Shown here one piece after another: positions 1-64,000 of a DNA stretch of 64,000 nt; positions within the stretch are counted from its first letter, which is position 1, and every line of letters starts with the position of its first letter. The position numbers and the translations under genes are program-made. Origin of the DNA: Roseateles puraquae (lineage in GTDB: Bacteria > Pseudomonadota > Gammaproteobacteria > Burkholderiales > Burkholderiaceae_C); assembly GCF_002205845.1 (NCBI RefSeq), contig NZ_NISI01000011.1:62001-126000 (forward strand). Direction: 5' to 3'. The notes beneath the pieces were generated by a model that worked only from the letters and a program-made list of their open reading frames with translations, did no database searches and was not told where the DNA came from.

Positions 1-1
1 C

Positions 2-475
2 TGGGTCGGTGCGCCCGACATCGAGTTGCAGCACGACCTGGAGGGCAATGTGGCGCAGGACGGCGTGCAGCTCGTCGAACTGGACACCTTCTACAACAGC
101 GCCATGAGCCAGACACTGAACGCCAGCGGCCTCGTGGAACTGAGCTTCTGGTTCAAGCCGCGCATCGGCTGGGGCGCCGGCACGCAGGGCATCGAGGTCA
201 GCCTGGGCAGCTTCTCCAGCGTGGTGATGGACACCGCCACCGGCATCGGGCCGACGCCCGCATGGCAGCGCTTCAGCACCCAGGTGGACCTGGGCAGCAG
301 CGGCAGCGCCGTGCTGCGCTTTGCGGCCGTGGGCACGTCAGACATGGCGGGCGGCTTGATCGACAACGTGTCGGTCACGGCGGTGAGCGCAGTGCCCGAG
401 CCGTCGACGGCGGCCCTTGCGCTGGCCGGTGGCCTGGGGTGGGTGGCCTGGCAGCGCCGGCGCCGCCCCGGCTGA
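2..475 (+). CDS. PEP-CTERM sorting domain protein, C-terminal part (5' end outside window)
   Basis: The frame is open from base 2, so only the C-terminal ~157 residues are seen. The visible part is rich in beta-type residues, G and S, like an extracellular adhesive or carbohydrate-binding domain. It ends with the PEP-CTERM tail: the tripeptide PEP after a VP, a hydrophobic stretch rich in A, L and G, then a terminal RRRRPG cluster. In this family the tail is recognised by an exosortase and the protein goes to the surface or exopolysaccharide matrix. No exosortase gene lies in the window, but a CPBP protease of the PEP-CTERM-linked type is at 12126-12821. Substrate and exact role are unknown. 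Confidence 0.85.
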   Translation, partial: WVGAPDIELQHDLEGNVAQDGVQLVELDTFYNSAMSQTLNASGLVELSFWFKPRIGWGAGTQGIEVSLGSFSSVVMDTATGIGPTPAWQRFSTQVDLGSSGSAVLRFAAVGTSDMAGGLIDNVSVTAVSAVPEPSTAALALAGGLGWVAWQRRRRPG

Positions 476-508
476 CCTGTGGCGGGCCCGGCGCTAGAGT
501 GCCGGGCC

Positions 509-1198
509 ATGCCCGCCGCCCGACTCGACGAAGCCCTGGCCCGACTGCAGGCCGCGGCGCGGCCCGACCAGCTCGCCGCCATGGCCCGCTTCGGCCTGAC
601 CGGGGACACCCGGCTCGGGCTGGCCGTGCCCACGCTGCGTGCGCTGGGGCGCGAGTTCCGGCGCGACCATCCGCTCGCCCTGGCCCTGTGGGACACCGGC
701 ATTCCCGACGCACAGATCCTGGCCAGCCTCGTGGCCGAGCCCGCCCGCTTCACGGTCGCCCAGATGGACCAGTGGGTGGCGGGTCTGCAGGCGTGGGATG
801 TCTGTGACCAAGCCTGCCTCAATGCCTTCGTGAAAAGCCCCCTGGCCTGGGCGGCCATCCCGCGCTGGGCGGCACGCGAGACGGCGTTCGAGCGGCGGGC
901 CGGCTTCTCGCTGCTGGCTGTGGCGGCGGTGCACCAGAAGTCGCGGCCTGACGAGGACTTTCTGGCCATGCTTCCTCTGATTGAGGCGGCTTCCGGCGAT
1001 GACCGCAACTTCGTCAAGAAGGCGGTCAACTGGGCGCTGCGCCAGATCGGCAAGCGCAGCCCGATGCTGCGTGAGCCTGCGCTCACATTGGCGGAAAAGC
1101 TGTGCCTACAAGAACCGCGGTCAGCGCGATGGATAGGGCACGACGCGCGGCGGGAGCTGCTGCGCGTGGCGCAAGCCGCCAGAGAAAATCGACTCTGA
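509..1198 (+). CDS. DNA alkylation repair protein, AlkD/HEAT-repeat type
   Basis: About 229 residues, the usual size of AlkD-like DNA glycosylases, which remove N3/N7-alkylated purines using stacked HEAT-like helices. Family features include the WDVCDQ stretch in the middle, the segment with R-N-F-V-K-K-A-V-N-W-A-L-R-Q-I-G, and the late S-A-R-W-I segment. The ATG at 509 is chosen over the in-frame upstream start at 479 because the protein then begins MPAARLDEAL. The last few codons and the stop lie in a sequence (AATCGACTCTGACCCC) that resembles a common dispersed intergenic motif, so the natural C-terminus may have been altered slightly. Specific activity is inferred from the family only. 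Confidence 0.8.
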   Translation: MPAARLDEALARLQAAARPDQLAAMARFGLTGDTRLGLAVPTLRALGREFRRDHPLALALWDTGIPDAQILASLVAEPARFTVAQMDQWVAGLQAWDVCDQACLNAFVKSPLAWAAIPRWAARETAFERRAGFSLLAVAAVHQKSRPDEDFLAMLPLIEAASGDDRNFVKKAVNWALRQIGKRSPMLREPALTLAEKLCLQEPRSARWIGHDARRELLRVAQAARENRL

Positions 1199-1358
1199 CC
1201 CCATTTTCATTCCCTCCTTGGAGGGGCACGGTGGGGGGCGGATGGGCGGCCTCCCCCGGCGGGTAGCCGTCCGGGTGATGGGCGCGCGGATGGCGGGCCG
1301 CGATGCTGACGGCATGGCGTTGAACGCGACGCCGGACACCCCCGACACGGAGCCCGCC

Positions 1359-1574
1359 ATGCAACACCGCCTCTCGTCCCCCGCCACCAGCATCGCCCTG
1401 ACGCAAGGCCGCCTTGAGGTCGCCGGCCGCACCCAGGCCCCGGCGGCTCTTGCCGCGGCCCGCAAGATGGACTGCGGCTGGTACGACTCCAGCTTCGATC
1501 TCGCCCGGGGCCTGGACATCGTCGAGCAGGACGACGACGCCCTCTACCAACTCTGGACGCTGGCCCGCCACTGA
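1359..1574 (+). CDS. small hypothetical protein (71 aa)
   Basis: A short frame starting at an ATG preceded at good distance by CGGAG. The C-terminal half has a plausible protein composition (D-C-G-W-Y-D-S-S-F-D-L then an acidic stretch and a terminal L-W-T-L-A-R-H). In-frame ATGs at 1314 and 1218 would extend it, but those codons read like non-coding GC-rich sequence. No known domain, signal peptide or membrane segment is visible. It ends just before the hairpin repeats at 1589-1780, which could terminate it. The reading frame is plausible rather than proven. Confidence 0.45.
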   Translation: MQHRLSSPATSIALTQGRLEVAGRTQAPAALAAARKMDCGWYDSSFDLARGLDIVEQDDDALYQLWTLARH

Positions 1575-1588
1575 GGCCGGATGTCGGT

Positions 1589-1778
1589 CGTCGAACCGTG
1601 CGCAGGCACGGTTCTGGGTCTGGCCTCATGCCAACCCGCATGCAGGCGGCTTGTCCTTCGGCAGGCGTCGAACCGTGCGTAGGCCGGTTCTCGGTCCTGC
1701 CTCATGCCAGCCCGCATGCAGGCGGCCTGTCCTTCGGCAGGCGTCGAACCGTGCGCAGGCACGGTTCTCGGTCCTGCC

Positions 1779-1780
<2 letters not shown>
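1589..1780. repeat. 2.5 tandem copies of a ~77-bp hairpin repeat between convergent genes
   Basis: The motif CGTCGAACCGTGCG recurs at 1589, 1666 and 1742, periods 77 and 76 bp; the third copy is cut off near 1780. Copies 1 and 3 hold a perfect inverted repeat, AACCGTGC-GCAG-GCACGGTT. Copy 2 has a T change and one deleted base that weaken the stem. Each full copy also carries a shared tail around TGCAGGCGGC and TCCTTCGGCAGG. It separates the 1359 gene (plus strand) from fadH (minus strand), so a bidirectional terminator or mRNA-end role is possible. The fadH stop codon lies at its right edge. Confidence 0.8.
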
Positions 1781-3839
<2,059 letters not shown>

Positions 3840-3914
3840 CTAGCGACCGGAGCCCGGCGCGGATTGGAGGGTTCTCCTCAGACCGGCGGTGCGGTTGCAG
3901 CAACAGTTCTTCAC

Positions 3915-3931
3915 CCGCCGCTAGGCGGCGG
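3915..3931. other. short perfect hairpin in a divergent promoter region
   Basis: CCGCCGC-TAG-GCGGCGG, a 7-bp perfect stem with a 3-base loop, lies in the 190-bp gap between fadH (minus strand, start 3830) and the lipoprotein gene (plus strand, start 4021). No T-run follows on either strand, so it is not a typical terminator. It could be a protein-binding palindrome or a leader hairpin. No function can be assigned from sequence. Confidence 0.35.
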
Positions 3932-4020
3932 TAATCGTGACATCCTCGGCTTGAGTTCTAATCACGCGTCCGCGTATTTGGGATTCAGCCCGGCGGTTTG
4001 GTTTTTTCGGAGACTTTTCG

Positions 4021-5331
4021 ATGCGATTCACCCCCTGGGCCACCCGACTGGTCCTGACGCTGAGCCTGTCGGCCACGGCCTTCCTGACCGCCTGCGGTGG
4101 CGGCGGTAGCGGCAGCACGGCGCAGGTCCGCCTCCTCAACGCAACGCAGTCCTACGCGCAGCTGGACCTGACGGTCAACGACAAGACCATCAACAGCAAG
4201 GTCGCCTACGCCACCGTGGGCGACTACGGCGGCGTGGACACCGCCAACACCGCCACCCGCGTGCTCGAGAGCAGCGTGGGCACCAGCATCTCGGCCACCA
4301 CGCCGACGCTGGCTGGCGGCACCAACTACACCTACGTCTCCTACGGCTTCGCCGGTGCCGTGCGCACCTCGCTGCTGGAAGAGTCGCAAGCCGCCGCTGA
4401 TGCCAACAAGGCCAAGCTGGTTGTGCTGAACCTGGCGCCCGACGCTGGCGCGCTGGACATCTACGTCACCGCCACCGGCGATGCGCTGGATACCGCCACG
4501 CCCCTGACCTCCAATCTGACGGGCGGCGCCGGCAGCGGCTACAACCTGATCAACTCGGGCACCTTCCGCATCCGCGTGACGGGCTACTCCAAGAAGGGCG
4601 AAGACCTGCGCCTGGACATCCCGGCCGTCACCTTCGACTCCACCAGCGTCAACTGGCTGATCCTGACCTCCACCAGCGGTGGCGTGCTCGTGAACGGCAT
4701 GCACCTGGTGCAAAAGGGCGCGGTCAAGAACTACCCCAACACGCTGACCCGCGTGCGCGCCGTCAACGCTCTGGCCGGCACGCCGATCGTGGCCACCACG
4801 GTCAACGGCAACAACATCCTGCCCGCCTCGCTGCCGCCCAACACCAGCAACTACTTCAGCTTCACGGCCGGTGCCAGCACGACGAACATCACCGTCAACA
4901 GCATCCCGCTGAACATCACCTCGCCGACCTTCGCCGCCGGTGGTGACTACACCCTGCTGATCTGGGGCACCGCCTCGGCGCCGCAGCTGTCGGTGCTGAG
5001 CGACGACAACCGCCTGCCCACCGTCAGCGGCAACGTGAAGATGCGCCTGATCAACGGCCTGTCGGTCCCCGGCACCGTGGCCACGCTGAACGTCGACTAC
5101 CAGTCGCAAGCCAACAACGTGCTGCCCGGCACCAGCTCCACGCCGGCCAACATCAGCTCGTCCACCGGCTCCGTCGTGACCGTCAACTCGCCGCTGCAGT
5201 CCGACGCGCTGTACAACCCGTCTGCCGGCACCAGCTCCGGCCTGACCCCGCTGACGGCCAACGGCGTCTACACCATCTTCGTGATGGGCGACCCGGCTGC
5301 CCCGAAGGGCAAGTTCAGCAAGGACCGCTGA
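4021..5331 (+). CDS. DUF4397 domain-containing lipoprotein
   Basis: 436 residues. The N-terminus is a lipoprotein signal peptide ending in the lipobox L-T-A-C at about residues 22-25, followed by a GGGGSGS linker. The mature part has repeated beta-rich modules with the family pattern: V-R-L-L-N-A near residue 38, A-L-D-I-Y-V-T near 145 and M-R-L-I-N-G-L near 342. This suggests at least two DUF4397 repeats. Expected location is the periplasmic or outer face of an envelope membrane, and the biochemical role is unknown. A CGGAGA ribosome site precedes the ATG. The gene appears monocistronic and ends at the terminator at 5360-5393. Confidence 0.88.
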   Translation: MRFTPWATRLVLTLSLSATAFLTACGGGGSGSTAQVRLLNATQSYAQLDLTVNDKTINSKVAYATVGDYGGVDTANTATRVLESSVGTSISATTPTLAGGTNYTYVSYGFAGAVRTSLLEESQAAADANKAKLVVLNLAPDAGALDIYVTATGDALDTATPLTSNLTGGAGSGYNLINSGTFRIRVTGYSKKGEDLRLDIPAVTFDSTSVNWLILTSTSGGVLVNGMHLVQKGAVKNYPNTLTRVRAVNALAGTPIVATTVNGNNILPASLPPNTSNYFSFTAGASTTNITVNSIPLNITSPTFAAGGDYTLLIWGTASAPQLSVLSDDNRLPTVSGNVKMRLINGLSVPGTVATLNVDYQSQANNVLPGTSSTPANISSSTGSVVTVNSPLQSDALYNPSAGTSSGLTPLTANGVYTIFVMGDPAAPKGKFSKDR

Positions 5332-5359
5332 TCGCGCCACGAAGGCCCGCCTTCTGAAG

Positions 5360-5393
5360 AGCCCCCGCGCCATCCGGCCCGGGGGCTTTTTTT
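5360..5393 (+). terminator. rho-independent terminator of the DUF4397 gene
   Basis: AGCCCCCG and CGGGGGCT form a perfect 8-bp stem around a 12-base loop, followed directly by a run of seven T, 29 bases after the stop codon. It is the clearest intrinsic terminator on the plus strand of the window. Confidence 0.9.
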
Positions 5394-5430
5394 GTGGCCA
5401 CCGCCCCGCCCCGGGCGCGAAGATCACGCC

Positions 5431-6132
5431 ATGAGCACCCCCAGCCGCCTTCACCTGCAGCGCCTGCGCCAGCTCTGGCGCAGCGCCGGCTGGCCCTGCC
5501 AGGACCTGGTGGAGGTCGAGCTGCTGGCGGCCGGCTGGGTCGAGCGATTGCTGGAAGCCGATGGCCGCGAGCGGCTGCGCCTGACCGATGCCGGCATCGC
5601 CCATATCGCCGCATCGCTGAACCGCAACCGCGCCGCGCGGGATGCGCACGAGCAGCTGGTGGAACGCGTGGCCACCGAGATGCAGCGCGCCGGGCGCATC
5701 GCCTGGCGCGGCCTGAGCCTGCGCGCCGGCCTGCCCCCGGCCGAGGGCGATGACGGCGGCAAGACCGTCTGGGTCAACGCCATGCCCGACGTCTATTCCA
5801 TCCGCCACAGCACCGTCGAGGACTACCTCGAACCCGCCATCCACGAGATCAAGGTCAGCCGCGCCGACCTGCTCGGCGAGCTGCGCCGCCCGGCCAAGTC
5901 GGCGGCCTACCGCGCGCTGTGCGGCCAATGCTGGTTCGTCATCAAGGCCGGCATCGCCGAGCCCGACGAGATCCCGCCCGAGTACGGCGTGTTCATCGGC
6001 CACGAGACGCATCTCGAACTCGCCCGCCCGGCACCGCGGCGCGCCTGCAAGCCCGACTTCGCCACCTGGATGGCCCTGGCCCGCGCCACGCCTTTGCTGC
6101 CTCCGGAGGACCCCCAAGGCCAGCTGGCCTGA
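5431..6132 (+). CDS. MmcB-like PD-(D/E)XK nuclease-fold protein, putative DNA repair
   Basis: 233 residues from the ATG at 5431. The N-terminal ~80 residues look like a small winged-helix or helical domain. The C-terminal part has a PD-(D/E)XK-type pattern: M-P-D-V-Y-S-I-R, then about 16 residues later H-E-I-K-V-S-R-A-D-L, then a late segment C-W-F-V-I-K-A-G. This arrangement resembles MmcB (DUF1052), a DNA-damage-linked protein family. The D and the E-x-K residues needed for metal-dependent catalysis are present. Substrate unknown; the assignment rests on motif order only. Confidence 0.65.
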   Translation: MSTPSRLHLQRLRQLWRSAGWPCQDLVEVELLAAGWVERLLEADGRERLRLTDAGIAHIAASLNRNRAARDAHEQLVERVATEMQRAGRIAWRGLSLRAGLPPAEGDDGGKTVWVNAMPDVYSIRHSTVEDYLEPAIHEIKVSRADLLGELRRPAKSAAYRALCGQCWFVIKAGIAEPDEIPPEYGVFIGHETHLELARPAPRRACKPDFATWMALARATPLLPPEDPQGQLA

Positions 6133-6172
6133 GCCCTGACCATAATCCGCGCGCACAAAAAAGGGAGGCGCG

Positions 6173-8845
6173 ATGCTGCGCAGTTGGAAGGTCAGCGCGG
6201 CAGCAGCCGTGCTGGGAGCACTCGTCCTGATGACGAGCGCGCGGGCGGCCGGCGTCATGGCCCCCGAGAAGCGCATGAGCTTCGCGCCCGTGCCTGCCTG
6301 GGTGGATGCCCAGCAGGCGCCGCTGGAGGCAAAACCCCCCGCGTCGGGGCTGGCAGACGGCCGTCACCACCTGCTGGCCGACCAGCAGGTGCGGGTCGTG
6401 GGCTCGACCCTGGTCGACTATCGGCACACGGCCACACGAGCGGTCAACGAGCGCGGCGTGGAGGACATCGCCAACGTGCAGATCACCTTCGATCCGAGCT
6501 ACCAGAGCTTGCAGGTGCACCGCATCGTTGTGCGGCGCGACGGGCGGGAGGTCTCGCGCGTGGCGCCAGGTGCGCTGAAACTGCTGCAGCGCGAATCCAG
6601 CCTGGAATCGCTCATCTACGACGGCCGGATCACCGCCCATGTGGCCCTCAAGGATGTGCGCGTCGGTGACGTCGTGGAGACCGTCTACAGCCGACAAGGC
6701 AGCAACCCCGTGTTCGGTGAGTACCGCTTCGGCAGCTTCGATTTCGACTGGGGCGTGCCGGTGGCGCTGCGGCATGCGCGGCTGTTGTGGCCCCAGGGCC
6801 GGCCGTTGTACTGGAAGCTGCACAACGGAGCGCAGGCCGCCAGCGTCACCCCGGTGGGGGCCGAGCTGGACCACCGCTGGCGGCTGCGCGACGTGCCCGC
6901 ACGCATGGTCGACGACAACAGTCCGGGTTGGTACGACCCCTATGTGTGGGCGGAGTGGGGGGAGTTTCCTGATTGGGCTGCCGTGTCGCGGTGGGCGCTG
7001 CCGCTTTATCGCCTGCCCGAGGGACCGATGCCTGCTGTCGACCGTGAAGTCGCCCGCATCGCTGCGCAGACGAGCGATCCCGAACAGCGCCTTCTGGCAG
7101 CGCTGCGCTTCGTGCAGCGCGAGGTGCGCTATCTCGGCATCGAGATGGGCGTGAACTCACATGCACCGCACGGGCCCGAGCTCGTGCTGGACCGCCGCTT
7201 CGGTGACTGCAAAGACAAGACTTTGCTTAGCCTGGCTCTGCTGCGTGGGCTGGGCATTCCCGCGAGGCCGGCACTGGTGCATACCGGCCTGCGGCACGTC
7301 ACGGCGGAGCGGCTGCCCACGCCTTGGGCCTTCAACCACGTGCTGGTGCAGGCCGACCTGGGCGGGCGCCGCGTGTGGCTGGACCCGACACGCGCGCCGC
7401 AAGGCGGCAAAGGCGTGGCGCAATGGGTGCAGTCCGACTTCGGCCGGGCTTTGCTGGTCAGTGCCGACACGCGCGAACTTGTGCCCATGGCTGGCGCGCA
7501 GGCGCGCACCCTCAAACGCGAGCTGCATGCCGTACTCGACGCCAGTGCAGGCTTCGACAAGCCGGCCACGCTCACCGTGACCACCCGTGCCGAGGGCGAA
7601 GCCGCCGAGCAGCTGCGCCAGGCCTTGGCCACGCAGGCGCAGCAGGATCTGCAGAAGCAGTATCTCGACTTCTATGCCGCGAGCTACCCCGGCCTGGCCG
7701 TCGACCAGCCCTTCACGAGCCGTGACGATGCCGAGGCCAACGTGGTGGAACTCGTCGAGCACTACCGCATGCCGGCCTACTGGGTTCACGACGAGAAGCG
7801 CGGCCGCTGGACGGGCGACCTGGAGGTGCCTGACCTGCTCGAATGGTTGCGTCGGCCCAAGGCGCTGAACCGCGAGGGACCGTTGGCCTTGCGTCACCCG
7901 GTGGACTTCACGCTGGTGAGCGAGTACCGGCTGCCCAAGGCCTGGGATGTCAAGCCGGACAACGTGGTGATCGAAGACCCGGCCTTCGTGCTCAAGCGCG
8001 AGGAGGTTTGGCGCAGCCGCAGCACCGTGGTGCTGACGGACCGCTTCCAGACCCGTGCCGATCATGTGCCGGCGTCTGGCATGGCTGCCTACGTCGCCCA
8101 GCTCGACAAGGCGCGGTCTGCCGTCGCCTACAACCTCTATCACCCAGACGGCGCGGCCGCAGTGGCCGCCGCACCAGAGGACGCGGCTCAGGCGCCAGGC
8201 AGCCTCGGCGGTGATTCGCCGCACTGGCTGCCGCTTCTGGTGGGACTGGCAGCGGCCGGCGGCCTGGGGTTGCTGATGCAGCGTTTGTATCGTTGGGACC
8301 CGCATCCCGCGCCGCAACTCAGCCCCGAAGCCACACCCTGGCCGCTGGGCGGCTGGCTCTGGCTGCCGCTGTTCGGGCTGGCGGTGACACCGTTGATGGC
8401 GGGCTCCCAGCTGGTCGAATCGCTGCCGGCCATGACCGTGCAGCGCTGGAGCACGCTCACCCTGCCGTCGACCCCTGGCTACCACCCGCTGCTGGCCCCG
8501 GTGTTCATGGTGGAGTTCATCATCAACCTGGCCCTGGTGGCCGGTGCTCCGCTGCTGCTGCTTCTGGCCTACCAGCGCCGCAGCAACATGCCGATGATCT
8601 ACATCGGCTGGATGTCGCTCGCGATCACAGGCGTCGTGCTGGACGCCGTGGCCGCGCAGGTCATTCCAGCCATGTCACAGGCCTGGACGAGCAAGGAGGC
8701 CGGCACGCTGGTGCGCACCTGCGTCTTCGGCGGCATCTGGATCGCCTACTTCCTGCATGCCGAGCGCGTGCAGCGGACATTCGTGCTGCGCCGCGAGGCC
8801 CGCCCCACCGCGGACGCACAATCGCTGCCAGTCCCGCCTGCCTGA
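6173..8845 (+). CDS. DUF3857 / transglutaminase-like membrane protein with C-terminal DUF2569
   Basis: 890 residues. A signal peptide (to about residue 25, ending ARAAG) is followed by a DUF3857 beta domain. A transglutaminase-like core follows with the full triad: Cys in F-G-D-C-K-D-K (near 345), His in F-N-H-V (near 387) and Asp in W-L-D-P-T (near 404). The last ~200 residues have four or more membrane spans, starting at the W-L-P-L-L-V-G stretch, then the DUF2569-type segment. The enzyme-like core should face the periplasm. Possible roles are protein crosslinking or thiol-peptidase activity, but the substrate is unknown. A GGGAGG ribosome site supports the start. Confidence 0.85.
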   Translation: MLRSWKVSAAAAVLGALVLMTSARAAGVMAPEKRMSFAPVPAWVDAQQAPLEAKPPASGLADGRHHLLADQQVRVVGSTLVDYRHTATRAVNERGVEDIANVQITFDPSYQSLQVHRIVVRRDGREVSRVAPGALKLLQRESSLESLIYDGRITAHVALKDVRVGDVVETVYSRQGSNPVFGEYRFGSFDFDWGVPVALRHARLLWPQGRPLYWKLHNGAQAASVTPVGAELDHRWRLRDVPARMVDDNSPGWYDPYVWAEWGEFPDWAAVSRWALPLYRLPEGPMPAVDREVARIAAQTSDPEQRLLAALRFVQREVRYLGIEMGVNSHAPHGPELVLDRRFGDCKDKTLLSLALLRGLGIPARPALVHTGLRHVTAERLPTPWAFNHVLVQADLGGRRVWLDPTRAPQGGKGVAQWVQSDFGRALLVSADTRELVPMAGAQARTLKRELHAVLDASAGFDKPATLTVTTRAEGEAAEQLRQALATQAQQDLQKQYLDFYAASYPGLAVDQPFTSRDDAEANVVELVEHYRMPAYWVHDEKRGRWTGDLEVPDLLEWLRRPKALNREGPLALRHPVDFTLVSEYRLPKAWDVKPDNVVIEDPAFVLKREEVWRSRSTVVLTDRFQTRADHVPASGMAAYVAQLDKARSAVAYNLYHPDGAAAVAAAPEDAAQAPGSLGGDSPHWLPLLVGLAAAGGLGLLMQRLYRWDPHPAPQLSPEATPWPLGGWLWLPLFGLAVTPLMAGSQLVESLPAMTVQRWSTLTLPSTPGYHPLLAPVFMVEFIINLALVAGAPLLLLLAYQRRSNMPMIYIGWMSLAITGVVLDAVAAQVIPAMSQAWTSKEAGTLVRTCVFGGIWIAYFLHAERVQRTFVLRREARPTADAQSLPVPPA

Positions 8846-8851
8846 CATCCC

Positions 8852-9265
8852 ATGCCTGCCGCCGATCAGATCGCCGCCGCCGACGTCCGAGCCCTGCTGG
8901 CCGCCCAGCCCGAAGCCCGCGCCCGCGACTGCGAGGCACTGGTGGCGCTGATGCAGCGCGTGAGCGGGCATCCGCCGCGGCTGTGGGGGCGCATGGTGGG
9001 CTTCGGGCAGCACCATTACGTCTACGACAGCGGCCGTGAAGGCGATACCTTCGAGATCGGATTCGCCAGCGGCGCCGGTGGCAAGGGCGACCTGAGCCTG
9101 TACCTGGATGTTGGCGCCTTCGCGGCCGAGAGCGAGCCGCTGCTCGCGCGCCTGGGCAAGCACCGCCAGGGCAAGGGCTGCGTCTACCTCAAGCGCCTGG
9201 CCGATGTGGACTTGGCGGTGCTCGAGGCTCTTTGCGCCGCCGCCGTGCGGCACAAGCGCGCGTGA
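8852..9265 (+). CDS. DUF1801 domain-containing protein
   Basis: 137 residues, soluble. The pattern includes W-G-R-M-V-G-F-G, a Y-x-Y-D-S-G-R-E-G-D segment, Y-L-D-V and K-H-R-Q-G-K-G-C-V-Y-L-K-R-L-A-D-V-D near the end. This is the arrangement of DUF1801/YdhG-like small proteins, whose function is not settled. It starts 7 bases after the transglutaminase gene and its TGA overlaps the next gene's GTG, so the three are probably cotranscribed. Confidence 0.75.
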   Translation: MPAADQIAAADVRALLAAQPEARARDCEALVALMQRVSGHPPRLWGRMVGFGQHHYVYDSGREGDTFEIGFASGAGGKGDLSLYLDVGAFAAESEPLLARLGKHRQGKGCVYLKRLADVDLAVLEALCAAAVRHKRA

Positions 9266-9519
9266 GCGCCGGCCTGGTCGATGTGAACTGCCCGCGTTGC
9301 GGCGGCGGGTTCGAGTGCGGCTTCCAGGCCGGGCACTGTGCCTGCTTCGGCATCCGGCTGACCGAGCGGCTGCGGGTGCAATTGGCGGAGCGCTACCGCG
9401 GCTGTCTGTGCCTGCCGTGCCTGCGTGCCCTCATCGAAGCCGATGCGCGACGCGTGGCGGGCGAGCCCCCCGCCGAGCCGCCTGCCAAGCCGCCCTCGCA
9501 GGCCGACCCTCACGGCTGA
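9262..9519 (+). CDS. cysteine-rich CWC family protein
   Basis: 85 residues from a GTG overlapping the previous stop (GTGA). It has a C-P-R-C pair followed by F-E-C-G and C-A-C-F, then C-L-C-L-P-C-L in the second half. These are the spaced cysteines of the cysteine-rich CWC family, a likely zinc-binding fold of unknown role. The C-terminal ~20 residues are a P/A/E-rich tail. An upstream ATG at 9232 in the same frame is less likely because it would overlap the previous gene more deeply. Confidence 0.75.
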   Translation: MSAGLVDVNCPRCGGGFECGFQAGHCACFGIRLTERLRVQLAERYRGCLCLPCLRALIEADARRVAGEPPAEPPAKPPSQADPHG

Positions 9520-9558
9520 CGAACGGTCGCCGGTGCGGCGCTGCTGCATGATGGCCGC

Positions 9559-10416
9559 ATGCCCCTGCTCGACCGCATCGCCCCGCCGCTGTTCATCTTC
9601 ATCTGGGCCACCGGCTACATCGCCGCCAAGCTCGCGGCGCCCTACGCCGACCCGCTGACCTTCCTGAGCTGGCGCTACGCCGGTGTGGTCGTGCTGATGC
9701 TGGCCCTGGCGCTGGTGGCCCGCGCGCCGTGGCCGTCGTCGCGGGCGATGCTGCACCTGGCGCTGTCGGGCCTGGGCATCCAGGCGCTCTACCTGGGCGG
9801 CGTGTGGGTCGCGATCCGCCAGGGCCTGCCGGCGGGCACGGCGGCCCTCATCGTCAACCTGCAGCCAGTGCTGGTGGCCGCGGCTGCGCCCCTCATCGGC
9901 GAGCGTGTGTCGCCGCGCCAGTGGGGCGGCGTGGCCCTGGGCCTGGCGGGCGTGGTGCTCGTCATCTGGCACAAGCTCAACCTGGGCGCGAGCTATGGGC
10001 CGCCGCTGCTGCTCAGCCTGATGGCGCTGCTGGCCATCACCGCCGGCACGCTGTACCAGAAGCGCTTCGTGCCGCAGTTCGACCTGCGCACCGGCCAGGT
10101 GGTGCAGTTTGCGGCCTCGCTGGCGGTCACGCTGCCCATGGCCTGGTGGCTGGAGCCGATGCGCATCGTCTGGAACGCCGATGTCATCTTCGCGATGGCC
10201 TGGAGCGTGTTCGTGCTCACGGCCGGCGGCATCAGCCTGATGTTCTACATGCTGCGCCACGGCCGCGTGACGGCGGTCAGCAGCACGATGTATCTGGTGC
10301 CCTCTGTCACCTCGGTGATGGCGTGGCTGCTGTTCGGCGAGACACTCGGGGCACAAGCCATTGCCGGCATGGGCGTGACGCTGCTGGGCGTCTATCTCGT
10401 GGTGGCGAGAAAGTAG
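9559..10416 (+). CDS. EamA/DMT family transporter
   Basis: 285 residues with about ten hydrophobic segments in two halves, as in the drug/metabolite transporter family. The first half begins F-I-F-I-W-A-T-G-Y-I-A-A-K and the repeat-like second half has Y-Q-K-R-F near residue 168. These are inner-membrane exporters of metabolites or amino acids; the substrate cannot be told from sequence. It precedes the acyl-CoA ligase by 16 bases, so the two may share a transcript. Confidence 0.88.
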   Translation: MPLLDRIAPPLFIFIWATGYIAAKLAAPYADPLTFLSWRYAGVVVLMLALALVARAPWPSSRAMLHLALSGLGIQALYLGGVWVAIRQGLPAGTAALIVNLQPVLVAAAAPLIGERVSPRQWGGVALGLAGVVLVIWHKLNLGASYGPPLLLSLMALLAITAGTLYQKRFVPQFDLRTGQVVQFAASLAVTLPMAWWLEPMRIVWNADVIFAMAWSVFVLTAGGISLMFYMLRHGRVTAVSSTMYLVPSVTSVMAWLLFGETLGAQAIAGMGVTLLGVYLVVARK

Positions 10417-10432
10417 ACCGGAGACAGCCCCG

Positions 10433-12103
10433 ATGACGACGACCCGCGCCCACCACAAGTTCTGGCCCGCCCGCGTGCCGCACGCCATCGAGCCGCCGGC
10501 CACCGGGCTGCATGACAACCTCGTCGTCAACGCGCGCCGCTTCCCGCACCGGGCGGCCCTCATCTTCCTGGGCCACACCATCACCTATGCCGAGCTTGCC
10601 GCTCAGGTGCAGCGTTTGGCGGGCTGGTTCGCGCAGCGTGGCATCCGCAAGGGCGACCGCGTGCTGGTGGACCTGCAGAACTGCCCGCAGCTCGTCATCT
10701 CGCACTACGCCCTGCTGAGCCTGGGCGTGGTGGTGGTGCCGGTGAACCCGATGTGCCGGGCGGCGGAGATCAAGCACCTCATTGACGACAGCGGCGCCGT
10801 CTTCGCCGTCACCAGCGTCGACCTCAGCGCCGAATGGTTGTCGGCGGGCATGGCCGCAGGCCGCCTGCTCATCACGCGCCTGGCCGAAGTGCTGCCCGGC
10901 GGTCGCACCGACGGCGCCGGCCTGCCCGCCGGCTGGGCCGACTGGCTCAACGCCGACCTCGCCCTGCCTGCCGGCGCCACGCCCTGGGTCGAGGCCATGG
11001 CCTGCACCACGCCGCCGCCCACCGTGGACGTGGGCGCTGACGACCTGGCGTTGCTGCCCTACACCAGCGGCACCACCGGCCACCCCAAGGGCTGCATGCA
11101 CAAGCATCGCAGCCTGCAGCACAACGTCTGGGCGGGCGGCTTCTGGAGCAATGCCAGCCACGAGGACGTGGTGCTCGGCGTGGTGCCCATGTTCCACATC
11201 ACCGGCATGGTCGTGGTGCTGCACGGCACGCTGGCCTGCGGCGCGGCCCTGGTGCTGATGCCGCGTTGGCAGCGCGAGTACGCCGCGCGCCTGATTGCCA
11301 CCCACCGCGTGACCCGCTGGACCAACATCCCCACCATGGTCATCGACCTGCTGGCCAGCCCCGAGGTCGAGAGCTTCGACCTCAGCAGCATGGTCTCCAT
11401 CGGCGGCGGTGGCGCCGCCATGCCGCAGGCGATTGCCGAGCGCCTGTGGAGCCGCTTCGGCCTGCGCTACATGGAGGGCTACGGCCTCACCGAGACCGCC
11501 GCCCCCAGCCACAGCAACCCGTACGACGCGCCCAAGCAGCAATGCCTGGGCGTGCCCTACCTGAGCTGCGATGCGCGCGTGGTCGACCCCGACACCCTGC
11601 GCGAGCTGCCCGTGGGCGAGAGCGGCGAGATCATCATCCACGGCCCCATGGTGTTCGACGGTTATTGGGGCCGGCCTGACGCCACGGCCGCGGCCTTCGT
11701 CGAGTTCGAGGGCAAGCGGTTCTTCCGCAGCGGCGACATCGGCTACGTGGATGCCGACGGCTATTTCTTCATGACCGACCGCCTGAAGCGCATGATCAAT
11801 GCGAGCGGCTTCAAGGTCTGGCCCAGCGAGGTCGAGAACCTCATGCACGCCCACCCGGGCATTGCGGAGGCTTGCATCATCTCCGCGCCCGATGCCTACC
11901 GCGGCGAGACCGTCAAGGCCGTGGTGGTGCGCCGCATCGGCCACGAGGGCCTGACCGAAGCCGAGCTGCGCGATTGGTGCCGCGCCCACATGGCCGCCTA
12001 CAAGGTGCCGGCGCTGGTGGAGTTCGTCGACACGCTGCCCAAGAGCGGCGCTGGCAAGGTGATGTGGCGCGCGCTGCAGGAGCGCGAGAAGGCCAACGGT
12101 TGA
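10433..12103 (+). CDS. acyl-CoA synthetase (AMP-forming), probably fatty-acyl
   Basis: 556 residues, ANL superfamily. Visible motifs are the P-loop Y-T-S-G-T-T-G-H-P-K-G near residue 207, the A5 motif G-Y-G-L-T-E-T-A near 349, and F-R-S-G-D-I-G-Y near 429. The hinge/A8 region K-R-M-I-N-A-S-G-F-K-V-W is near 453, and the C-terminal catalytic lysine lies in K-S-G-A-G-K-V. It adenylates a carboxylate and transfers it to CoA. Chain length is uncertain, with medium to long chain the best guess. It follows the EamA gene closely. Confidence 0.9.
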   Translation: MTTTRAHHKFWPARVPHAIEPPATGLHDNLVVNARRFPHRAALIFLGHTITYAELAAQVQRLAGWFAQRGIRKGDRVLVDLQNCPQLVISHYALLSLGVVVVPVNPMCRAAEIKHLIDDSGAVFAVTSVDLSAEWLSAGMAAGRLLITRLAEVLPGGRTDGAGLPAGWADWLNADLALPAGATPWVEAMACTTPPPTVDVGADDLALLPYTSGTTGHPKGCMHKHRSLQHNVWAGGFWSNASHEDVVLGVVPMFHITGMVVVLHGTLACGAALVLMPRWQREYAARLIATHRVTRWTNIPTMVIDLLASPEVESFDLSSMVSIGGGGAAMPQAIAERLWSRFGLRYMEGYGLTETAAPSHSNPYDAPKQQCLGVPYLSCDARVVDPDTLRELPVGESGEIIIHGPMVFDGYWGRPDATAAAFVEFEGKRFFRSGDIGYVDADGYFFMTDRLKRMINASGFKVWPSEVENLMHAHPGIAEACIISAPDAYRGETVKAVVVRRIGHEGLTEAELRDWCRAHMAAYKVPALVEFVDTLPKSGAGKVMWRALQEREKANG

Positions 12104-12125
12104 ATGCGTGAGCGCCGGGCGGCGT

Positions 12126-12821
12126 TCACCAGAACTCCCAGCGCCCCGTCGCGATGACCCACACGCCCAGCAGCGCGTTGGTCACCATGTGCGCGATGAC
12201 GGCCGTCCAGAGCTTGCCGGTGCGGCGGTAGAGCCACGCATAGGCCAGGCCGGCGATCACCGCGGCCAGCCACAGGGTGTGGGCCAGCGTGAAGATGAAG
12301 GTCGACACGACGATGGCCTTGAGGCCCACGGTCTGCGGGTCCACGCGCTCGAAGCCGGGGTGCTGCACCCAGCGCATCAGGAAGCTGCGCCAGAAGAGCT
12401 CTTCCATCACCGGCACCACCAGGGCCGCGCCCGCCAGGCGCAGCAGCACCAACGGCCAGATCAGGTGTCCGTCGGCATCCAGCGGCACGAAAGGCGCGGT
12501 GGCCGAGCCGAGCTGCATCCACGGTGCATCCAGCTGCACCCAGATCGCGAACACCGCGATGCCCACCGCCGCTGCCCAGCCGGCTTCACGGGCGTCGGGC
12601 AGGGTCTGCCGCACCAGTTCGCCATAGTCGCGCCAGTACCAGGCCAGCAGGCCGGCGACGATGACGGCCTGCGCGCCGTAGATCCAGCGTGCATCCAGCC
12701 CGAGGCCCGGCGGCAGATAGCCGCGCAGGGCCAGCAGGGCCATGAAGACCACGAACGGAACGCAGCGCGCGAGGGCCGCGGGGCTGAAGGCGGGCGGGGT
12801 GGCGGGGGTGTTGGCGGGCAT
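12126..12821 (-). CDS. CPBP intramembrane protease, PEP-CTERM-associated CAAX-related type
   Basis: 231 residues with about seven membrane spans. Motif 1 is M-E-E-L-F-W-R (two glutamates), motif 2 is F-I-F-T-L-A-H and motif 3 is A-H-M-V-T-N, so the residues of the CPBP/Abi glutamic protease active site are complete. The overall pattern, including W-P-L-V near the middle and a terminal G-R-W-E-F-W, matches my memory of the CAAX-protease-related family found in exosortase/PEP-CTERM genomes. The ATG at 12821 begins MPANTP; the longer frame runs into the trehalase gene. It is the last gene of the minus-strand trehalase group. Confidence 0.82.
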   Translation of the reverse strand: MPANTPATPPAFSPAALARCVPFVVFMALLALRGYLPPGLGLDARWIYGAQAVIVAGLLAWYWRDYGELVRQTLPDAREAGWAAAVGIAVFAIWVQLDAPWMQLGSATAPFVPLDADGHLIWPLVLLRLAGAALVVPVMEELFWRSFLMRWVQHPGFERVDPQTVGLKAIVVSTFIFTLAHTLWLAAVIAGLAYAWLYRRTGKLWTAVIAHMVTNALLGVWVIATGRWEFW

Positions 12822-12834
12822 GGCGCTCGGCAGC

Positions 12835-14340
12835 TTAGCCGCAAGCCGCCAGCAGGCCCTCCCGGAATGCCACGTAGACGCCGTTGGTCCAGCCAAAGCC
12901 ATCCTGCGTCTCGTACTCGCCGCCACCGCCGGGGCGGTCCTGTGTCACGTCGTACTTCTCCAGCAGCCGGCCGGTGTCCAGGTAGACGCGGTGCACGCTG
13001 GCACACCAGCGCTCGGCGATGTCGCGCGCCAGCGCCGTGTGGCCGTAGCGTGCCAGGCCTTGCGCACCCATCCACTGCAGCGGGGCCCAACCGTTGGGGG
13101 CATCCCATTGCTGGCCGGTGTGCAGCGGCGTGGTCAACAGGCCATTGGGGCCGAGCAGATGTTGCTGCACCTGAGCGGCCAGGGCATGGGCCTGCTCGGG
13201 GCGGGCCAGGCCCAGGTACAGCGGCACGAGGGCGGCCGCCGTCAGCGGCCGGGGCCGTTCGGGATGGCGCCAGTGCAGGTCGGCGAAATGGCCGGCGTCG
13301 CCGCGCCAGAAGCGGGTGTGCAGCAGGGCGCGGCGTGTGTCGGCCCGCTGCTTGAAGTCGCGTGCGAGCGTCGCGTCGCCCTGGCGCGCGGCGCCCTGCG
13401 CGATGGCGCCCTCCAGACCGGCCAGCAGCGCATTGAGGTCGACGGGGGCGATGGCCGTGGTCTCGATGGTGGCCATGTCGGTGGGGTCGGCACACCAGCG
13501 GCCGGAGAAGTCCCAGCCGCTCTCGGCGCCGGCCCGCAGGTCACGCCAGACCTCGGTCGGCACGCGGCCATGGGCCGCCTGCGATGTGAGCACGTCTTCG
13601 CGCCAGCTCTCCTCGCGCGGTGTGCAGCGCTCGTCCCAGTAGCGGTTCAGCAGCGCGCCGTCGGCCAGGCGCAGCACGCGGCGGTGGGCTTCGCCCGGGC
13701 CGACGCGGTCCTCGCCCGCCATCCAGAAAGCGTGCTCGATGCGCAGCGCTGGCAGATGCCGCGCGAAGCCTGCGGCCGGGTCATCGGCGTGCAGCAGCGC
13801 CACCATCTTGTAGAACAACGGCGGCTGCGAGCGGCTCAGCATGTAGCTGCGCGTGGCATTCGGGATGAAGCCGTAGGTGCCCAGCAAGTGAGCGAAGTTG
13901 GCGAGCAGCGCCTCGGCCAGGTCGCGCCGGCCGTCGATGAGCAGGCCCTGCATCGTGAAGTAGCTGTCCCAGTAGTAAAGCTCGCGAAAGCGACCGCCCG
14001 GCACGAGGTAGGGCTCGGGCAGTGGCAGCAGGCTGTCGCCAGGCAGCGCCGTGCGGTGTTCGCGCACCAGCAGCGGCCACAGGGCGCGGATGTGCTCGCG
14101 GATGCCGACGCGCGGCCCTGGCGGGGTGTCGCCATGGCCCGGCAGCGTGAAATGGGCGTGCAGAAAGTCGGCCAGGGAAAAGCCGGGCTCGCCCCGCTCG
14201 GCCTCATAGCGCGCGCGGATGGCGGCCGGTTCGCCGCGCGGGCGGGCGTCGACGAAGGTCTTGCCGTCATCGCACAGGCGGCCCATCTGCACGGCCACGA
14301 AGAGGTCGCCGTAAAGCTCGTAGGGGGTCGGGTCAGGCAT
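12835..14340 (-). CDS. treF: trehalase, glycoside hydrolase family 37 (cytoplasmic type)
   Basis: 501 residues, hydrolysing trehalose to two glucose. Both signatures are present: P-G-G-R-F-R-E-L-Y-Y-W-D-S-Y near residue 117 and Q-W-D-A-P-N-G-W-A-P near 416. The catalytic acid Asp is in E-S-G-W-D-F-S-G-R-W near 272 and the base Glu in E-K-Y-D-V near 460. The glycine-rich G-G-G-G-E-Y loop follows. No signal peptide is present, so it should act on imported trehalose in the cytoplasm. Its start overlaps the end of the MFS gene by 8 bases, which is strong operon evidence. Confidence 0.93.
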   Translation of the reverse strand: MPDPTPYELYGDLFVAVQMGRLCDDGKTFVDARPRGEPAAIRARYEAERGEPGFSLADFLHAHFTLPGHGDTPPGPRVGIREHIRALWPLLVREHRTALPGDSLLPLPEPYLVPGGRFRELYYWDSYFTMQGLLIDGRRDLAEALLANFAHLLGTYGFIPNATRSYMLSRSQPPLFYKMVALLHADDPAAGFARHLPALRIEHAFWMAGEDRVGPGEAHRRVLRLADGALLNRYWDERCTPREESWREDVLTSQAAHGRVPTEVWRDLRAGAESGWDFSGRWCADPTDMATIETTAIAPVDLNALLAGLEGAIAQGAARQGDATLARDFKQRADTRRALLHTRFWRGDAGHFADLHWRHPERPRPLTAAALVPLYLGLARPEQAHALAAQVQQHLLGPNGLLTTPLHTGQQWDAPNGWAPLQWMGAQGLARYGHTALARDIAERWCASVHRVYLDTGRLLEKYDVTQDRPGGGGEYETQDGFGWTNGVYVAFREGLLAACG

Positions 14341-15571
14341 GGCTCAGCCGGGCGCGCAGGCGGGTCAGGGCCACGGCAAGCGCGGCAGTAGGAATGAGAA
14401 GCAGGCCGAAGGCGGTCGCGCCGTCGAAGGCCGCGAACAGGCGGCCGGTGATGAAGCTGCCCAGCGTGCCGCCGAGCGCCGAGAACACGACGATCAGCCC
14501 CGTCATGGCGGCGTGCTGGCGCTGCGGCAGCGCACTCAGCATGGCCGAGTTGATGGCGGGGTAGATGGGTGCCAGCAGCAGGCCCGTCAGCGGCAGCAGG
14601 TAGGCCGCGGGCGGCGCATTGAGCCAGCCGGCGCCCGCCGGCAGCGGCGCGAGGCCACGCGTGAGAGGCAGCGTGGCCAGGATGAGCCCGGCAATGCCCA
14701 CCAGGCAGGTCATCACCACCGCGAACCAGCCCAGCCGGCCGATCACCGCCGCGCTCGCCAGCCGGCCGAGCGCCGTGGTGGCCGGCATGATGACCGCGAG
14801 GCCCACGCTCATCGCGGTGGGCAGGTGCAGCACCTGCTGGTTGAAGCTGGGCAGCCAGGTGGACAGACCCTGCTCGATGAGCACGTACAGGAAGGCCGAC
14901 AGCAGGAACACCACCACAAGGCCGAGTCGCAGCAGTGGCGCCATCGCGAGCAGGTCTTCACGCAGCGTCGTGCCGGGCGACTGGATCGGCCCTTCGTCCA
15001 GTGGGCTCAGCAGCAACAGCACGAAGGCGGCCGCGGCGAGGCCGGCGAGCGACGGGTAGACGCCCAGCCAGCCCGTGCCGGGGCTGTGCGACGCCTGGCT
15101 GAACAGCAGGAAGCCGCCCAGCACGCCGACCATGAACAGGCCTTCGAGCAGGTTCGTGAAGCGCGCATGGCCCGCGCGGTCGTGCGTGACGAGGCCGATC
15201 ATGGAATAGGCGCTCACCTTCACCAGCGCAAACCCGGCGCCGACGGTCGCGAACAGCAGCTTGATGGCCCAGAAGGCCTGCAGCGATGGCATGGCCAGGC
15301 AGGCGGCACCGATGGCGGCCAGCGCGAGCAGCATGGATCGCTTCAGGCCGAGGCGGGGCAGCAGGGAGGCCACGAGGAAGGACGTGATCGCGATCGGCAG
15401 GTCTTTCCAGGCGTCGAGCAGCGCGGCTTGTTCGCGAGGGACGCCGAGGGTCTCGACCACCAGCAGGTTCACGGCGCCGACGCTGTTGAGCAGGGCGCCG
15501 AAGAGCATGTAGGTGAGGGTGATGGCGGCCTTGATGGGCAAGGTGCCTACGGGATGTTTGGCCGCGGTCAT
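14333..15571 (-). CDS. MFS transporter, probable trehalose/disaccharide permease
   Basis: 412 residues with about 12 hydrophobic spans and no extra domain. The order TonB receptor, MFS, trehalase implies that this protein moves trehalose, or a related glucoside, across the inner membrane. That substrate is inferred from neighbours, not from a sequence signature. It overlaps the trehalase gene by 8 bases. Upstream, the 568-bp palindromic element separates it from the receptor gene. No operator like the one before the receptor is seen directly upstream, so expression may need readthrough across the element. Confidence 0.85.
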   Translation of the reverse strand: MTAAKHPVGTLPIKAAITLTYMLFGALLNSVGAVNLLVVETLGVPREQAALLDAWKDLPIAITSFLVASLLPRLGLKRSMLLALAAIGAACLAMPSLQAFWAIKLLFATVGAGFALVKVSAYSMIGLVTHDRAGHARFTNLLEGLFMVGVLGGFLLFSQASHSPGTGWLGVYPSLAGLAAAAFVLLLLSPLDEGPIQSPGTTLREDLLAMAPLLRLGLVVVFLLSAFLYVLIEQGLSTWLPSFNQQVLHLPTAMSVGLAVIMPATTALGRLASAAVIGRLGWFAVVMTCLVGIAGLILATLPLTRGLAPLPAGAGWLNAPPAAYLLPLTGLLLAPIYPAINSAMLSALPQRQHAAMTGLIVVFSALGGTLGSFITGRLFAAFDGATAFGLLLIPTAALAVALTRLRARLSHA

Positions 15572-15597
15572 GTGACTTTGTTGGTTGCTGTGGCCAC

Positions 15598-16165
15598 GAG
15601 CCTTTCGACTCGGTGCACCGTGCCGGGAGTTCGCCCCGGCGGGCGAGTAACTTTCTTCTGTCGCGCCAGAAGAAAGTCACCAAAGAAGAGGCGCTGAACC
15701 GCACACCAGCGGGCTGAGGCGTGAAGCTCACGCGCGAAAACAGCCGCTCGCCCATTGCTCAGAAGCGACCCGCTCCGCTCTCGCCTCCCACCTTGCACGA
15801 GCGGCAGCACCCGCACCTTCACCACGTTCAACGCCGGCTGCACGCCGGGCTCACCAGTGAATGCACCAAGCGCCACGACGCGCCGTCGACGGCGCTTGAC
15901 TTCAACTCGTGAGTTCGGCGTGCAGCCGACGTTGACCGCACAAGCGGTGGATGACTCGGTCTCCGGACAGGGACAGCAACGAGAGCGCAGCGGCTCGCCT
16001 CGGCTAAGGACACGAGCGGCTGTTTTCGCGCGATGTCGGTGGCCGGCCAGAGGCGACTTGCGGTTCAGCGCCTCTCTTTTGGTGACTTTTCTCTGGCGCA
16101 GCAGAGAAAAATTACTCGCCCGCCGGGGCGAATTCCCGGCACGGTGCGTCGAGTGGCAAAGGCTC
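15598..16165. repeat. 568-bp whole-length imperfect palindrome, copy 1
   Basis: The outer ~100 bases form a terminal inverted repeat. The left end runs from GAGCCTTTC through GCACCGTGCCGGGA and TTCGCCCCGGCGGGCGAGTAA to GAGGCGCTGAACCGC; the right end is its reverse complement with a few changes. Inside, further arms pair (GCGCGAAAACAGCCGCTCG left, its complement right). An inner arm GGCTGCACGCCG pairs across the centre. The exact palindrome GCGCCGTCGACGGCGC lies at 15880-15895, within about 6 bases of the midpoint. A second copy of equal length is at 61778-62345. No credible protein is encoded, so a non-autonomous mobile element or structured RNA is more likely. Confidence 0.85.
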
Positions 16166-16220
16166 TGCGCAAAGGCAATCAACGCATCACCCCCCGACAA
16201 CGGCCACCCCGCGCCGGGGC

Positions 16221-18740
16221 TCAGAACTGGAACCCAACCGACAGTTCATAAGCGCGCCCAAACAACGGCCTTGCCAAGAACACCCCATCCTGCCCCACCC
16301 CCTGCCCCGGCACCCGGAAGTTCCCCTCCGTCAGTCCGATCTTGTTGGTCAGGTTGGTGCCGGTGAGCCGCAGCTCCAGCCCGTTGTCCATCGCGAACAC
16401 CGCGCCCGCGTCGATCGTGCGGTAGGCCGGCAGCTTCAGAGTGTTGGTCTGGTCGGCAAACCGCTCGCCGACATGGCTGAACGTCGCGAAGGTGCGCAGC
16501 TGGCCGTAACCCGTCTGCGTCTGCCAGCTCGGCGTGAGGCGGGCCTGGAACTTCGGCGCGCGCTCCACGCGGTTGCCGGTGTATTGCTGGAAGTCGCGGT
16601 ACTTGGCGTCCTGGAAGTTGCCGGTCGCGGTGAGCTCGAAGCCCTTGAGCCAGTCGCCCGGCCGCAGCGCCAGCTCGAACTCCAGGCCGGTCGCGCGGCT
16701 GTTCGGGCGCAGCACCACGTTGCCAGCGTTGGTGAACTGCTGGGTCTGGGAGTTGGTGAGGCGGTTCTGGTAGGCCGTCAGGAAGGCGCTGTAGAGCTTG
16801 GTCGCGGTCTTCAGGCCGATCTCGAACTGGGTGATGTCTTCCACCGAGTCGCGGCTCTCGTTGGCGCCGCGGCCGCGCAGCACGTCGAAGTCGGGCAGGC
16901 GGTGGCCCTTGTTCATGCGCACGAAGGCGCTGAACTCGCGGCTGAAGGCGTAATTCGCGCCGCCGGTGAAGGACGTGCGGCTGAGCTTGCTGTCGATCAG
17001 CGTGTTGGTGCCGTTGAAGTAGGCCAGGTTGTTGTTGTAGAGCGTGGTGGGGTCAGCGTCGAGGTCGCCATTGCTGACGTTGGCGATGGTGCCGGTGATG
17101 CGCTGCGTCTCGCGGCGGGCGCCGAGGTCCACGCGCAGTTCCTTGCTCAGCTGCCACTCGTCGGCCACGAAGAAGGCGTGTGTGTTGCCGCTGTAGCTCG
17201 CGTCGAGGTTGAAGGAGAAGGGCGGCGTGACGTAGCCGTTGCGCGAGGCGCGCACGCCGTTGTCGAGTTGCACGTCGATGAGGCGGGCGTGCGACTGCAC
17301 CGTCATCAACTGCGCCTGGCCCAGCGTCCAGACGTCGTGCGAGCTGTAGCCGGCCAGGTACAGGCCCAGCGTCAGGTTGTTGCCCGGGGCGATCTCGCGG
17401 GACAGCCGTGTCTCGTTGCTGGTGGAGCGCAGCGCCTTGTCCACCACCCACATGCCGTTGACGATGACCGGCGTGCTGCCGGTCACTGCACCGCCGCCGT
17501 TGGCGAAGGTGGCCGTGCCGGTGGTGGCCACCTTGCCGGCAGCGGCGACGACTGCCGCGTCGCCATTGGCGGCCGTGACCTGCTGGGTGATGTAGCTGGA
17601 CAGGGTCTGCGGGTTGGCGCCGGAGAAGAGGGCGTAGGTCGGCACGTCGCCCGTGGTGTGGCTGAGCTTGTTGGTCAGCGTCCAGTCGCCCACCTTGGTG
17701 TCGAGGTTGGCGCCGTAGGTTTGCACATCGGCGCCGCGGCCGTCGGCGAGGTCCTTGGTGACGGTGGTGCGCTGGATTTCGGGCTTGCCATTGGGAAGCA
17801 GCCGGCCCGTGGCGCGGCCGGTCTCGAGCACGATGTTGCGCAGCTCGTTGCCGTAGAAGTAGTCCTTGCTGGCATTGAAGCCGGGGTAGCTCGACACGCT
17901 CTTGCCGTCGGCCCCGCCCACCACCGGGATGGCGGTGAAGAAGGCATTGCGGTCATGCAGCGCGCGGGCATAGAGCTGCAGGCTGCCGGCGTCGAGCTTG
18001 CGGCTGAGCACCACGCTGGCCTGGCCGCCGTCGTCGGCCGGGAACTGGGTGTCGCGCACGCCGTCGCTGCGGCGCCAGAAGCCGCCGACCATCACGTTCC
18101 ACTGGTCACTCAAGCGGCCCGCATAGACGCCGTCCAGGCGCTTGAGGTTGCCGGTGCCGGTGGTCAGGCGCAGGCTGGCCTCGGGGTTGCGGCCGTCCTT
18201 CTGGATGAAGTTGACGGTCACGCCAGGCTGGCCGCTGCCGAACACCGGGCTCGGGCCGCCGCGCAGCACCTCCATGCGCTCGATGGTGTCGTCCAGGCGG
18301 AAGAGCTGCGAGTGCTCGAAGAAGGAGAGCGTGGGCAGGTGGTAGAGCGGTGCGCCGTTGAGCTGGAAGGTCGAGTAGGGGCCGTCGCCCGGGGTCGGGA
18401 AGCCGCGCACGCGAATGTTGGCGCCGGCCTGGCCGCCCGAGGTCTCGACGAACACGCCCGGCACGGTCTTCAGGATGTCGGCGGTGCTGGTGGGCGCGGC
18501 CTGCTTGATCTGTTCTTCGGTGGCCGTGGTGATGGAGAAGCCGGCCTCCAGCTTGCGCACGCCCTCGCGGCGTGCGGTGCCGGTCACGACGACGGCGTCG
18601 AGTTCCTTCATCTCGGGCGACTTGTCGGCCGGCTTGGCGGCCTCCTGCGCGAAGGCGGCGCCGCACAGGCTGGCGGCGGCCAGGGCGATGAGTTGGGGGC
18701 GCAGGCGACGAACGCCGGCGCGCGGCTGGGCATGGGTCAT
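16221..18740 (-). CDS. TonB-dependent receptor, probable trehalose/oligosaccharide uptake
   Basis: 839 residues: signal peptide to A-F-A-Q (about 31), a TonB-box-like segment L-D-A-V-V-V-T-G, a plug domain (near 75-190 with R-V-R-G-F, M-E-V-L-R-G-G and G-V-T-V-N-F) and a beta barrel ending in F-Q-F. The C-terminal Phe is the usual outer-membrane insertion signal. Plug wording resembles siderophore-receptor types, but the neighbouring MFS and trehalase genes and the LacI-style operators upstream point to carbohydrate import. Both readings remain open. The start at 18740 gives a complete signal peptide. Confidence 0.9.
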   Translation of the reverse strand: MTHAQPRAGVRRLRPQLIALAAASLCGAAFAQEAAKPADKSPEMKELDAVVVTGTARREGVRKLEAGFSITTATEEQIKQAAPTSTADILKTVPGVFVETSGGQAGANIRVRGFPTPGDGPYSTFQLNGAPLYHLPTLSFFEHSQLFRLDDTIERMEVLRGGPSPVFGSGQPGVTVNFIQKDGRNPEASLRLTTGTGNLKRLDGVYAGRLSDQWNVMVGGFWRRSDGVRDTQFPADDGGQASVVLSRKLDAGSLQLYARALHDRNAFFTAIPVVGGADGKSVSSYPGFNASKDYFYGNELRNIVLETGRATGRLLPNGKPEIQRTTVTKDLADGRGADVQTYGANLDTKVGDWTLTNKLSHTTGDVPTYALFSGANPQTLSSYITQQVTAANGDAAVVAAAGKVATTGTATFANGGGAVTGSTPVIVNGMWVVDKALRSTSNETRLSREIAPGNNLTLGLYLAGYSSHDVWTLGQAQLMTVQSHARLIDVQLDNGVRASRNGYVTPPFSFNLDASYSGNTHAFFVADEWQLSKELRVDLGARRETQRITGTIANVSNGDLDADPTTLYNNNLAYFNGTNTLIDSKLSRTSFTGGANYAFSREFSAFVRMNKGHRLPDFDVLRGRGANESRDSVEDITQFEIGLKTATKLYSAFLTAYQNRLTNSQTQQFTNAGNVVLRPNSRATGLEFELALRPGDWLKGFELTATGNFQDAKYRDFQQYTGNRVERAPKFQARLTPSWQTQTGYGQLRTFATFSHVGERFADQTNTLKLPAYRTIDAGAVFAMDNGLELRLTGTNLTNKIGLTEGNFRVPGQGVGQDGVFLARPLFGRAYELSVGFQF

Positions 18741-18818
18741 GAGATGTCTCCGTTGTTATGGGTCCCGAAAGCCGGCGCGGCCGTCGCCACTTTCGATGAG
18801 CGGGACTTTGAGCGCAAA

Positions 18819-18884
18819 TGTTATCGATGTCATTTGGGTAAATACCAGTGTGGTGATGTGTTGACATCGATGACATCGATTGCG
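18819..18884. promoter_or_regulatory. two (possibly three) LacI-type operators before the TonB receptor gene
   Basis: TGTTATCGATGTCA at 18819-18832 and TGACATCGATGACA at 18862-18875 are near-palindromes centred on ATCGAT, 43 bp centre to centre, about four helical turns. A third, overlapping half-match (TGACATCGATTGCG) lies at 18871-18884. Even-length palindromes with central CG are typical for LacI-family repressors. They lie about 80-140 bp upstream of the receptor ATG on the minus strand and could bind a looping tetramer. They also lie upstream of the plus-strand gene at 18950. The matching regulator is not next door. Confidence 0.65.
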
Positions 18885-18949
18885 GTGCGCGCCGGCCCGC
18901 CCCACCGCGTCGTGAACCCATGATCGTGCCCACCCCCGACAATCCGCGC

Positions 18950-19711
18950 ATGAGCACGCAAGACCTGACCGACGCCGAGTTCGCCGAACTCGACGAACTC
19001 CTCGCCGCCACGCCGGAGCCCCTGCAGCCGCTGGACGCCTCCATGCTGGACGGCTACCTGTGCGGCGTCATCGTGCAGCCCCGCCTCATCGAGCTCGATG
19101 AGTGGCTGCCCAACATCTTCGATTACGACGGCGGCCTGCTGCCCGAGACGGTCGATGCCGCCTGGCTCGACAAGCTGACCGAGCTGGTCCAGCGCCGCCA
19201 CGCCGCGCTGAACCGCGGGTTGGTGGAAGACGGCTGGTTCGATCCCGTCATCCTCGATGTCGACGAGAACGAGACGCCCGAGCCCCTGCCCGAAGACGCG
19301 ACCGAGGAAGAGCGCACCGCGCGCGCCAGCTACGACGCGCTCGGCCCGATCTCCCGCGCGCTCATGCCCTGGGTCGCCGGCTTCCAGCATGCGGCGCTGT
19401 GCTTCCCCGAGCTGGCCGACATGCCCGACGACGCCATCGCCGCCGCGCTCGCGCGCCTGTACCGACACCTGCCCGCCGAGACGCCCGAGGAGAAGGAAGT
19501 CGTCGAGACCCTCAACCGCGAGCATCCGCTGAAGGACCTGGACGACGCCATCGAGGAGCTCGTCGTGACGGTGGCCGACCTGGCCGACCTGACCGAGGCC
19601 GAGCGCTACCGCGTCGAGACCATCCGCCGCGACACGCCCAAGGTTGGTCGCAACGACCCCTGCCCGTGCGGCTCGGGGCGCAAGTACAAGCAGTGCCACG
19701 GTAGTAATTGA
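18950..19711 (+). CDS. UPF0149/YecA family protein with C-terminal SEC-C zinc motif
   Basis: About 253 residues. The N-terminal domain starts [10 protein letters not shown] and has M-L-D-G-Y-L-C-G near residue 33, typical of UPF0149/YecA proteins. The C-terminus is a SEC-C metal-binding motif, [18 protein letters not shown], like the tail of SecA. YecA-type proteins bind metal and have been linked to ribosome or SecA association; its job here is not known. An in-frame ATG at 18920 would add ten residues of poor character, so 18950 is preferred. Confidence 0.85.
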
Positions 19712-19793
19712 GACCACCCCCTACGCGCTGCGCGCGGGCTGGCACGGTTGGGTGCGTTGAGGATCTTGTGCAGATGAGACCACCCCCTACGCG
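19710..19793. repeat. short direct repeat GAGACCACCCCCTACGCG, two copies
   Basis: The 18-base sequence occurs at 19710-19727 and 19776-19793 in the 186-bp gap between the UPF0149 and metallophosphoesterase genes, 66 bases apart. Around each copy are GC-rich palindromic bits (GCGCGCG, CCTCAAGGGGG). It looks like a dispersed intergenic element of this genome rather than a promoter. Confidence 0.5.
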
Positions 19794-19897
19794 TTTGCGC
19801 GCGCCCTCAAGGGGGCGCTGCCGATGGCCCGGCAAAGCCGGTTCCATGGCAGCTGCTGGAGGAGGTCCGGCGCTGTGCGCGGACCGGGAGTGAGCTT

Positions 19898-20656
19898 GTG
19901 AAACTACAACTGCTGTCCGACCTGCATCTGGAGACCGAGAGCTTCGTGCCCGAGCCGGCGCCGGGCGCGGAGGTGCTGGTGCTGGCGGGTGACATCGACA
20001 CGACCTGGCGCAGCTTCGAGTTGTTCCGTGGCTGGCCGGTGCCGGTGTTGTTCGTGCCGGGCAACCATGAGTTCGACCGGCGGGAGGTGGACGACGCGCG
20101 CGAGGCGCTGCGGGCGCATGTGCAGGCGTTGGGTTTGCGCATGCTGGATGACGAGTCGGTCGTGCTGACCGATGCGCAGGGCCGACGGGTGCGCTTCGTG
20201 GGCTGCACGCGCTGGACCGACTTTGAGGCCTTCGGTCCGTCGGGCCGCGAGCGGGCGATGCGCGCCGGGGGCTACTTCCAGAAGGTGATGCAGTCCACGT
20301 GGCACGGCGAGGCGTTCGATGTCGACGCCGTGCGTGCGCTCGCGGTCGAGAGCCGCACCTGGCTGGCGGCCGAGCTCGCGCGCACCGGCGACTGGGACGC
20401 CACCGTGGCCATCACCCATTTCGCGCCCAGCCTGAAGAGCGCCGACCCGCGCTATGGCCGCCAGCCCGGCACCGCCAGCTTCTGCAACAACGACGAAGAC
20501 CTGCTGCCGCTGGCGCAGCTCTGGCTGCACGGCCACCTGCACTGCCGGCACGACTACCGGCTGGGCGATACCCGCATCGTCAGCAATGCGCGCGGCCATG
20601 TGCGCAAGGGCGAGGCCGATGGCTTTGACGCGGCGCGCCTGGTCAGTGTGTTCTGA
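19898..20656 (+). CDS. calcineurin-like metallophosphoesterase
   Basis: 252 residues. The metal-binding signature is complete: S-D-L-H-L near residue 7, A-G-D-I-D near 30, G-N-H-E-F near 52, T-H-F-A-P near 174 and G-H-L-H near 212. This fold hydrolyses phosphomonoesters or diesters with two metal ions; the substrate is unknown. The start is a GTG with GGGAG about 8 bases before it. Its last 14 bases overlap the end of the convergent EamA gene. Confidence 0.88.
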   Translation: MKLQLLSDLHLETESFVPEPAPGAEVLVLAGDIDTTWRSFELFRGWPVPVLFVPGNHEFDRREVDDAREALRAHVQALGLRMLDDESVVLTDAQGRRVRFVGCTRWTDFEAFGPSGRERAMRAGGYFQKVMQSTWHGEAFDVDAVRALAVESRTWLAAELARTGDWDATVAITHFAPSLKSADPRYGRQPGTASFCNNDEDLLPLAQLWLHGHLHCRHDYRLGDTRIVSNARGHVRKGEADGFDAARLVSVF

Positions 20657-21620
20657 CGGGCTTGATCCGCAGCGCCCAGACCACGCCGGCCACCAGCAGC
20701 CCCACGCCGGCCAGCGTGGTGGGCGGCGGCAGCCGCTGATGCCACGCAAAGGCATAGGCCAGCGCCGCGAGCGTCTCGAACACGATGAGCTGGCCCGACA
20801 GCGAGGTCGGCAGCCGCTGGCTCGCTTCGTTCCAGCACAGCGTGCCCAGCCATGACGAGCACAGGCCGATGGCCGCCATCAGCCCGACGTAGGCCCAGGG
20901 CCGCTCGCCCAGCGGCGCCGCGTAGCCGGCCGGGATCAGCGTGCCAGGCGCGGCCAGGTGCAGGCCCGCGAGCAGCAGGGCGCCGAGCAGCGCCATCGGC
21001 AGCGTCACCAGCCCCTGCGCCGTGGCCCAGGCGCGCGGACTGCGGTCCCCATGGGCGCGCAGCCAGTCGGCGTTCTTGATCGGGTACCAGGTCCAGCAGG
21101 CCACGGCGGCCACGGCCAGCAGCGCGCCCTCGGCATAGCGGCGCGGGTCACCGGCCTGGGCCTGCAGCGCGGCCAGCTCGTCGCGGTTGACGCAGGCGAG
21201 ACCCGCCGCGATCAACGCCAGCGACGGCGCCAGCCGCGCCCAGGGCAGATGGCCGTCGCGCACCCGGTTGCGGTGGTTGGCGCAGACGGCGATGACCACC
21301 GGCAGCGTGCCGATGATCATCGTCGGCAGCGGCGCGCCGGCTCGCTGGATGGCGGCCGACAGGCACAGGTAGTACGCAAAGTTGCCCACCAGGCTCAGCT
21401 GCGCGGCCTCCCACCAGTCCGCCGGCGCGAGCTCCTTCAGCGCGCGCCGGTCCAGCAGCAGCGCCAGCGGCAGCGCGATGAGGCCGAAGGCGAGGTAGCG
21501 CCCCACGGTCAGCAAGGCCGGCGCATAGCCCGGCAGCATCACGGGCGCCACGAACACCAGCCCCCACATCAGTCCCGCCCCGAGGGCGAACAGCAAACCC
21601 AGCAACATGGGCTGCATCAT
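20643..21620 (-). CDS. EamA/DMT family transporter (YedA-like exporter type)
   Basis: 325 residues with about ten membrane segments and the pattern of DMT exporters: G-L-M-W-G-L-V-F-V near residue 16, and a second EamA half with C-W-T-W-Y-P-I-K-N-A-D near 175. An inner-membrane metabolite exporter; the substrate is not deducible. Three close ATGs (21620, 21617, 21608) compete for the start. The nearest purine-rich site, GCGAGGG, is too close to the first, so the third may be the true one. Confidence 0.85.
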   Translation of the reverse strand: MMQPMLLGLLFALGAGLMWGLVFVAPVMLPGYAPALLTVGRYLAFGLIALPLALLLDRRALKELAPADWWEAAQLSLVGNFAYYLCLSAAIQRAGAPLPTMIIGTLPVVIAVCANHRNRVRDGHLPWARLAPSLALIAAGLACVNRDELAALQAQAGDPRRYAEGALLAVAAVACWTWYPIKNADWLRAHGDRSPRAWATAQGLVTLPMALLGALLLAGLHLAAPGTLIPAGYAAPLGERPWAYVGLMAAIGLCSSWLGTLCWNEASQRLPTSLSGQLIVFETLAALAYAFAWHQRLPPPTTLAGVGLLVAGVVWALRIKPVRTH

Positions 21621-21702
21621 CCCTCGCGCTTGGGGCGCCGCAAGCCGTCATGCTTCGCCAGGCATGCAGCCACCCTCACGTTCACGTCGCGTGCGAGCGG
21701 CT

Positions 21703-23181
21703 TCAGCCCGCCGTGCCGACCTCGCGAGCGAACCAGCCCGCCACCGCCTCGCGCTCAGCCGGCGTGAAGTGCAGCCCCAGCTTGCTGCGCCGCCACAGCA
21801 CATCGTCGGCCGTGCAGGCCCATTCCTGGTGGACCAGATACTGCAGCTCCGACTCGAACAGGCCCGGCGCGACTTGCTCGCCCGGTGCCGCCGTCAGCAC
21901 CGTCTCGGCCAGGCTGCCGTAGGCACGGGCCAGGCGAGCAACCAGGGCGGGCGGCCGTGCCGCATGCCGGGCCTGCAGTGCGGCGCAGAAGCCAGCGAAG
22001 TCCACGCCGTGCGTACCCAGGTCGCCGCCGGGCAGGTGGGCGTGCTGCGTCCAGGGTCGGCGCGTGTCGCCCAGCAGCTGCCCAACCTGCGTGGCGCCGT
22101 CTTCGGCGAGCTTGCGGTAGGTGGTGAGCTTGCCGCCCCAGATGTTGAGCAGCGGCGCGCCGTCGGGCCGGGCGGTTTCGAGCAGGTAGTCGCGCGTCAC
22201 GGCCGACGCGCTGCCGCCTTCGTCAAGCAGCGGGCGCACGCCGGCGTAGCTCCACAGCACGTCGGCGGGCTGCACCGGCTCTGCGAGATAACGGCTGGCC
22301 TGCTCGCACAGGTAAGCCGTCTCGGCGGCGCTGATCTCGGCGCGGTCGGGCGGCGACTGGTCATGGGGCAGCTCGACATCCGTGGTGCCGATCAGCGTGA
22401 AGCGACCCTCGTAGGGAATCGCGAACAGGATGCGGCCGTCGGGGTTCTGGAAGATGTAGGCATGGTCGTGCGCGAATCGCTGCGCCACCACGATGTGGCT
22501 ACCCTTGACCAGCCGCAGCCCGCGCACCGGCAGGCCCTGGTCGCGCAGGAAGCGCTCGGCCCAGGGGCCCGCCGCATTGACGAGCGCCCGGCTGCGCAGC
22601 TGCCGCCCGTCCTGCAGCTGCAGGGCCCAGCCGTTGGGCGAGGGGCGCGCGGCGGTCACCGCACAGCGGGTCAGCACCTCGGCGCCGTGTGCCCGGGCGT
22701 CCATCGCGTTGAGCACCACGCAGCGGGCGTCGTCCACCCAGCCGTCGGAGTAGACGAAGCCGCGCGTGAACTCGGGCTTGAGTGCGTCACCGAAGGGCGT
22801 GCCCGCCAGGCGCAGGCCGTGGGAGCCTGGCAGCAGCTCGCGGCGGGCGAGGTGGTCGTACAGGAACAGGCCCAGGCGGATCATCCAGGCCGGCCGCAGG
22901 TGAGGCGCATGCGGCAGCACGAAGCGCAGCGGCCACATGATGTGCGGCGCGCTGCGCAGTAGCACCTCGCGCTCGCGCAAGGCCTTGGCCACCAGCGAGA
23001 ACTCGTAGGTCTCCAGGTAGCGCAGGCCGCCGTGGATGAGCTTGGTGGAGCTCGACGAGGTGTGTAGCGCCAGGTCGTGCGCCTCGGCCAGCAGCACGCG
23101 CCAGCCGCGCCCGGCAAGGTCGCGCGCCACGCCTGTGCCATTGATGCCGCCCCCCACCACCACGACGTCAAAATCGTCCAT
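21703..23181 (-). CDS. glpD: aerobic glycerol-3-phosphate dehydrogenase
   Basis: 492 residues, full length. FAD-binding G-G-G-I-N-G-T-G lies at residues ~10-17. The family segment K-L-I-H-G-G-L-R-Y-L is near 48, and the C-terminal segment around E-W-A-C-T-A-D-D-V-L-W-R-R-S-K-L-G is present. It oxidises glycerol-3-phosphate to dihydroxyacetone phosphate at the membrane and passes electrons to quinone. It is transcribed divergently from glpK, with which it forms the glycerol route. No glpF or glpR is next to the pair. Confidence 0.95.
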   Translation of the reverse strand: MDDFDVVVVGGGINGTGVARDLAGRGWRVLLAEAHDLALHTSSSSTKLIHGGLRYLETYEFSLVAKALREREVLLRSAPHIMWPLRFVLPHAPHLRPAWMIRLGLFLYDHLARRELLPGSHGLRLAGTPFGDALKPEFTRGFVYSDGWVDDARCVVLNAMDARAHGAEVLTRCAVTAARPSPNGWALQLQDGRQLRSRALVNAAGPWAERFLRDQGLPVRGLRLVKGSHIVVAQRFAHDHAYIFQNPDGRILFAIPYEGRFTLIGTTDVELPHDQSPPDRAEISAAETAYLCEQASRYLAEPVQPADVLWSYAGVRPLLDEGGSASAVTRDYLLETARPDGAPLLNIWGGKLTTYRKLAEDGATQVGQLLGDTRRPWTQHAHLPGGDLGTHGVDFAGFCAALQARHAARPPALVARLARAYGSLAETVLTAAPGEQVAPGLFESELQYLVHQEWACTADDVLWRRSKLGLHFTPAEREAVAGWFAREVGTAG

Positions 23182-23208
23182 GTCAACGACTCTAAGTGAA
23201 GCACCGCC

Positions 23209-24675
<1,467 letters not shown>

Positions 24676-24758
24676 GCGCTGCGGCGTCCGTTCTGCTGAC
24701 ACGCCCTGGCAGGCGGGGCGGTGCACCATGCGCGCCTTGAAACCCACCGGGAGCCCGC

Positions 24759-25154
24759 ATGAAATTCGCCTACACCCTCGTCTACGTGACAGACGTGGCC
24801 GCCTCGCTGGCCTTCTTCGAGCGCGCTTTCGGCCTGCCGACCCGCTTCCTGCACGAGAGCGGCGCCTACGGTGAGGTAGACACCGGGGCCGGCGGCACGA
24901 CGCTGGCCTTCGTCGACCACGCCACCGCCCGTGACAGCGTGGAGCACGACTACGTCGCGGCGGACGCGAGCCCCCAGCCGCTGGGCATGGAAATCGGCTT
25001 CACGGTGGCCGATGTGCCGGCCGCCTACGAACGGGCCGTGGCCGCCGGCGCGCGCCCGCTGGCGGCCCCCCTGACCAAGCCCTGGGGGCAGACCGTCGCT
25101 TATGTGCGTTGCCCGGACGGCACGCTGGTGGAGCTCTGCACGGCCATGGGCTGA
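24759..25154 (+). CDS. VOC (glyoxalase/bleomycin-resistance) superfamily protein
   Basis: 131 residues with the paired beta-alpha-beta-beta-beta units of the vicinal-oxygen-chelate fold. It starts F-A-Y-T-L-V-Y-V-T-D-V-A-A-S-L-A-F-F-E-R-A-F-G and ends with the usual W-G-Q-T-V-A-Y-V-R-C-P-D-G-T-L-V-E-L-C. The substrate is unknown; members include metal-dependent dioxygenases, isomerases and drug binders. The WYL regulator at 25391 is on the same strand 236 bp downstream and may be linked, though no operator evidence is visible. Confidence 0.85.
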   Translation: MKFAYTLVYVTDVAASLAFFERAFGLPTRFLHESGAYGEVDTGAGGTTLAFVDHATARDSVEHDYVAADASPQPLGMEIGFTVADVPAAYERAVAAGARPLAAPLTKPWGQTVAYVRCPDGTLVELCTAMG

Positions 25155-25390
25155 GCACGCCCCTTGGCGGGGCGACTGCGCCCCGTCGCGGCGCGCGCGA
25201 TGAACAGCTGGTCCTGGGCCAGGGAGGGCAGCGGGGCGCTGATGGCGCCCAGCGTGGCCAGTTCGGCGCCGCGGGTCGCGCGGGCCTGGAAGGAGGCGTA
25301 GATGGCCATGGTGGTGCTCGACGTCGTTGTCGTTGACCCATGTCTTTTGCAAGGGGCGTGCCTGAAGCGCATGGCCCACAATGAATCGTT

Positions 25391-26080
25391 ATGCGACGTG
25401 CCGACCGACTTTTCCAGATCGTCCAGCTCATCCGCGGCCGGCGCCTCACCACGGCCGACTACCTGGCCCAGCGGCTGGAGGTGTCGATGCGCACCGTCTA
25501 CCGCGACATCGCCGCGCTCGCCCAGCAGGGCGTGCCCATCGAGGGCGAGGCGGGCGTGGGCTACCGCATGCGGGCGGGCTTCGACCTGCCGCCGCTGATG
25601 TTCAGCAAGCAGGAAGCCCAGGCCCTGGTGGCCACGGTGCGCATCTCGGAATCGCGGCTGGACGCCGCACTCGCCCGCCAGGCCGAGAACGCGTTGTCCA
25701 AGATCCTCGCCGTGCTGCCGCTGGACGCGCGGGCCGCGGCCGAGAGCCTGGCCCTCTACGCACCCCTGCCGGCGCTGGACCCGGCCACCAGCGCCCACCT
25801 CACCGCCATGCGCGAGGCCACCGAGGCGCGGCGCAAGCTGCAGGTGGGCTATCTGGACCTCGGCGGCGTGCGCAGCGAGCGCGTGGTGCGGCCGCTGGCG
25901 TGCCTGTTCTGGGGCCCGGTCTGGACGCTGGCCGCCTGGTGCGAACTGCGCCAGGACTTCCGCAGCTTCCGCGTCGACCGCGTGGAGACGCTGCAGGTGC
26001 TGGACGAGACCTTCCGCGATGAACCCGGCAAGACCCTGGCCGACATGAACCGTCAGCGGGACGCTGAAGGGTGTTCATGA
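25391..26080 (+). CDS. YafY/DeoR-type transcriptional regulator with WYL domain
   Basis: 229 residues. An N-terminal winged helix-turn-helix (R-R-A-D-R-L-F-Q-I-V-Q-L-I, then Q-R-L-E-V-S-M-R-T-V-Y-R-D-I near residue 36) is followed by a WYL-type ligand domain. The core tripeptide of that domain reads V-G-Y here, near 150. These proteins sense small ligands or nucleic acids and usually regulate a neighbour gene; the VOC gene upstream is the nearest candidate. The ATG at 25391 begins MRRADRL, the usual start of the family. Confidence 0.87.
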   Translation: MRRADRLFQIVQLIRGRRLTTADYLAQRLEVSMRTVYRDIAALAQQGVPIEGEAGVGYRMRAGFDLPPLMFSKQEAQALVATVRISESRLDAALARQAENALSKILAVLPLDARAAAESLALYAPLPALDPATSAHLTAMREATEARRKLQVGYLDLGGVRSERVVRPLACLFWGPVWTLAAWCELRQDFRSFRVDRVETLQVLDETFRDEPGKTLADMNRQRDAEGCS

Positions 26081-26128
26081 GCTAGGGCGAGTTGGGCCCC
26101 GGCCAGCCGAACCGCTGCGGTGCCGGCC

Positions 26129-28910
<2,782 letters not shown>

Positions 28911-28930
<20 letters not shown>

Positions 28931-30890
28931 TGCGCGCGTGGGTTCCGTCACAGAAGGGTTTGGTCTGGCTGCCACCGCAGCGGCACAGCCGGGCCTGCGA
29001 CACGCGGCAGACCATGCGGCCCGTGCCGCTCAGCACCTCGACGATGCCGCGCAGCTGCAGCGGCCCGTTGGGCTCGGGTTCGATGGCGATCGGGCCTGAG
29101 CGGCGGGCCGGCATGTCGGTGGGCAGGCCCAGCAGGCCGGTCTCCGGTTCGCCGGTGGCGGCGAAGTGGATGTCGTGATGGCTGCCGTCGCAAAAGGGCT
29201 TGTTCTTGCTGGCGCCGCAGCGGCACAGCGTGGCGCGCGTGCCCAGGGGCTCGCCACGCAGGCTCAGCTCGCCGCGCAGCGCGTAAGGCCCGCTCTCGCG
29301 CACCGACAGCAGGTTGACCGGCGGCGGCGCCTCGTCAGCCTCGCCATCCTTGCGGCGGTACTGGATGGCGCCCGAGGGGCAGGCATGGGCGATGTCCACC
29401 AGGCGCTCCACCGGCATCGCGTCGGGGTGGATCCACGGGCCCTGCACATTGGCCAGGAAGACCTGCGGCGCGCCGGTCACGCAAAAGCGCGCATGGATGC
29501 AGCGCTTGGCCTCGAAACGCAGCTCGAGCTTTTCGCCCTGCACGACCTCGATGCCGTCGACCGTCTCGGTCGGCGGGGCGGCGACCGCGGGTGCTGCCGC
29601 CGCCGGGGCGACGGCCGGCGCCGGGGCGTTGAACGGCGTGTTCAGGTCCAGCCCGCGCTCGGCGCGTTCCTGCAGGGCTTTCAGAAGCCGTGCGGCCTGG
29701 CCGGTGCGTTCGGCGCCCTGGTCGTCGTGCAGCGCGGCGGCGCTGCGCGCGAGCTCGGCCAGGCGCTCGATCACGAAGCGCCGCGCGGCAGGCCCCGGCG
29801 GCATGGCGGCGGTGTCGCGCAGCGCCGTGAAGCTCACGCCCGCGTGGCAGCCGGGGTGGCTGTCACCCGCGGGCAGGCGGGCGGCATGCTCGGCCAGCGG
29901 CGTGAAGGCCCGCATCAGGCTGACCGCGAGATCCACGTGCAGGCTCTTTTCGGCGCTGGGGCCGGGCATCAGGTAGCTCTGGGCCAGGAGGCGCAGCATC
30001 AAGCCATAGCTGGCGTTGGCCACGTCCACGGTCTCGGCGGCGGCCGGGTTCTCCAGCCACACGCGGCCCTCGGGGCGCGGCGGGCGGCGCAGCACCGGGT
30101 TGGTGGCGGCCGGCCACGCGGGATCGAAGCCGGGGTTGGCCGCACGCAGCGCGGCCAGCTCGGTGCGGATGGCGGCGAAGCGCTGGTAGTGGGACTGCTC
30201 GCTGTCACTGGGCGCGCCTTCTCCCTGGCGCACGATGGCATCGAAGGCGGCCAAGGCCGTCTTGCTGCACAACACATGCCGCGCGCCGCCGAGGGTCAGC
30301 TCCTCGGGCCCGAGCTGCAGCCAGCGGTCACCGCAGAAGGCGGCGTCTTCGCCATGCTCTGCCACGAAGGCGCGCAGGTCGGCGCTCAGCGTGGCGTAGA
30401 AGTGGCCGACGGTGTCGTAGTCGCGCGCCATCGGCGTGAGGCGCTTGGCGTCGGTGCCGCGGGTGAACAACCGCTCCGCCGCGAAGCCGTCGCCGTCGGC
30501 CTCGTCGCTTTGCTCGGGGCGCTCCAGGTAGATGAAGTGCTGCAGCGTGGCGTCGTTGAAGGGCGCGAGCTTCACGACCACGCGGGCCGGCAGGTAGCCG
30601 GGGTCGAGCGGGAAGTTGCCGCGGCCCAGACGCGGCGCGCCACCGAGGGCGGCCGTGATGTTCCACACCGCGACCAGGTGGCCCATCTCTTCGACGGCGA
30701 CCGCGATGATCTCGCGCCGCCAGCGGGCCACGGCGATGGCTTCGCCGGCCGACAGCCCTTCGGCTTCACCCTGCTTCAGGCTGAAGGCTGCGTAGAGGTA
30801 GGTACACATCAGGTTGTGCTCCAGCTCGGCGGCCTCGTAGAGGTTGTGCAGCAGCTGTTCGCGACTCGGCGAGGCGGGGGCAGTCGTCAT
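28911..30890 (-). CDS. three-part iron protein: ferritin-like, Fer4_19 and two CDGSH domains
   Basis: 659 residues. The N-terminal ~250 form a ferritin-like (VioB-type) helical bundle with A-E-L-E-H-N-L and V-E-E-M-G-H as probable iron ligands. After an A/P-rich linker (about 415-445) there is a divergent ferredoxin of the Fer4_19 type, K-R-C-I-H-A-R-F-C near 467 and A-C-P-S-G-A-I-Q near 500. Two CDGSH iron-sulfur motifs follow near 553 and 633: C-R-C-G-x-S-x-x-K-P-F-C-D-G-[ST]-H. Each has the three Cys and one His for a 2Fe-2S cluster. The fusion suggests iron or redox sensing, but its function is unknown. It overlaps the sensor kinase gene. Confidence 0.88.
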
Positions 30891-30970
30891 GGGAGCGCGT
30901 CCTGGTGCGGGCCCTGGGGCCGGTTGCGCGCGACATTAGCACGCAGCCGGGGCAGGCCACCCCGGGGTTG

Positions 30971-32056
30971 TCAGGCAGTGCGAAGGCGCGGCAGCCAGGC
31001 CAGCGGGTCGAAACGCGCGGCGGGAGCTTCCACCCAGCGGTGGAAGGGCACGGCCAGGCAGTTGGCCAGCAGCCAGGTGCCCAGCAGCATCACGGCGCCC
31101 ACCTCTGGCGTGGCACCGGGCAGCTGGGCGAGCAGCGCATTGGTGAGCAGCAGCACCGGGAAGTGCAGCAGGAAGAGGGCATACGACGGCGTGGCCGCGC
31201 GGGCCAGCGCGTGGGCTGCAGCCGCAGGCACCACCGGCCGGCCTTCGGCGTGGCGCTGCTGGGCCCAGGCCAGCCACAGCGCCGTCACCAGGGCCAGCGC
31301 GAGGCGGTCGCGCCAGGCCACGGCCAGCGCGGCCGCCATGGCGACGGTCAGCAACACCAGACCGGCGCGACGGTGGCGCCACAAGCCCAGCCAGTGCACC
31401 AGCGCGCCCAGGCCATAGGAGACGAAAAAGTAGGGCGCGTAGGCATCCAGCGCTGACTGGCGGTTGAAGACGAAGGCCGAGGCCAGCACCATGCCGGCCA
31501 CCAGGACCGGCCCCACCACGAGGCGGCTCGGGTGATGCCAGCCGCGCCGCGCCAGCCACAGCAGCCCCGCCAGCAGCGCGAACAGCTGCAGGTCGATGGC
31601 CACGTACCAGGCGCCCACGGTGAGCGCCTCATAGCCGAGCACGTCGTGCAGCAGCAAGGCATGGGCGAACAGCTGGCCGAGCGTGATGTCGGTCGGCACC
31701 AGCTCAGGCCAGGACGACGCGATCAGGCTGCACGCGCCCAGCGTCAGCGTCAGGGCGGCGAGGAAGGGCAGCACCAGCCGCAGGTAGCGCCGCCACAGCA
31801 GCTCGGGCAGGCCGGCTTGCAGGGCCTGGCCGCGCGGCGACAGGCCACGCGCACTCAGGTAGCCGCCCACCACCAGGAAGACCTGCACCGCCATGCGCCC
31901 GTACTGGTGCAGCGCGCCGGACAGCGCCGGCAGCAGCTCGTGAGCCGCCCTTGCGATCGGGCCGTAGCTGACGAGGTGGTGCAGCACGATGACCTGGGCA
32001 GCCAGGGCTTTCAGGGCATCGATGTGGGGCAGGCGACGGGAAAGGGACGACGACAT
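30971..32056 (-). CDS. acyltransferase 3 family membrane protein (OafA/YrhL-like)
   Basis: 361 residues, mostly membrane spans. It begins with H-I-D-A-L-K-A-L-A-A-Q-V-I-V-L-H-H, the N-terminal pattern of acyltransferase 3 proteins with its conserved His. These proteins O-acylate sugars of surface polysaccharides or lipids. No SGNH domain is attached. There is no surface-sugar cluster beside it, so the acceptor cannot be named. Confidence 0.85.
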   Translation of the reverse strand: MSSSLSRRLPHIDALKALAAQVIVLHHLVSYGPIARAAHELLPALSGALHQYGRMAVQVFLVVGGYLSARGLSPRGQALQAGLPELLWRRYLRLVLPFLAALTLTLGACSLIASSWPELVPTDITLGQLFAHALLLHDVLGYEALTVGAWYVAIDLQLFALLAGLLWLARRGWHHPSRLVVGPVLVAGMVLASAFVFNRQSALDAYAPYFFVSYGLGALVHWLGLWRHRRAGLVLLTVAMAAALAVAWRDRLALALVTALWLAWAQQRHAEGRPVVPAAAAHALARAATPSYALFLLHFPVLLLTNALLAQLPGATPEVGAVMLLGTWLLANCLAVPFHRWVEAPAARFDPLAWLPRLRTA

Positions 32057-32117
32057 GGGCCAGTCTCGGGGCCGGAGCTCGGGGCAACAGGGGGGCGGAA
32101 AGAACGCTTGAAAGACA

Positions 32118-32141
32118 ACGGGCCCGCTCGCGCAGGCCCGT
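32118..32141 (-). terminator. possible weak terminator after the CoxG-type gene
   Basis: ACGGGCC and GGCCCGT pair as a 7-bp stem around a 10-base loop between the CoxG-type gene and the acyltransferase gene. Read on the minus strand it is followed by TTGTCTTTC, a poor T-run. It could be a weak terminator or just a leader hairpin. Confidence 0.4.
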
Positions 32142-32265
32142 GGTGTCAGACATGTGAAATTCTACTGACCGGAACTCATGGAAAACCCCACCGTTTCAGG
32201 TGGTCACGATCTCGCGCCAGCCCTTTGCAAGACTTTGCAAGCCTGGCGACACCCTCGACACGGGT

Positions 32266-32832
32266 TCAGCCCGCCAGACGCCGCAGCCAGGCCAGCAGAC
32301 GGGCGAACAAGCCGGGCGATGGCAATGGCGATGGCCCCGGTGCTGCGGTGGCGGGTTCGGTGGGGGCCGGATCAGCCGCCGCCGGGTGGCGCTGCAGCAG
32401 CGCCGTGCGAAAGCGCGCGAAGAAGTCCTCCGCCAACTTCTGGGCCGCGGCGTCCACGAGCCGCGAGCCGATCTGGGCCAGCTTGCCGCCCACGCTGGCC
32501 GTCACGGTGTAGGCGAGCTGGGTCTCGCGCGGGGCCAGGGCCTGCAGCGTGACCTCGGCACTGCCCTTGCCGTGGCCGGCGGCTCCGCCCGAGCCTTCGA
32601 AGCTGAGCCGGTAGCTCTGCGGCGGGTTCAGGTCGGACAGCTGCAGTTTGCCTTTGAACTTCGCCTTGACCGGGCCGACGGACACGGCCATCAGCACCTC
32701 GAAGCTGTGCTCGCCCGTCGCGGTGATCGCCTCGCAGCCCGGCACGGCGGCCTGCAGCATGGCGGTGTCGTTCAGGGCCGCCCAGGCCTCGGCCTGGGTG
32801 ACGGGCAGGACTTGCTGGCCGGTGAGGTTCAT
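32266..32832 (-). CDS. CoxG-like SRPBCC domain protein
   Basis: 188 residues from the ATG at 32832 (M-N-L-T-G-Q-Q). The SRPBCC/CoxG pattern is clear: A-W-A-A-L-N-D, A-V-P-G-C-E near 33, V-G-P-V-K-A-K-F-K-G near 60, and a C-terminal amphipathic tail F-A-R-L-L-A-W-L-R-R-L. CoxG is an accessory protein that helps anchor CO dehydrogenase to the membrane in carboxydotrophs. Here the structural genes coxMSL are missing from the neighbourhood, so it may serve another molybdenum hydroxylase or be free-standing. Confidence 0.82.
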   Translation of the reverse strand: MNLTGQQVLPVTQAEAWAALNDTAMLQAAVPGCEAITATGEHSFEVLMAVSVGPVKAKFKGKLQLSDLNPPQSYRLSFEGSGGAAGHGKGSAEVTLQALAPRETQLAYTVTASVGGKLAQIGSRLVDAAAQKLAEDFFARFRTALLQRHPAAADPAPTEPATAAPGPSPLPSPGLFARLLAWLRRLAG

Positions 32833-32859
32833 GCGGCGATTCTGACTGCCGCCCGCCGC

Positions 32860-32896
32860 AAAAGCCAAGGCCCGCGCGGCATGGCCGGCGGGCCTT
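32860..32896 (-). terminator. intrinsic terminator after the BON protein gene
   Basis: AAGGCCCGC and GCGGGCCTT form a perfect 9-bp stem; on the minus strand the hairpin is followed by GGCTTTTG. It lies right after the BON gene stop and overlaps the CoxG gene's upstream region, so the CoxG gene probably has its own promoter or depends on readthrough. Confidence 0.55.
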
Positions 32897-32917
32897 GGGC
32901 AGGGGCCGGGGGGCGAC

Positions 32918-33241
32918 TTACTTGCCGGTGACCGTCAGCTGGTTGTCGACCGACTTCACGCCGTCCACCGCCTTGGCGATCAACTCGGCGCGGTCCTTCT
33001 CGGCCTGCGTCGCGACCTTGCCCGTCAGCTGCACCCAGCCGTCGGCGTCCGTGTCGACGTGGACCTTGGCCAGCGAGCTGACCTTGCTGGCGGCGAGCTG
33101 GGCCTTGATCTTGGTCGTCACGACCGAGTCTTTCACCCACACCTTGGCGGTGCCGGCGGGCTTGGTGTCCTGGGCCTGGCTGGCCAGCGGGGCGGCGAGG
33201 GCGCCGATGACGGCGAGGGCGGCGAGCTTGGAGAGCTTCAT
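32918..33241 (-). CDS. secreted BON domain protein
   Basis: 107 residues with a signal peptide ending A-S-Q-A-Q near residue 23. One BON domain follows: W-V-K-D-S-V-V-T-T-K-I-K-A-Q-L, then V-H-V-D-T-D-A-D-G-W-V-Q-L-T-G-K-V and a final V-D-N-Q-L-T-V. BON proteins such as OsmY are periplasmic and linked to envelope stress and phospholipid contact. Its own terminator and 115-bp upstream gap suggest it is a single unit lying between the CoxE- and CoxG-type genes. Confidence 0.88.
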   Translation of the reverse strand: MKLSKLAALAVIGALAAPLASQAQDTKPAGTAKVWVKDSVVTTKIKAQLAASKVSSLAKVHVDTDADGWVQLTGKVATQAEKDRAELIAKAVDGVKSVDNQLTVTGK

Positions 33242-33356
33242 GGGAGGTCCTTTCAGTGCGGGGACGCGCCGGATGCGCGTCGCTGAGTCCGAAATCTAAT
33301 GACGCTGTCCGTTGACCCGCACCGGCCGGCACGCCACGGGCCTGTAGGACGACGGC

Positions 33357-34535
33357 TCAGCGCAGCGCGGCCAGCAGCTGCGCGAGGCTGTCGAGGTTGT
33401 GGACCGGCAGATGGCGAGTCACTTCGGGCAGCAGGGCTCGCACGCCGGCGGCGCGGGGCTCGAAGCCGTCGAAGCGCAGCAGCGGGTTCAGCCAGATCAG
33501 CTCGCGGCAGGACAGCCGCAGCCGTTCGGCCTCGGCGGCCAGCGCGCGGGCGCCAACGTCGGGGTGATCGGGGTCGTCGTTGCGCTCCAGGCCGTCGGTG
33601 ACCAGCAGCACCGTGGCCGCGCCGCCGCCCAGCACGCGGCGGGCCCAGTCGCGGTTGAAGGCCCGCAGGCTGGCGCTGATGCGCGTGCCGCCGGCCCAGT
33701 CGGGCACCGCGGCCGAGGCGGCGGCCAGCGCCACGTCAGGGTCGCGGCTGCGCAGCTGGCGGGTGAGCCGCGTGAGCCGGGTGCCGAACACGAACACTTC
33801 CACAACCGGGGGCTCGCGCAGCCCGCCGCCGGGGTTCAGCAGCCCCTGCGCGAGGTGCAGCAGCACGCGCGAGTAACGCCCCATCGAGCCGGAGATGTCG
33901 GCCAGCAGCACCAGGGGCCGTGATCGGCTGCGCGGGCGCTGGTGGGCCGGTGGGGCCAGGTCATGCCGGGCTTCGGCGCGCAGGCTGGCGCGCCAGTCGA
34001 TGTGACCGCGCGCGGCGGGTGTGCTGCGGCGGGTGAGCTGGCGCGCCAGCACGGGCTGCATCGCGGCCAGCACCTGCCGGGCGGCCGCCCATTCGGCGGC
34101 GGTCATGGTGTCGAAGTCCCGCCGCTGCAGCAGCTCGCGGTCACTGACGGCCAGCCGCGCGTCCACGCTGACCTGCTCCGCCGCCGGCGCGGGCTCGGGG
34201 GCGGGCGCGGGGAAGAGCGCTTCGGCCAGTCGGCGGTTCTCGGGCGGGGGCGGTGCGCTGGCGCGGCCTTCGGCCTGCGGCAGCAGCAGGGCCATGATGC
34301 GGCCCAGCAGATCGGGGTCGCGCCAGAACACGTGGAAGGCCTGGTCGAACAGCGGCCGGTGTTCGGGCCGGTCCACCAGGCAGGCGGCCAGCGCCGCGCG
34401 GAAGTCCTGCCGCGACGCCAGCGCGCCCGCCTGCAGGGCCTGCGCGGCGAGCAGCAGGCGGTCGGTGCCCACCGGCAGGCCGGCCGTGCGCAGCACGCGG
34501 CCGAAGTGCATCAGGTTGGCCGCGAGATGGTCCAC
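33357..34535 (-). CDS. CoxE-like VWA domain protein
   Basis: 392 residues. The N-terminal part (A-N-L-M-H-F-G-R-V-L-R) matches the CoxE family. The C-terminal VWA domain holds the metal-site motif D-I-S-G-S-M near residue 214 and a T-D-G-L-E-R late Asp loop near 312. With the MoxR-type ATPase just upstream (19-base gap) it forms a chaperone pair that in carboxydotrophs matures the copper-sulfur-molybdenum site of CO dehydrogenase. No client enzyme is present here. Confidence 0.85.
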   Translation of the reverse strand: MDHLAANLMHFGRVLRTAGLPVGTDRLLLAAQALQAGALASRQDFRAALAACLVDRPEHRPLFDQAFHVFWRDPDLLGRIMALLLPQAEGRASAPPPPENRRLAEALFPAPAPEPAPAAEQVSVDARLAVSDRELLQRRDFDTMTAAEWAAARQVLAAMQPVLARQLTRRSTPAARGHIDWRASLRAEARHDLAPPAHQRPRSRSRPLVLLADISGSMGRYSRVLLHLAQGLLNPGGGLREPPVVEVFVFGTRLTRLTRQLRSRDPDVALAAASAAVPDWAGGTRISASLRAFNRDWARRVLGGGAATVLLVTDGLERNDDPDHPDVGARALAAEAERLRLSCRELIWLNPLLRFDGFEPRAAGVRALLPEVTRHLPVHNLDSLAQLLAALR

Positions 34536-34554
34536 CCGGCGCGCTCCTGGCGGG

Positions 34555-35448
34555 TCAGCCCCGCGCCACCTGGCGCATCTCGGCCAGCAACCGGGCCGCC
34601 TCGCTGCCCTGCACGCGGGCGATGTCGTCCTGGTACTTCAGCAGCACGCCCAGGGTCGACTGCACGGTCGCCGGGTCCAGGCTCACCGCGTTGAGCTCGA
34701 CGAGGGCGCGCGACCAGTCCAGCGTTTCGGCCAGGCCGGGCAGCTTGTAAAGGTCCAGCTGGCGCAGGCCCTGCACGAAGGCCACCACCTGCGCCGCCAG
34801 CTGGGCGTCGATGCCCGGCAGCCGGGCGCGCAGCACGGCCAGCTCACGGTCGGCGTCGGGGTAGTCGAGCCAGTGGTAGAGGCAGCGGCGCTTCACGGCG
34901 TCGTGGATTTCGCGGCTGCGGTTGCTCGTCAGCACCACCAGCGGCGGTGTCGCGGCGGTGATCGTGCCGAGCTCGGGGATGGTGAGCTGGAAGTCGGCCA
35001 GGAACTCCAGCAGGAAGGCCTCGAAGGGCGCATCGGCGCGGTCGAGCTCGTCGATCAGCAGCACGGGGGCTGGCGTGGTGGTCAGGGCCTGCAGCAGCGG
35101 CCGCTCGATGAGGAAGCGCCGCGCAAACAGCTCGTCAGCCGTGCGCTGCGCGCCGCCCGCCTGCGCGAGCCGGATCTCGATCATCTGCCGCGCGTAGTTC
35201 CACTCGTAGGCGGCGCTGGCGAGGTCGAGGCCTTCGTAGCACTGCAGGCGGATCAACGGCCGCTGCAGCGCAGCTGCCAGCGCGCTGGCGATGGCCGTCT
35301 TGCCGGTGCCGGGTGCGCCCTCCAGCAGCAGCGGGCGCGCCAGGCGCAGCGCGAGGAAGGCGGCGGTGGCCAGCTCGCGTGAAGGCAGGTAGCCCTGCGC
35401 CTGCAGCGCGGTGGCGGTGGCGTCGATGCTGGCCGGGGACGGCGTCAT
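34555..35448 (-). CDS. MoxR-family AAA+ ATPase (CoxD-like)
   Basis: 297 residues. Walker A is E-G-A-P-G-T-G-K-T-A near residue 42, Walker B is V-L-L-I-D-E-L-D-R near 132, and the sensor-1 region is V-V-L-T-S-N-R near 175. MoxR ATPases work with VWA partners to remodel or load metal enzymes. The adjacent CoxE-like VWA gene makes the CoxD-type reading the best one, though a general MoxR/VWA pair cannot be excluded. Confidence 0.88.
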   Translation of the reverse strand: MTPSPASIDATATALQAQGYLPSRELATAAFLALRLARPLLLEGAPGTGKTAIASALAAALQRPLIRLQCYEGLDLASAAYEWNYARQMIEIRLAQAGGAQRTADELFARRFLIERPLLQALTTTPAPVLLIDELDRADAPFEAFLLEFLADFQLTIPELGTITAATPPLVVLTSNRSREIHDAVKRRCLYHWLDYPDADRELAVLRARLPGIDAQLAAQVVAFVQGLRQLDLYKLPGLAETLDWSRALVELNAVSLDPATVQSTLGVLLKYQDDIARVQGSEAARLLAEMRQVARG

Positions 35449-35496
35449 GTGGGCGGGCCCTCGTGAACCGGAGGAGCCCGAGTATCGGCCCGTGCC

Positions 35497-36267
35497 TCAG
35501 TCGCGGGGCGGCGGCAGCAGTCGGCCCAGCATGACGATGCCGAACACCGGCAGCACCAGCGCCAGGCCCCACTGCAGGGATGACAGCGCCTGCAGGCCGT
35601 CGCCCCAGGTCACGCTCAGGTTGTAGGCCGCGTGCAGCGCCATGCAGGGCCACAGCGAGCGGGTGCGCTCGTACAGCCAGCCCAGCAGCAAGCCGATCAG
35701 GGTGCCCGCCGCGAACTGGTAGACGTTCAGATGGGCCGCACCGAAGAGCAGGGCGCTGCCCAGGATGGCATGGCCTCGCGGGTACTGACGCAGGAAGCTG
35801 CGCAGGATGAGGCCGCGAAACAGCATCTCCTCCACCAGCGGCGCGATGACACAGACCATCAGCACCGTGATGGGCGTGTGCGCGCTCATGCGGTCGAACA
35901 TCGCCACATCGGCCGTCGACATCGGGAAGACGGCGACCACCAGCATGTCCACCACCCCCATCGCCACATAGAGCCCCGGCAGCAGGCACAGCAAGGGCAG
36001 GGCCAACAGGCCCATCACGGCCTGGGGCGACTGGCTCGACGGATGCAAGAGCTGGCCATAGCTGAGCTGCGTCAGCTGCAGCGTGGTGGTGATGAGCACC
36101 CCGTTGCCCAGCACGAGGGCCAGGCTCATCAGGTCGTCGACCGGGATGCCGAGCAGCGAGCGCGCGTCATACAGCGCGCTGCCGATGACGAACTCCAGCA
36201 CGAACAGAAAGGCCACCATGAAGGCGGCCTCGAAGGCATTCGGAAACGTGTCGCGCGGTTGCGGCAT
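35497..36267 (-). CDS. CPBP family intramembrane metalloprotease
   Basis: 256 residues with about seven spans. The motifs are V-E-E-M-L-F-R-G near residue 149, F-G-A-A-H near 184 and a late C-M-A-L-H-A-A-Y-N near 220, giving all CPBP active-site residues. The ATG at 36267 (M-P-Q-P-R-D-T-F) is preferred because the longer frame to 36438 reads as non-coding and overlaps the DUF3185 gene. The substrate is unknown; relatives cleave prenylated or membrane peptides or act in bacteriocin immunity. Confidence 0.85.
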   Translation of the reverse strand: MPQPRDTFPNAFEAAFMVAFLFVLEFVIGSALYDARSLLGIPVDDLMSLALVLGNGVLITTTLQLTQLSYGQLLHPSSQSPQAVMGLLALPLLCLLPGLYVAMGVVDMLVVAVFPMSTADVAMFDRMSAHTPITVLMVCVIAPLVEEMLFRGLILRSFLRQYPRGHAILGSALLFGAAHLNVYQFAAGTLIGLLLGWLYERTRSLWPCMALHAAYNLSVTWGDGLQALSSLQWGLALVLPVFGIVMLGRLLPPPRD

Positions 36268-36391
36268 GGCTCGGCACGGACGCGGCGCGGCGGCGTCCTC
36301 CTCCCTGTTCTCGATGGCCGCGACTCTAACGGCCCGCGCGGCAGTGCCATGCCCTAAGCTGGCGGCTCCCAGGCTTACCGGGCGTTTTGCC

Positions 36392-36613
36392 ATGAACTTC
36401 ACACGAATCCTCGGCGTGCTGTTGCTGATTGCCGGCACCGCCAGCCTCGCGACCGGGGGCTTCAGCTACACCAAGGACAGCACGGTTGTGAAGCTCGGCC
36501 CGCTGGAGCTCTCGGCCAAGGAGAAGGAAGAGGTCAAGCTCCCGGTGTGGCTCGGCGTGGGGGCGATCGCCGCGGGCGGCCTGCTGCTGGTGCTGGGCGG
36601 GCGCAAGCGATGA
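36392..36613 (+). CDS. DUF3185 family small membrane protein, paralogue 1
   Basis: 73 residues with two membrane spans separated by the loop G-G-F-S-Y-T-K-D and a lysine/glutamate segment S-A-K-E-K-E. It is about 70% identical by eye to the protein at 39148-39363. DUF3185 proteins are short inner-membrane proteins of unknown role. Its TGA overlaps the ATG of the DUF924 gene (ATGA), so the two are translationally linked. Confidence 0.85.
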   Translation: MNFTRILGVLLLIAGTASLATGGFSYTKDSTVVKLGPLELSAKEKEEVKLPVWLGVGAIAAGGLLLVLGGRKR

Positions 36614-37152
36614 GCGCCGTGGCCGAGGTGCTCGACTTCTGGTTCGTGCAGACTCGCCCGGCCCAGTGGTGGAAGGTCGACCCGGCCTTCGACGCGCAGG
36701 TCGCCGATCGCTTTGCGCCGCTGCACGACGCCGCCCGGCGCTGCGAGCTCTTCAGCTGGCGCGCCACACCGGAGGGCCGGCTGGCCGAGGTCATCGTGCT
36801 GGACCAGTTCGCCCGCAACCTGTTCCGCGGCACGCCACACGCCTTCTCGGCGGACCCGCTGGCGCTGGCCCTGGCGCAGGAAGCAGTTGCGGCCGGCGCG
36901 GACCTGGCGCTGCCGGCGGAGCAGCGCGCCTTCCTGTACATGCCCTGCATGCACAGCGAGTCGCGTGCCATCCATGCCTGGGCCGAGCCGCTGATGCGCG
37001 AGCGCACACCCGCGCACACGCACGAGTTCGAGCTCAGGCACAAGGCCATCGTCGACCGCTTCGGCCGGTATCCGCACCGCAATGCCATCCTGGGGCGCAC
37101 CTCCACGGCGGAGGAAGAGGCTTTCCTGAAGGAACCCGGGTCGAGCTTCTGA
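36610..37152 (+). CDS. DUF924 family protein
   Basis: 180 residues, the usual family size. Motifs are V-L-D-F-W-F near residue 7, the W-W-K-V-D-P-x-F-D region near 20, D-Q-F-A-R-N-L-F-R-G-T near 68 and M-H-S-E-S near 117. The fold is helical and TPR-like, of unknown biochemical role. Start at the ATG overlapping the DUF3185 stop. Confidence 0.87.
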   Translation: MSAVAEVLDFWFVQTRPAQWWKVDPAFDAQVADRFAPLHDAARRCELFSWRATPEGRLAEVIVLDQFARNLFRGTPHAFSADPLALALAQEAVAAGADLALPAEQRAFLYMPCMHSESRAIHAWAEPLMRERTPAHTHEFELRHKAIVDRFGRYPHRNAILGRTSTAEEEAFLKEPGSSF

Positions 37153-37206
37153 ACCCGTCGGACTAACCCTGAATCCCGCGGTCTGACGCGCATGTTCCAA
37201 TCGGTT

Positions 37207-37220
37207 TGGAACCGATTCCA
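37207..37220. promoter_or_regulatory. LacI-type palindrome upstream of the secreted beta-helix gene
   Basis: TGGAACCGATTCCA is a near-perfect 14-bp palindrome with central CG, part of a longer symmetric stretch. Overlapping it on the left is TTCCAA-TCGGT-TTGGAA (37195-37211). It lies about 40-60 bases before the ATG at 37260, where an operator over or just downstream of a promoter is expected. It differs in sequence from the ATCGAT operators at 18819, so a different regulator is expected. Confidence 0.6.
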
Positions 37221-37259
37221 AAACCATCCGGCGTTCAAGCCGGCAAGGACGAGACAAGC

Positions 37260-39005
37260 ATGCAAGGCAGGACAGATCGCCGTCCCGGCGCGTGGCTGGG
37301 TTTGATGCTGGCCGGTGCCGTGGCCGCACTGCCGGCGCAGGCTGCCGAGCCCGACTTCGGGCCCCACGTGCACGTGCTGGCGCCCGGCATGCCTGGCATC
37401 CAGCAGCGCATCGACGACATCTACGCGGCGCAGCAGACCAACCATTTCGGCCCGCGGCGTGACGCCATCCTGCTCAAGCCCGGCACCTACCGCGACCTGC
37501 GCATCCCGGTGGGCTTCTTCACGCAGGTGCTGGGCCTGGGCCAGCATCCGGACGAGGTGCACGTCATCGGCGACCTGCGCTCCACCGCCTTCCTGGAGAA
37601 CGACAACGCGACGCAGAACTTCTGGCGTGGCGCCGAGAACTTTTCCGTGACGCCCACGCTCGGCATCGGCGACAACACGCTGCAGTGGGCGGTGTCGCAG
37701 GCCATCCCGTTCCGGCGCATGCACGTGCGCGGCAATATGCGGCTGAACCAGCGCGAGGGCTGGTCCAGCGGCGGGTGGTTCGCCGACGTGAAGGTGGACG
37801 GCGTCGTCAACTCGGCCACCCAGCAGCAATGGCTGTCGCGCAACAGCGCCTGGGGCCGGTGGACGGGGTCCAACTGGAACATGGTGTTCGTCGGCGTGAG
37901 CAACCCGCCCGCGGGCGAATTCCCGACGCCCGGGCAGCGCTTCACCCAGGTCGAGCGCACGCCCCTCGTGCGCGAGAAGCCCTACCTCTTCATCGACGCC
38001 AAGGGCGCCTACGCGGTGCGGGTGCCGGCCCTCAAGCGCAACAGCGTAGGTGTGTCCTGGGCGGGCGGCCGCATCGAACCGGGGCGGACCCTGCCGATCT
38101 CGCGCTTTCACATCGCCCGGCCCGGTGACACCGCGGCGGCGCTCAACGCGCAACTGGCCGCGGGCAAGCATCTGCTCTTCACGCCGGGCGAGTACCTGCT
38201 CACCGAGACCCTGCGCATCACCCGCCCCGGCACCGTGGTGCTGGGCATCGGCCTGCCCACGCTGCGCTCCGACAACGGCCAGCCCCTGGTGCAGACGGCC
38301 GATGTCGACGGGCTGACCGTGGCGGGCCTGTTCCTCGACGCCGGCTTGCAGGACTCGGGCGTGCTGATGGCCGTGGGCGAGCCGGGCAGCCGCCAGCGCC
38401 ATCGCGCTGACCCGATCGTGCTGCATGACCTGTTCTTCCGCATCGGCGGTGCCGCGCCGGGGCAGGTCCACACGGCGCTGCGCATCCATGCGCACGACAC
38501 GCTGGTCGATCACACCTGGCTGTGGCGCGCCGATCATGGCCAGGGCGTGGGCTGGGACAGCAACCCGTCGGCCCACGGCCTCTGGGTGGAGGCCGAGGAC
38601 GTGACCGTCTACGGCCTCTTCGTCGAGCACTTCCAGCAGGCGCAGGTGGTCTGGCGTGGCAATGGCGGGCGGGTGTACTTCTACCAGTCGGAGCTGCCCT
38701 ATGACCCGCCCACGCAAGCCGCGTGGCAGAGCCCCACCGGCCGCGGCCACCCGTCCTACCTGGTCGACCCGGCGGTGACGCGGCACCAAGCCTGGGGGCT
38801 GGGCATCTACAGCGTGTTCCTGCAGCCGGGCGTGGTGCTGGACCGGGCCATCGAGGCGCCGCGGGCGCCGGGCGTGCGCTTTCAGCACATGATCACCGTC
38901 TGCCTCGTGGACAAGGGCAGCATCGAACGCATCATCAACGACGCGGGTGAGCCGGCGCGCTGCCGGGGCGGCAGCAACACGGCAACGCTGAAGGCCTGGC
39001 CTTGA
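37260..39005 (+). CDS. secreted right-handed beta-helix protein, glycoside-hydrolase-like
   Basis: 581 residues from the ATG at 37260, which has GGACGAGA before it. A signal peptide ends at P-A-Q-A-A-E near residue 28. The body is of the pectate-lyase/GH55-like beta-helix type: I-L-L-K-P-G-T-Y near 78, T-Q-V-L-G-L-G near 93, W-G-R-W-T-G-S-N-W-N-M-V-F-V-G near 200 and Y-G-L-F-V-E-H-F near 452. Relatives in actinobacteria and Burkholderia carry misleading names such as adenylyl cyclase or factor 5/8 protein. A carbohydrate-active role is likely, but no catalytic residues can be named. Confidence 0.75.
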   Translation: MQGRTDRRPGAWLGLMLAGAVAALPAQAAEPDFGPHVHVLAPGMPGIQQRIDDIYAAQQTNHFGPRRDAILLKPGTYRDLRIPVGFFTQVLGLGQHPDEVHVIGDLRSTAFLENDNATQNFWRGAENFSVTPTLGIGDNTLQWAVSQAIPFRRMHVRGNMRLNQREGWSSGGWFADVKVDGVVNSATQQQWLSRNSAWGRWTGSNWNMVFVGVSNPPAGEFPTPGQRFTQVERTPLVREKPYLFIDAKGAYAVRVPALKRNSVGVSWAGGRIEPGRTLPISRFHIARPGDTAAALNAQLAAGKHLLFTPGEYLLTETLRITRPGTVVLGIGLPTLRSDNGQPLVQTADVDGLTVAGLFLDAGLQDSGVLMAVGEPGSRQRHRADPIVLHDLFFRIGGAAPGQVHTALRIHAHDTLVDHTWLWRADHGQGVGWDSNPSAHGLWVEAEDVTVYGLFVEHFQQAQVVWRGNGGRVYFYQSELPYDPPTQAAWQSPTGRGHPSYLVDPAVTRHQAWGLGIYSVFLQPGVVLDRAIEAPRAPGVRFQHMITVCLVDKGSIERIINDAGEPARCRGGSNTATLKAWP

Positions 39006-39147
39006 AGCCCGGCTGAGGCCCGGCTGAGGCGCGCTGAGGTGCGACGGCGGTTGTCGGCCTTGTCCGACAGCGGCTTGCGCCGTCCGTCACCTTTCGTCAC
39101 AGCCCTGCGGCCTTAGCCTGAGCGCCTCTCAACCTCAGGAGGTCGCC

Positions 39148-39363
39148 ATGGGCGCCACCAAGATCGTTGCCATCCTGCTGCTCGTCGTCGGCGCGGCCAG
39201 CCTTGCGATGGGCGGCTTCAGCTACACCAAGGACCAGACGGTGCTGAAGGTCGGTTCGCTGGAGGTCTCGGCCAAGGAGAAGGAGCAGGTCAACCTGCCG
39301 GTGTGGCTGGGCGTGGGCGCCATCGCCATCGGCGGCCTGCTGCTGGTGTTCGGCCGCCGCTGA
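39148..39363 (+). CDS. DUF3185 family small membrane protein, paralogue 2
   Basis: 71 residues, two spans, with the same G-G-F-S-Y-T-K-D loop and terminal G-G-L-L-L-V as the copy at 36392. It has an ideal AGGAGG ribosome site (39137-39142), so it is probably strongly translated. It stands alone, unlike the first copy, and converges on pckG. Confidence 0.87.
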   Translation: MGATKIVAILLLVVGAASLAMGGFSYTKDQTVLKVGSLEVSAKEKEQVNLPVWLGVGAIAIGGLLLVFGRR

Positions 39364-39371
39364 TTGCACGC

Positions 39372-39398
39372 AAAAAAGCGGGCGCCCGAAGGCGCCCG
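39372..39398 (-). terminator. intrinsic terminator of pckG with UUCG tetraloop
   Basis: On the minus strand CGGGCGCC-TTCG-GGCGCCCG forms a perfect 8-bp stem with a C(UUCG)G loop, one of the most stable tetraloops, followed by CTTTTTTG. It lies about 40 bases after the pckG stop. Confidence 0.88.
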
Positions 39399-39438
39399 TC
39401 AAGGTGTGTCACCGGAAAGGTCGAAGGGAACTTGGTGC

Positions 39439-41313
39439 TCAGCCCAGCTCTTTGGCCAGGCGTGCCTCGATGCGTGCCTTGACGGCAGGCAGCGCGGCGG
39501 GCAGGTGGTGGGCGAGTTGCGCAAACAGCTCGTCGTGCAGCTTCAGCTCGGCCTGCCATTCGGCCGCGTCGATGCGGGTGACGGTGTCGAACTGCTCGCG
39601 CGAGAAGGCCAGGCCGTCCCAGTTCAGGTCGCCATAGCCGGGCGTCACGCCGAACACGTGTTCTTCGCCGCCACCGTTGCCTTCCAGGCGGTCCAGCATC
39701 CACTTCAGCACGCGCATGTTCTCGCCGTAGCCCGGCCAGACGAACTTGCCGTCGGCGCCCTTGCGGAACCAGTTCACGCAGTAGATGGCCGGCAGCTTGG
39801 CCCCCTGGGCCTGCAGCTTGGCGCCCAGGTCCAGCCAGTGCTGGAAGTAGTCGCTCATGTTGTAGCCCATGAAGGGCAGCATCGCGAACGGGTCGCGGCG
39901 CACCACGCCCTGCTGGCCGGCGGCCGCGGCGGTGGTCTCGCTGCCCATGGTGGCGGCCATGTAGACGCCTTCCGTCCAGTCGCGAGCCTCAGTCACCAGC
40001 GGCACCGTGGTGGAGCGGCGGCCGCCGAAGATGAAGGCGTCGATGGGCACGCCGGCCGGGTCATCCCAGGCGGGGTCGAGCGCGGGGTTGTTGGTGGCGG
40101 CCACCGTGAAACGGGCGTTGGGGTGGGCAGCCTTGGCGCCGGTGGTCTTGGCGATCTCGGGCGTCCAGTCCTTGCCTTGCCAGTCGATGCAGTGGGCGGG
40201 CGGGGTGTCCGTCATACCTTCCCACCACACGTCGCCGTCATCGGTCAGCGCCACGTTCGTGAAGATCACGTCGCGCTCAAGGCTGGCCATGCAGTTCGGG
40301 TTGGTGTGGGCGTTGGTGCCCGGTGCCACGCCGAAGTAGCCCGCCTCGGGGTTGATGGCGTACAGGCGGCCATCCGCATGGGGCTTGATCCAGGCGATGT
40401 CGTCGCCGATGGTCGTGATCTTCCAGCCCGCGAAAGCCTTGGGCGGGATCAGCATCGCGAAGTTGGTCTTGCCGCAGGCGCTCGGGAAGGCGGCTGCCAC
40501 GTGGTACTTCTTGCCGGCGGGGCTTTGCACGCCCAGCACGAGCATGTGCTCGGCCAGCCAGCCTTGGTCACGGCCCATGGTGGAGGCAATGCGCAGCGCA
40601 AAGCACTTCTTGCCCAGCAGCGCATTGCCGCCGTAGCCCGAGCCGTAGCTCCAGATCTCGCGCGTCTCGGGGTAGTGCACGATGTACTTGGTCGGGTTGC
40701 ACGGCCAGGCCACGTCCGTCTGGCCCTCCGCCAGCGGCGCGCCCACGGTGTGCACGCACGGCACGAACTCGCCGTCGGTGCCCAGCAGCTCGATCACCGC
40801 GCGGCCCATGCGCGTCATCGTGCGCATGTTCACGGCCACGTAGGGGCTGTCGCTCAGCTCCACGCCGATGTGCGCGATGGGCGAGCCCAGCGGCCCCATG
40901 CTGAACGGCACCACATAGAGCGTGCGGCCGCGCATGCAGCCCTTGAACAGGGCCTGCGCGCCCGTCTGCAGCAGCTCGCGCATGGCGGCCGGCGCCATCC
41001 AGTTGTTGGTGGGGCCGGCGTCTTCCTTCTTCTCGGAGCAGATGAAGGTGCGGTCTTCCACGCGGGCCACGTCGCTCGGGTCGGAGTTGGCCAGGAAGCT
41101 GCCCGGGCGCAGCGCGGGGTTGAGCTTCTTGAACGTGCCGGCGGCCACCAGCTGCTCGCACAGGCGGTGGTACTCGTCGGTGCTGCCGTCACACCAGTAG
41201 ACGTCGGCCGCTTCGGTCAGCGCCGCAATCTCGGCCACCCAGGCAATCAGCCGGGCGTGTTTCACATAGGCAGGCAGGCTCAGGCGCAGGCCCTGCATGG
41301 CGGGTTGGTTCAT
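39439..41313 (-). CDS. pckG: phosphoenolpyruvate carboxykinase (GTP)
   Basis: 624 residues. GTP-type PEPCK: the P-loop F-P-S-A-C-G-K-T-N lies near residue 281 and contains the active-site Cys. F-G-G-R-R is near 430, the metal/substrate segment G-D-D-I-A-W near 304, and N-W-F-R-K-G near 515. It turns oxaloacetate into PEP in gluconeogenesis. The ATG at 41313 with GGAGC before it is preferred over the longer frame to 41373. It probably works with the glycerol and trehalose routes in switching between sugars and other carbon sources. Confidence 0.95.
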
Positions 41314-41647
41314 GGCGAAAGCTCCAATCATGGGAATGTGTTTGGGGCAACCGAGCGGCTGGCCCAAGCACACCGCGCCTGAGAGGGTGGATTGTCGAAT
41401 CCAATGTAATCACGCCGTAACCACCCGGCTCGTGTGGGTCATGCAAAACCGGAATAACACTATGCCGGCGCGGGCTTACGGCTCACGCCGGTGGCGAAGT
41501 GGGGCTCGGGTTTACGCGAAGGGGGTGTGTAATTCGACGCAACTTTGGGGGACTTTCGGGCAAGGTCATGACGCCCCTGGGGGCCGAACTTCAGTCGGTG
41601 CCAACTCCGTTGTCGCCAACCGGGCGCTGCAGCTCGCCCCGGCGGCA
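41314..41647. other. 334-bp non-coding gap between pckG and the SWIM gene
   Basis: No credible gene is seen. The left 140 bases should hold the pckG promoter. Around 41510-41560 there is a lower-GC stretch (GTGTGTAATTCGACGCAAC) that differs from its surroundings and could be the end of a lost mobile element. A minus-strand frame at 41460-41651 has no recognisable content. The gap marks the left edge of the eroding 41.6-47.8 kb segment. Confidence 0.4.
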
Positions 41648-43739
41648 TCACTCCAGCGGGTCAATCTCTCGCCCCGAGAGTGCCTCATAGGTCAGACGCA
41701 GATGGTTCATCCGCAGCAAGGCCTCGCCGCCCCGGTCGAGCGGCTTGAGTGCAGCAAATGCCGTGAGGCCAGCAGCACTGGCTTGGTCGAGAAGACGCTG
41801 GTGTTGTGCGGGCCAACCGCCGGGGCTTTCGGCGGGCAGGCCGCGTTCGGCGAGCTGCTGCAGGCTTCGGCGTACCTCGGCCAGGGCTGAAGACTCTGTG
41901 CTCGTGCCGACTGCCGCAGCAGGCGCGGAGCCCAGCGCTGCCCAGGCCTGCCGCCAGCGAGCGAGCAGCCCCCCGCCGGCGAGGTTGGCGTCGAAGAAGA
42001 GCGCATCCACCGGCGGCGTCGCCTGCGGGCGGATCAAGCTCAGGGGCTCGGCTACCACAGCGCCTGCGACCTGCTGCAGCTGCGCGACCAGCAACAGGCC
42101 GTCGCTCACCTCACCTGCCGGCAGCGCCTCGATGCGCTCCATCGCATGCTCGGTGAAGCGGTCAAAGCGCAGCTCGGCCATCAGCGCGGCGCCGTCGGCA
42201 TCCCACAGCGGCCAGATCAGCGCCTGGCGAGCGTCGTCGAAGCGGCAAGGGCCGACGCGGCTGGGTTGCAGGAACACCCAGTCCTGCATCGGCGAGGCGC
42301 GCGACAGCAGGCTGCGCTGCGCGCCGCGAGCTGCGAGCAGGTCAGCCCAGCGCGTCCAGGGCTTGAGCTGACTCGCAGACCAGGCGGCCGAATCGGCAGG
42401 CAGGACCGTGGCGCTGGTGCTGTCGCGCGCCGACAGGCGCATGGCTTCGTTGAGGTGCGCGCCGACCAGCGACAGGCGCTGGCCCGTGGCGCGTTGCGGC
42501 GCACCGAGCCCGCTCCAGGGGCCAGACGCCTTGTAGCGGGCGATGGGGTCGAGGCCGCGCAGCGATTCCGGCCGGGCGTCCGTGCATGACATGAAGCCGT
42601 CGCGTGGCGACCAGAAGAGCATCGTCAAGCCCAGATAGCCGCTGGCAGAGCGCCAGGGCCGAGCCCCGAGCCCCAGCACTTCCAGCGCTCCGGTCTCGTC
42701 GTAGCGCGTGCGCGCACGACCGAGCAGCTCCGTCGGCGCCAGGCCCCTGGCAGCGGCCGCCTCCAGCGCGTCGACCAGCGCGTTGGAGAGCGTGATCTCG
42801 TCCAGGAGCCGGTGCTCGTCGGCCCCGCCGGCACGGTCCAGCAGCAACTCGATGTGGTCGGCGATGCGGCGCAGCAGCAACGCAAGGCGGTGGTACTCGG
42901 CCCCCTGCGCCCAGACGGCGAGCGTGGTGTAGCGCTCATGCATGCCGCTCGACAGGTGCGCCAGCCCGAGCTCGACCGACTCGCCGAACAGCCGCCGCGC
43001 ACTCTCCCGCAAGCGCTGCCGCGAGACCTCCAGCGCCGCGGCACCGCTCCCCGCGAGCTGATGGTCCGCCCCTAGATCGAGCGCCTAGATCGAGCGCCTG
43101 CGTGCGCGGCGCAGCTGCCGGCTCCGGCGGCGCCACGTCCTGCCCCAGTGCGCGGCGCAAGGCCAGCACGGCAGCGACGCGGTACTTCTCGATCTGCGGC
43201 AGCTCGACATCGGCGATCAGGTTCGCCAGGCCGCCGCCCATGTAGCGCAGAGTTAGACGCGGGCGCTGGAGCGCGAGCACGAGATGCTTCTCGCCGGTCA
43301 CCTGCAGCGCCTCGCCCTCGGCGAGATCGTGCAGGTACTGCCACGCCCAGCGATAGCCGGCCTTGCCGGCATGCTTGACCAGCTCCGCTGTCGGGATGGC
43401 GAGCAAGTTCTCTCGCAAGGGCGTAAGCGGGTCTTCAACGGGTGCGGGCGCCTCGCCGGCCCGCTGCTTCAGGCCGATGGCCGCTGCCAGGATGTGCTGG
43501 CACACACCCGCGGCCGGGCAGTCGCAGCTCGCCTGCGCCGGACCGCGGGCATCAAAGCGGATGTGCTGCTCACCCACCTTGACGACAACCTCGGTGTCGC
43601 TCTGCTGCTCAATCTCAACGGCCAGCCGCTCCAGGTCCTTCTGCGCGCGGCGCAGCAGGCCTCGGTTGGCCAGCGCGGCAAATCCCTCATCGTCGAAGCG
43701 GGTCAGTTGCTCCTGCAGTTGCGCAAGCAGGCGGCTCAT
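41648..43739 (-). pseudogene. SWIM zinc-finger protein (YehQ-like), frameshifted by a 13-bp duplication
   Basis: Two frames make one ~692-residue protein. The N-terminal part (start 43739, overlapping the VWA stop as ATGA) has the SWIM motif C-D-C-P-A-A-G-V-C-Q-H near residue 75. After A-L-D-L-G-A it leaves frame at 43071-43096, where CCTAGATCGAGCG is present twice in tandem. Removing one 13-bp copy gives a continuous reading A-L-D-L-G-A-D-H-Q-L-A-G into the C-terminal frame, which runs to 41648. As it stands only a 268-residue fragment is made. The family partners with VWA and DUF5682 proteins. Confidence 0.85.
43071..43096. repeat. 13-bp tandem duplication CCTAGATCGAGCG x2
   Basis: Two exact copies (43071-43083 and 43084-43096) directly adjoin inside the SWIM gene. 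Thirteen is not a multiple of three, so gain or loss of one copy switches the downstream reading frame. It looks like a recent slippage-type event. Confidence 0.95.
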
Positions 43740-44857
43740 GAGATCACCTTGACCAGCCACTGCGCCAGCCGCTGCGGCGTCAGCGCAGCGATCTCCATGC
43801 CGCAGGCCGCGAGACGCTCGGCCATCTGCCGGTCATAGACCGGATGGGCATTGCCGTCCAGCGCCGCGAGGCCGAGCATGCGCACGCGTGCCTCGGCCAG
43901 CTGGCGCACGGCACGCACCAGCTCCGACGGCGCCGCGCCCTCGCAGAAATCGGTGACGAGCACGAGCACCGTGCGGTGCGGTACGTCCACGAGTTGGCTG
44001 CAGTAGCGCACGGCCTTGCCGATGTCAGTGCCACCGCCGAGCTGGGCCTGCATCAACACCTCGACGGGGTCGTCGGCATGCTCGCTGAGGTCGACGACGT
44101 TGGTGTCGAACAGCACCAGCTTCACGCGGAAGGCCGGCAGCGCCGCGAAGATGCCGGCCATGACCGCACTGTGGATGACCGAGTCCACCATGCTGCCGCT
44201 CTGGTCGACGCAAAGGATGATGTCCCAGGGCAGGCGGCGGCTGTTGCGTTCGAAGAACTTGATCTGCTCGACGACGAGGCGCGCCCGCTCGGTGTCGTAG
44301 TGCTTCAGGTTGGCGCGCAGCGTGCCGCGCGGGTCGAAATTCTGCGCGACGGCCATCGGCGAATGGCGGTTGCGGTTCAGGCGGCCGGACAGCGCCTGAC
44401 GCACCTCGGCTTCGAGCTGGCGCCGCAGCTCGTCCACCACCTGGCGGATGATGCGCCGGGCCAGCTGCAGCACATCGCCATGCAGGTGGCCGCGCAGCGT
44501 GAGCAGGGTGCGCAACAGCTGCTGGTTGGGCTCCAGTCGTTCCAGGGTCTGCGGGTCGGTGACGAGCTGCGTGAGCCCGTAACGGTCCAACGCATGCTTC
44601 TCGATGATCTCGACGGTGTCCCGCGGGAAGAGTTCCCGCACCTCGCCGAGCCAGGTGACGAGGTGGGGCTGCGAAGCGTCCAGCGAACCCGGGCCGCGCT
44701 CGCCGTCCTCGCGCAGGCCGCGGCCCTGGTACTCGCGGCCATAGAGCTGGTCCAGCGCGAGGTCGCGCCGCTTGTCCTGCCCCTGCAGGCCCTGCGGGCT
44801 CAGGGACCGCTCGGCGTATCGGCCGAGCACGAGGCGCCAGCGGTTCAAGGTGCTCAT
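43736..44857 (-). CDS. VWA domain protein (YehP-like)
   Basis: 373 residues from the ATG overlapping the DUF5682 stop (ATGA). The N-terminal half is helical (W-R-L-V-L-G-R-Y-A, later F-D-P-R-G-T-L-R-A-N-L). The VWA domain has the complete metal site: D-Q-S-G-S-M near residue 216, the T of G-G-G-T-D-I-G near 278 and T-D-F near 310. Gene order DUF5682, VWA, SWIM equals E. coli yehM-yehP-yehQ. In that set a MoxR ATPase (YehL) precedes; here it is missing. The VWA frame is intact, but its partners are damaged. Confidence 0.85.
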   Translation of the reverse strand: MSTLNRWRLVLGRYAERSLSPQGLQGQDKRRDLALDQLYGREYQGRGLREDGERGPGSLDASQPHLVTWLGEVRELFPRDTVEIIEKHALDRYGLTQLVTDPQTLERLEPNQQLLRTLLTLRGHLHGDVLQLARRIIRQVVDELRRQLEAEVRQALSGRLNRNRHSPMAVAQNFDPRGTLRANLKHYDTERARLVVEQIKFFERNSRRLPWDIILCVDQSGSMVDSVIHSAVMAGIFAALPAFRVKLVLFDTNVVDLSEHADDPVEVLMQAQLGGGTDIGKAVRYCSQLVDVPHRTVLVLVTDFCEGAAPSELVRAVRQLAEARVRMLGLAALDGNAHPVYDRQMAERLAACGMEIAALTPQRLAQWLVKVIS

Positions 44858-47202
44858 GACTGCAGCCATCCGGACAGGCCATCCGCGCGCAGGCGCGCCA
44901 GCAGCTGCGCGGAGCGCGCAACGTGGGCCTGCACCTCGGCAGCATCGAGGTCGTGGCGTACCAGGCGGCCGAGATCGCCCTGGCCGTGCAGGCCGGCCAC
45001 CGCCTGGGCAATGCGGTCGGTCTCCTTGGGCGTCATCTCGGCGAAGGCCAGGCGCAGCTCGGGCAGCACGGCGACGAAAGCCGCTTCGTCCCACTCGCGC
45101 AGCCGGGCATCGAGCGTGTCGAGCAGGCGCGGCTGCTGCCAGGCGGCTTCGCGTGCAGTGCTGAGCAGCCCGCGCAGGAAGGCCACGGCCTCGACCGGCG
45201 TGACGCCGCCTTGCAGGTGCCCCGCCAGCACGGTCTGCAGGCCCGCCTCGTCCAGCCGGCCAGCGCCGTGCCGCAGACCGGCGGCTGCCCCGCGGATGAG
45301 GGCGAGGTCGTGCCGGGCCTGCAGGTGGTCGAGCAGGTCCCAGAACAGGCCGGCGTCCAGCGCCTGGCCAGCCGCACTGATCAGCAGTTCGCGCAGCCGT
45401 GACAGCGCCTCGATGAGCCCGCTGCCGTCGCCCGCCGCCCCCTGCAGGCTGCGACCGAGAAAGAGGGCGCGCTGGTAGCTCGATGCCAGCAGCGCCGGTA
45501 CCTCGGTCAAGGCACGGGCCTCCAGCGGCTCGCGCGACTCCCACAGCAGGCCTAGCACGCTGCAGGCGGTGGCGACGGACTCGAAGGCCGCGTCCTCCGC
45601 GACCACCTGCACCAGCGTCGCCATGACGCGCCGGACATGGTCATGCAGCCCGAGCACGCAAGCCTGCACCAGCAATGCTGCCGCCGCACCGGCATGGCGC
45701 GGTTCATCGCCGTCGACGAGGCGCTGCAGCCGGGCCTCGAAGCGCTGCGCCACGGCCAGCGGCAGCGTCGTGCCGTAGACCGAGGCCTCGATGAGGGCGG
45801 CCTCGGTGCTCGCCGAGAAGCTGTACTCCCACTGCTCCTGCAGCTTGCCCAGGCCCAGCCCGTTGGCGAAGTCCGGCCCCGACACCCGCGTCGCGAGCGG
45901 CACGCCTAGCAGGGTCACGCCATGCAGCAGCCGGCTGGTCAGGCGGTGATCGGGGCGGCGGTAGAGGTCCAGCACGAGGCGGCGCGGTTTCGGGTCGTCG
46001 ATCTTCAGGCGCTGGCGGCGCGCGCGGGCTTCGAAGTCGCGCAGCAGCGGTGGCCGGTCGGTGCCGGGCGGCACCTGGCCGACGGCCTGCCCTGCAAGGC
46101 GGCGGCGCGTGACGGCCAGCACCAGCATCCCCTCGGCGTCGAGCTCGCCCTTGACGAAGCAGCTCGTCACGGCATCCAGCAGGTCCTCGCGCAAGGGCGC
46201 GTCGCGCCCGCGCAGCGCGGCCAGGCGCAGGGCCTGCTCGTAGGCCGCAGCGAGCGTAGGCATAGGCAGTGGCAGCCGGTGCTTCTCGCGCAGCTCGGCG
46301 GCGATGTCGAACAGCAGGGCGAGCGTCTGCTCCTGGCGCAGACGCGCACCCAGCGTCACGCCGGCCTTGTCGCGCTGGAGCATGCGCTCCCACAGGCCTT
46401 GGTGCCAGGCCGGCGAGGTCATGCCGGCGCCGTAGCCGTTGAGGCGATCCAGCCGGTCCAGGCCATAGCGGATGAGAGCTGAGGCCTGGTCGCCGATGGC
46501 CGCCGTCTGGACCGTCGGCCGCTTCGTGCCGGCCGCCACCAGCGCGGGCAGCACGACCGCGTGGAAGCCACCGACGACGGCCAGCACCGGGCCCGCGCCG
46601 GGCGACCGCTCGGCAAGCGCCTCGCGGACGGCCGCCGCCATCTCGGCCTCACGGGCGAGGGTGCCGTCGGCGCGCAGCTCGTCCTCGGTGTGCTCGCTGC
46701 GCGAGAGCTGGCAGTAGGCCACGAGGTCGGCCATGTGCGCCGTGGTGCCGCGCGTCAGCGCCGGGGCCTCGAAGAGGTGTTCCCACAGCTCCTCGTGGTC
46801 GCGGCAGCCGAGCTGGCGGGCAAGGTGCGCGAGGTACTGGCTGCGCTGCAGATGGCGTTCGTCCGGGCCGGAGCGGGCGAGCTCATCGTCATGCTCCTGC
46901 GGGTCCAGGCTGGCCTGCTCGGCCACGTCGAGGTCGATGAAGCGGGCCGGCAACCCGTGCGTCGCCGCGTGGCGCAGCGCGACCAGCTCGGGCGAGTGGT
47001 CGCAGAACGGGTAGTAGGCCGCATACCGGCGCGCAGGCCGCTCGCCCTGCGCCTTGAACACGCAGTAGCCGTAGACCGCCAGCGGCATGCGGGCCTGCGC
47101 ATGCGTGAGCTGCGGGACCAGCCGCGTGAAGCTGCGCGGCCCTTCCACGAGCACCGTCGACACCGGCCGTATCGGGGTCACGGTATTTCTGGATCGTTGC
47201 AA
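44854..47202 (-). CDS. DUF5682 family protein (YehM-like), 5'-truncated
   Basis: Up to 782 residues. The segment T-V-L-V-E-G-P near residue 16 corresponds to the early V-L-I-E-G-P of this family. The preceding ~35 residues, which normally hold an I-R-H-H-G-P-G-S motif, are absent. Instead the frame enters hsdR-derived DNA and the first start-like codon is a TTG inside that foreign piece. The rest (Y-A-A-Y-Y-P-F-C-D-H-S-P-E near 65, V-G-G-F-H-A near 213) seems full length. It stop-start overlaps the VWA gene. Whether it is still expressed is doubtful because its own promoter and start are gone. Confidence 0.7.
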   Translation of the reverse strand: MQRSRNTVTPIRPVSTVLVEGPRSFTRLVPQLTHAQARMPLAVYGYCVFKAQGERPARRYAAYYPFCDHSPELVALRHAATHGLPARFIDLDVAEQASLDPQEHDDELARSGPDERHLQRSQYLAHLARQLGCRDHEELWEHLFEAPALTRGTTAHMADLVAYCQLSRSEHTEDELRADGTLAREAEMAAAVREALAERSPGAGPVLAVVGGFHAVVLPALVAAGTKRPTVQTAAIGDQASALIRYGLDRLDRLNGYGAGMTSPAWHQGLWERMLQRDKAGVTLGARLRQEQTLALLFDIAAELREKHRLPLPMPTLAAAYEQALRLAALRGRDAPLREDLLDAVTSCFVKGELDAEGMLVLAVTRRRLAGQAVGQVPPGTDRPPLLRDFEARARRQRLKIDDPKPRRLVLDLYRRPDHRLTSRLLHGVTLLGVPLATRVSGPDFANGLGLGKLQEQWEYSFSASTEAALIEASVYGTTLPLAVAQRFEARLQRLVDGDEPRHAGAAAALLVQACVLGLHDHVRRVMATLVQVVAEDAAFESVATACSVLGLLWESREPLEARALTEVPALLASSYQRALFLGRSLQGAAGDGSGLIEALSRLRELLISAAGQALDAGLFWDLLDHLQARHDLALIRGAAAGLRHGAGRLDEAGLQTVLAGHLQGGVTPVEAVAFLRGLLSTAREAAWQQPRLLDTLDARLREWDEAAFVAVLPELRLAFAEMTPKETDRIAQAVAGLHGQGDLGRLVRHDLDAAEVQAHVARSAQLLARLRADGLSGWLQS

Positions 47203-47440
47203 AGATCAGCCCCGGCCCTTTGCGCCGCGCCAGCGCCTTCACGCCGTTGGCGCTCTCGGCCACCTCCACCACCTCGCCGGTCAGCGTGGCGGTGACCGAC
47301 AACTGCCCTTGCAGGTCCTTGCGGTCGGTGACGACGATGGCTTCATTGGCGGCCTCATCGGCGGAGGCAGCCTCGAGCCGCCAAAGATTCCTGAGCCCAG
47401 CCTGGCTGCGGTGTTGGACGGTCATCGCAGCCTCGGCGCT
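47165..47440 (-). pseudogene. hsdR fragment (type I restriction subunit R)
   Basis: A minus-strand stretch reads A-I-V-V-T-D-R-K-D-L-Q-G-Q-L, then L-T-G-E-V-V-E-V-A, V-K-A-L-A-R-R-K-G-P-G-L-I-F-A-T-I-Q-K-Y-R-D. This is the helicase motif Ia/Ib region of HsdR-type translocases. Both ends are cut: it runs into the DUF5682 gene at about 47165 and loses similarity near 47440. Only ~90 of about 1000 residues remain. No hsdM or hsdS is in the window. Confidence 0.7.
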
Positions 47441-47450
47441 CCTGGGTCGC

Positions 47451-47818
47451 CGTTCCATGGCACCTACCGCCAAATCAACCTGCACGGCACCGCGGCTTTG
47501 CTGGCTTGGCAGCAGATTCCGGAAGCGATGCAAGAGTTGTTTGACAACGTCGCCGCCATGCGGGCCGAAGCGGATGCGGGTCGACTGGCGGCTCGCGTGG
47601 CGACGTTGTTCATGGACTTCCTGCGCATCCATCCGTTCCTGAACGGCAACCGGCGTACTGCGATGGCGTTCGCAACGGCACTCTGCGAACGCCAAGGGTT
47701 TGTGCTGGACTGGTCGAGCCTCAGTCGCAGCGAGCTGTACTACGCGGTGCGTTGCGCAGCGGCCGGGCATTCGCGCGTCCTGGAGGCGGCGCTACGGTCT
47801 CGCTTGAAGCGGCACTAA
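47451..47818 (+). pseudogene. Fic/DOC domain protein fragment
   Basis: About 120 residues. The AMPylation motif is intact: I-H-P-F-L-N-G-N-R-R-T-A near the middle, with the catalytic His. The upstream G-T-Y-R-Q-I-N-L is the usual early Fic segment, but what lies before it is hsdR-antisense or unrelated DNA, so the N-terminal helices are gone. No start codon with a ribosome site precedes the domain; the nearest in-frame ATG, at 47528, lies inside it. Fic genes often sit within type I restriction operons, which fits the hsdR piece beside it, but the two are on opposite strands. Confidence 0.65.
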
Positions 47819-48078
47819 GGCGAGACCTCTGCGGCCCAACGGCCCCGGTGGCAGATCGAACTTCCGAAGGGGGCGTTCGGCCTAGTTCCATTGCAGTGGC
47901 GCGGATCTCGGCTGGGTGACGGTACCCAAAGGGCAGCCTGTTCGAAATCAGTCAGGGCGCCAGCAAGACCACATAAAGATCGCCTGCGAACAGGCTTGAG
48001 CCACTCGCGGACTGCCTGGCTGCTGACCCGGACGAACATCACTGTCGTTGACGGCTCTCCTCGTCAACCCGCCCCGCC

Positions 48079-48555
48079 TCACGCCTCCCCCTCCCCCACC
48101 TCATTCAGCAGCCCCAGGCACTCATCAATCACCGCATGCAGCCGAGCCACCCGCTCAGGCCCCATGCGCTCGTTGAACCCTTGCTGCGCCCGCTGCCAGG
48201 CCTTGCGCGCCTGGGCCTGCATGGCTTTGCCGGCTGGGGTGGCGTCGACCTGCCGGCTGCGGCCGTCGTCGCCGGGGGTTACCTCGACCCAGCCTTGAGC
48301 GATCAGGGGCTGCAGGTTGCGGGTGAGGGTGGAAGCGTCCATCTCCATCACGGCGGCCAGTTGGCCGGGGCGCACGGGGCCGAGGCGCACGATGTGGGAG
48401 AGCAGCGAGTACTGCGTGGTCTTGAGGCCCGCGCTGCTGACCTCGGCATCGAACAGCTGGCTCACGCGTCGTGACAGCTGGCGCAGCTTGAGGCTGCTGC
48501 AGCCTTTGGGCGCTGTGGCTTCGGCCGCGGAAAGGGCGTGCTTGGCTGGGAGCAT
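48079..48555 (-). CDS. MarR family transcriptional regulator
   Basis: 158 residues: helix-turn-helix near residues 55-85 (P-G-Q-L-A-A-V-M-E-M-D-A-S-T-L-T-R-N-L) and the wing G-D-D-G-R-S-R-Q-V near 95. It is divergent from an MFS gene with a 49-bp gap that holds two palindromes, so it most likely represses both genes and is relieved by a small ligand of the transporter. Confidence 0.9.
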   Translation of the reverse strand: MLPAKHALSAAEATAPKGCSSLKLRQLSRRVSQLFDAEVSSAGLKTTQYSLLSHIVRLGPVRPGQLAAVMEMDASTLTRNLQPLIAQGWVEVTPGDDGRSRQVDATPAGKAMQAQARKAWQRAQQGFNERMGPERVARLHAVIDECLGLLNEVGEGEA

Positions 48556-48558
48556 TGA

Positions 48559-48589
48559 ATCATTGTATCTACAATGATTGCAGCTACAA
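48559..48589. promoter_or_regulatory. two MarR operators between the regulator and MFS genes
   Basis: ATCATTGTATCTACAATGAT (48559-48578) is a perfect 9-bp inverted repeat with a 2-bp centre, starting 4 bases before the marR ATG. Next to it TTGCAGCTACAA (48578-48589) is a second near-palindrome of the same TTG-x-A / T-x-CAA design. Together they fill most of the 49-bp gap, so bound MarR would block both promoters. Confidence 0.8.
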
Positions 48590-48604
48590 CTTTAAGGCGT
48601 GCCC

Positions 48605-49885
48605 ATGATCGCTCAACAACTGGCCGGGGCCTTGGGCCGGCGTGGTGTTCATTACGGCTGGGTGGTGGCGGCCGTCACCTTCCTGGCGATGCTGACCACG
48701 TCGGCGGCGCTGGGCCTGCCCGGCGCCATGCTGCAGCCGCTGAGCCGGGAGTTCGGCTGGTCGACGGATCAGCTGGCGTCGGTGTTCGCGGTGCGGTTTG
48801 CGCTGTTCGGCCTGCTCGGGCCCTTCGCGGCGCTGTTCATCGCGCGCTTCGGGCTGAGCCGCATCATGGTGGTGGCGGCGAGCTTCATCGCGATGGCCAT
48901 GGGCTTGGCGACGCAGGTCACGCAGTTGTGGCAGCTGTTCGTGCTGTGGGGCCTGGTGCTGGGGTGCGGCACGGGGCTGACGGCGCTGGTGCTGGGCGCG
49001 ATGGTGGCCAACCGGTGGTTCACGCAGCACCGCGGCCTGGTGGTGGGGCTGTTTGCCGCGAGTGCGGCCACGGGGCAGCTGATCTTCCTGCCGGCGGCCG
49101 CTTGGATCATTGAACACCTGGGCTGGCGCTATGCGGTGCTGCCGGTGGTGGTGGCGTGCATCGCGGTGGCGGTGATGGCGCTGCTGTTCGTGCGCAACCA
49201 GCCGCGCGACGTGGGCCTGCGGCCGGTGGGCGAGCCGGCGGATGCTCCGCTGGAGGCGCCGCTGGTGGCCGCGCCGCTGGACTTTCGTGCGCCGTTCAGG
49301 GTGCTGGCCGAGGCGGCCCGGCACCGCACCTTCTGGATCCTGGCGGCCACCTTCTTCATTTGCGGCTTGAGCACCAACGGCCTGGTGCAGACGCATTTCA
49401 TCTCGCTGTGCGGCGACAACGGCCTGACGGCCGTGCCGGCGGCGTCGGTGCTGGCGATGATGGGCGCCTTCGACCTGGTGGGCACGACGCTGTCGGGCTA
49501 TCTGTCGGACCGCTTTGACAACCGCAAGCTGCTGTTCTGGTACTACGCGCTGCGCGGCCTGTCGCTGTTCTGGCTGCCGTATTCGACGTTCACGCTCTAC
49601 GGCCTGTCGCTGTTCGCGATGTTCTACGGGCTCGACTGGATCGCCACCGTGCCGCCCACGGTCAAGCTGGCGGCGCAGGCCTTTGGCAAGGAGAAGGCCG
49701 GGCTGGTGTTCGGCTGGGTGTTTGCCGCCCACCAGCTGGGTGCCGCCGCGGCGGCCTACGGCGCGGGGCTCACGCGCACCCTGCTGCTCACCTACAACCC
49801 GGCCTTGTTTGCGGCCGGTGCGGCCTGCCTGGTGGCGGCAGTGCTGGTGATGCGCATCCGCCGGGCGGCGCCGGCCGCCGCCTGA
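48605..49885 (+). CDS. MFS transporter under MarR control
   Basis: 426 residues, about 12 spans, of the oxalate/formate-antiporter-like (OFA/MCT) subgroup: it starts R-R-G-V-H-Y-G-W-V-V-A-A-V-T-F and has F-G-W-S near residue 48, typical of that group. These carry organic anions or drugs. The ATG at 48605 is used; a GTG six bases upstream is an alternative. The paired MarR suggests an inducible efflux or uptake of an aromatic or organic acid, which is an inference. Confidence 0.88.
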   Translation: MIAQQLAGALGRRGVHYGWVVAAVTFLAMLTTSAALGLPGAMLQPLSREFGWSTDQLASVFAVRFALFGLLGPFAALFIARFGLSRIMVVAASFIAMAMGLATQVTQLWQLFVLWGLVLGCGTGLTALVLGAMVANRWFTQHRGLVVGLFAASAATGQLIFLPAAAWIIEHLGWRYAVLPVVVACIAVAVMALLFVRNQPRDVGLRPVGEPADAPLEAPLVAAPLDFRAPFRVLAEAARHRTFWILAATFFICGLSTNGLVQTHFISLCGDNGLTAVPAASVLAMMGAFDLVGTTLSGYLSDRFDNRKLLFWYYALRGLSLFWLPYSTFTLYGLSLFAMFYGLDWIATVPPTVKLAAQAFGKEKAGLVFGWVFAAHQLGAAAAAYGAGLTRTLLLTYNPALFAAGAACLVAAVLVMRIRRAAPAAA

Positions 49886-49909
49886 CAGACGCGGCCGGGG
49901 CGCCGGGCG

Positions 49910-50173
49910 TCAAGGCAGGCTCAAGTCCATGCCAAGCGCCCGGGCGACGCCGAAGGTCAGCGCCAGCACGGCCACCAGCAGCAGCACGAAGGCGACCGCG
50001 AACTTGGCGCCCATGCGCAGCAGCGCGCCGCGGTCGGCCCACTGCTTCTCGCGGTCGAAGTGCCACTTGATGGCGAAGTACATCCCCGCGGCGAACACGG
50101 CGCCCTTGAACAGAACGAAGACGACTAGAACCCAATCCACCAGAGCATTCCCGGCCATGACGCAAGCCGGCAT
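49910..50173 (-). CDS. small two-span membrane protein, unknown
   Basis: 87 residues (or 82 from the ATG at 50158). One span covers W-V-L-V-V-F-V-L-F-K-G-A-V-F-A-A-G-M-Y-F and a second covers F-A-V-A-F-V-L-L-L-V-A-V-L-A-L. A charged loop (K-W-H-F-D-R-E-K-Q-W) lies between. No known family is recognised. It converges on the MFS gene. Confidence 0.6.
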   Translation of the reverse strand: MPACVMAGNALVDWVLVVFVLFKGAVFAAGMYFAIKWHFDREKQWADRGALLRMGAKFAVAFVLLLVAVLALTFGVARALGMDLSLP

Positions 50174-50315
50174 CTTGACCACAAACACGCCGGCTGGGTA
50201 TTGGACGTTTTGACTCACCACGGCAGGCGCTGGCCGGCGGGTTGCGTTCACACGCGCAGTGGGCACCTGCCGCCACAATCCGCCGATCTTGAGGAGCCGA
50301 TCCAAGGAGCCGCAC

Positions 50316-51551
50316 TTGCCCACTTCTCCCCTTGACCTCGCACGCATCCGCGCCGAGTTTCCGGCGCTGGCCGCCGGCACGGTGTTTCTGGACAACGCGG
50401 GCGGCTCGCAGGTGCTCGCCCGCGTGGCCGACCGCATCCGCGACTACCTGTTGCACGACAACGTGCAGCTCGGCGCCAGCTACGCCGCCTCGCAACAGGC
50501 CGGCGAACGGGTGCTGGCCGCACGGCGCGCGGTGGCGCTGCTGGTGAATGCGCCGCACGACGACGAGATCGTCATGGGGCCGTCCACCACGGCGCTGATC
50601 GGCACGCTGGTCGAGGCCTTGCGGCCGGACCTGCAGTCGGGTGATGAAGTGATCGTGACTGAGTCCGACCACGAAGCCAACATCGGGGCCTGGACGCGAC
50701 TGGCCGACATCGGCGTGGTCGTGCGCGTGTGGCGGGTGGATGCCGAGAGCCTCGGCCTGCGGCTGCAGGACCTGGACCCGCTGATCGGCCCGCGCACGAA
50801 GTGGATCGCCATGACGCAGGCCTCCAATGTCCTCGGCACGATCACCCCGGTGGCCGAGGTCGCGCGCCGCGCGCATGCGGCCGGGGCGAAGCTGTGCGTG
50901 GATGCCGTGGCCTACGCGCCCCACCGCCTGGTGGACGTGCAGGCCAGCGGCGCCGACGCGGTGGTGTTCAGTTTCTACAAGGTGTTCGGCCCGCACTATG
51001 CGGTGCTGTGGGTGCGCCGCGAGCTGCTGCTGCAGCTGCCCAGCCTCAACCACTTCTTCATCGGCCGCGAGGTCATCCCCTACAAGCTGCAGCGCGGCAA
51101 CGTCAACTACGAGCTGTCCTACGGCTGCATCGGGATCGTCGACTACCTGCGCGACGTCGGCACGGCGCTCGGTGCCACCGGCAGCGACCGGGCCCGCATG
51201 CAAGCCGCGTTCGACGCCTTTGCCGCGCATGAAGACGCGCTGGCGGAGCAGCTGCTCGCGTGGCTGCGCGAGCGGCCCGGCGTGCGCATCATCGGCCTGC
51301 CGTCGGCCGCGGGCGGCGCGCGCGTGCCGACGGTCAGCTTCGTCGTGGAAGGCCGGCGGTCCGAAGACATCGTCCGGCAGGTGGACACCCACGGCATCGG
51401 CATTCGCTTCGGCGACTTCTATGCGCGGCACCTGATTGAGGCGCTCGGGCTGCAGGCCTATGGCGGCGTGGTGCGTGTGTCCATCGCGCACTACAACACG
51501 GCGCAAGAGATCGGGCGCCTGTTGGTGGCGCTGGACGCGGCGATGGCGTGA
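50316..51551 (+). CDS. cysteine-desulfurase-like class V aminotransferase (VC1184 type)
   Basis: 411 residues. The PLP-binding lysine is in S-F-Y-K-V-F-G-P-H near residue 222. F-L-D-N-A-G-G-S near 20 and E-S-D-H-E-A-N near 118 fit the VC1184-type branch of SufS/NifS-like enzymes. The catalytic-loop Cys of true desulfurases is not evident, so the real reaction is uncertain. The start is a TTG at 50316 with an ideal AAGGAG six bases before it; no better ATG exists. Confidence 0.85.
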   Translation: MPTSPLDLARIRAEFPALAAGTVFLDNAGGSQVLARVADRIRDYLLHDNVQLGASYAASQQAGERVLAARRAVALLVNAPHDDEIVMGPSTTALIGTLVEALRPDLQSGDEVIVTESDHEANIGAWTRLADIGVVVRVWRVDAESLGLRLQDLDPLIGPRTKWIAMTQASNVLGTITPVAEVARRAHAAGAKLCVDAVAYAPHRLVDVQASGADAVVFSFYKVFGPHYAVLWVRRELLLQLPSLNHFFIGREVIPYKLQRGNVNYELSYGCIGIVDYLRDVGTALGATGSDRARMQAAFDAFAAHEDALAEQLLAWLRERPGVRIIGLPSAAGGARVPTVSFVVEGRRSEDIVRQVDTHGIGIRFGDFYARHLIEALGLQAYGGVVRVSIAHYNTAQEIGRLLVALDAAMA

Positions 51552-51710
51552 TCGGCCGGGGCCGCGGGATGTCTGACGCGGCGGGCTGATCACGTACATC
51601 AGGAGGTCAGAGACTGCTTTTCTGGGAGCCCACGGCATGCCTTCATGCGCCTTCACCCGCCGCGCCGGCCCTCATGGCGCTCCTCACCGCCCTCGCGGCG
51701 CCGATGCCTG

Positions 51711-54572
51711 ATGGACGGCACCCTCGTGATGCCGCTGGCCGCCATGCGCGCCCAGGATTGGGCCGCGCTGAGTGACCTGCTCGACCAGGCGCTGGACTTG
51801 CCACCCGCCGAGCGAGAGGCCTGGCTCAACGCGCTGGACGGTGAGCACCTCATCCACCGCGAGGCCCTGCAGGCGCTGCTCGCGACCCAGGCGGAGATCG
51901 AAACCGGGGACTTCCTGGCCGAGCTGCCGGCCTTGCCGGGCGTGGCGAGCGAGGCCGGCGATGCCCATGCCGGCGGCCAGCTCGTGGGCGCCTACCGGCT
52001 GATCGAGCGCATCGGCCGCGGCGGCATGGGCGAGGTCTGGCTGGCTGAGCGCGCCGACGGCACGGTCAAGCGGCAGGTGGCGTTGAAGCTGCCGCACGCC
52101 GTCTGGGGCGACGCCTTCACCGAACGCCTGGTGCGCGAGCGCGAGATCCTCGCGGCGCTCGACCACGCCCACATCGCCCGTCTCTACGACGCGGGCGTGG
52201 ACGCGCATGGTCGGCCCTTCCTCGCGATGGCCTATGTCGCGGGGCAGCCGATCGATGTCTACTGCCGCGAGCGCGCCTTGCCCCTGCGCAGCCGCGTGGC
52301 GCTGCTGTTGCAGGTGGCGGCAGCGGTGGCACATGCGCATGCGCGGCTGGTGGTGCACCGTGACCTCAAGCCCGGCAACATCCTCGTGGGGGCGGACGGG
52401 AACGTCGTGCTGCTGGACTTCGGCATCGCCAAGCTGCTGGATGGTGACCAGACGCGCGACACCGCGCTGACCGCCGTCTCCGGCCGCGCCCTGACGCTGG
52501 ACTACGCCAGCCCGGAGCAGATCCGCGGCGAGCCCCTGGGCACCGCCAGCGACATCTACAGCCTGGCGGTGGTGGCCTACGAGCTGCTGACCGGCGGGCG
52601 GCCCTACCGGCTTGCCCGGGGCAGTGCGGCCGAGCTGGAGGAGGCCATTGCCAGCGCGCAGGCGCCCCGCGCCAGCGACACGGCCACGGACGCGTCCACC
52701 CGGCGCCAGTTGCGCGGCGACCTGGATGCCATCCTCAACAAGGCCCTCAAGAAGCGCCCCGAGGAACGCTACCCGACGATGGACGCCTTCGCCGCGGACC
52801 TGCGCCGCTGGCGCGATGGTGAGCCGGTGCAGGCGCGGCCCGACAGCGCCGGCTATCGCATGGCCAAGTTCATCGGGCGCCATCGTCTGCAGGTGGCCGC
52901 CGGCGGGGTGGTGATGCTGGCCTTGGCCGGTGGGGCGTCGGTCGCGCTGTGGCAGGCGCATGAGGCCCGACTGGCCGCCACCCAGGCCCGGACTGAAGCC
53001 GCCACGGCCAAGGCGGTGCAGGGCTTCATGGAATCGGTGTTCATCTCGAACTCGGCCAACCAGCCCGACCCTGAACGCGCCCGTGCCACCACCGCCCGCG
53101 AGCTGCTGGACCGCGGCGCCGAGCGCATCGAGAAGGACCTCGCCCAGGCGCCCGAGGCGCAGCTGCGCTTGTACGAGCTGCTGGGCGAGATGTACTTTCA
53201 CATGGCCTTGAACGACCGCTCGCTGGCGCTGCGCCGCAGTGGCGCTGCGCTGGCGGCCCGCCACTTCGGGGCCGGCAGCCTGGAGGCGATCAACGCCTCG
53301 GTGTCGCTGGCCAAGACATTGGCCGAAGTGGGCGATCGCGAGGCCTCGCTCAAGCTGCTGCTGCAGGCCGACGAGGCGCTGCGTGCGCGCGGCCAGGAGG
53401 ATGCGCTGGCGCGCATGGAGATCGACACCACCCTGGCCTACCACTACTTCAACTCGGACCCGCCGCAAGGCCTGGCGCGCGCGCGCCGCGCTGCGGCCAT
53501 CGCACGGCAACAGCCGCCGTCGCAAGGCTCGGTCGGCGCGCTGCACATGCTGGGCGAAGCGGCCAACGCCACGGGCAACCTGGTCGAAGCCCGGGACGCG
53601 CTGGCCGAGGCGCTGGCCCGCATCGACCGCCGGCCCGACGAGACGGTCGCGGTGCTGCCGCTGGTGTTGAGCACGCTGGGCGACGTGTACGCGCGGCTCG
53701 GCCAGCTTGGCGATGCGCGGGCGACGCTGTCGCGCGCCTACGACCTTGCCCAGCGCGGCAGCGATCCGTACACGCTGCACATCGCAGGCCTGAAGCTGTC
53801 GCGCTTTCTGGTGGCCAACGGCCGCGCGCGCGACGCGATCGAATCCGGCCGCGCCGCCGCCGCCTGGGCGCAGTCGCTGAAGGGCGACCATGAGTTCGGC
53901 GCCGGGCCGGCCGTGATGATCGGCAGCTATGGCCGGGTGCTGCTGGTGTACGGCGACGCGCGGCGCGCGCTGGGCTACCTGGACGATGCACGCCAGCGCC
54001 TGCCGGCGGCCTTGCCCGATGTGCTGGGGCCGTTTCTGGCGACGCATGCGGAGGCGATGCTCGCGCTCGGCCGCACCGCCGATGCGGCGGCCGACCTCGA
54101 CCAGGCCGCGGCCTTGATCGGCGACCGGGTGGACCGCAACACCGAGTCGGTGCGGGCGGTGCGCCGCCGCTACTGGGTGGCCGTGGGCAAGGCGCAAGAC
54201 GCCCTCGCTGACTTCGAGGCCCATGCGCCCCAGGTCGACCAGGCAAGCACCCCCTTCACCCGGCTGCGGCGCCAGGCCGAGCAGGCCACGCTGCTGCTGG
54301 CCGTGGGGCGCCCTGCCGAGGCCCATGCCGCCGCTTCGGCCGTGCTGGCGGCGATGGGCCAGTTGCCGGAGCAGGGCTTCAGCGACGACGTGCAGGCGCG
54401 CATGACGGCCGTGCAGGGCCAGGCCCTGCTGAGCCAGGGCCGACCCGCCGACGCGCTGCCCGTGCTTCAGCAGGCCCTCGCGCTGCACCGGGCCGCCTTC
54501 GATGCCGACCACAGCCCCGAGGTGGCGGCCGTGCGCGCCGCGCTGGCCACGGCGCAGCGACGAGCGCCCTAG
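51711..54572 (+). CDS. eukaryotic-type Ser/Thr protein kinase with TPR-like C-terminal region
   Basis: 953 residues from the ATG at 51711. The kinase domain (about 95-380) has the glycine loop G-R-G-G-M-G-E-V-W, V-A-L-K-L, H-R-D-L-K-P-G-N and D-F-G-I-A-K, all complete. One membrane span near 395-415 (V-V-M-L-A-L-A-G-G-A) separates it from a long helical TPR-like sensor region. In related genomes this kinase type goes with an ECF sigma factor; none is seen next to it. The TAG stop lies at the edge of an inverted-repeat element, so the true C-terminus may have been changed by insertion. Confidence 0.9.
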   Translation: MDGTLVMPLAAMRAQDWAALSDLLDQALDLPPAEREAWLNALDGEHLIHREALQALLATQAEIETGDFLAELPALPGVASEAGDAHAGGQLVGAYRLIERIGRGGMGEVWLAERADGTVKRQVALKLPHAVWGDAFTERLVREREILAALDHAHIARLYDAGVDAHGRPFLAMAYVAGQPIDVYCRERALPLRSRVALLLQVAAAVAHAHARLVVHRDLKPGNILVGADGNVVLLDFGIAKLLDGDQTRDTALTAVSGRALTLDYASPEQIRGEPLGTASDIYSLAVVAYELLTGGRPYRLARGSAAELEEAIASAQAPRASDTATDASTRRQLRGDLDAILNKALKKRPEERYPTMDAFAADLRRWRDGEPVQARPDSAGYRMAKFIGRHRLQVAAGGVVMLALAGGASVALWQAHEARLAATQARTEAATAKAVQGFMESVFISNSANQPDPERARATTARELLDRGAERIEKDLAQAPEAQLRLYELLGEMYFHMALNDRSLALRRSGAALAARHFGAGSLEAINASVSLAKTLAEVGDREASLKLLLQADEALRARGQEDALARMEIDTTLAYHYFNSDPPQGLARARRAAAIARQQPPSQGSVGALHMLGEAANATGNLVEARDALAEALARIDRRPDETVAVLPLVLSTLGDVYARLGQLGDARATLSRAYDLAQRGSDPYTLHIAGLKLSRFLVANGRARDAIESGRAAAAWAQSLKGDHEFGAGPAVMIGSYGRVLLVYGDARRALGYLDDARQRLPAALPDVLGPFLATHAEAMLALGRTADAAADLDQAAALIGDRVDRNTESVRAVRRRYWVAVGKAQDALADFEAHAPQVDQASTPFTRLRRQAEQATLLLAVGRPAEAHAAASAVLAAMGQLPEQGFSDDVQARMTAVQGQALLSQGRPADALPVLQQALALHRAAFDADHSPEVAAVRAALATAQRRAP

Positions 54573-54735
54573 TGTGGTGTCCCGCAAATACGTGCACATG
54601 AAATCGCGTCTTCAACCCCATGGCGGCGTTGCAAATCCTCGCGATACCACCGGGTATCGCTGCGGTTTGCGCCTTGCCCTGGGCTCGAAGCCCTCGATTT
54701 CATTTTGTGCACGTATCCGCGGGACACCACACTAG
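54569..54735. mobile_element. 167-bp MITE-like element with ~40-bp terminal inverted repeats
   Basis: The ends are CTAGTGTGGTGTCCCGC on both sides in inverted orientation, continuing as ATACGTGCACA and ATGAAATCG with small differences. The centre holds a perfect hairpin, GCGATACC-ACCG-GGTATCGC. TA or CTAG flanks fit an IS630/Tc1-type target duplication. It has no coding capacity. Its left end supplies the stop codon of the kinase gene (TAG at 54570-54572), and its right end lies 3 bases inside the last codons of the convergent gene at 54732. It can fold into a long hairpin and so may terminate both genes. Confidence 0.75.
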
Positions 54736-55340
54736 CGGCAGATCAGCCCGACCGCGTCCACCGCAGCGCCGGCGCGCCCTTGCAGCCCGACGATGGCCTT
54801 GTCGTCGCAGGTCAGGGTGCCCTTGGGGTAGTGGGAGTTCACGTTGTCCATCATGCGTAGCGCGCCAACCGGCCCGGTGACGAAGAGGGCGATGTTGCCG
54901 ATTGGGCCCGTCGGGGAGGTGAAGGCGCCCGGGGTGTTCAGCGGCACGGAGGCGGTGCGGGTCTCGCTGCCGCGCGCGGCGCAGTCCAGCACCAGCGCCT
55001 TGAGCAGGTGGTTGTCGCTGCGCAGCGACGTCACCGCCATGGACCGCACCACTGACCCGGCCGGGCAGGCCGCACTGCGCCGCGTGCCGCTGCCGCCGCC
55101 GCCAGCAATCGGCTGGCCGTTGCACAGCGGCGCGATGTAGTTGACGTAGGCCCCGGTGCGCGCGAATACGCCGGTGACCTGGGTGCCGGCCGGGCACCTG
55201 GCGATGAACTGTTGCCCGCCGGTGCCACCGAAGGCCGGCGTGAACGTTTCCTGGGCCTGCGCGAGCGGCGATGCGCCGAGCAGGGCGGCCATGCCCGCGG
55301 CGAGCAGGGCCGAGCGAGGGTGAGCAAGTGAATGAGACAT
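54732..55340 (-). CDS. secreted hypothetical protein, cysteine-containing
   Basis: 202 residues from the ATG at 55340 with AGGAG before it. A signal peptide ends at P-L-A-Q-A-Q near residue 30. The mature part has paired Cys (I-A-R-C, P-L-C, S-A-A-C, L-D-C, L-T-C, L-I-C) and repeated V-x-G-V/V-R-S segments, resembling extracellular proteins with a jacalin-like or I/LWEQ-like beta fold. No firm family. It ends in the mobile element at 54569-54735. Confidence 0.75.
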   Translation of the reverse strand: MSHSLAHPRSALLAAGMAALLGASPLAQAQETFTPAFGGTGGQQFIARCPAGTQVTGVFARTGAYVNYIAPLCNGQPIAGGGGSGTRRSAACPAGSVVRSMAVTSLRSDNHLLKALVLDCAARGSETRTASVPLNTPGAFTSPTGPIGNIALFVTGPVGALRMMDNVNSHYPKGTLTCDDKAIVGLQGRAGAAVDAVGLICR

Positions 55341-55455
55341 GTCAGAGCTCCTGTCATCGGTGAAGGGGATTCCCTTCTTCGAAGTACGCAACGCGGCAGG
55401 AAAGTCAGACATGGCCCACCGAGCGGCCAGCCCGGCGCACCGAAGGTGCGGGGCG

Positions 55456-56574
55456 CTAGCGCCCGTGCCAGCGCATCGCGGCGCGCCTCACCATCTCGGG
55501 CAGCAGGTGCTGCTCGTCTTCCACCTGCCGCAGCCACGCGGCATCGTTGCCCAGGCCGTTGATCTCGCGGCGCAGGTACTGCAAGGCGCCTTCGGCATGC
55601 AGGTCGCCGGCGTGGCTGTCCAGGCGCGAGAGCACGCGGATGAGGTCGTCGCGCAGCACGCGGTGCTCGCCGGTCTCGGGGTCGACGAAGGTGCCGTCCA
55701 GCCCGAAGCGGCAGGCCTGGAAGCGGTTGAAGGTGTAGGGCAGGTAGTCGTCCTCGCTGAGCTTGAAGGGCTTCTCGCGCGTGAGCCATTGGCCCAGGCA
55801 CTGGATGAAGCCGGCCAGGGCCGCAGCCTTCTCGATGGTCAGCGGCGTGTCCAGCACGCGGACTTCGATGGTGCCGAACTCGGGCTTGGGGCGGATGTCC
55901 CAGTAGAAGTCCTTCATGCCCGAGACCACGCCGGTGCGGGTCATTTTGTTGAAGAAGACCTCGAAGTCGCTCCAGGTCTGCACGAAAGGCGCGCGGCCGC
56001 TCAGCGGAAAGGCAAACACCGAGTTCAGCCGTGCCGAGTCAAAGCCCGTGTCCTCGCCCTGCACGAAGGGCGAGGAGGCCGCCAGCGCGATCAGGTGCGG
56101 GATGAAGCGGCTCATGCCGTGCAGCAGCACCAGCGCCTCGTCGGCGCTCGGGCAGCCGATGTGCACGTGCTGGCCGAACACCGTGAACTGCTTGGAGAGG
56201 TAGCCGTACAGCGACGACAGCTCATGAAAGCGCGGGGTCTCGAAGATGCGCCGGCGCGTCCAGTGCTGGAAGGGGTGGGTACCGCCGCCGCAGAGCATCA
56301 CGTCCAGCGTCTCGGCGCAATCCACCAGCGCATCGCGGATCTGGCCCAGCTCCGACACCACCTGGCCGAAGCCGGCGCACACGCCGGTGGACAGCTCGAT
56401 CATGCTGCTGGTGATCTCGGGCTTCACGTCGCCGGGGATGCTGCGCTTTTCCATCAGGCGCAGCAGGTCGGCTGACACGGGGGCCAGGTCGTAGTCGTCG
56501 CTGTTGACGATCTGCAGCTCCAGCTCGACGCCCAGCGTCAGCGGCTGCGATTGGGCGAAGACGCCAAGGCTCAT
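55456..56574 (-). CDS. ybdK: carboxylate-amine ligase / weak glutamate-cysteine ligase, YbdK family
   Basis: 372 residues. The GCS2-type pattern is clear: G-V-E-L-E-L-Q near residue 15, P-E-I-T-S-S-M-I-E near 52, G-T-H-P-F near 98, G-Q-H-V-H-I-G near 134 and the late segment G-T-I-E-V-R near 235. It makes gamma-glutamyl-type bonds; the natural product is not settled. Its ATG overlaps the stop of the antiporter gene upstream, so they are cotranscribed. Confidence 0.92.
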
Positions 56575-57842
56575 GGGCGGCCCTCCGTGCCAGGTTGCTT
56601 GCCAGATTCGTTGCGGCGGCGGCGCGGCGGTGCCGGGGGCAGCTCACCCGCCAGGCGCAGCGCGAACTGCACCGCAATCGGCCCGATCAACTCCAGCACC
56701 GCAATGCTGGCCAGGATGATGGGTACGGCGCCCGCAGCCAGCTCAGGCTCGGCCCGCATCAGCTCGCTCAGCATCACCAGGGCCGTGGCGGACAGCGGCG
56801 TCATCGTGATCGACAGGGCCAGGCCTTGCCGCCAGCTGGCCTTGGCCCACGGTGCGAGCGCCACGATGGCGATGGTCTTGGCGACGAAGCGCGCCGCCAT
56901 CAGCGCCAGCGCAGCAAAGCCGCCGGCCACCAGGATCTTGGGCGACCAGGCCGAGCCGACGATGACGAACAGCATCAGCACCAGCGCGCCGCCCGAGGTG
57001 CCGAAGTGGCGCGGCCACACCCAGGGGCGGTCGCTGGTGTTGCGCAGCAGCAGGCCGGCCACCAGCGGCATCAGCAGCGTGGACACGCCAATCGCCCGCG
57101 CCGCGACGATGGAGAACGCGACGAGGCCGAACAGCAGCAGCACCGCACTTTCGTTGCGCAGGTCCAGCCGGCGGGCGACGAGGTACACCGCCCCGGCCAG
57201 CAGCGCGGCCAGGCCCAGCGTGGTGATCAGCGAGATCGACAAGCCCGCCAGCGCCTGGGGCAGGCTGCCGCCGTCGTCGGCCGCCCACCAGGTGCGCATC
57301 AGGGTCAGTGCAATCACGGCGTAAAGCGTGTTCAGCGCCGTCAGCAGCGAAGCGCGCTGCGTGACTTGACCCTCGGCGCCGAGTTCCATCGACACCCGCC
57401 CGGACACCGCGGCCGGTGCGGGCATGGCCAGGATGGCGCAGGCGATGGCCGTCTGCCAGCTCACGTCAAAGAAGCGCAGCACCACGGCCACGGCCACCGC
57501 GCTGAGCGAGGCCTCCAGCAGGCTGGTGGCGGCCAGGCCCGGGTTGCGGCGCAGCCAGCGCAGGTGCACGCGGCTGCCGATCTCGAACAGCAGCAGGCCC
57601 AGGGCGAGGTCGGTCACCGTCTGCGCGGCGCCGGACAGCGGCATGCCCACGCCATGCCCGAAGGCGGCGGCCACGCAGCCCGCCAGCGTGTAGCCCACCA
57701 CGCGGGGCAGGCGGGTCGTGGCGGCGATGAATTCGCCCGCCAGTGCGCCGGCCAGCAACACGCCGACGACAAACATCAGTGCGCTGGACGGGGCGACGGC
57801 GAGACCGGCCCAGATGCGGGCTCCGGTATCGAGAGCGTTCAT
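56571..57842 (-). CDS. cation:proton antiporter, CPA2/KefB-type membrane domain
   Basis: 423 residues, about 12 spans, without TrkA-N domains. [11 protein letters not shown] and L-L-L-F-E-I-G-S near residue 80 are typical of the Na+/H+ exchanger domain, with the K-S-like region near 340. Start at M-N-A-L-D-T-G (57842); the longer frame reads poorly. It pairs with YbdK by a 4-base overlap, which is an unusual link and may concern thiol and ion balance, as Kef systems respond to glutathione. That is an inference. Confidence 0.87.
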
Positions 57843-57943
57843 GCGTCTCCCTGGTCTTGAAAGATTTGGTTGCAAGCCTAGGGGGCGCAGGCGCGGCCGC
57901 GTGTAGGCCAACACGCCGAAAGCTTCCTGGACAATTGCGCGCC

Positions 57944-58510
57944 ATGCAGCTCATCAGCCTCAACACCGCACGGGTCGAATCCTTCGTCGCCACCAACGGC
58001 GAGGCCGTGACCTCGGCCATCCGCAAACGCGCCCGCGACGGCGCCGTGGCCGTGGGCCCGCTGGGCCTGGCCGGCGATGAGCAGGCCGACCCGAGCGTGC
58101 ACGGCGGCCTGGCCAAGGCGGTGTATGCCTACCCGCAGGCCCACTACGCCTTCTGGCAGACGGTGCGCGGCCAGGCCAAGGTGGCGGGCGAGCTGCAGCC
58201 GGGCGATTGCGGCGAGAACCTCACGCTGGCGGGCCTGCTCGAAAGCCAGGTCTGGATCGGCGATGTGCTGCGGTTCCCCGACTGCGAGCTGCTCGTGTCG
58301 GAGCCGCGCTACCCCTGCTTCAAGTTCAATGCCCACATGGGCTTCAACCAGGCCGCCAAGCTGATGGTGCAGAGCGGCTATTGCGGCTTCTATCTCGCGG
58401 TGAAGCGTGAGGGCTCGATCGCGGCAGGCCAGACCTTCGAGCTCGTCCCCGGCCCGCGCGAGGTGGGCATCGTCGAGCTCTTCAAGGCCAAGATGAGGAA
58501 GAAGGCGTGA
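57944..58510 (+). CDS. MOSC domain protein (YiiM-like)
   Basis: 188 residues. The family pattern includes V-G-P-L-G-L-A-G-D-E-Q-A-D near residue 39, H-G-G near 55, G-E-N-L-T near 87 and the conserved Cys in P-R-Y-P-C-F-K near 122. MOSC proteins bind molybdenum cofactor or act on reducible N-hydroxylated substrates. Its stop overlaps the GTG start of the next gene. Confidence 0.9.
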   Translation: MQLISLNTARVESFVATNGEAVTSAIRKRARDGAVAVGPLGLAGDEQADPSVHGGLAKAVYAYPQAHYAFWQTVRGQAKVAGELQPGDCGENLTLAGLLESQVWIGDVLRFPDCELLVSEPRYPCFKFNAHMGFNQAAKLMVQSGYCGFYLAVKREGSIAAGQTFELVPGPREVGIVELFKAKMRKKA

Positions 58511-59655
58511 GCGGTGCGCGCTGGCTGCGGCGCCATCTGCTGCTCGCAGCCGGTGCGCTGCCCTGGGCGGCCGGCGCAGCGCCGGTGCTGCGCGTGGGGC
58601 CCACGCGGCCGATCAAGTCGCTCGCTGCGGCCGCACGCCAGGCGCGTGATGGCGACGTGATCGAGGTGGACGCCGGCGACTACACCGCCGACGTCGCCGC
58701 CTGGCCCCAGCATGACCTGACCCTGCGCGCCGTGGGCGGCCGGGTGCGCGTCATCGGCGCGGGCGCGCACGTGCAGGGCAAGGGGCTGTTCGTGACGAGC
58801 GGGCGGCGCCAGCGCATCGAGGGCTTCGACTTCAGCGGCGCCACCGTGCCTGAACGCAACGGCGCCGGCATCCGGCTGGAGGCGGGCTCGCTGACGCTGG
58901 TGGACTGCACCTTCAAGGACAACCAGAACGGCCTGCTGTCGGCCAACGAGGGCAGCATCGAGCTGGACATCATCGATTGCGACTTCGGCCCCATCCTGCC
59001 GGGCGAGGGGCGCACGCACAACCTGTATGTCGGCGCGATCAAGCGACTGGCGGTCAGCGGCAGCTGGTTCCACCACGGCTTCAAGGGCCATCTGCTCAAG
59101 AGCCGCGCGGCGCTGAATCACATCCTCTACAACCGCCTGACTGATGAGATCGGCGGGCGGGCGAGCTACGAGCTGGAGTTCGCCAACGGCGGGGTGGCGG
59201 TCGTGATGGGCAACCTCATCGCGCAGAGCTCCACCACCGAGAACCCGCACGTGATCTCCTTCGGTGCCGAGGGCGCCACCTGGGAGAAGCAGGCGCTTTA
59301 TCTCGTCAACAACACGCTGGTGGACCAGCGGCCCAGCGGCGGCATCTGGCTGCGCGTGTCACCGCCCCAGGCCGAGGTGGTGCTGGCCAACAACCTGCTC
59401 GTCGGCGGGCCGAAGCTCGCGGCCGACGGCCACTGGGTGCGGCGCGCCAACCTGGAGGCCGACTGGGACGAGTTCGTGCTCGCCGCGCGCGACGACTTCC
59501 GGCTGAAGCCGGGTTCATCGCTGCGCGGCAAGGCCCAGCCAGCGGGCGAGGGCGGTGGCCTGAAGCTCACCCCCACCCGCGAGTACCGGCACCCCCGCGG
59601 CACCCTGCCGTGGGACGGCAGCGCGCCGCTGAGCCCGGGGGCCTTCCAGCGCTGA
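58507..59655 (+). CDS. secreted right-handed beta-helix protein
   Basis: 382 residues from a GTG overlapping the MOSC stop (GTGA). A signal peptide with a twin-arginine-like L-R-R-H-L-L start ends A-A-G-A-A near residue 25. Repeated turns follow, with V-I-E-V-D-A-G-D-Y near 58, I-E-G-F-D-F-S-G near 107 and L-V-N-N-T-L-V near 270. This is the polysaccharide-binding or lyase fold. It is not closely similar to the one at 37260. The pairing with MOSC is conserved-looking but has no clear reason. Confidence 0.75.
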   Translation: MSGARWLRRHLLLAAGALPWAAGAAPVLRVGPTRPIKSLAAAARQARDGDVIEVDAGDYTADVAAWPQHDLTLRAVGGRVRVIGAGAHVQGKGLFVTSGRRQRIEGFDFSGATVPERNGAGIRLEAGSLTLVDCTFKDNQNGLLSANEGSIELDIIDCDFGPILPGEGRTHNLYVGAIKRLAVSGSWFHHGFKGHLLKSRAALNHILYNRLTDEIGGRASYELEFANGGVAVVMGNLIAQSSTTENPHVISFGAEGATWEKQALYLVNNTLVDQRPSGGIWLRVSPPQAEVVLANNLLVGGPKLAADGHWVRRANLEADWDEFVLAARDDFRLKPGSSLRGKAQPAGEGGGLKLTPTREYRHPRGTLPWDGSAPLSPGAFQR

Positions 59656-60732
59656 TCAGGCCGCGCGCGGGTAGTCGGTGTAGCCCTGCTCGCCACCGCC
59701 GTAGAAGGTCTCCTTCTGCGGGGCGGCCCAGGGCAGGTCGGCGCGGATGCGCTCTGCCAGGTCGGGGTTGCTGATGAAGGGCCGGCCGATGGCCACCGCG
59801 TCGGCATGCCCGCCGCTGATGGCATCCAGCGCCATCGTGCGGTCATAGCCGTTGTTGACGATCCACGGGCCGTTGAAGCGGCGGCGCAGCTCGGCGTAGT
59901 CGAACGGCGCGTTGTCACGCGGGCCGCCGGTGGCGCCTTCCACCACTTCCATGAAGGCCAGCTTGAGCGTGCTCAGGCGCTCCGCCACATGGTTGAACAG
60001 GGCCTGTGGGTTGCTGTCCTGGCCGATGTCGTTGGCCGGCGTGACCGGCGACACGCGCAAGCCGGTGCGGCCCGGGCCGATGGCCACGGCCACGGCCGTC
60101 ATCACCTCGATCAGCAGCCGGGCGCGGTTCTCGATGGAGCCGCCATAGGCATCGGTGCCGTCGTTCGTGCTGTCGCGCAGGAACTGCTCCAGCAGGTAGC
60201 CATTGGCGCTGTGCACCTCCACGCCGTCAAAGCCGGCGGCGATGGCGTTCCGGGCGGCCTGGGCGTAGTCGGCCACCAGCTGCGGGATCTCGTCGGTGGC
60301 CAGGGCGCGGGGCTCATCGGTCGGCACCAGTTCGCCGTGGGCGGCATAGGTGCGCGTCTTGGCGGCACGGTTCGTGGACGACACCGGCGCCTGGCCGCCC
60401 GGCTGCAGGCGCTTCACGGAAATGCGGCCCACGTGCCACAGCTGCACGACGATCTTGCCGCCTTCGGCATGCACCGCGTCGGTCACGCGCTTCCAGGCAG
60501 CGACCTGCTCGGGCGTGTAGATGCCGGGGGTGTCGAAGTAGCCCTGGCCATCGGGGCGGATCTGAGTGGCCTCGGTGATCAAGAGGCCGGCGCTGGCGCG
60601 CTGGCGGTAGTACTCGACGTGCAGGTCACCGACCACCTGGTTGCGCGCCCGGTTGCGCGTGAGCGGGGCCATGACGAGGCGGTTGGCAAGCTCGATGTCA
60701 CCGAGGCGGACGGGGTCGAAAAGCGTAGGCAT
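59656..60732 (-). CDS. nemA: alkene reductase, old-yellow-enzyme family
   Basis: 358 residues. The OYE signatures are present: N-R-L-V-M-A-P-L-T near residue 18, E-A-T near 56, Q-L-W-H-V-G-R near 100, D-G-V-E-V-H-S-A-N-G-Y-L near 178 and G-R-P-F-I-S-N-P near 326. It reduces activated C=C bonds using FMN and NAD(P)H. Start at M-P-T-L-F-D-P, the usual N-terminus. It is smaller than FadH and lacks the iron-sulfur part. Confidence 0.93.
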   Translation of the reverse strand: MPTLFDPVRLGDIELANRLVMAPLTRNRARNQVVGDLHVEYYRQRASAGLLITEATQIRPDGQGYFDTPGIYTPEQVAAWKRVTDAVHAEGGKIVVQLWHVGRISVKRLQPGGQAPVSSTNRAAKTRTYAAHGELVPTDEPRALATDEIPQLVADYAQAARNAIAAGFDGVEVHSANGYLLEQFLRDSTNDGTDAYGGSIENRARLLIEVMTAVAVAIGPGRTGLRVSPVTPANDIGQDSNPQALFNHVAERLSTLKLAFMEVVEGATGGPRDNAPFDYAELRRRFNGPWIVNNGYDRTMALDAISGGHADAVAIGRPFISNPDLAERIRADLPWAAPQKETFYGGGEQGYTDYPRAA

Positions 60733-60880
60733 GGAGTTGTAGAGCAGGTAAGACAAGGGGGCGAAGCCTAAGCAGACCGCACCATCCCTGCGGCTCGTGC
60801 GGTTGCTTCGGCGTGTGGTACGCCCACAGATGCTGGCAACTTGGCCAAAGACAAGCCGCCACCTTGGCGACAATCACCTC

Positions 60881-61738
60881 ATGCTCGCCTACCGCCACGC
60901 CTTCCATGCCGGCAACCATGCCGACGTCCTCAAGCACCTCGTGCTGACCCGCGTGCTGCGCTACATGGGCGAAAAGGACAAGCCCTACACCCTGATCGAC
61001 ACGCATGCCGGCGCCGGCGGCTACTCGGTCGAGGGCCGCTACGCGCAGAAGAACGCCGAGTACGGCACCGGCATCGCCAAGCTCTACGACGATGTCGACG
61101 AGCTGCCCGCCCCGCTGGCCGATTACGTGCAGCTGGTGCGCGACTTCAACCCCGACGGCCAGTTGCGCCAGTACCCCGGCTCGCCCGCCATCGCGAACTT
61201 CGTGCTGCGCGACACCGACCGCCTGCGCGCCTACGAGCTGCACCCGACCGACCACCGCATCCTGGCCAGCTACCTGGAGAGCCGGCCCAACACCCAGGTC
61301 AGCGACCGTGACGGCTTCGCGGCCATCAAGGCCGAGCTGCCCTCGCCCACGCGGCGCGCGGCGCTGCTGATGGACCCGCCCTACGAGATCAAGACCGACT
61401 ACGCCAAGGTGCTGACTGCGCTGCGCGAGGCGCTGGAGCGCGCGCCCGACACGGTCGTCATGGTCTGGTACCCGCAGCTGCAGCTGCTGGAGTCCACCCA
61501 GCTCGCCACGCGGCTCAAGGCCAGCGCCGATGCCGCGGCCAAGAAGGGCTGGCTGCATGTGCGCCTGACCGTGACCCAGGCCGACGAGCGCGGCTTCGGC
61601 ATGATGGGCAGCGGCATGTTCATCGCCAACCCGCCGTTCACGCTGCATGACGAGCTGGCCGAGTGCCTGCCGCTGTTGGTGGAGCGGTTGGGGCAGTATG
61701 ACGGGGCGAATTACGTGTTGGAGCAGAAGGCGGTTTGA
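60881..61738 (+). CDS. rlmJ: 23S rRNA (adenine(2030)-N6)-methyltransferase
   Basis: 285 residues starting M-L-A-Y-R-H-A-F-H-A-G-N-H-A-D, the diagnostic N-terminus. The SAM-binding region T-L-I-D-T-H-A-G-A-G-G-Y is near 40 and the catalytic D-P-P-Y-E near 165. It methylates A2030 of 23S rRNA. The longer upstream frame (60797) is excluded by the family start. It is followed by copy 2 of the palindromic element. Confidence 0.95.
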   Translation: MLAYRHAFHAGNHADVLKHLVLTRVLRYMGEKDKPYTLIDTHAGAGGYSVEGRYAQKNAEYGTGIAKLYDDVDELPAPLADYVQLVRDFNPDGQLRQYPGSPAIANFVLRDTDRLRAYELHPTDHRILASYLESRPNTQVSDRDGFAAIKAELPSPTRRAALLMDPPYEIKTDYAKVLTALREALERAPDTVVMVWYPQLQLLESTQLATRLKASADAAAKKGWLHVRLTVTQADERGFGMMGSGMFIANPPFTLHDELAECLPLLVERLGQYDGANYVLEQKAV

Positions 61739-61777
61739 CGCTGCGATTGGCGTTCGGTGTCGGGAGGCTTTTGCTGG

Positions 61778-62345
61778 GAGCCTTTGCCGTTCGGTGCACC
61801 GTGCCGGGAGTTCGCCCCGGCGGGCGAGTAACTTTCTTCTGCTGCGCCAGAAGAAAGTCACCAAAGAAGAGGCGCTGAACCGCAAGTCGCCTCTGGCCTG
61901 CGACGGACATCGCGCGAAAACAAATGCTCAGAGCCTTAGCCGAGGCGAGCCGCTGCGCTCTCGCTGCTGACCCTATCCAGAGCCTGCGTCATCCACCGCC
62001 GGTGCGGTCAACGTCGGCTGCACGCCGAACTCACGAGTTGAAGTCAAGCGCCGTCGACGGCGCGTCGAGGCATGTGGCGCATTCACTGGTGAGCCCGGCG
62101 TGCAGCCGGCGTTAACGGGCGTGAAGGTGCGATGGATGGTGCTCGTGAGAGGGACAGCAGCGAGAGCGAAGCGGGTCGCTTCGGCGCACAAGCCGAGCAG
62201 GAGTTTTCGCGCGTGAGCTTCAGCGCCAGCCCGATGACTTGCGGTTCAGCGCCTCTCTTTTGGTGACTTTTCTCTGGCGCGACAGAGAAAAGTTACTCGC
62301 CCGCCGGGGCGAACTCCCGGCACGGTGCACCGAGTCGAAAGGCTC
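61778..62345. repeat. 568-bp whole-length imperfect palindrome, copy 2 (opposite orientation)
   Basis: Same length (568 bp) and same plan as copy 1, but the unique inner sequence is reverse-complemented. GTCAACGTCGGCTGCACGCC lies left of the centre here and its complement right of the centre there. The central palindrome GCGCCGTCGACGGCGC is at 62048-62063. The outer ends again read GAGCCTTTG...GCACCGTGCCGGGA and its inverted partner. It fills most of the 711-bp gap between rlmJ and the LacI gene. No protein is credible in it. Confidence 0.85.
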
Positions 62346-62449
62346 TCCGCAAAAGCCCCCAGCGACCCACCCACCCCTCCAGGATCCCGCGCCCCTCCCA
62401 GCGGCTGAATTAAGCTGCGCCCCGCACAGTTCCCCCGCCCCGCCGTCCC

Positions 62450-63448
62450 ATGAGCGACCCCACCAAACCCGTCACGATGGAGCAGATCGCCGCCCTGGCG
62501 GGGGTGTCCACCATCACCGTCTCGCGGGCGCTGCGCGACAGCCCGTCGGTGACGCCGGCCACGCGCGAGCGCATCAAGACACTGGCCGAGGCGGCGGGCT
62601 ACCGCTTCAACCACCATGCGCGCAACCTGCGGCTGCGGCGCAGCCACATGGTGGCCGTCATGCTGGAGATGCAGCCCGACACCGACCGCCCCATGACCGA
62701 CGCCTACCCGCTGCAGTTGCTCGGGGGCATCACCCAGGAGCTGACCTCGCGCGGCTACAGCGTGCTGCTGTCGGCCCTGCAGAGCCCGGGCCAGGGCATG
62801 GCGGCGTCGGCGGACGGGGTCATCCTGCTGGGCCAGGGCGCGCATGGCTCGGCCGTGAAGTCGGTGGCGGCCATGGGCCTGCCGCTGGTGGTGTGGGGTG
62901 CCGAACATGGGCGCGGCGATGCGGTGGTCGTCGGAGGCGACAACGCCCATGGCGGTGCGAGTGCCGCCGAGCGGTTGATGGCGTTGGGTCGGCGGGAGCT
63001 GCTCTTCCTGGGCGATGTGCGCCATGCCGAGATCCGCGACCGCCAGCAGGGCTTCGCCAAGGCCCTCAAGAAGGCTGGCCTGAAGGCCCAAACCCTGACG
63101 CCCGCCGCCTTCACCTTCGGCGCCGGCTTTACGGCGGTGCAGGCCCATCTGGCGGGCCTGGGGCGCAGCGGCAAGGTGCCCGACGGCCTCTTCGCCGCCA
63201 GCGACCTGCTGGCCATGGGCGCCGTGCGTGCCTTCACCGACGCCGGCCTGGCCGTGCCCGAGCAGGTCTCGGTGATCGGCTACGACGACTCGCCCGCCGC
63301 CCAGAGCTTCGCGCCGCCGCTGACCAGCGTGCGCCAGGACTGGCACCACGGCGGCGTGCTGCTGGCGCGCAAGGTGCTGGACCTGATCGCCGGCCACGAC
63401 GCGGCCAGCGAGATCATGCCGACGGAGTTGGTGGTGCGCGGGACTTAG
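62450..63448 (+). CDS. LacI-family transcriptional regulator (GntR-repressor-like)
   Basis: 332 residues: an N-terminal LacI helix-turn-helix (V-T-M-E-Q-I-A-A-L-A-G-V-S-T-I-T-V-S-R-A-L, then hinge A-A-G-Y-R-F-N) and a periplasmic-binding-like ligand domain with G-Y-D-D-S near 280. It is the only LacI-type gene in the window, so it could recognise the operators at 18819 or 37207, but no copy of either lies near it and the distance is large. Its target is unknown. Confidence 0.9.
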   Translation: MSDPTKPVTMEQIAALAGVSTITVSRALRDSPSVTPATRERIKTLAEAAGYRFNHHARNLRLRRSHMVAVMLEMQPDTDRPMTDAYPLQLLGGITQELTSRGYSVLLSALQSPGQGMAASADGVILLGQGAHGSAVKSVAAMGLPLVVWGAEHGRGDAVVVGGDNAHGGASAAERLMALGRRELLFLGDVRHAEIRDRQQGFAKALKKAGLKAQTLTPAAFTFGAGFTAVQAHLAGLGRSGKVPDGLFAASDLLAMGAVRAFTDAGLAVPEQVSVIGYDDSPAAQSFAPPLTSVRQDWHHGGVLLARKVLDLIAGHDAASEIMPTELVVRGT

Positions 63449-63999
63449 TCCAGCACCACCTCCGTCCGCACCACACCCGCCCGCTCGGCGCTGGCTGACA
63501 GCGCCAGCCGTGTGCCCACCGGCGCACGCACGACCCACTCCGCCACGGCGCGGTCGCCGGTGGGATGCTTGTTGAACAGGAAGGCCAGCTGGCTCTGCTT
63601 GGGCGCGTGGCCTTCGAGCTGCGGGCCTTCGATGCGTTCCTTGCCGTTGACCAGGCTGATGGCCGGGTCGTTCACGGGCATGTGGATCTCGAACATCACC
63701 CCGCGCACCGTCTTGCGCTCCAGCGCCCGCTGGGTCACGTAGGCCGGCAGGTAGCCGGCGTTGGCTACCGCCATGCGCACCCGCCACATGTCGGGGCCCA
63801 GGGCCCGCACTTCGGTGCGGATAAGTTCCAGCTGGGGCAGGCTCATCGCGATCTGGCTCAGCCAGCCGGGGAAGCGCGCCGCCTCGCGCTCACGCAGGGC
63901 GGGCGGCGGGTTGCGCCAGTAGTTCATCTTGTCCCAGCCGCCGATCTCGACGGCGCCGAGCTGCGGATGCTGGAAGGGCGTCCAGTCGACATGGGCCTG
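63445..63999 (-). CDS. M14-type metallopeptidase, C-terminal part (5' end outside window)
   Basis: Visible residues ~185, open to the window edge. The segment P-F-Q-H-P-Q-L-G-A-V-E-I-G-G-W-D-K, then Y-W-R-N-P-P-P and L-P-Q-L-E, resembles the C-terminal part of bacterial zinc-carboxypeptidase-like proteins, where this region follows the catalytic domain. The zinc ligands themselves lie outside the window, so the class is likely rather than certain. It overlaps the LacI stop by 4 bases, tail to tail. Confidence 0.6.
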   Translation of the reverse strand, partial: QAHVDWTPFQHPQLGAVEIGGWDKMNYWRNPPPALREREAARFPGWLSQIAMSLPQLELIRTEVRALGPDMWRVRMAVANAGYLPAYVTQRALERKTVRGVMFEIHMPVNDPAISLVNGKERIEGPQLEGHAPKQSQLAFLFNKHPTGDRAVAEWVVRAPVGTRLALSASAERAGVVRTEVVLD

Positions 64000-64000
64000 G

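Follow-up and report, generated by a model that had tools for sequence, protein, structure and literature searches.

A 13-bp tandem duplication splits a SWIM gene in a probable remnant of a yehILMPQ-type operon in Roseateles puraquae

What might explain why a SWIM gene of Roseateles puraquae is broken by an exact 13-bp tandem duplication, when the remainder of its coding sequence is still open? The gene lies on the minus strand (43739-41648, 2092 bases) of a 64,000-nucleotide stretch of contig NZ_NISI01000011.1, referred to here as the window, and the duplication puts its two halves out of frame. The original prediction allowed two answers, a recent event or a repeat acting as an on/off switch. 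We consider it most probable (approximately 0.85), from sequence comparison, that the locus is what is left of a five-gene operon that was horizontally acquired and has been inactivated, and that its SWIM gene has suffered a slippage frameshift. The locus as found would then be an ordinary pseudogene within the remains of an operon, and the intact operon type, known in E. coli as yehILMPQ, is more interesting than its break. The features of the locus are listed in Table 1.

Table 1. Features at and around the split SWIM gene, in window coordinates
Feature	Position	Strand	Basis
6.5-kb block differing from the nearest relative compared (G014)	41550..48067		Flank alignment
SWIM C-terminal frame: open over 478 residues, not in frame with its own start	41648..43084	-	Frames, alignment
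SWIM N-terminal frame: ~220 native residues (PF04434), then ~46 out-of-frame residues and a stop	42936..43739	-	Frames, Pfam, alignment
Exact 13-bp tandem duplication, frame-shifting	43071..43096 (period to 43099)	-	Repeat search
VWA (CoxE-like, YehP-like), full length by alignment	43736..44863	-	Pfam, alignment
DUF5682 (YehM-like), ~45 N-terminal residues lost	44854..47173	-	Pfam, alignment; junction ~47160-47174
HsdR fragment (type I restriction, SWI2/SNF2 PF18766), 62 residues	47174..47359	-	Pfam, PADLOC
Fic-domain fragment, open to 47818 (PF02661 47408-47683; motif HPFLNGNRR)	47408..47818	+	Pfam, PADLOC

The duplication and the split gene

The repeat is as it had been described: CCTAGATCGAGCG is present as two exact head-to-tail copies, 43071-43083 and 43084-43096, and the doubled unit occurs at a single site in the 6.06-Mb genome. 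The period of 13 bases extends to 2.2 copies, and a search of the window that allowed one mismatch gave no third copy of the unit, where 0.04 would be expected by chance. Among exact tandem duplications with a period of 10 to 60 bases, of which the 187,520-base contig has three, it is the longest; 10 first-order Markov controls contained 0 to 3 each, all with a period of 10 or 11. Other repeats in the window are an exact 11-base tandem duplication (GCCCGGCTGAG, 39007-39030), which closely follows the plus-strand frame 37206-39005, and a 76-base unit repeated 2.5 times in tandem at 1589-1781, its copies 92% alike. One slippage event leaves just such a pair of 13-base units. The single ancestral unit would have begun and ended with CCT, the two triplets lying 10 bases apart, and would have been copied once through replication slippage on this 3-base microhomology, a mechanism that is plausible because CCT flanks the single unit.

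The N-terminal half of the gene matches the Pfam SWIM profile PF04434 at 19.9 bits (cut-off 19.6), and no Pfam profile matches the C-terminal half. The prediction that removal of one copy gives a 692-residue protein agrees with the arithmetic and with the length of the relatives' genes, 688-746 residues when measured from the point that aligns with the window's start (from about residue 11 in L012). These relatives are eight loci (L005-L012), the yield of one genome-contig scan. In all eight, the two SWIM halves share one open frame, and none has an exact tandem duplication at the corresponding point; the duplicated unit aligns to a single conserved LDLG stretch in seven, the stretch being absent from L012. 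Since the relatives' genes are unbroken and lack the repeat at this point, the duplication is, by sequence comparison, the derived state, and the earlier claim that it breaks the SWIM frame holds, the break being a derived event. The SWIM gene of L012 contains a 12-base exact tandem duplication elsewhere in the gene. A locus in genome G040 (L003), from the same order, was kept outside the count of eight, having come from a separate search and being itself broken. In a stretch of contig C12 of that genome (L022, approximately 14259-15714), a relative of the SWIM C half is also broken, its coding sequence continuing in another frame. Searches of this 18-kb stretch recovered neither the N-terminal part of that gene nor the other genes of the operon, and the G040 genome gave no DUF5682 match.

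Could the break be an error of sequencing or assembly, the organism itself carrying one copy? The assembly is a draft of 43 contigs, and one copy would yield a protein of the expected length, but a 26-base repeat is shorter than the usual reads and is no homopolymer, by general knowledge, and the truncation further upstream, described below, is independent of the repeat, which leaves this explanation highly improbable.

The intact operon type and its remnant

In L006 the SWIM gene follows genes for a DUF4132 protein, a MoxR ATPase (AAA_5), a DUF5682 protein and a CoxE-like VWA protein, in that order, and the same order is found in all seven relatives with enough contig (the query L006 and L007-L012; L005 was not counted because a contig end cuts its locus). 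SWIM is the terminal gene of the operon in the relatives. The E. coli K-12 genes yehI-yehL-yehM-yehP-yehQ encode the same families in the same order, and all five are annotated as coding, as is yehK. The MoxR of L006 is 48% identical to YehL and its DUF4132 protein is 26% identical to YehI over 343 residues. Identity of the DUF5682 protein to YehM is 29% for L011 and 31% over 742 residues for the window, and that of the VWA protein to YehP is 49% for L011 and 45% over 368 residues for the window. The SWIM N half of the window is 30% identical to YehQ over 82 residues, this similarity being confined to the surroundings of the zinc finger, and BLAST at E 0.01 aligned no part of the C half to YehQ. 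The operon type was encountered in the Proteobacteria relatives, E. coli and Georgenia (L012). At the head of the cluster in E. coli K-12 MG1655 (L081, 2411-5270), yehH, beside yehI, is annotated as a pseudogene, so members of the yeh cluster have been lost elsewhere too.

Unlike K-12, the window has no DUF4132 gene or close MoxR gene that could be found, the start of its DUF5682 gene is missing and its SWIM gene is split. The Pfam match of the window DUF5682 begins at profile position 11, corresponding to about residue 47 of L006, and consequently the stretch VRHHSP[AG]CAW, present in the DUF5682 protein of all seven relatives (IRHHSPACAR in YehM), is gone. A search of the organism's own genome, rated 100% complete, did not find DUF4132, although this search had no positive control; with the DUF4132 and MoxR proteins of L006 as queries there was nothing at 1e-4 in the window's contig (C43), whereas 6/6 relatives were found. 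The one weak MoxR match in the genome is 34% identical over 168 residues (E 2.9e-4) and lies at 34831-35361 of the window. Of the features that would mark a yehILMPQ-type operon, the window has a CoxE-like VWA gene next to the SWIM gene; there is no complete DUF5682 with RHHSP, its homology starting past the motif, no adjacent cognate MoxR and DUF4132 genes, and no SWIM gene in a single open frame. The window locus thus counts as a remnant of a yehILMPQ-type operon and not as a working example of one.

The promoter-proximal end of the operon is cut within DUF5682, where the gene now adjoins the HsdR and Fic fragments. A fusion protein of HsdR and DUF5682 is ruled out, as the two are in different reading frames. 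PADLOC assigns the Fic fragment to PDC-S04 (E 3.3e-17), and a type I enzyme model to the HsdR fragment. A source of the two fragments elsewhere in the genome was sought in a DNA search, which returned the region itself alone, 40 of 157 first-look candidates being scored. The GC content of the HsdR/Fic part (47161-48067) is 0.647, compared with 0.707 for the whole block 41550-48067. A search for a promoter of the cut operon gave 0 sigma-70-like sites between 46900 and 48100, a count that carries no weight because shuffles likewise expect 0.

The proposal that the repeat is a reversible phase switch, in which the SWIM protein is turned on and off as the 13-mer slips between a single and a double copy, can be weighed against the state of the operon. 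The repeat is an exact tandem duplication of non-triplet length within a gene, as phase variation demands, and the SWIM frame downstream of it is undamaged. However, there are just two copies, none of the eight relatives has tandem copies at the same point (a repeat shared with relatives being a supporting and not an absolute criterion), and without a MoxR or DUF4132 gene that could be found, or the start of DUF5682, SWIM alone is not the known gene set. The switch was not borne out, and we regard it as very unlikely. A variant, in which the trimmed DUF5682-VWA-SWIM set is still used without a MoxR of its own and the repeat switches SWIM from full length to a short zinc-finger form and back, is exceedingly unlikely. 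Where a clean frameshift is followed by an intact downstream frame, the rest of the operon should be checked before a switch is called.

Conservation of the remaining frames

How far has the remnant decayed? Substitutions were counted at columns invariant among four relatives and averaged over leaving out each of five (L007-L011) in turn; of the eight relatives, L005 and L006 were dropped because they nearly duplicate L011, and L012 because it is distant. The SWIM N half has 6.5% substitutions at such columns (relatives 5.1-12.8%), the SWIM C half 9.6% (6.5-15.5%), VWA 5.7% (0.4-6.6%) and DUF5682 8.4% (4.4-11.5%). Third-position GC is 0.84 and 0.85 in the two SWIM halves, compared with 0.91 for VWA and DUF5682; SWIM is also the lowest of the three genes in each of the six relatives for which this was measured, though very narrowly in L008, so its lower value is no sign of decay. 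Against a reading of decay stand the full-length VWA gene, the translatable state of the remaining frames and the absence of wider decay at invariant columns. The earlier argument that the C-terminal frame is undamaged, and the event therefore recent, stands in so far as there is no excess loss of conserved residues, but this says no more than recent. The truncated DUF5682 is preserved as well as the split SWIM gene, and preservation is therefore no argument for a switch: an undamaged remainder is common to both. These values fit damage that is recent.

Conserved residues kept in both SWIM halves would also be expected if the split gene worked as two polypeptides, the C-terminal part being made by reinitiation, for example at a TTG at 43012. 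The frames do overlap, this C-frame TTG lying ahead of the N-frame stop at 42936, but the gene is unsplit at this point in 8/8 relatives and the upstream end of the operon is cut, and we find this alternative improbable. In the preferred reading, an operon remnant with a slippage frameshift, the frameshift would have been tolerated because the ATPase and the upstream end had already been lost, or because there was no selection here.

Origin of the block

The remnant lies in a block that is absent from the nearest relative compared, G014, whose PEPCK protein is the closest (98%) among the genomes compared. Identity to G014 is 94% up to 41549 and returns at 48068 with 92%. The left flank ends at 41517-41554 in four of five other stretches from the genus, and at 41465 in the fifth (L067). 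Neither DUF5682 nor the SWIM C half is present in any of the 19 other genomes of the genus searched, and DUF5682 was found in 8/200 genomes drawn from the order, the window's own counted. The DUF5682 family search also matched in the control genome, Deinobacterium chartae.

In G014 (L062, 4485-9715) and G005 (L063, 33-5064) the slot beside PEPCK carries other genes, by eye slipin-like, RtcB-like and HNH-like frames, and the G014 slot includes a tRNA-Tyr gene. The slot DNA of G014 is partly present beside PEPCK in G005; searches of the window's contig and of four other stretches of the genus (L064, L067-L069) did not recover it. Its presence beside PEPCK in G005 alone indicates a variable slot, in which either content may be ancestral. 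Acquisition of the block from outside the genus appears to be the simplest reading of this distribution, with repeated loss also possible; the operon remnant would have been acquired horizontally into a slot that is filled by other DNA in the nearest relative. Site-specific integration was considered and rejected: 41500-41620 and 48010-48120 have no 9-mers in common, direct or inverted, and there is no tRNA gene in the window. Beyond the block, a frame at 48599-49885, MFS-like by eye, contains approximately 140-150 bases (49309-49447) that are missing from G014, where the frame has 386 residues, compared with 428 in the window.

Relation to known systems

The five-gene ddrTUVWX operon of Deinococcus deserti, described in the accessible parts of two papers as radiation-induced via IrrE/DdrO and of unknown function (PMC5552922, PMC8072749), is by its description reminiscent of this operon type. 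Unlike in the window, its SWIM and CoxE-like VWA proteins are encoded at opposite ends of the operon, and the middle genes are named just "conserved protein" in the accessible part of PMC5552922. In the portion of PMC7159879 at hand, MoxR-vWA pairs are described as chaperone couples, of which some belong to conflict systems, and the MoxR-vWA-centric ternary conflict systems defined there have a MoxR ATPase and vWA core, as in this operon type. The main text of PMC7159879 makes no mention of SWIM, DUF4132, DUF5682 or Yeh, and the match of the L006 MoxR to bpMoxR is sub-threshold (24.8 bits against 27).

When the five L006 operon proteins were searched with PADLOC, SWIM alone was matched, weakly (PDC-S62, E 4.5e-4, residues 43-103), and NCBIfam matched the MoxR and VWA proteins alone, far below the cut-offs. 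Literature searches found nothing on DUF5682, nothing on DUF4132 together with MoxR, and no stated operon function in the accessible parts of the literature on yeh genes, MoxR-vWA and SWIM-VWA operons. In the accessible parts of two further papers, yehP appears in an expression list (PMC3589462), and yehQ appears, as a deletion strain, in the strain tables of a butanol-tolerance study (PMC6442406).
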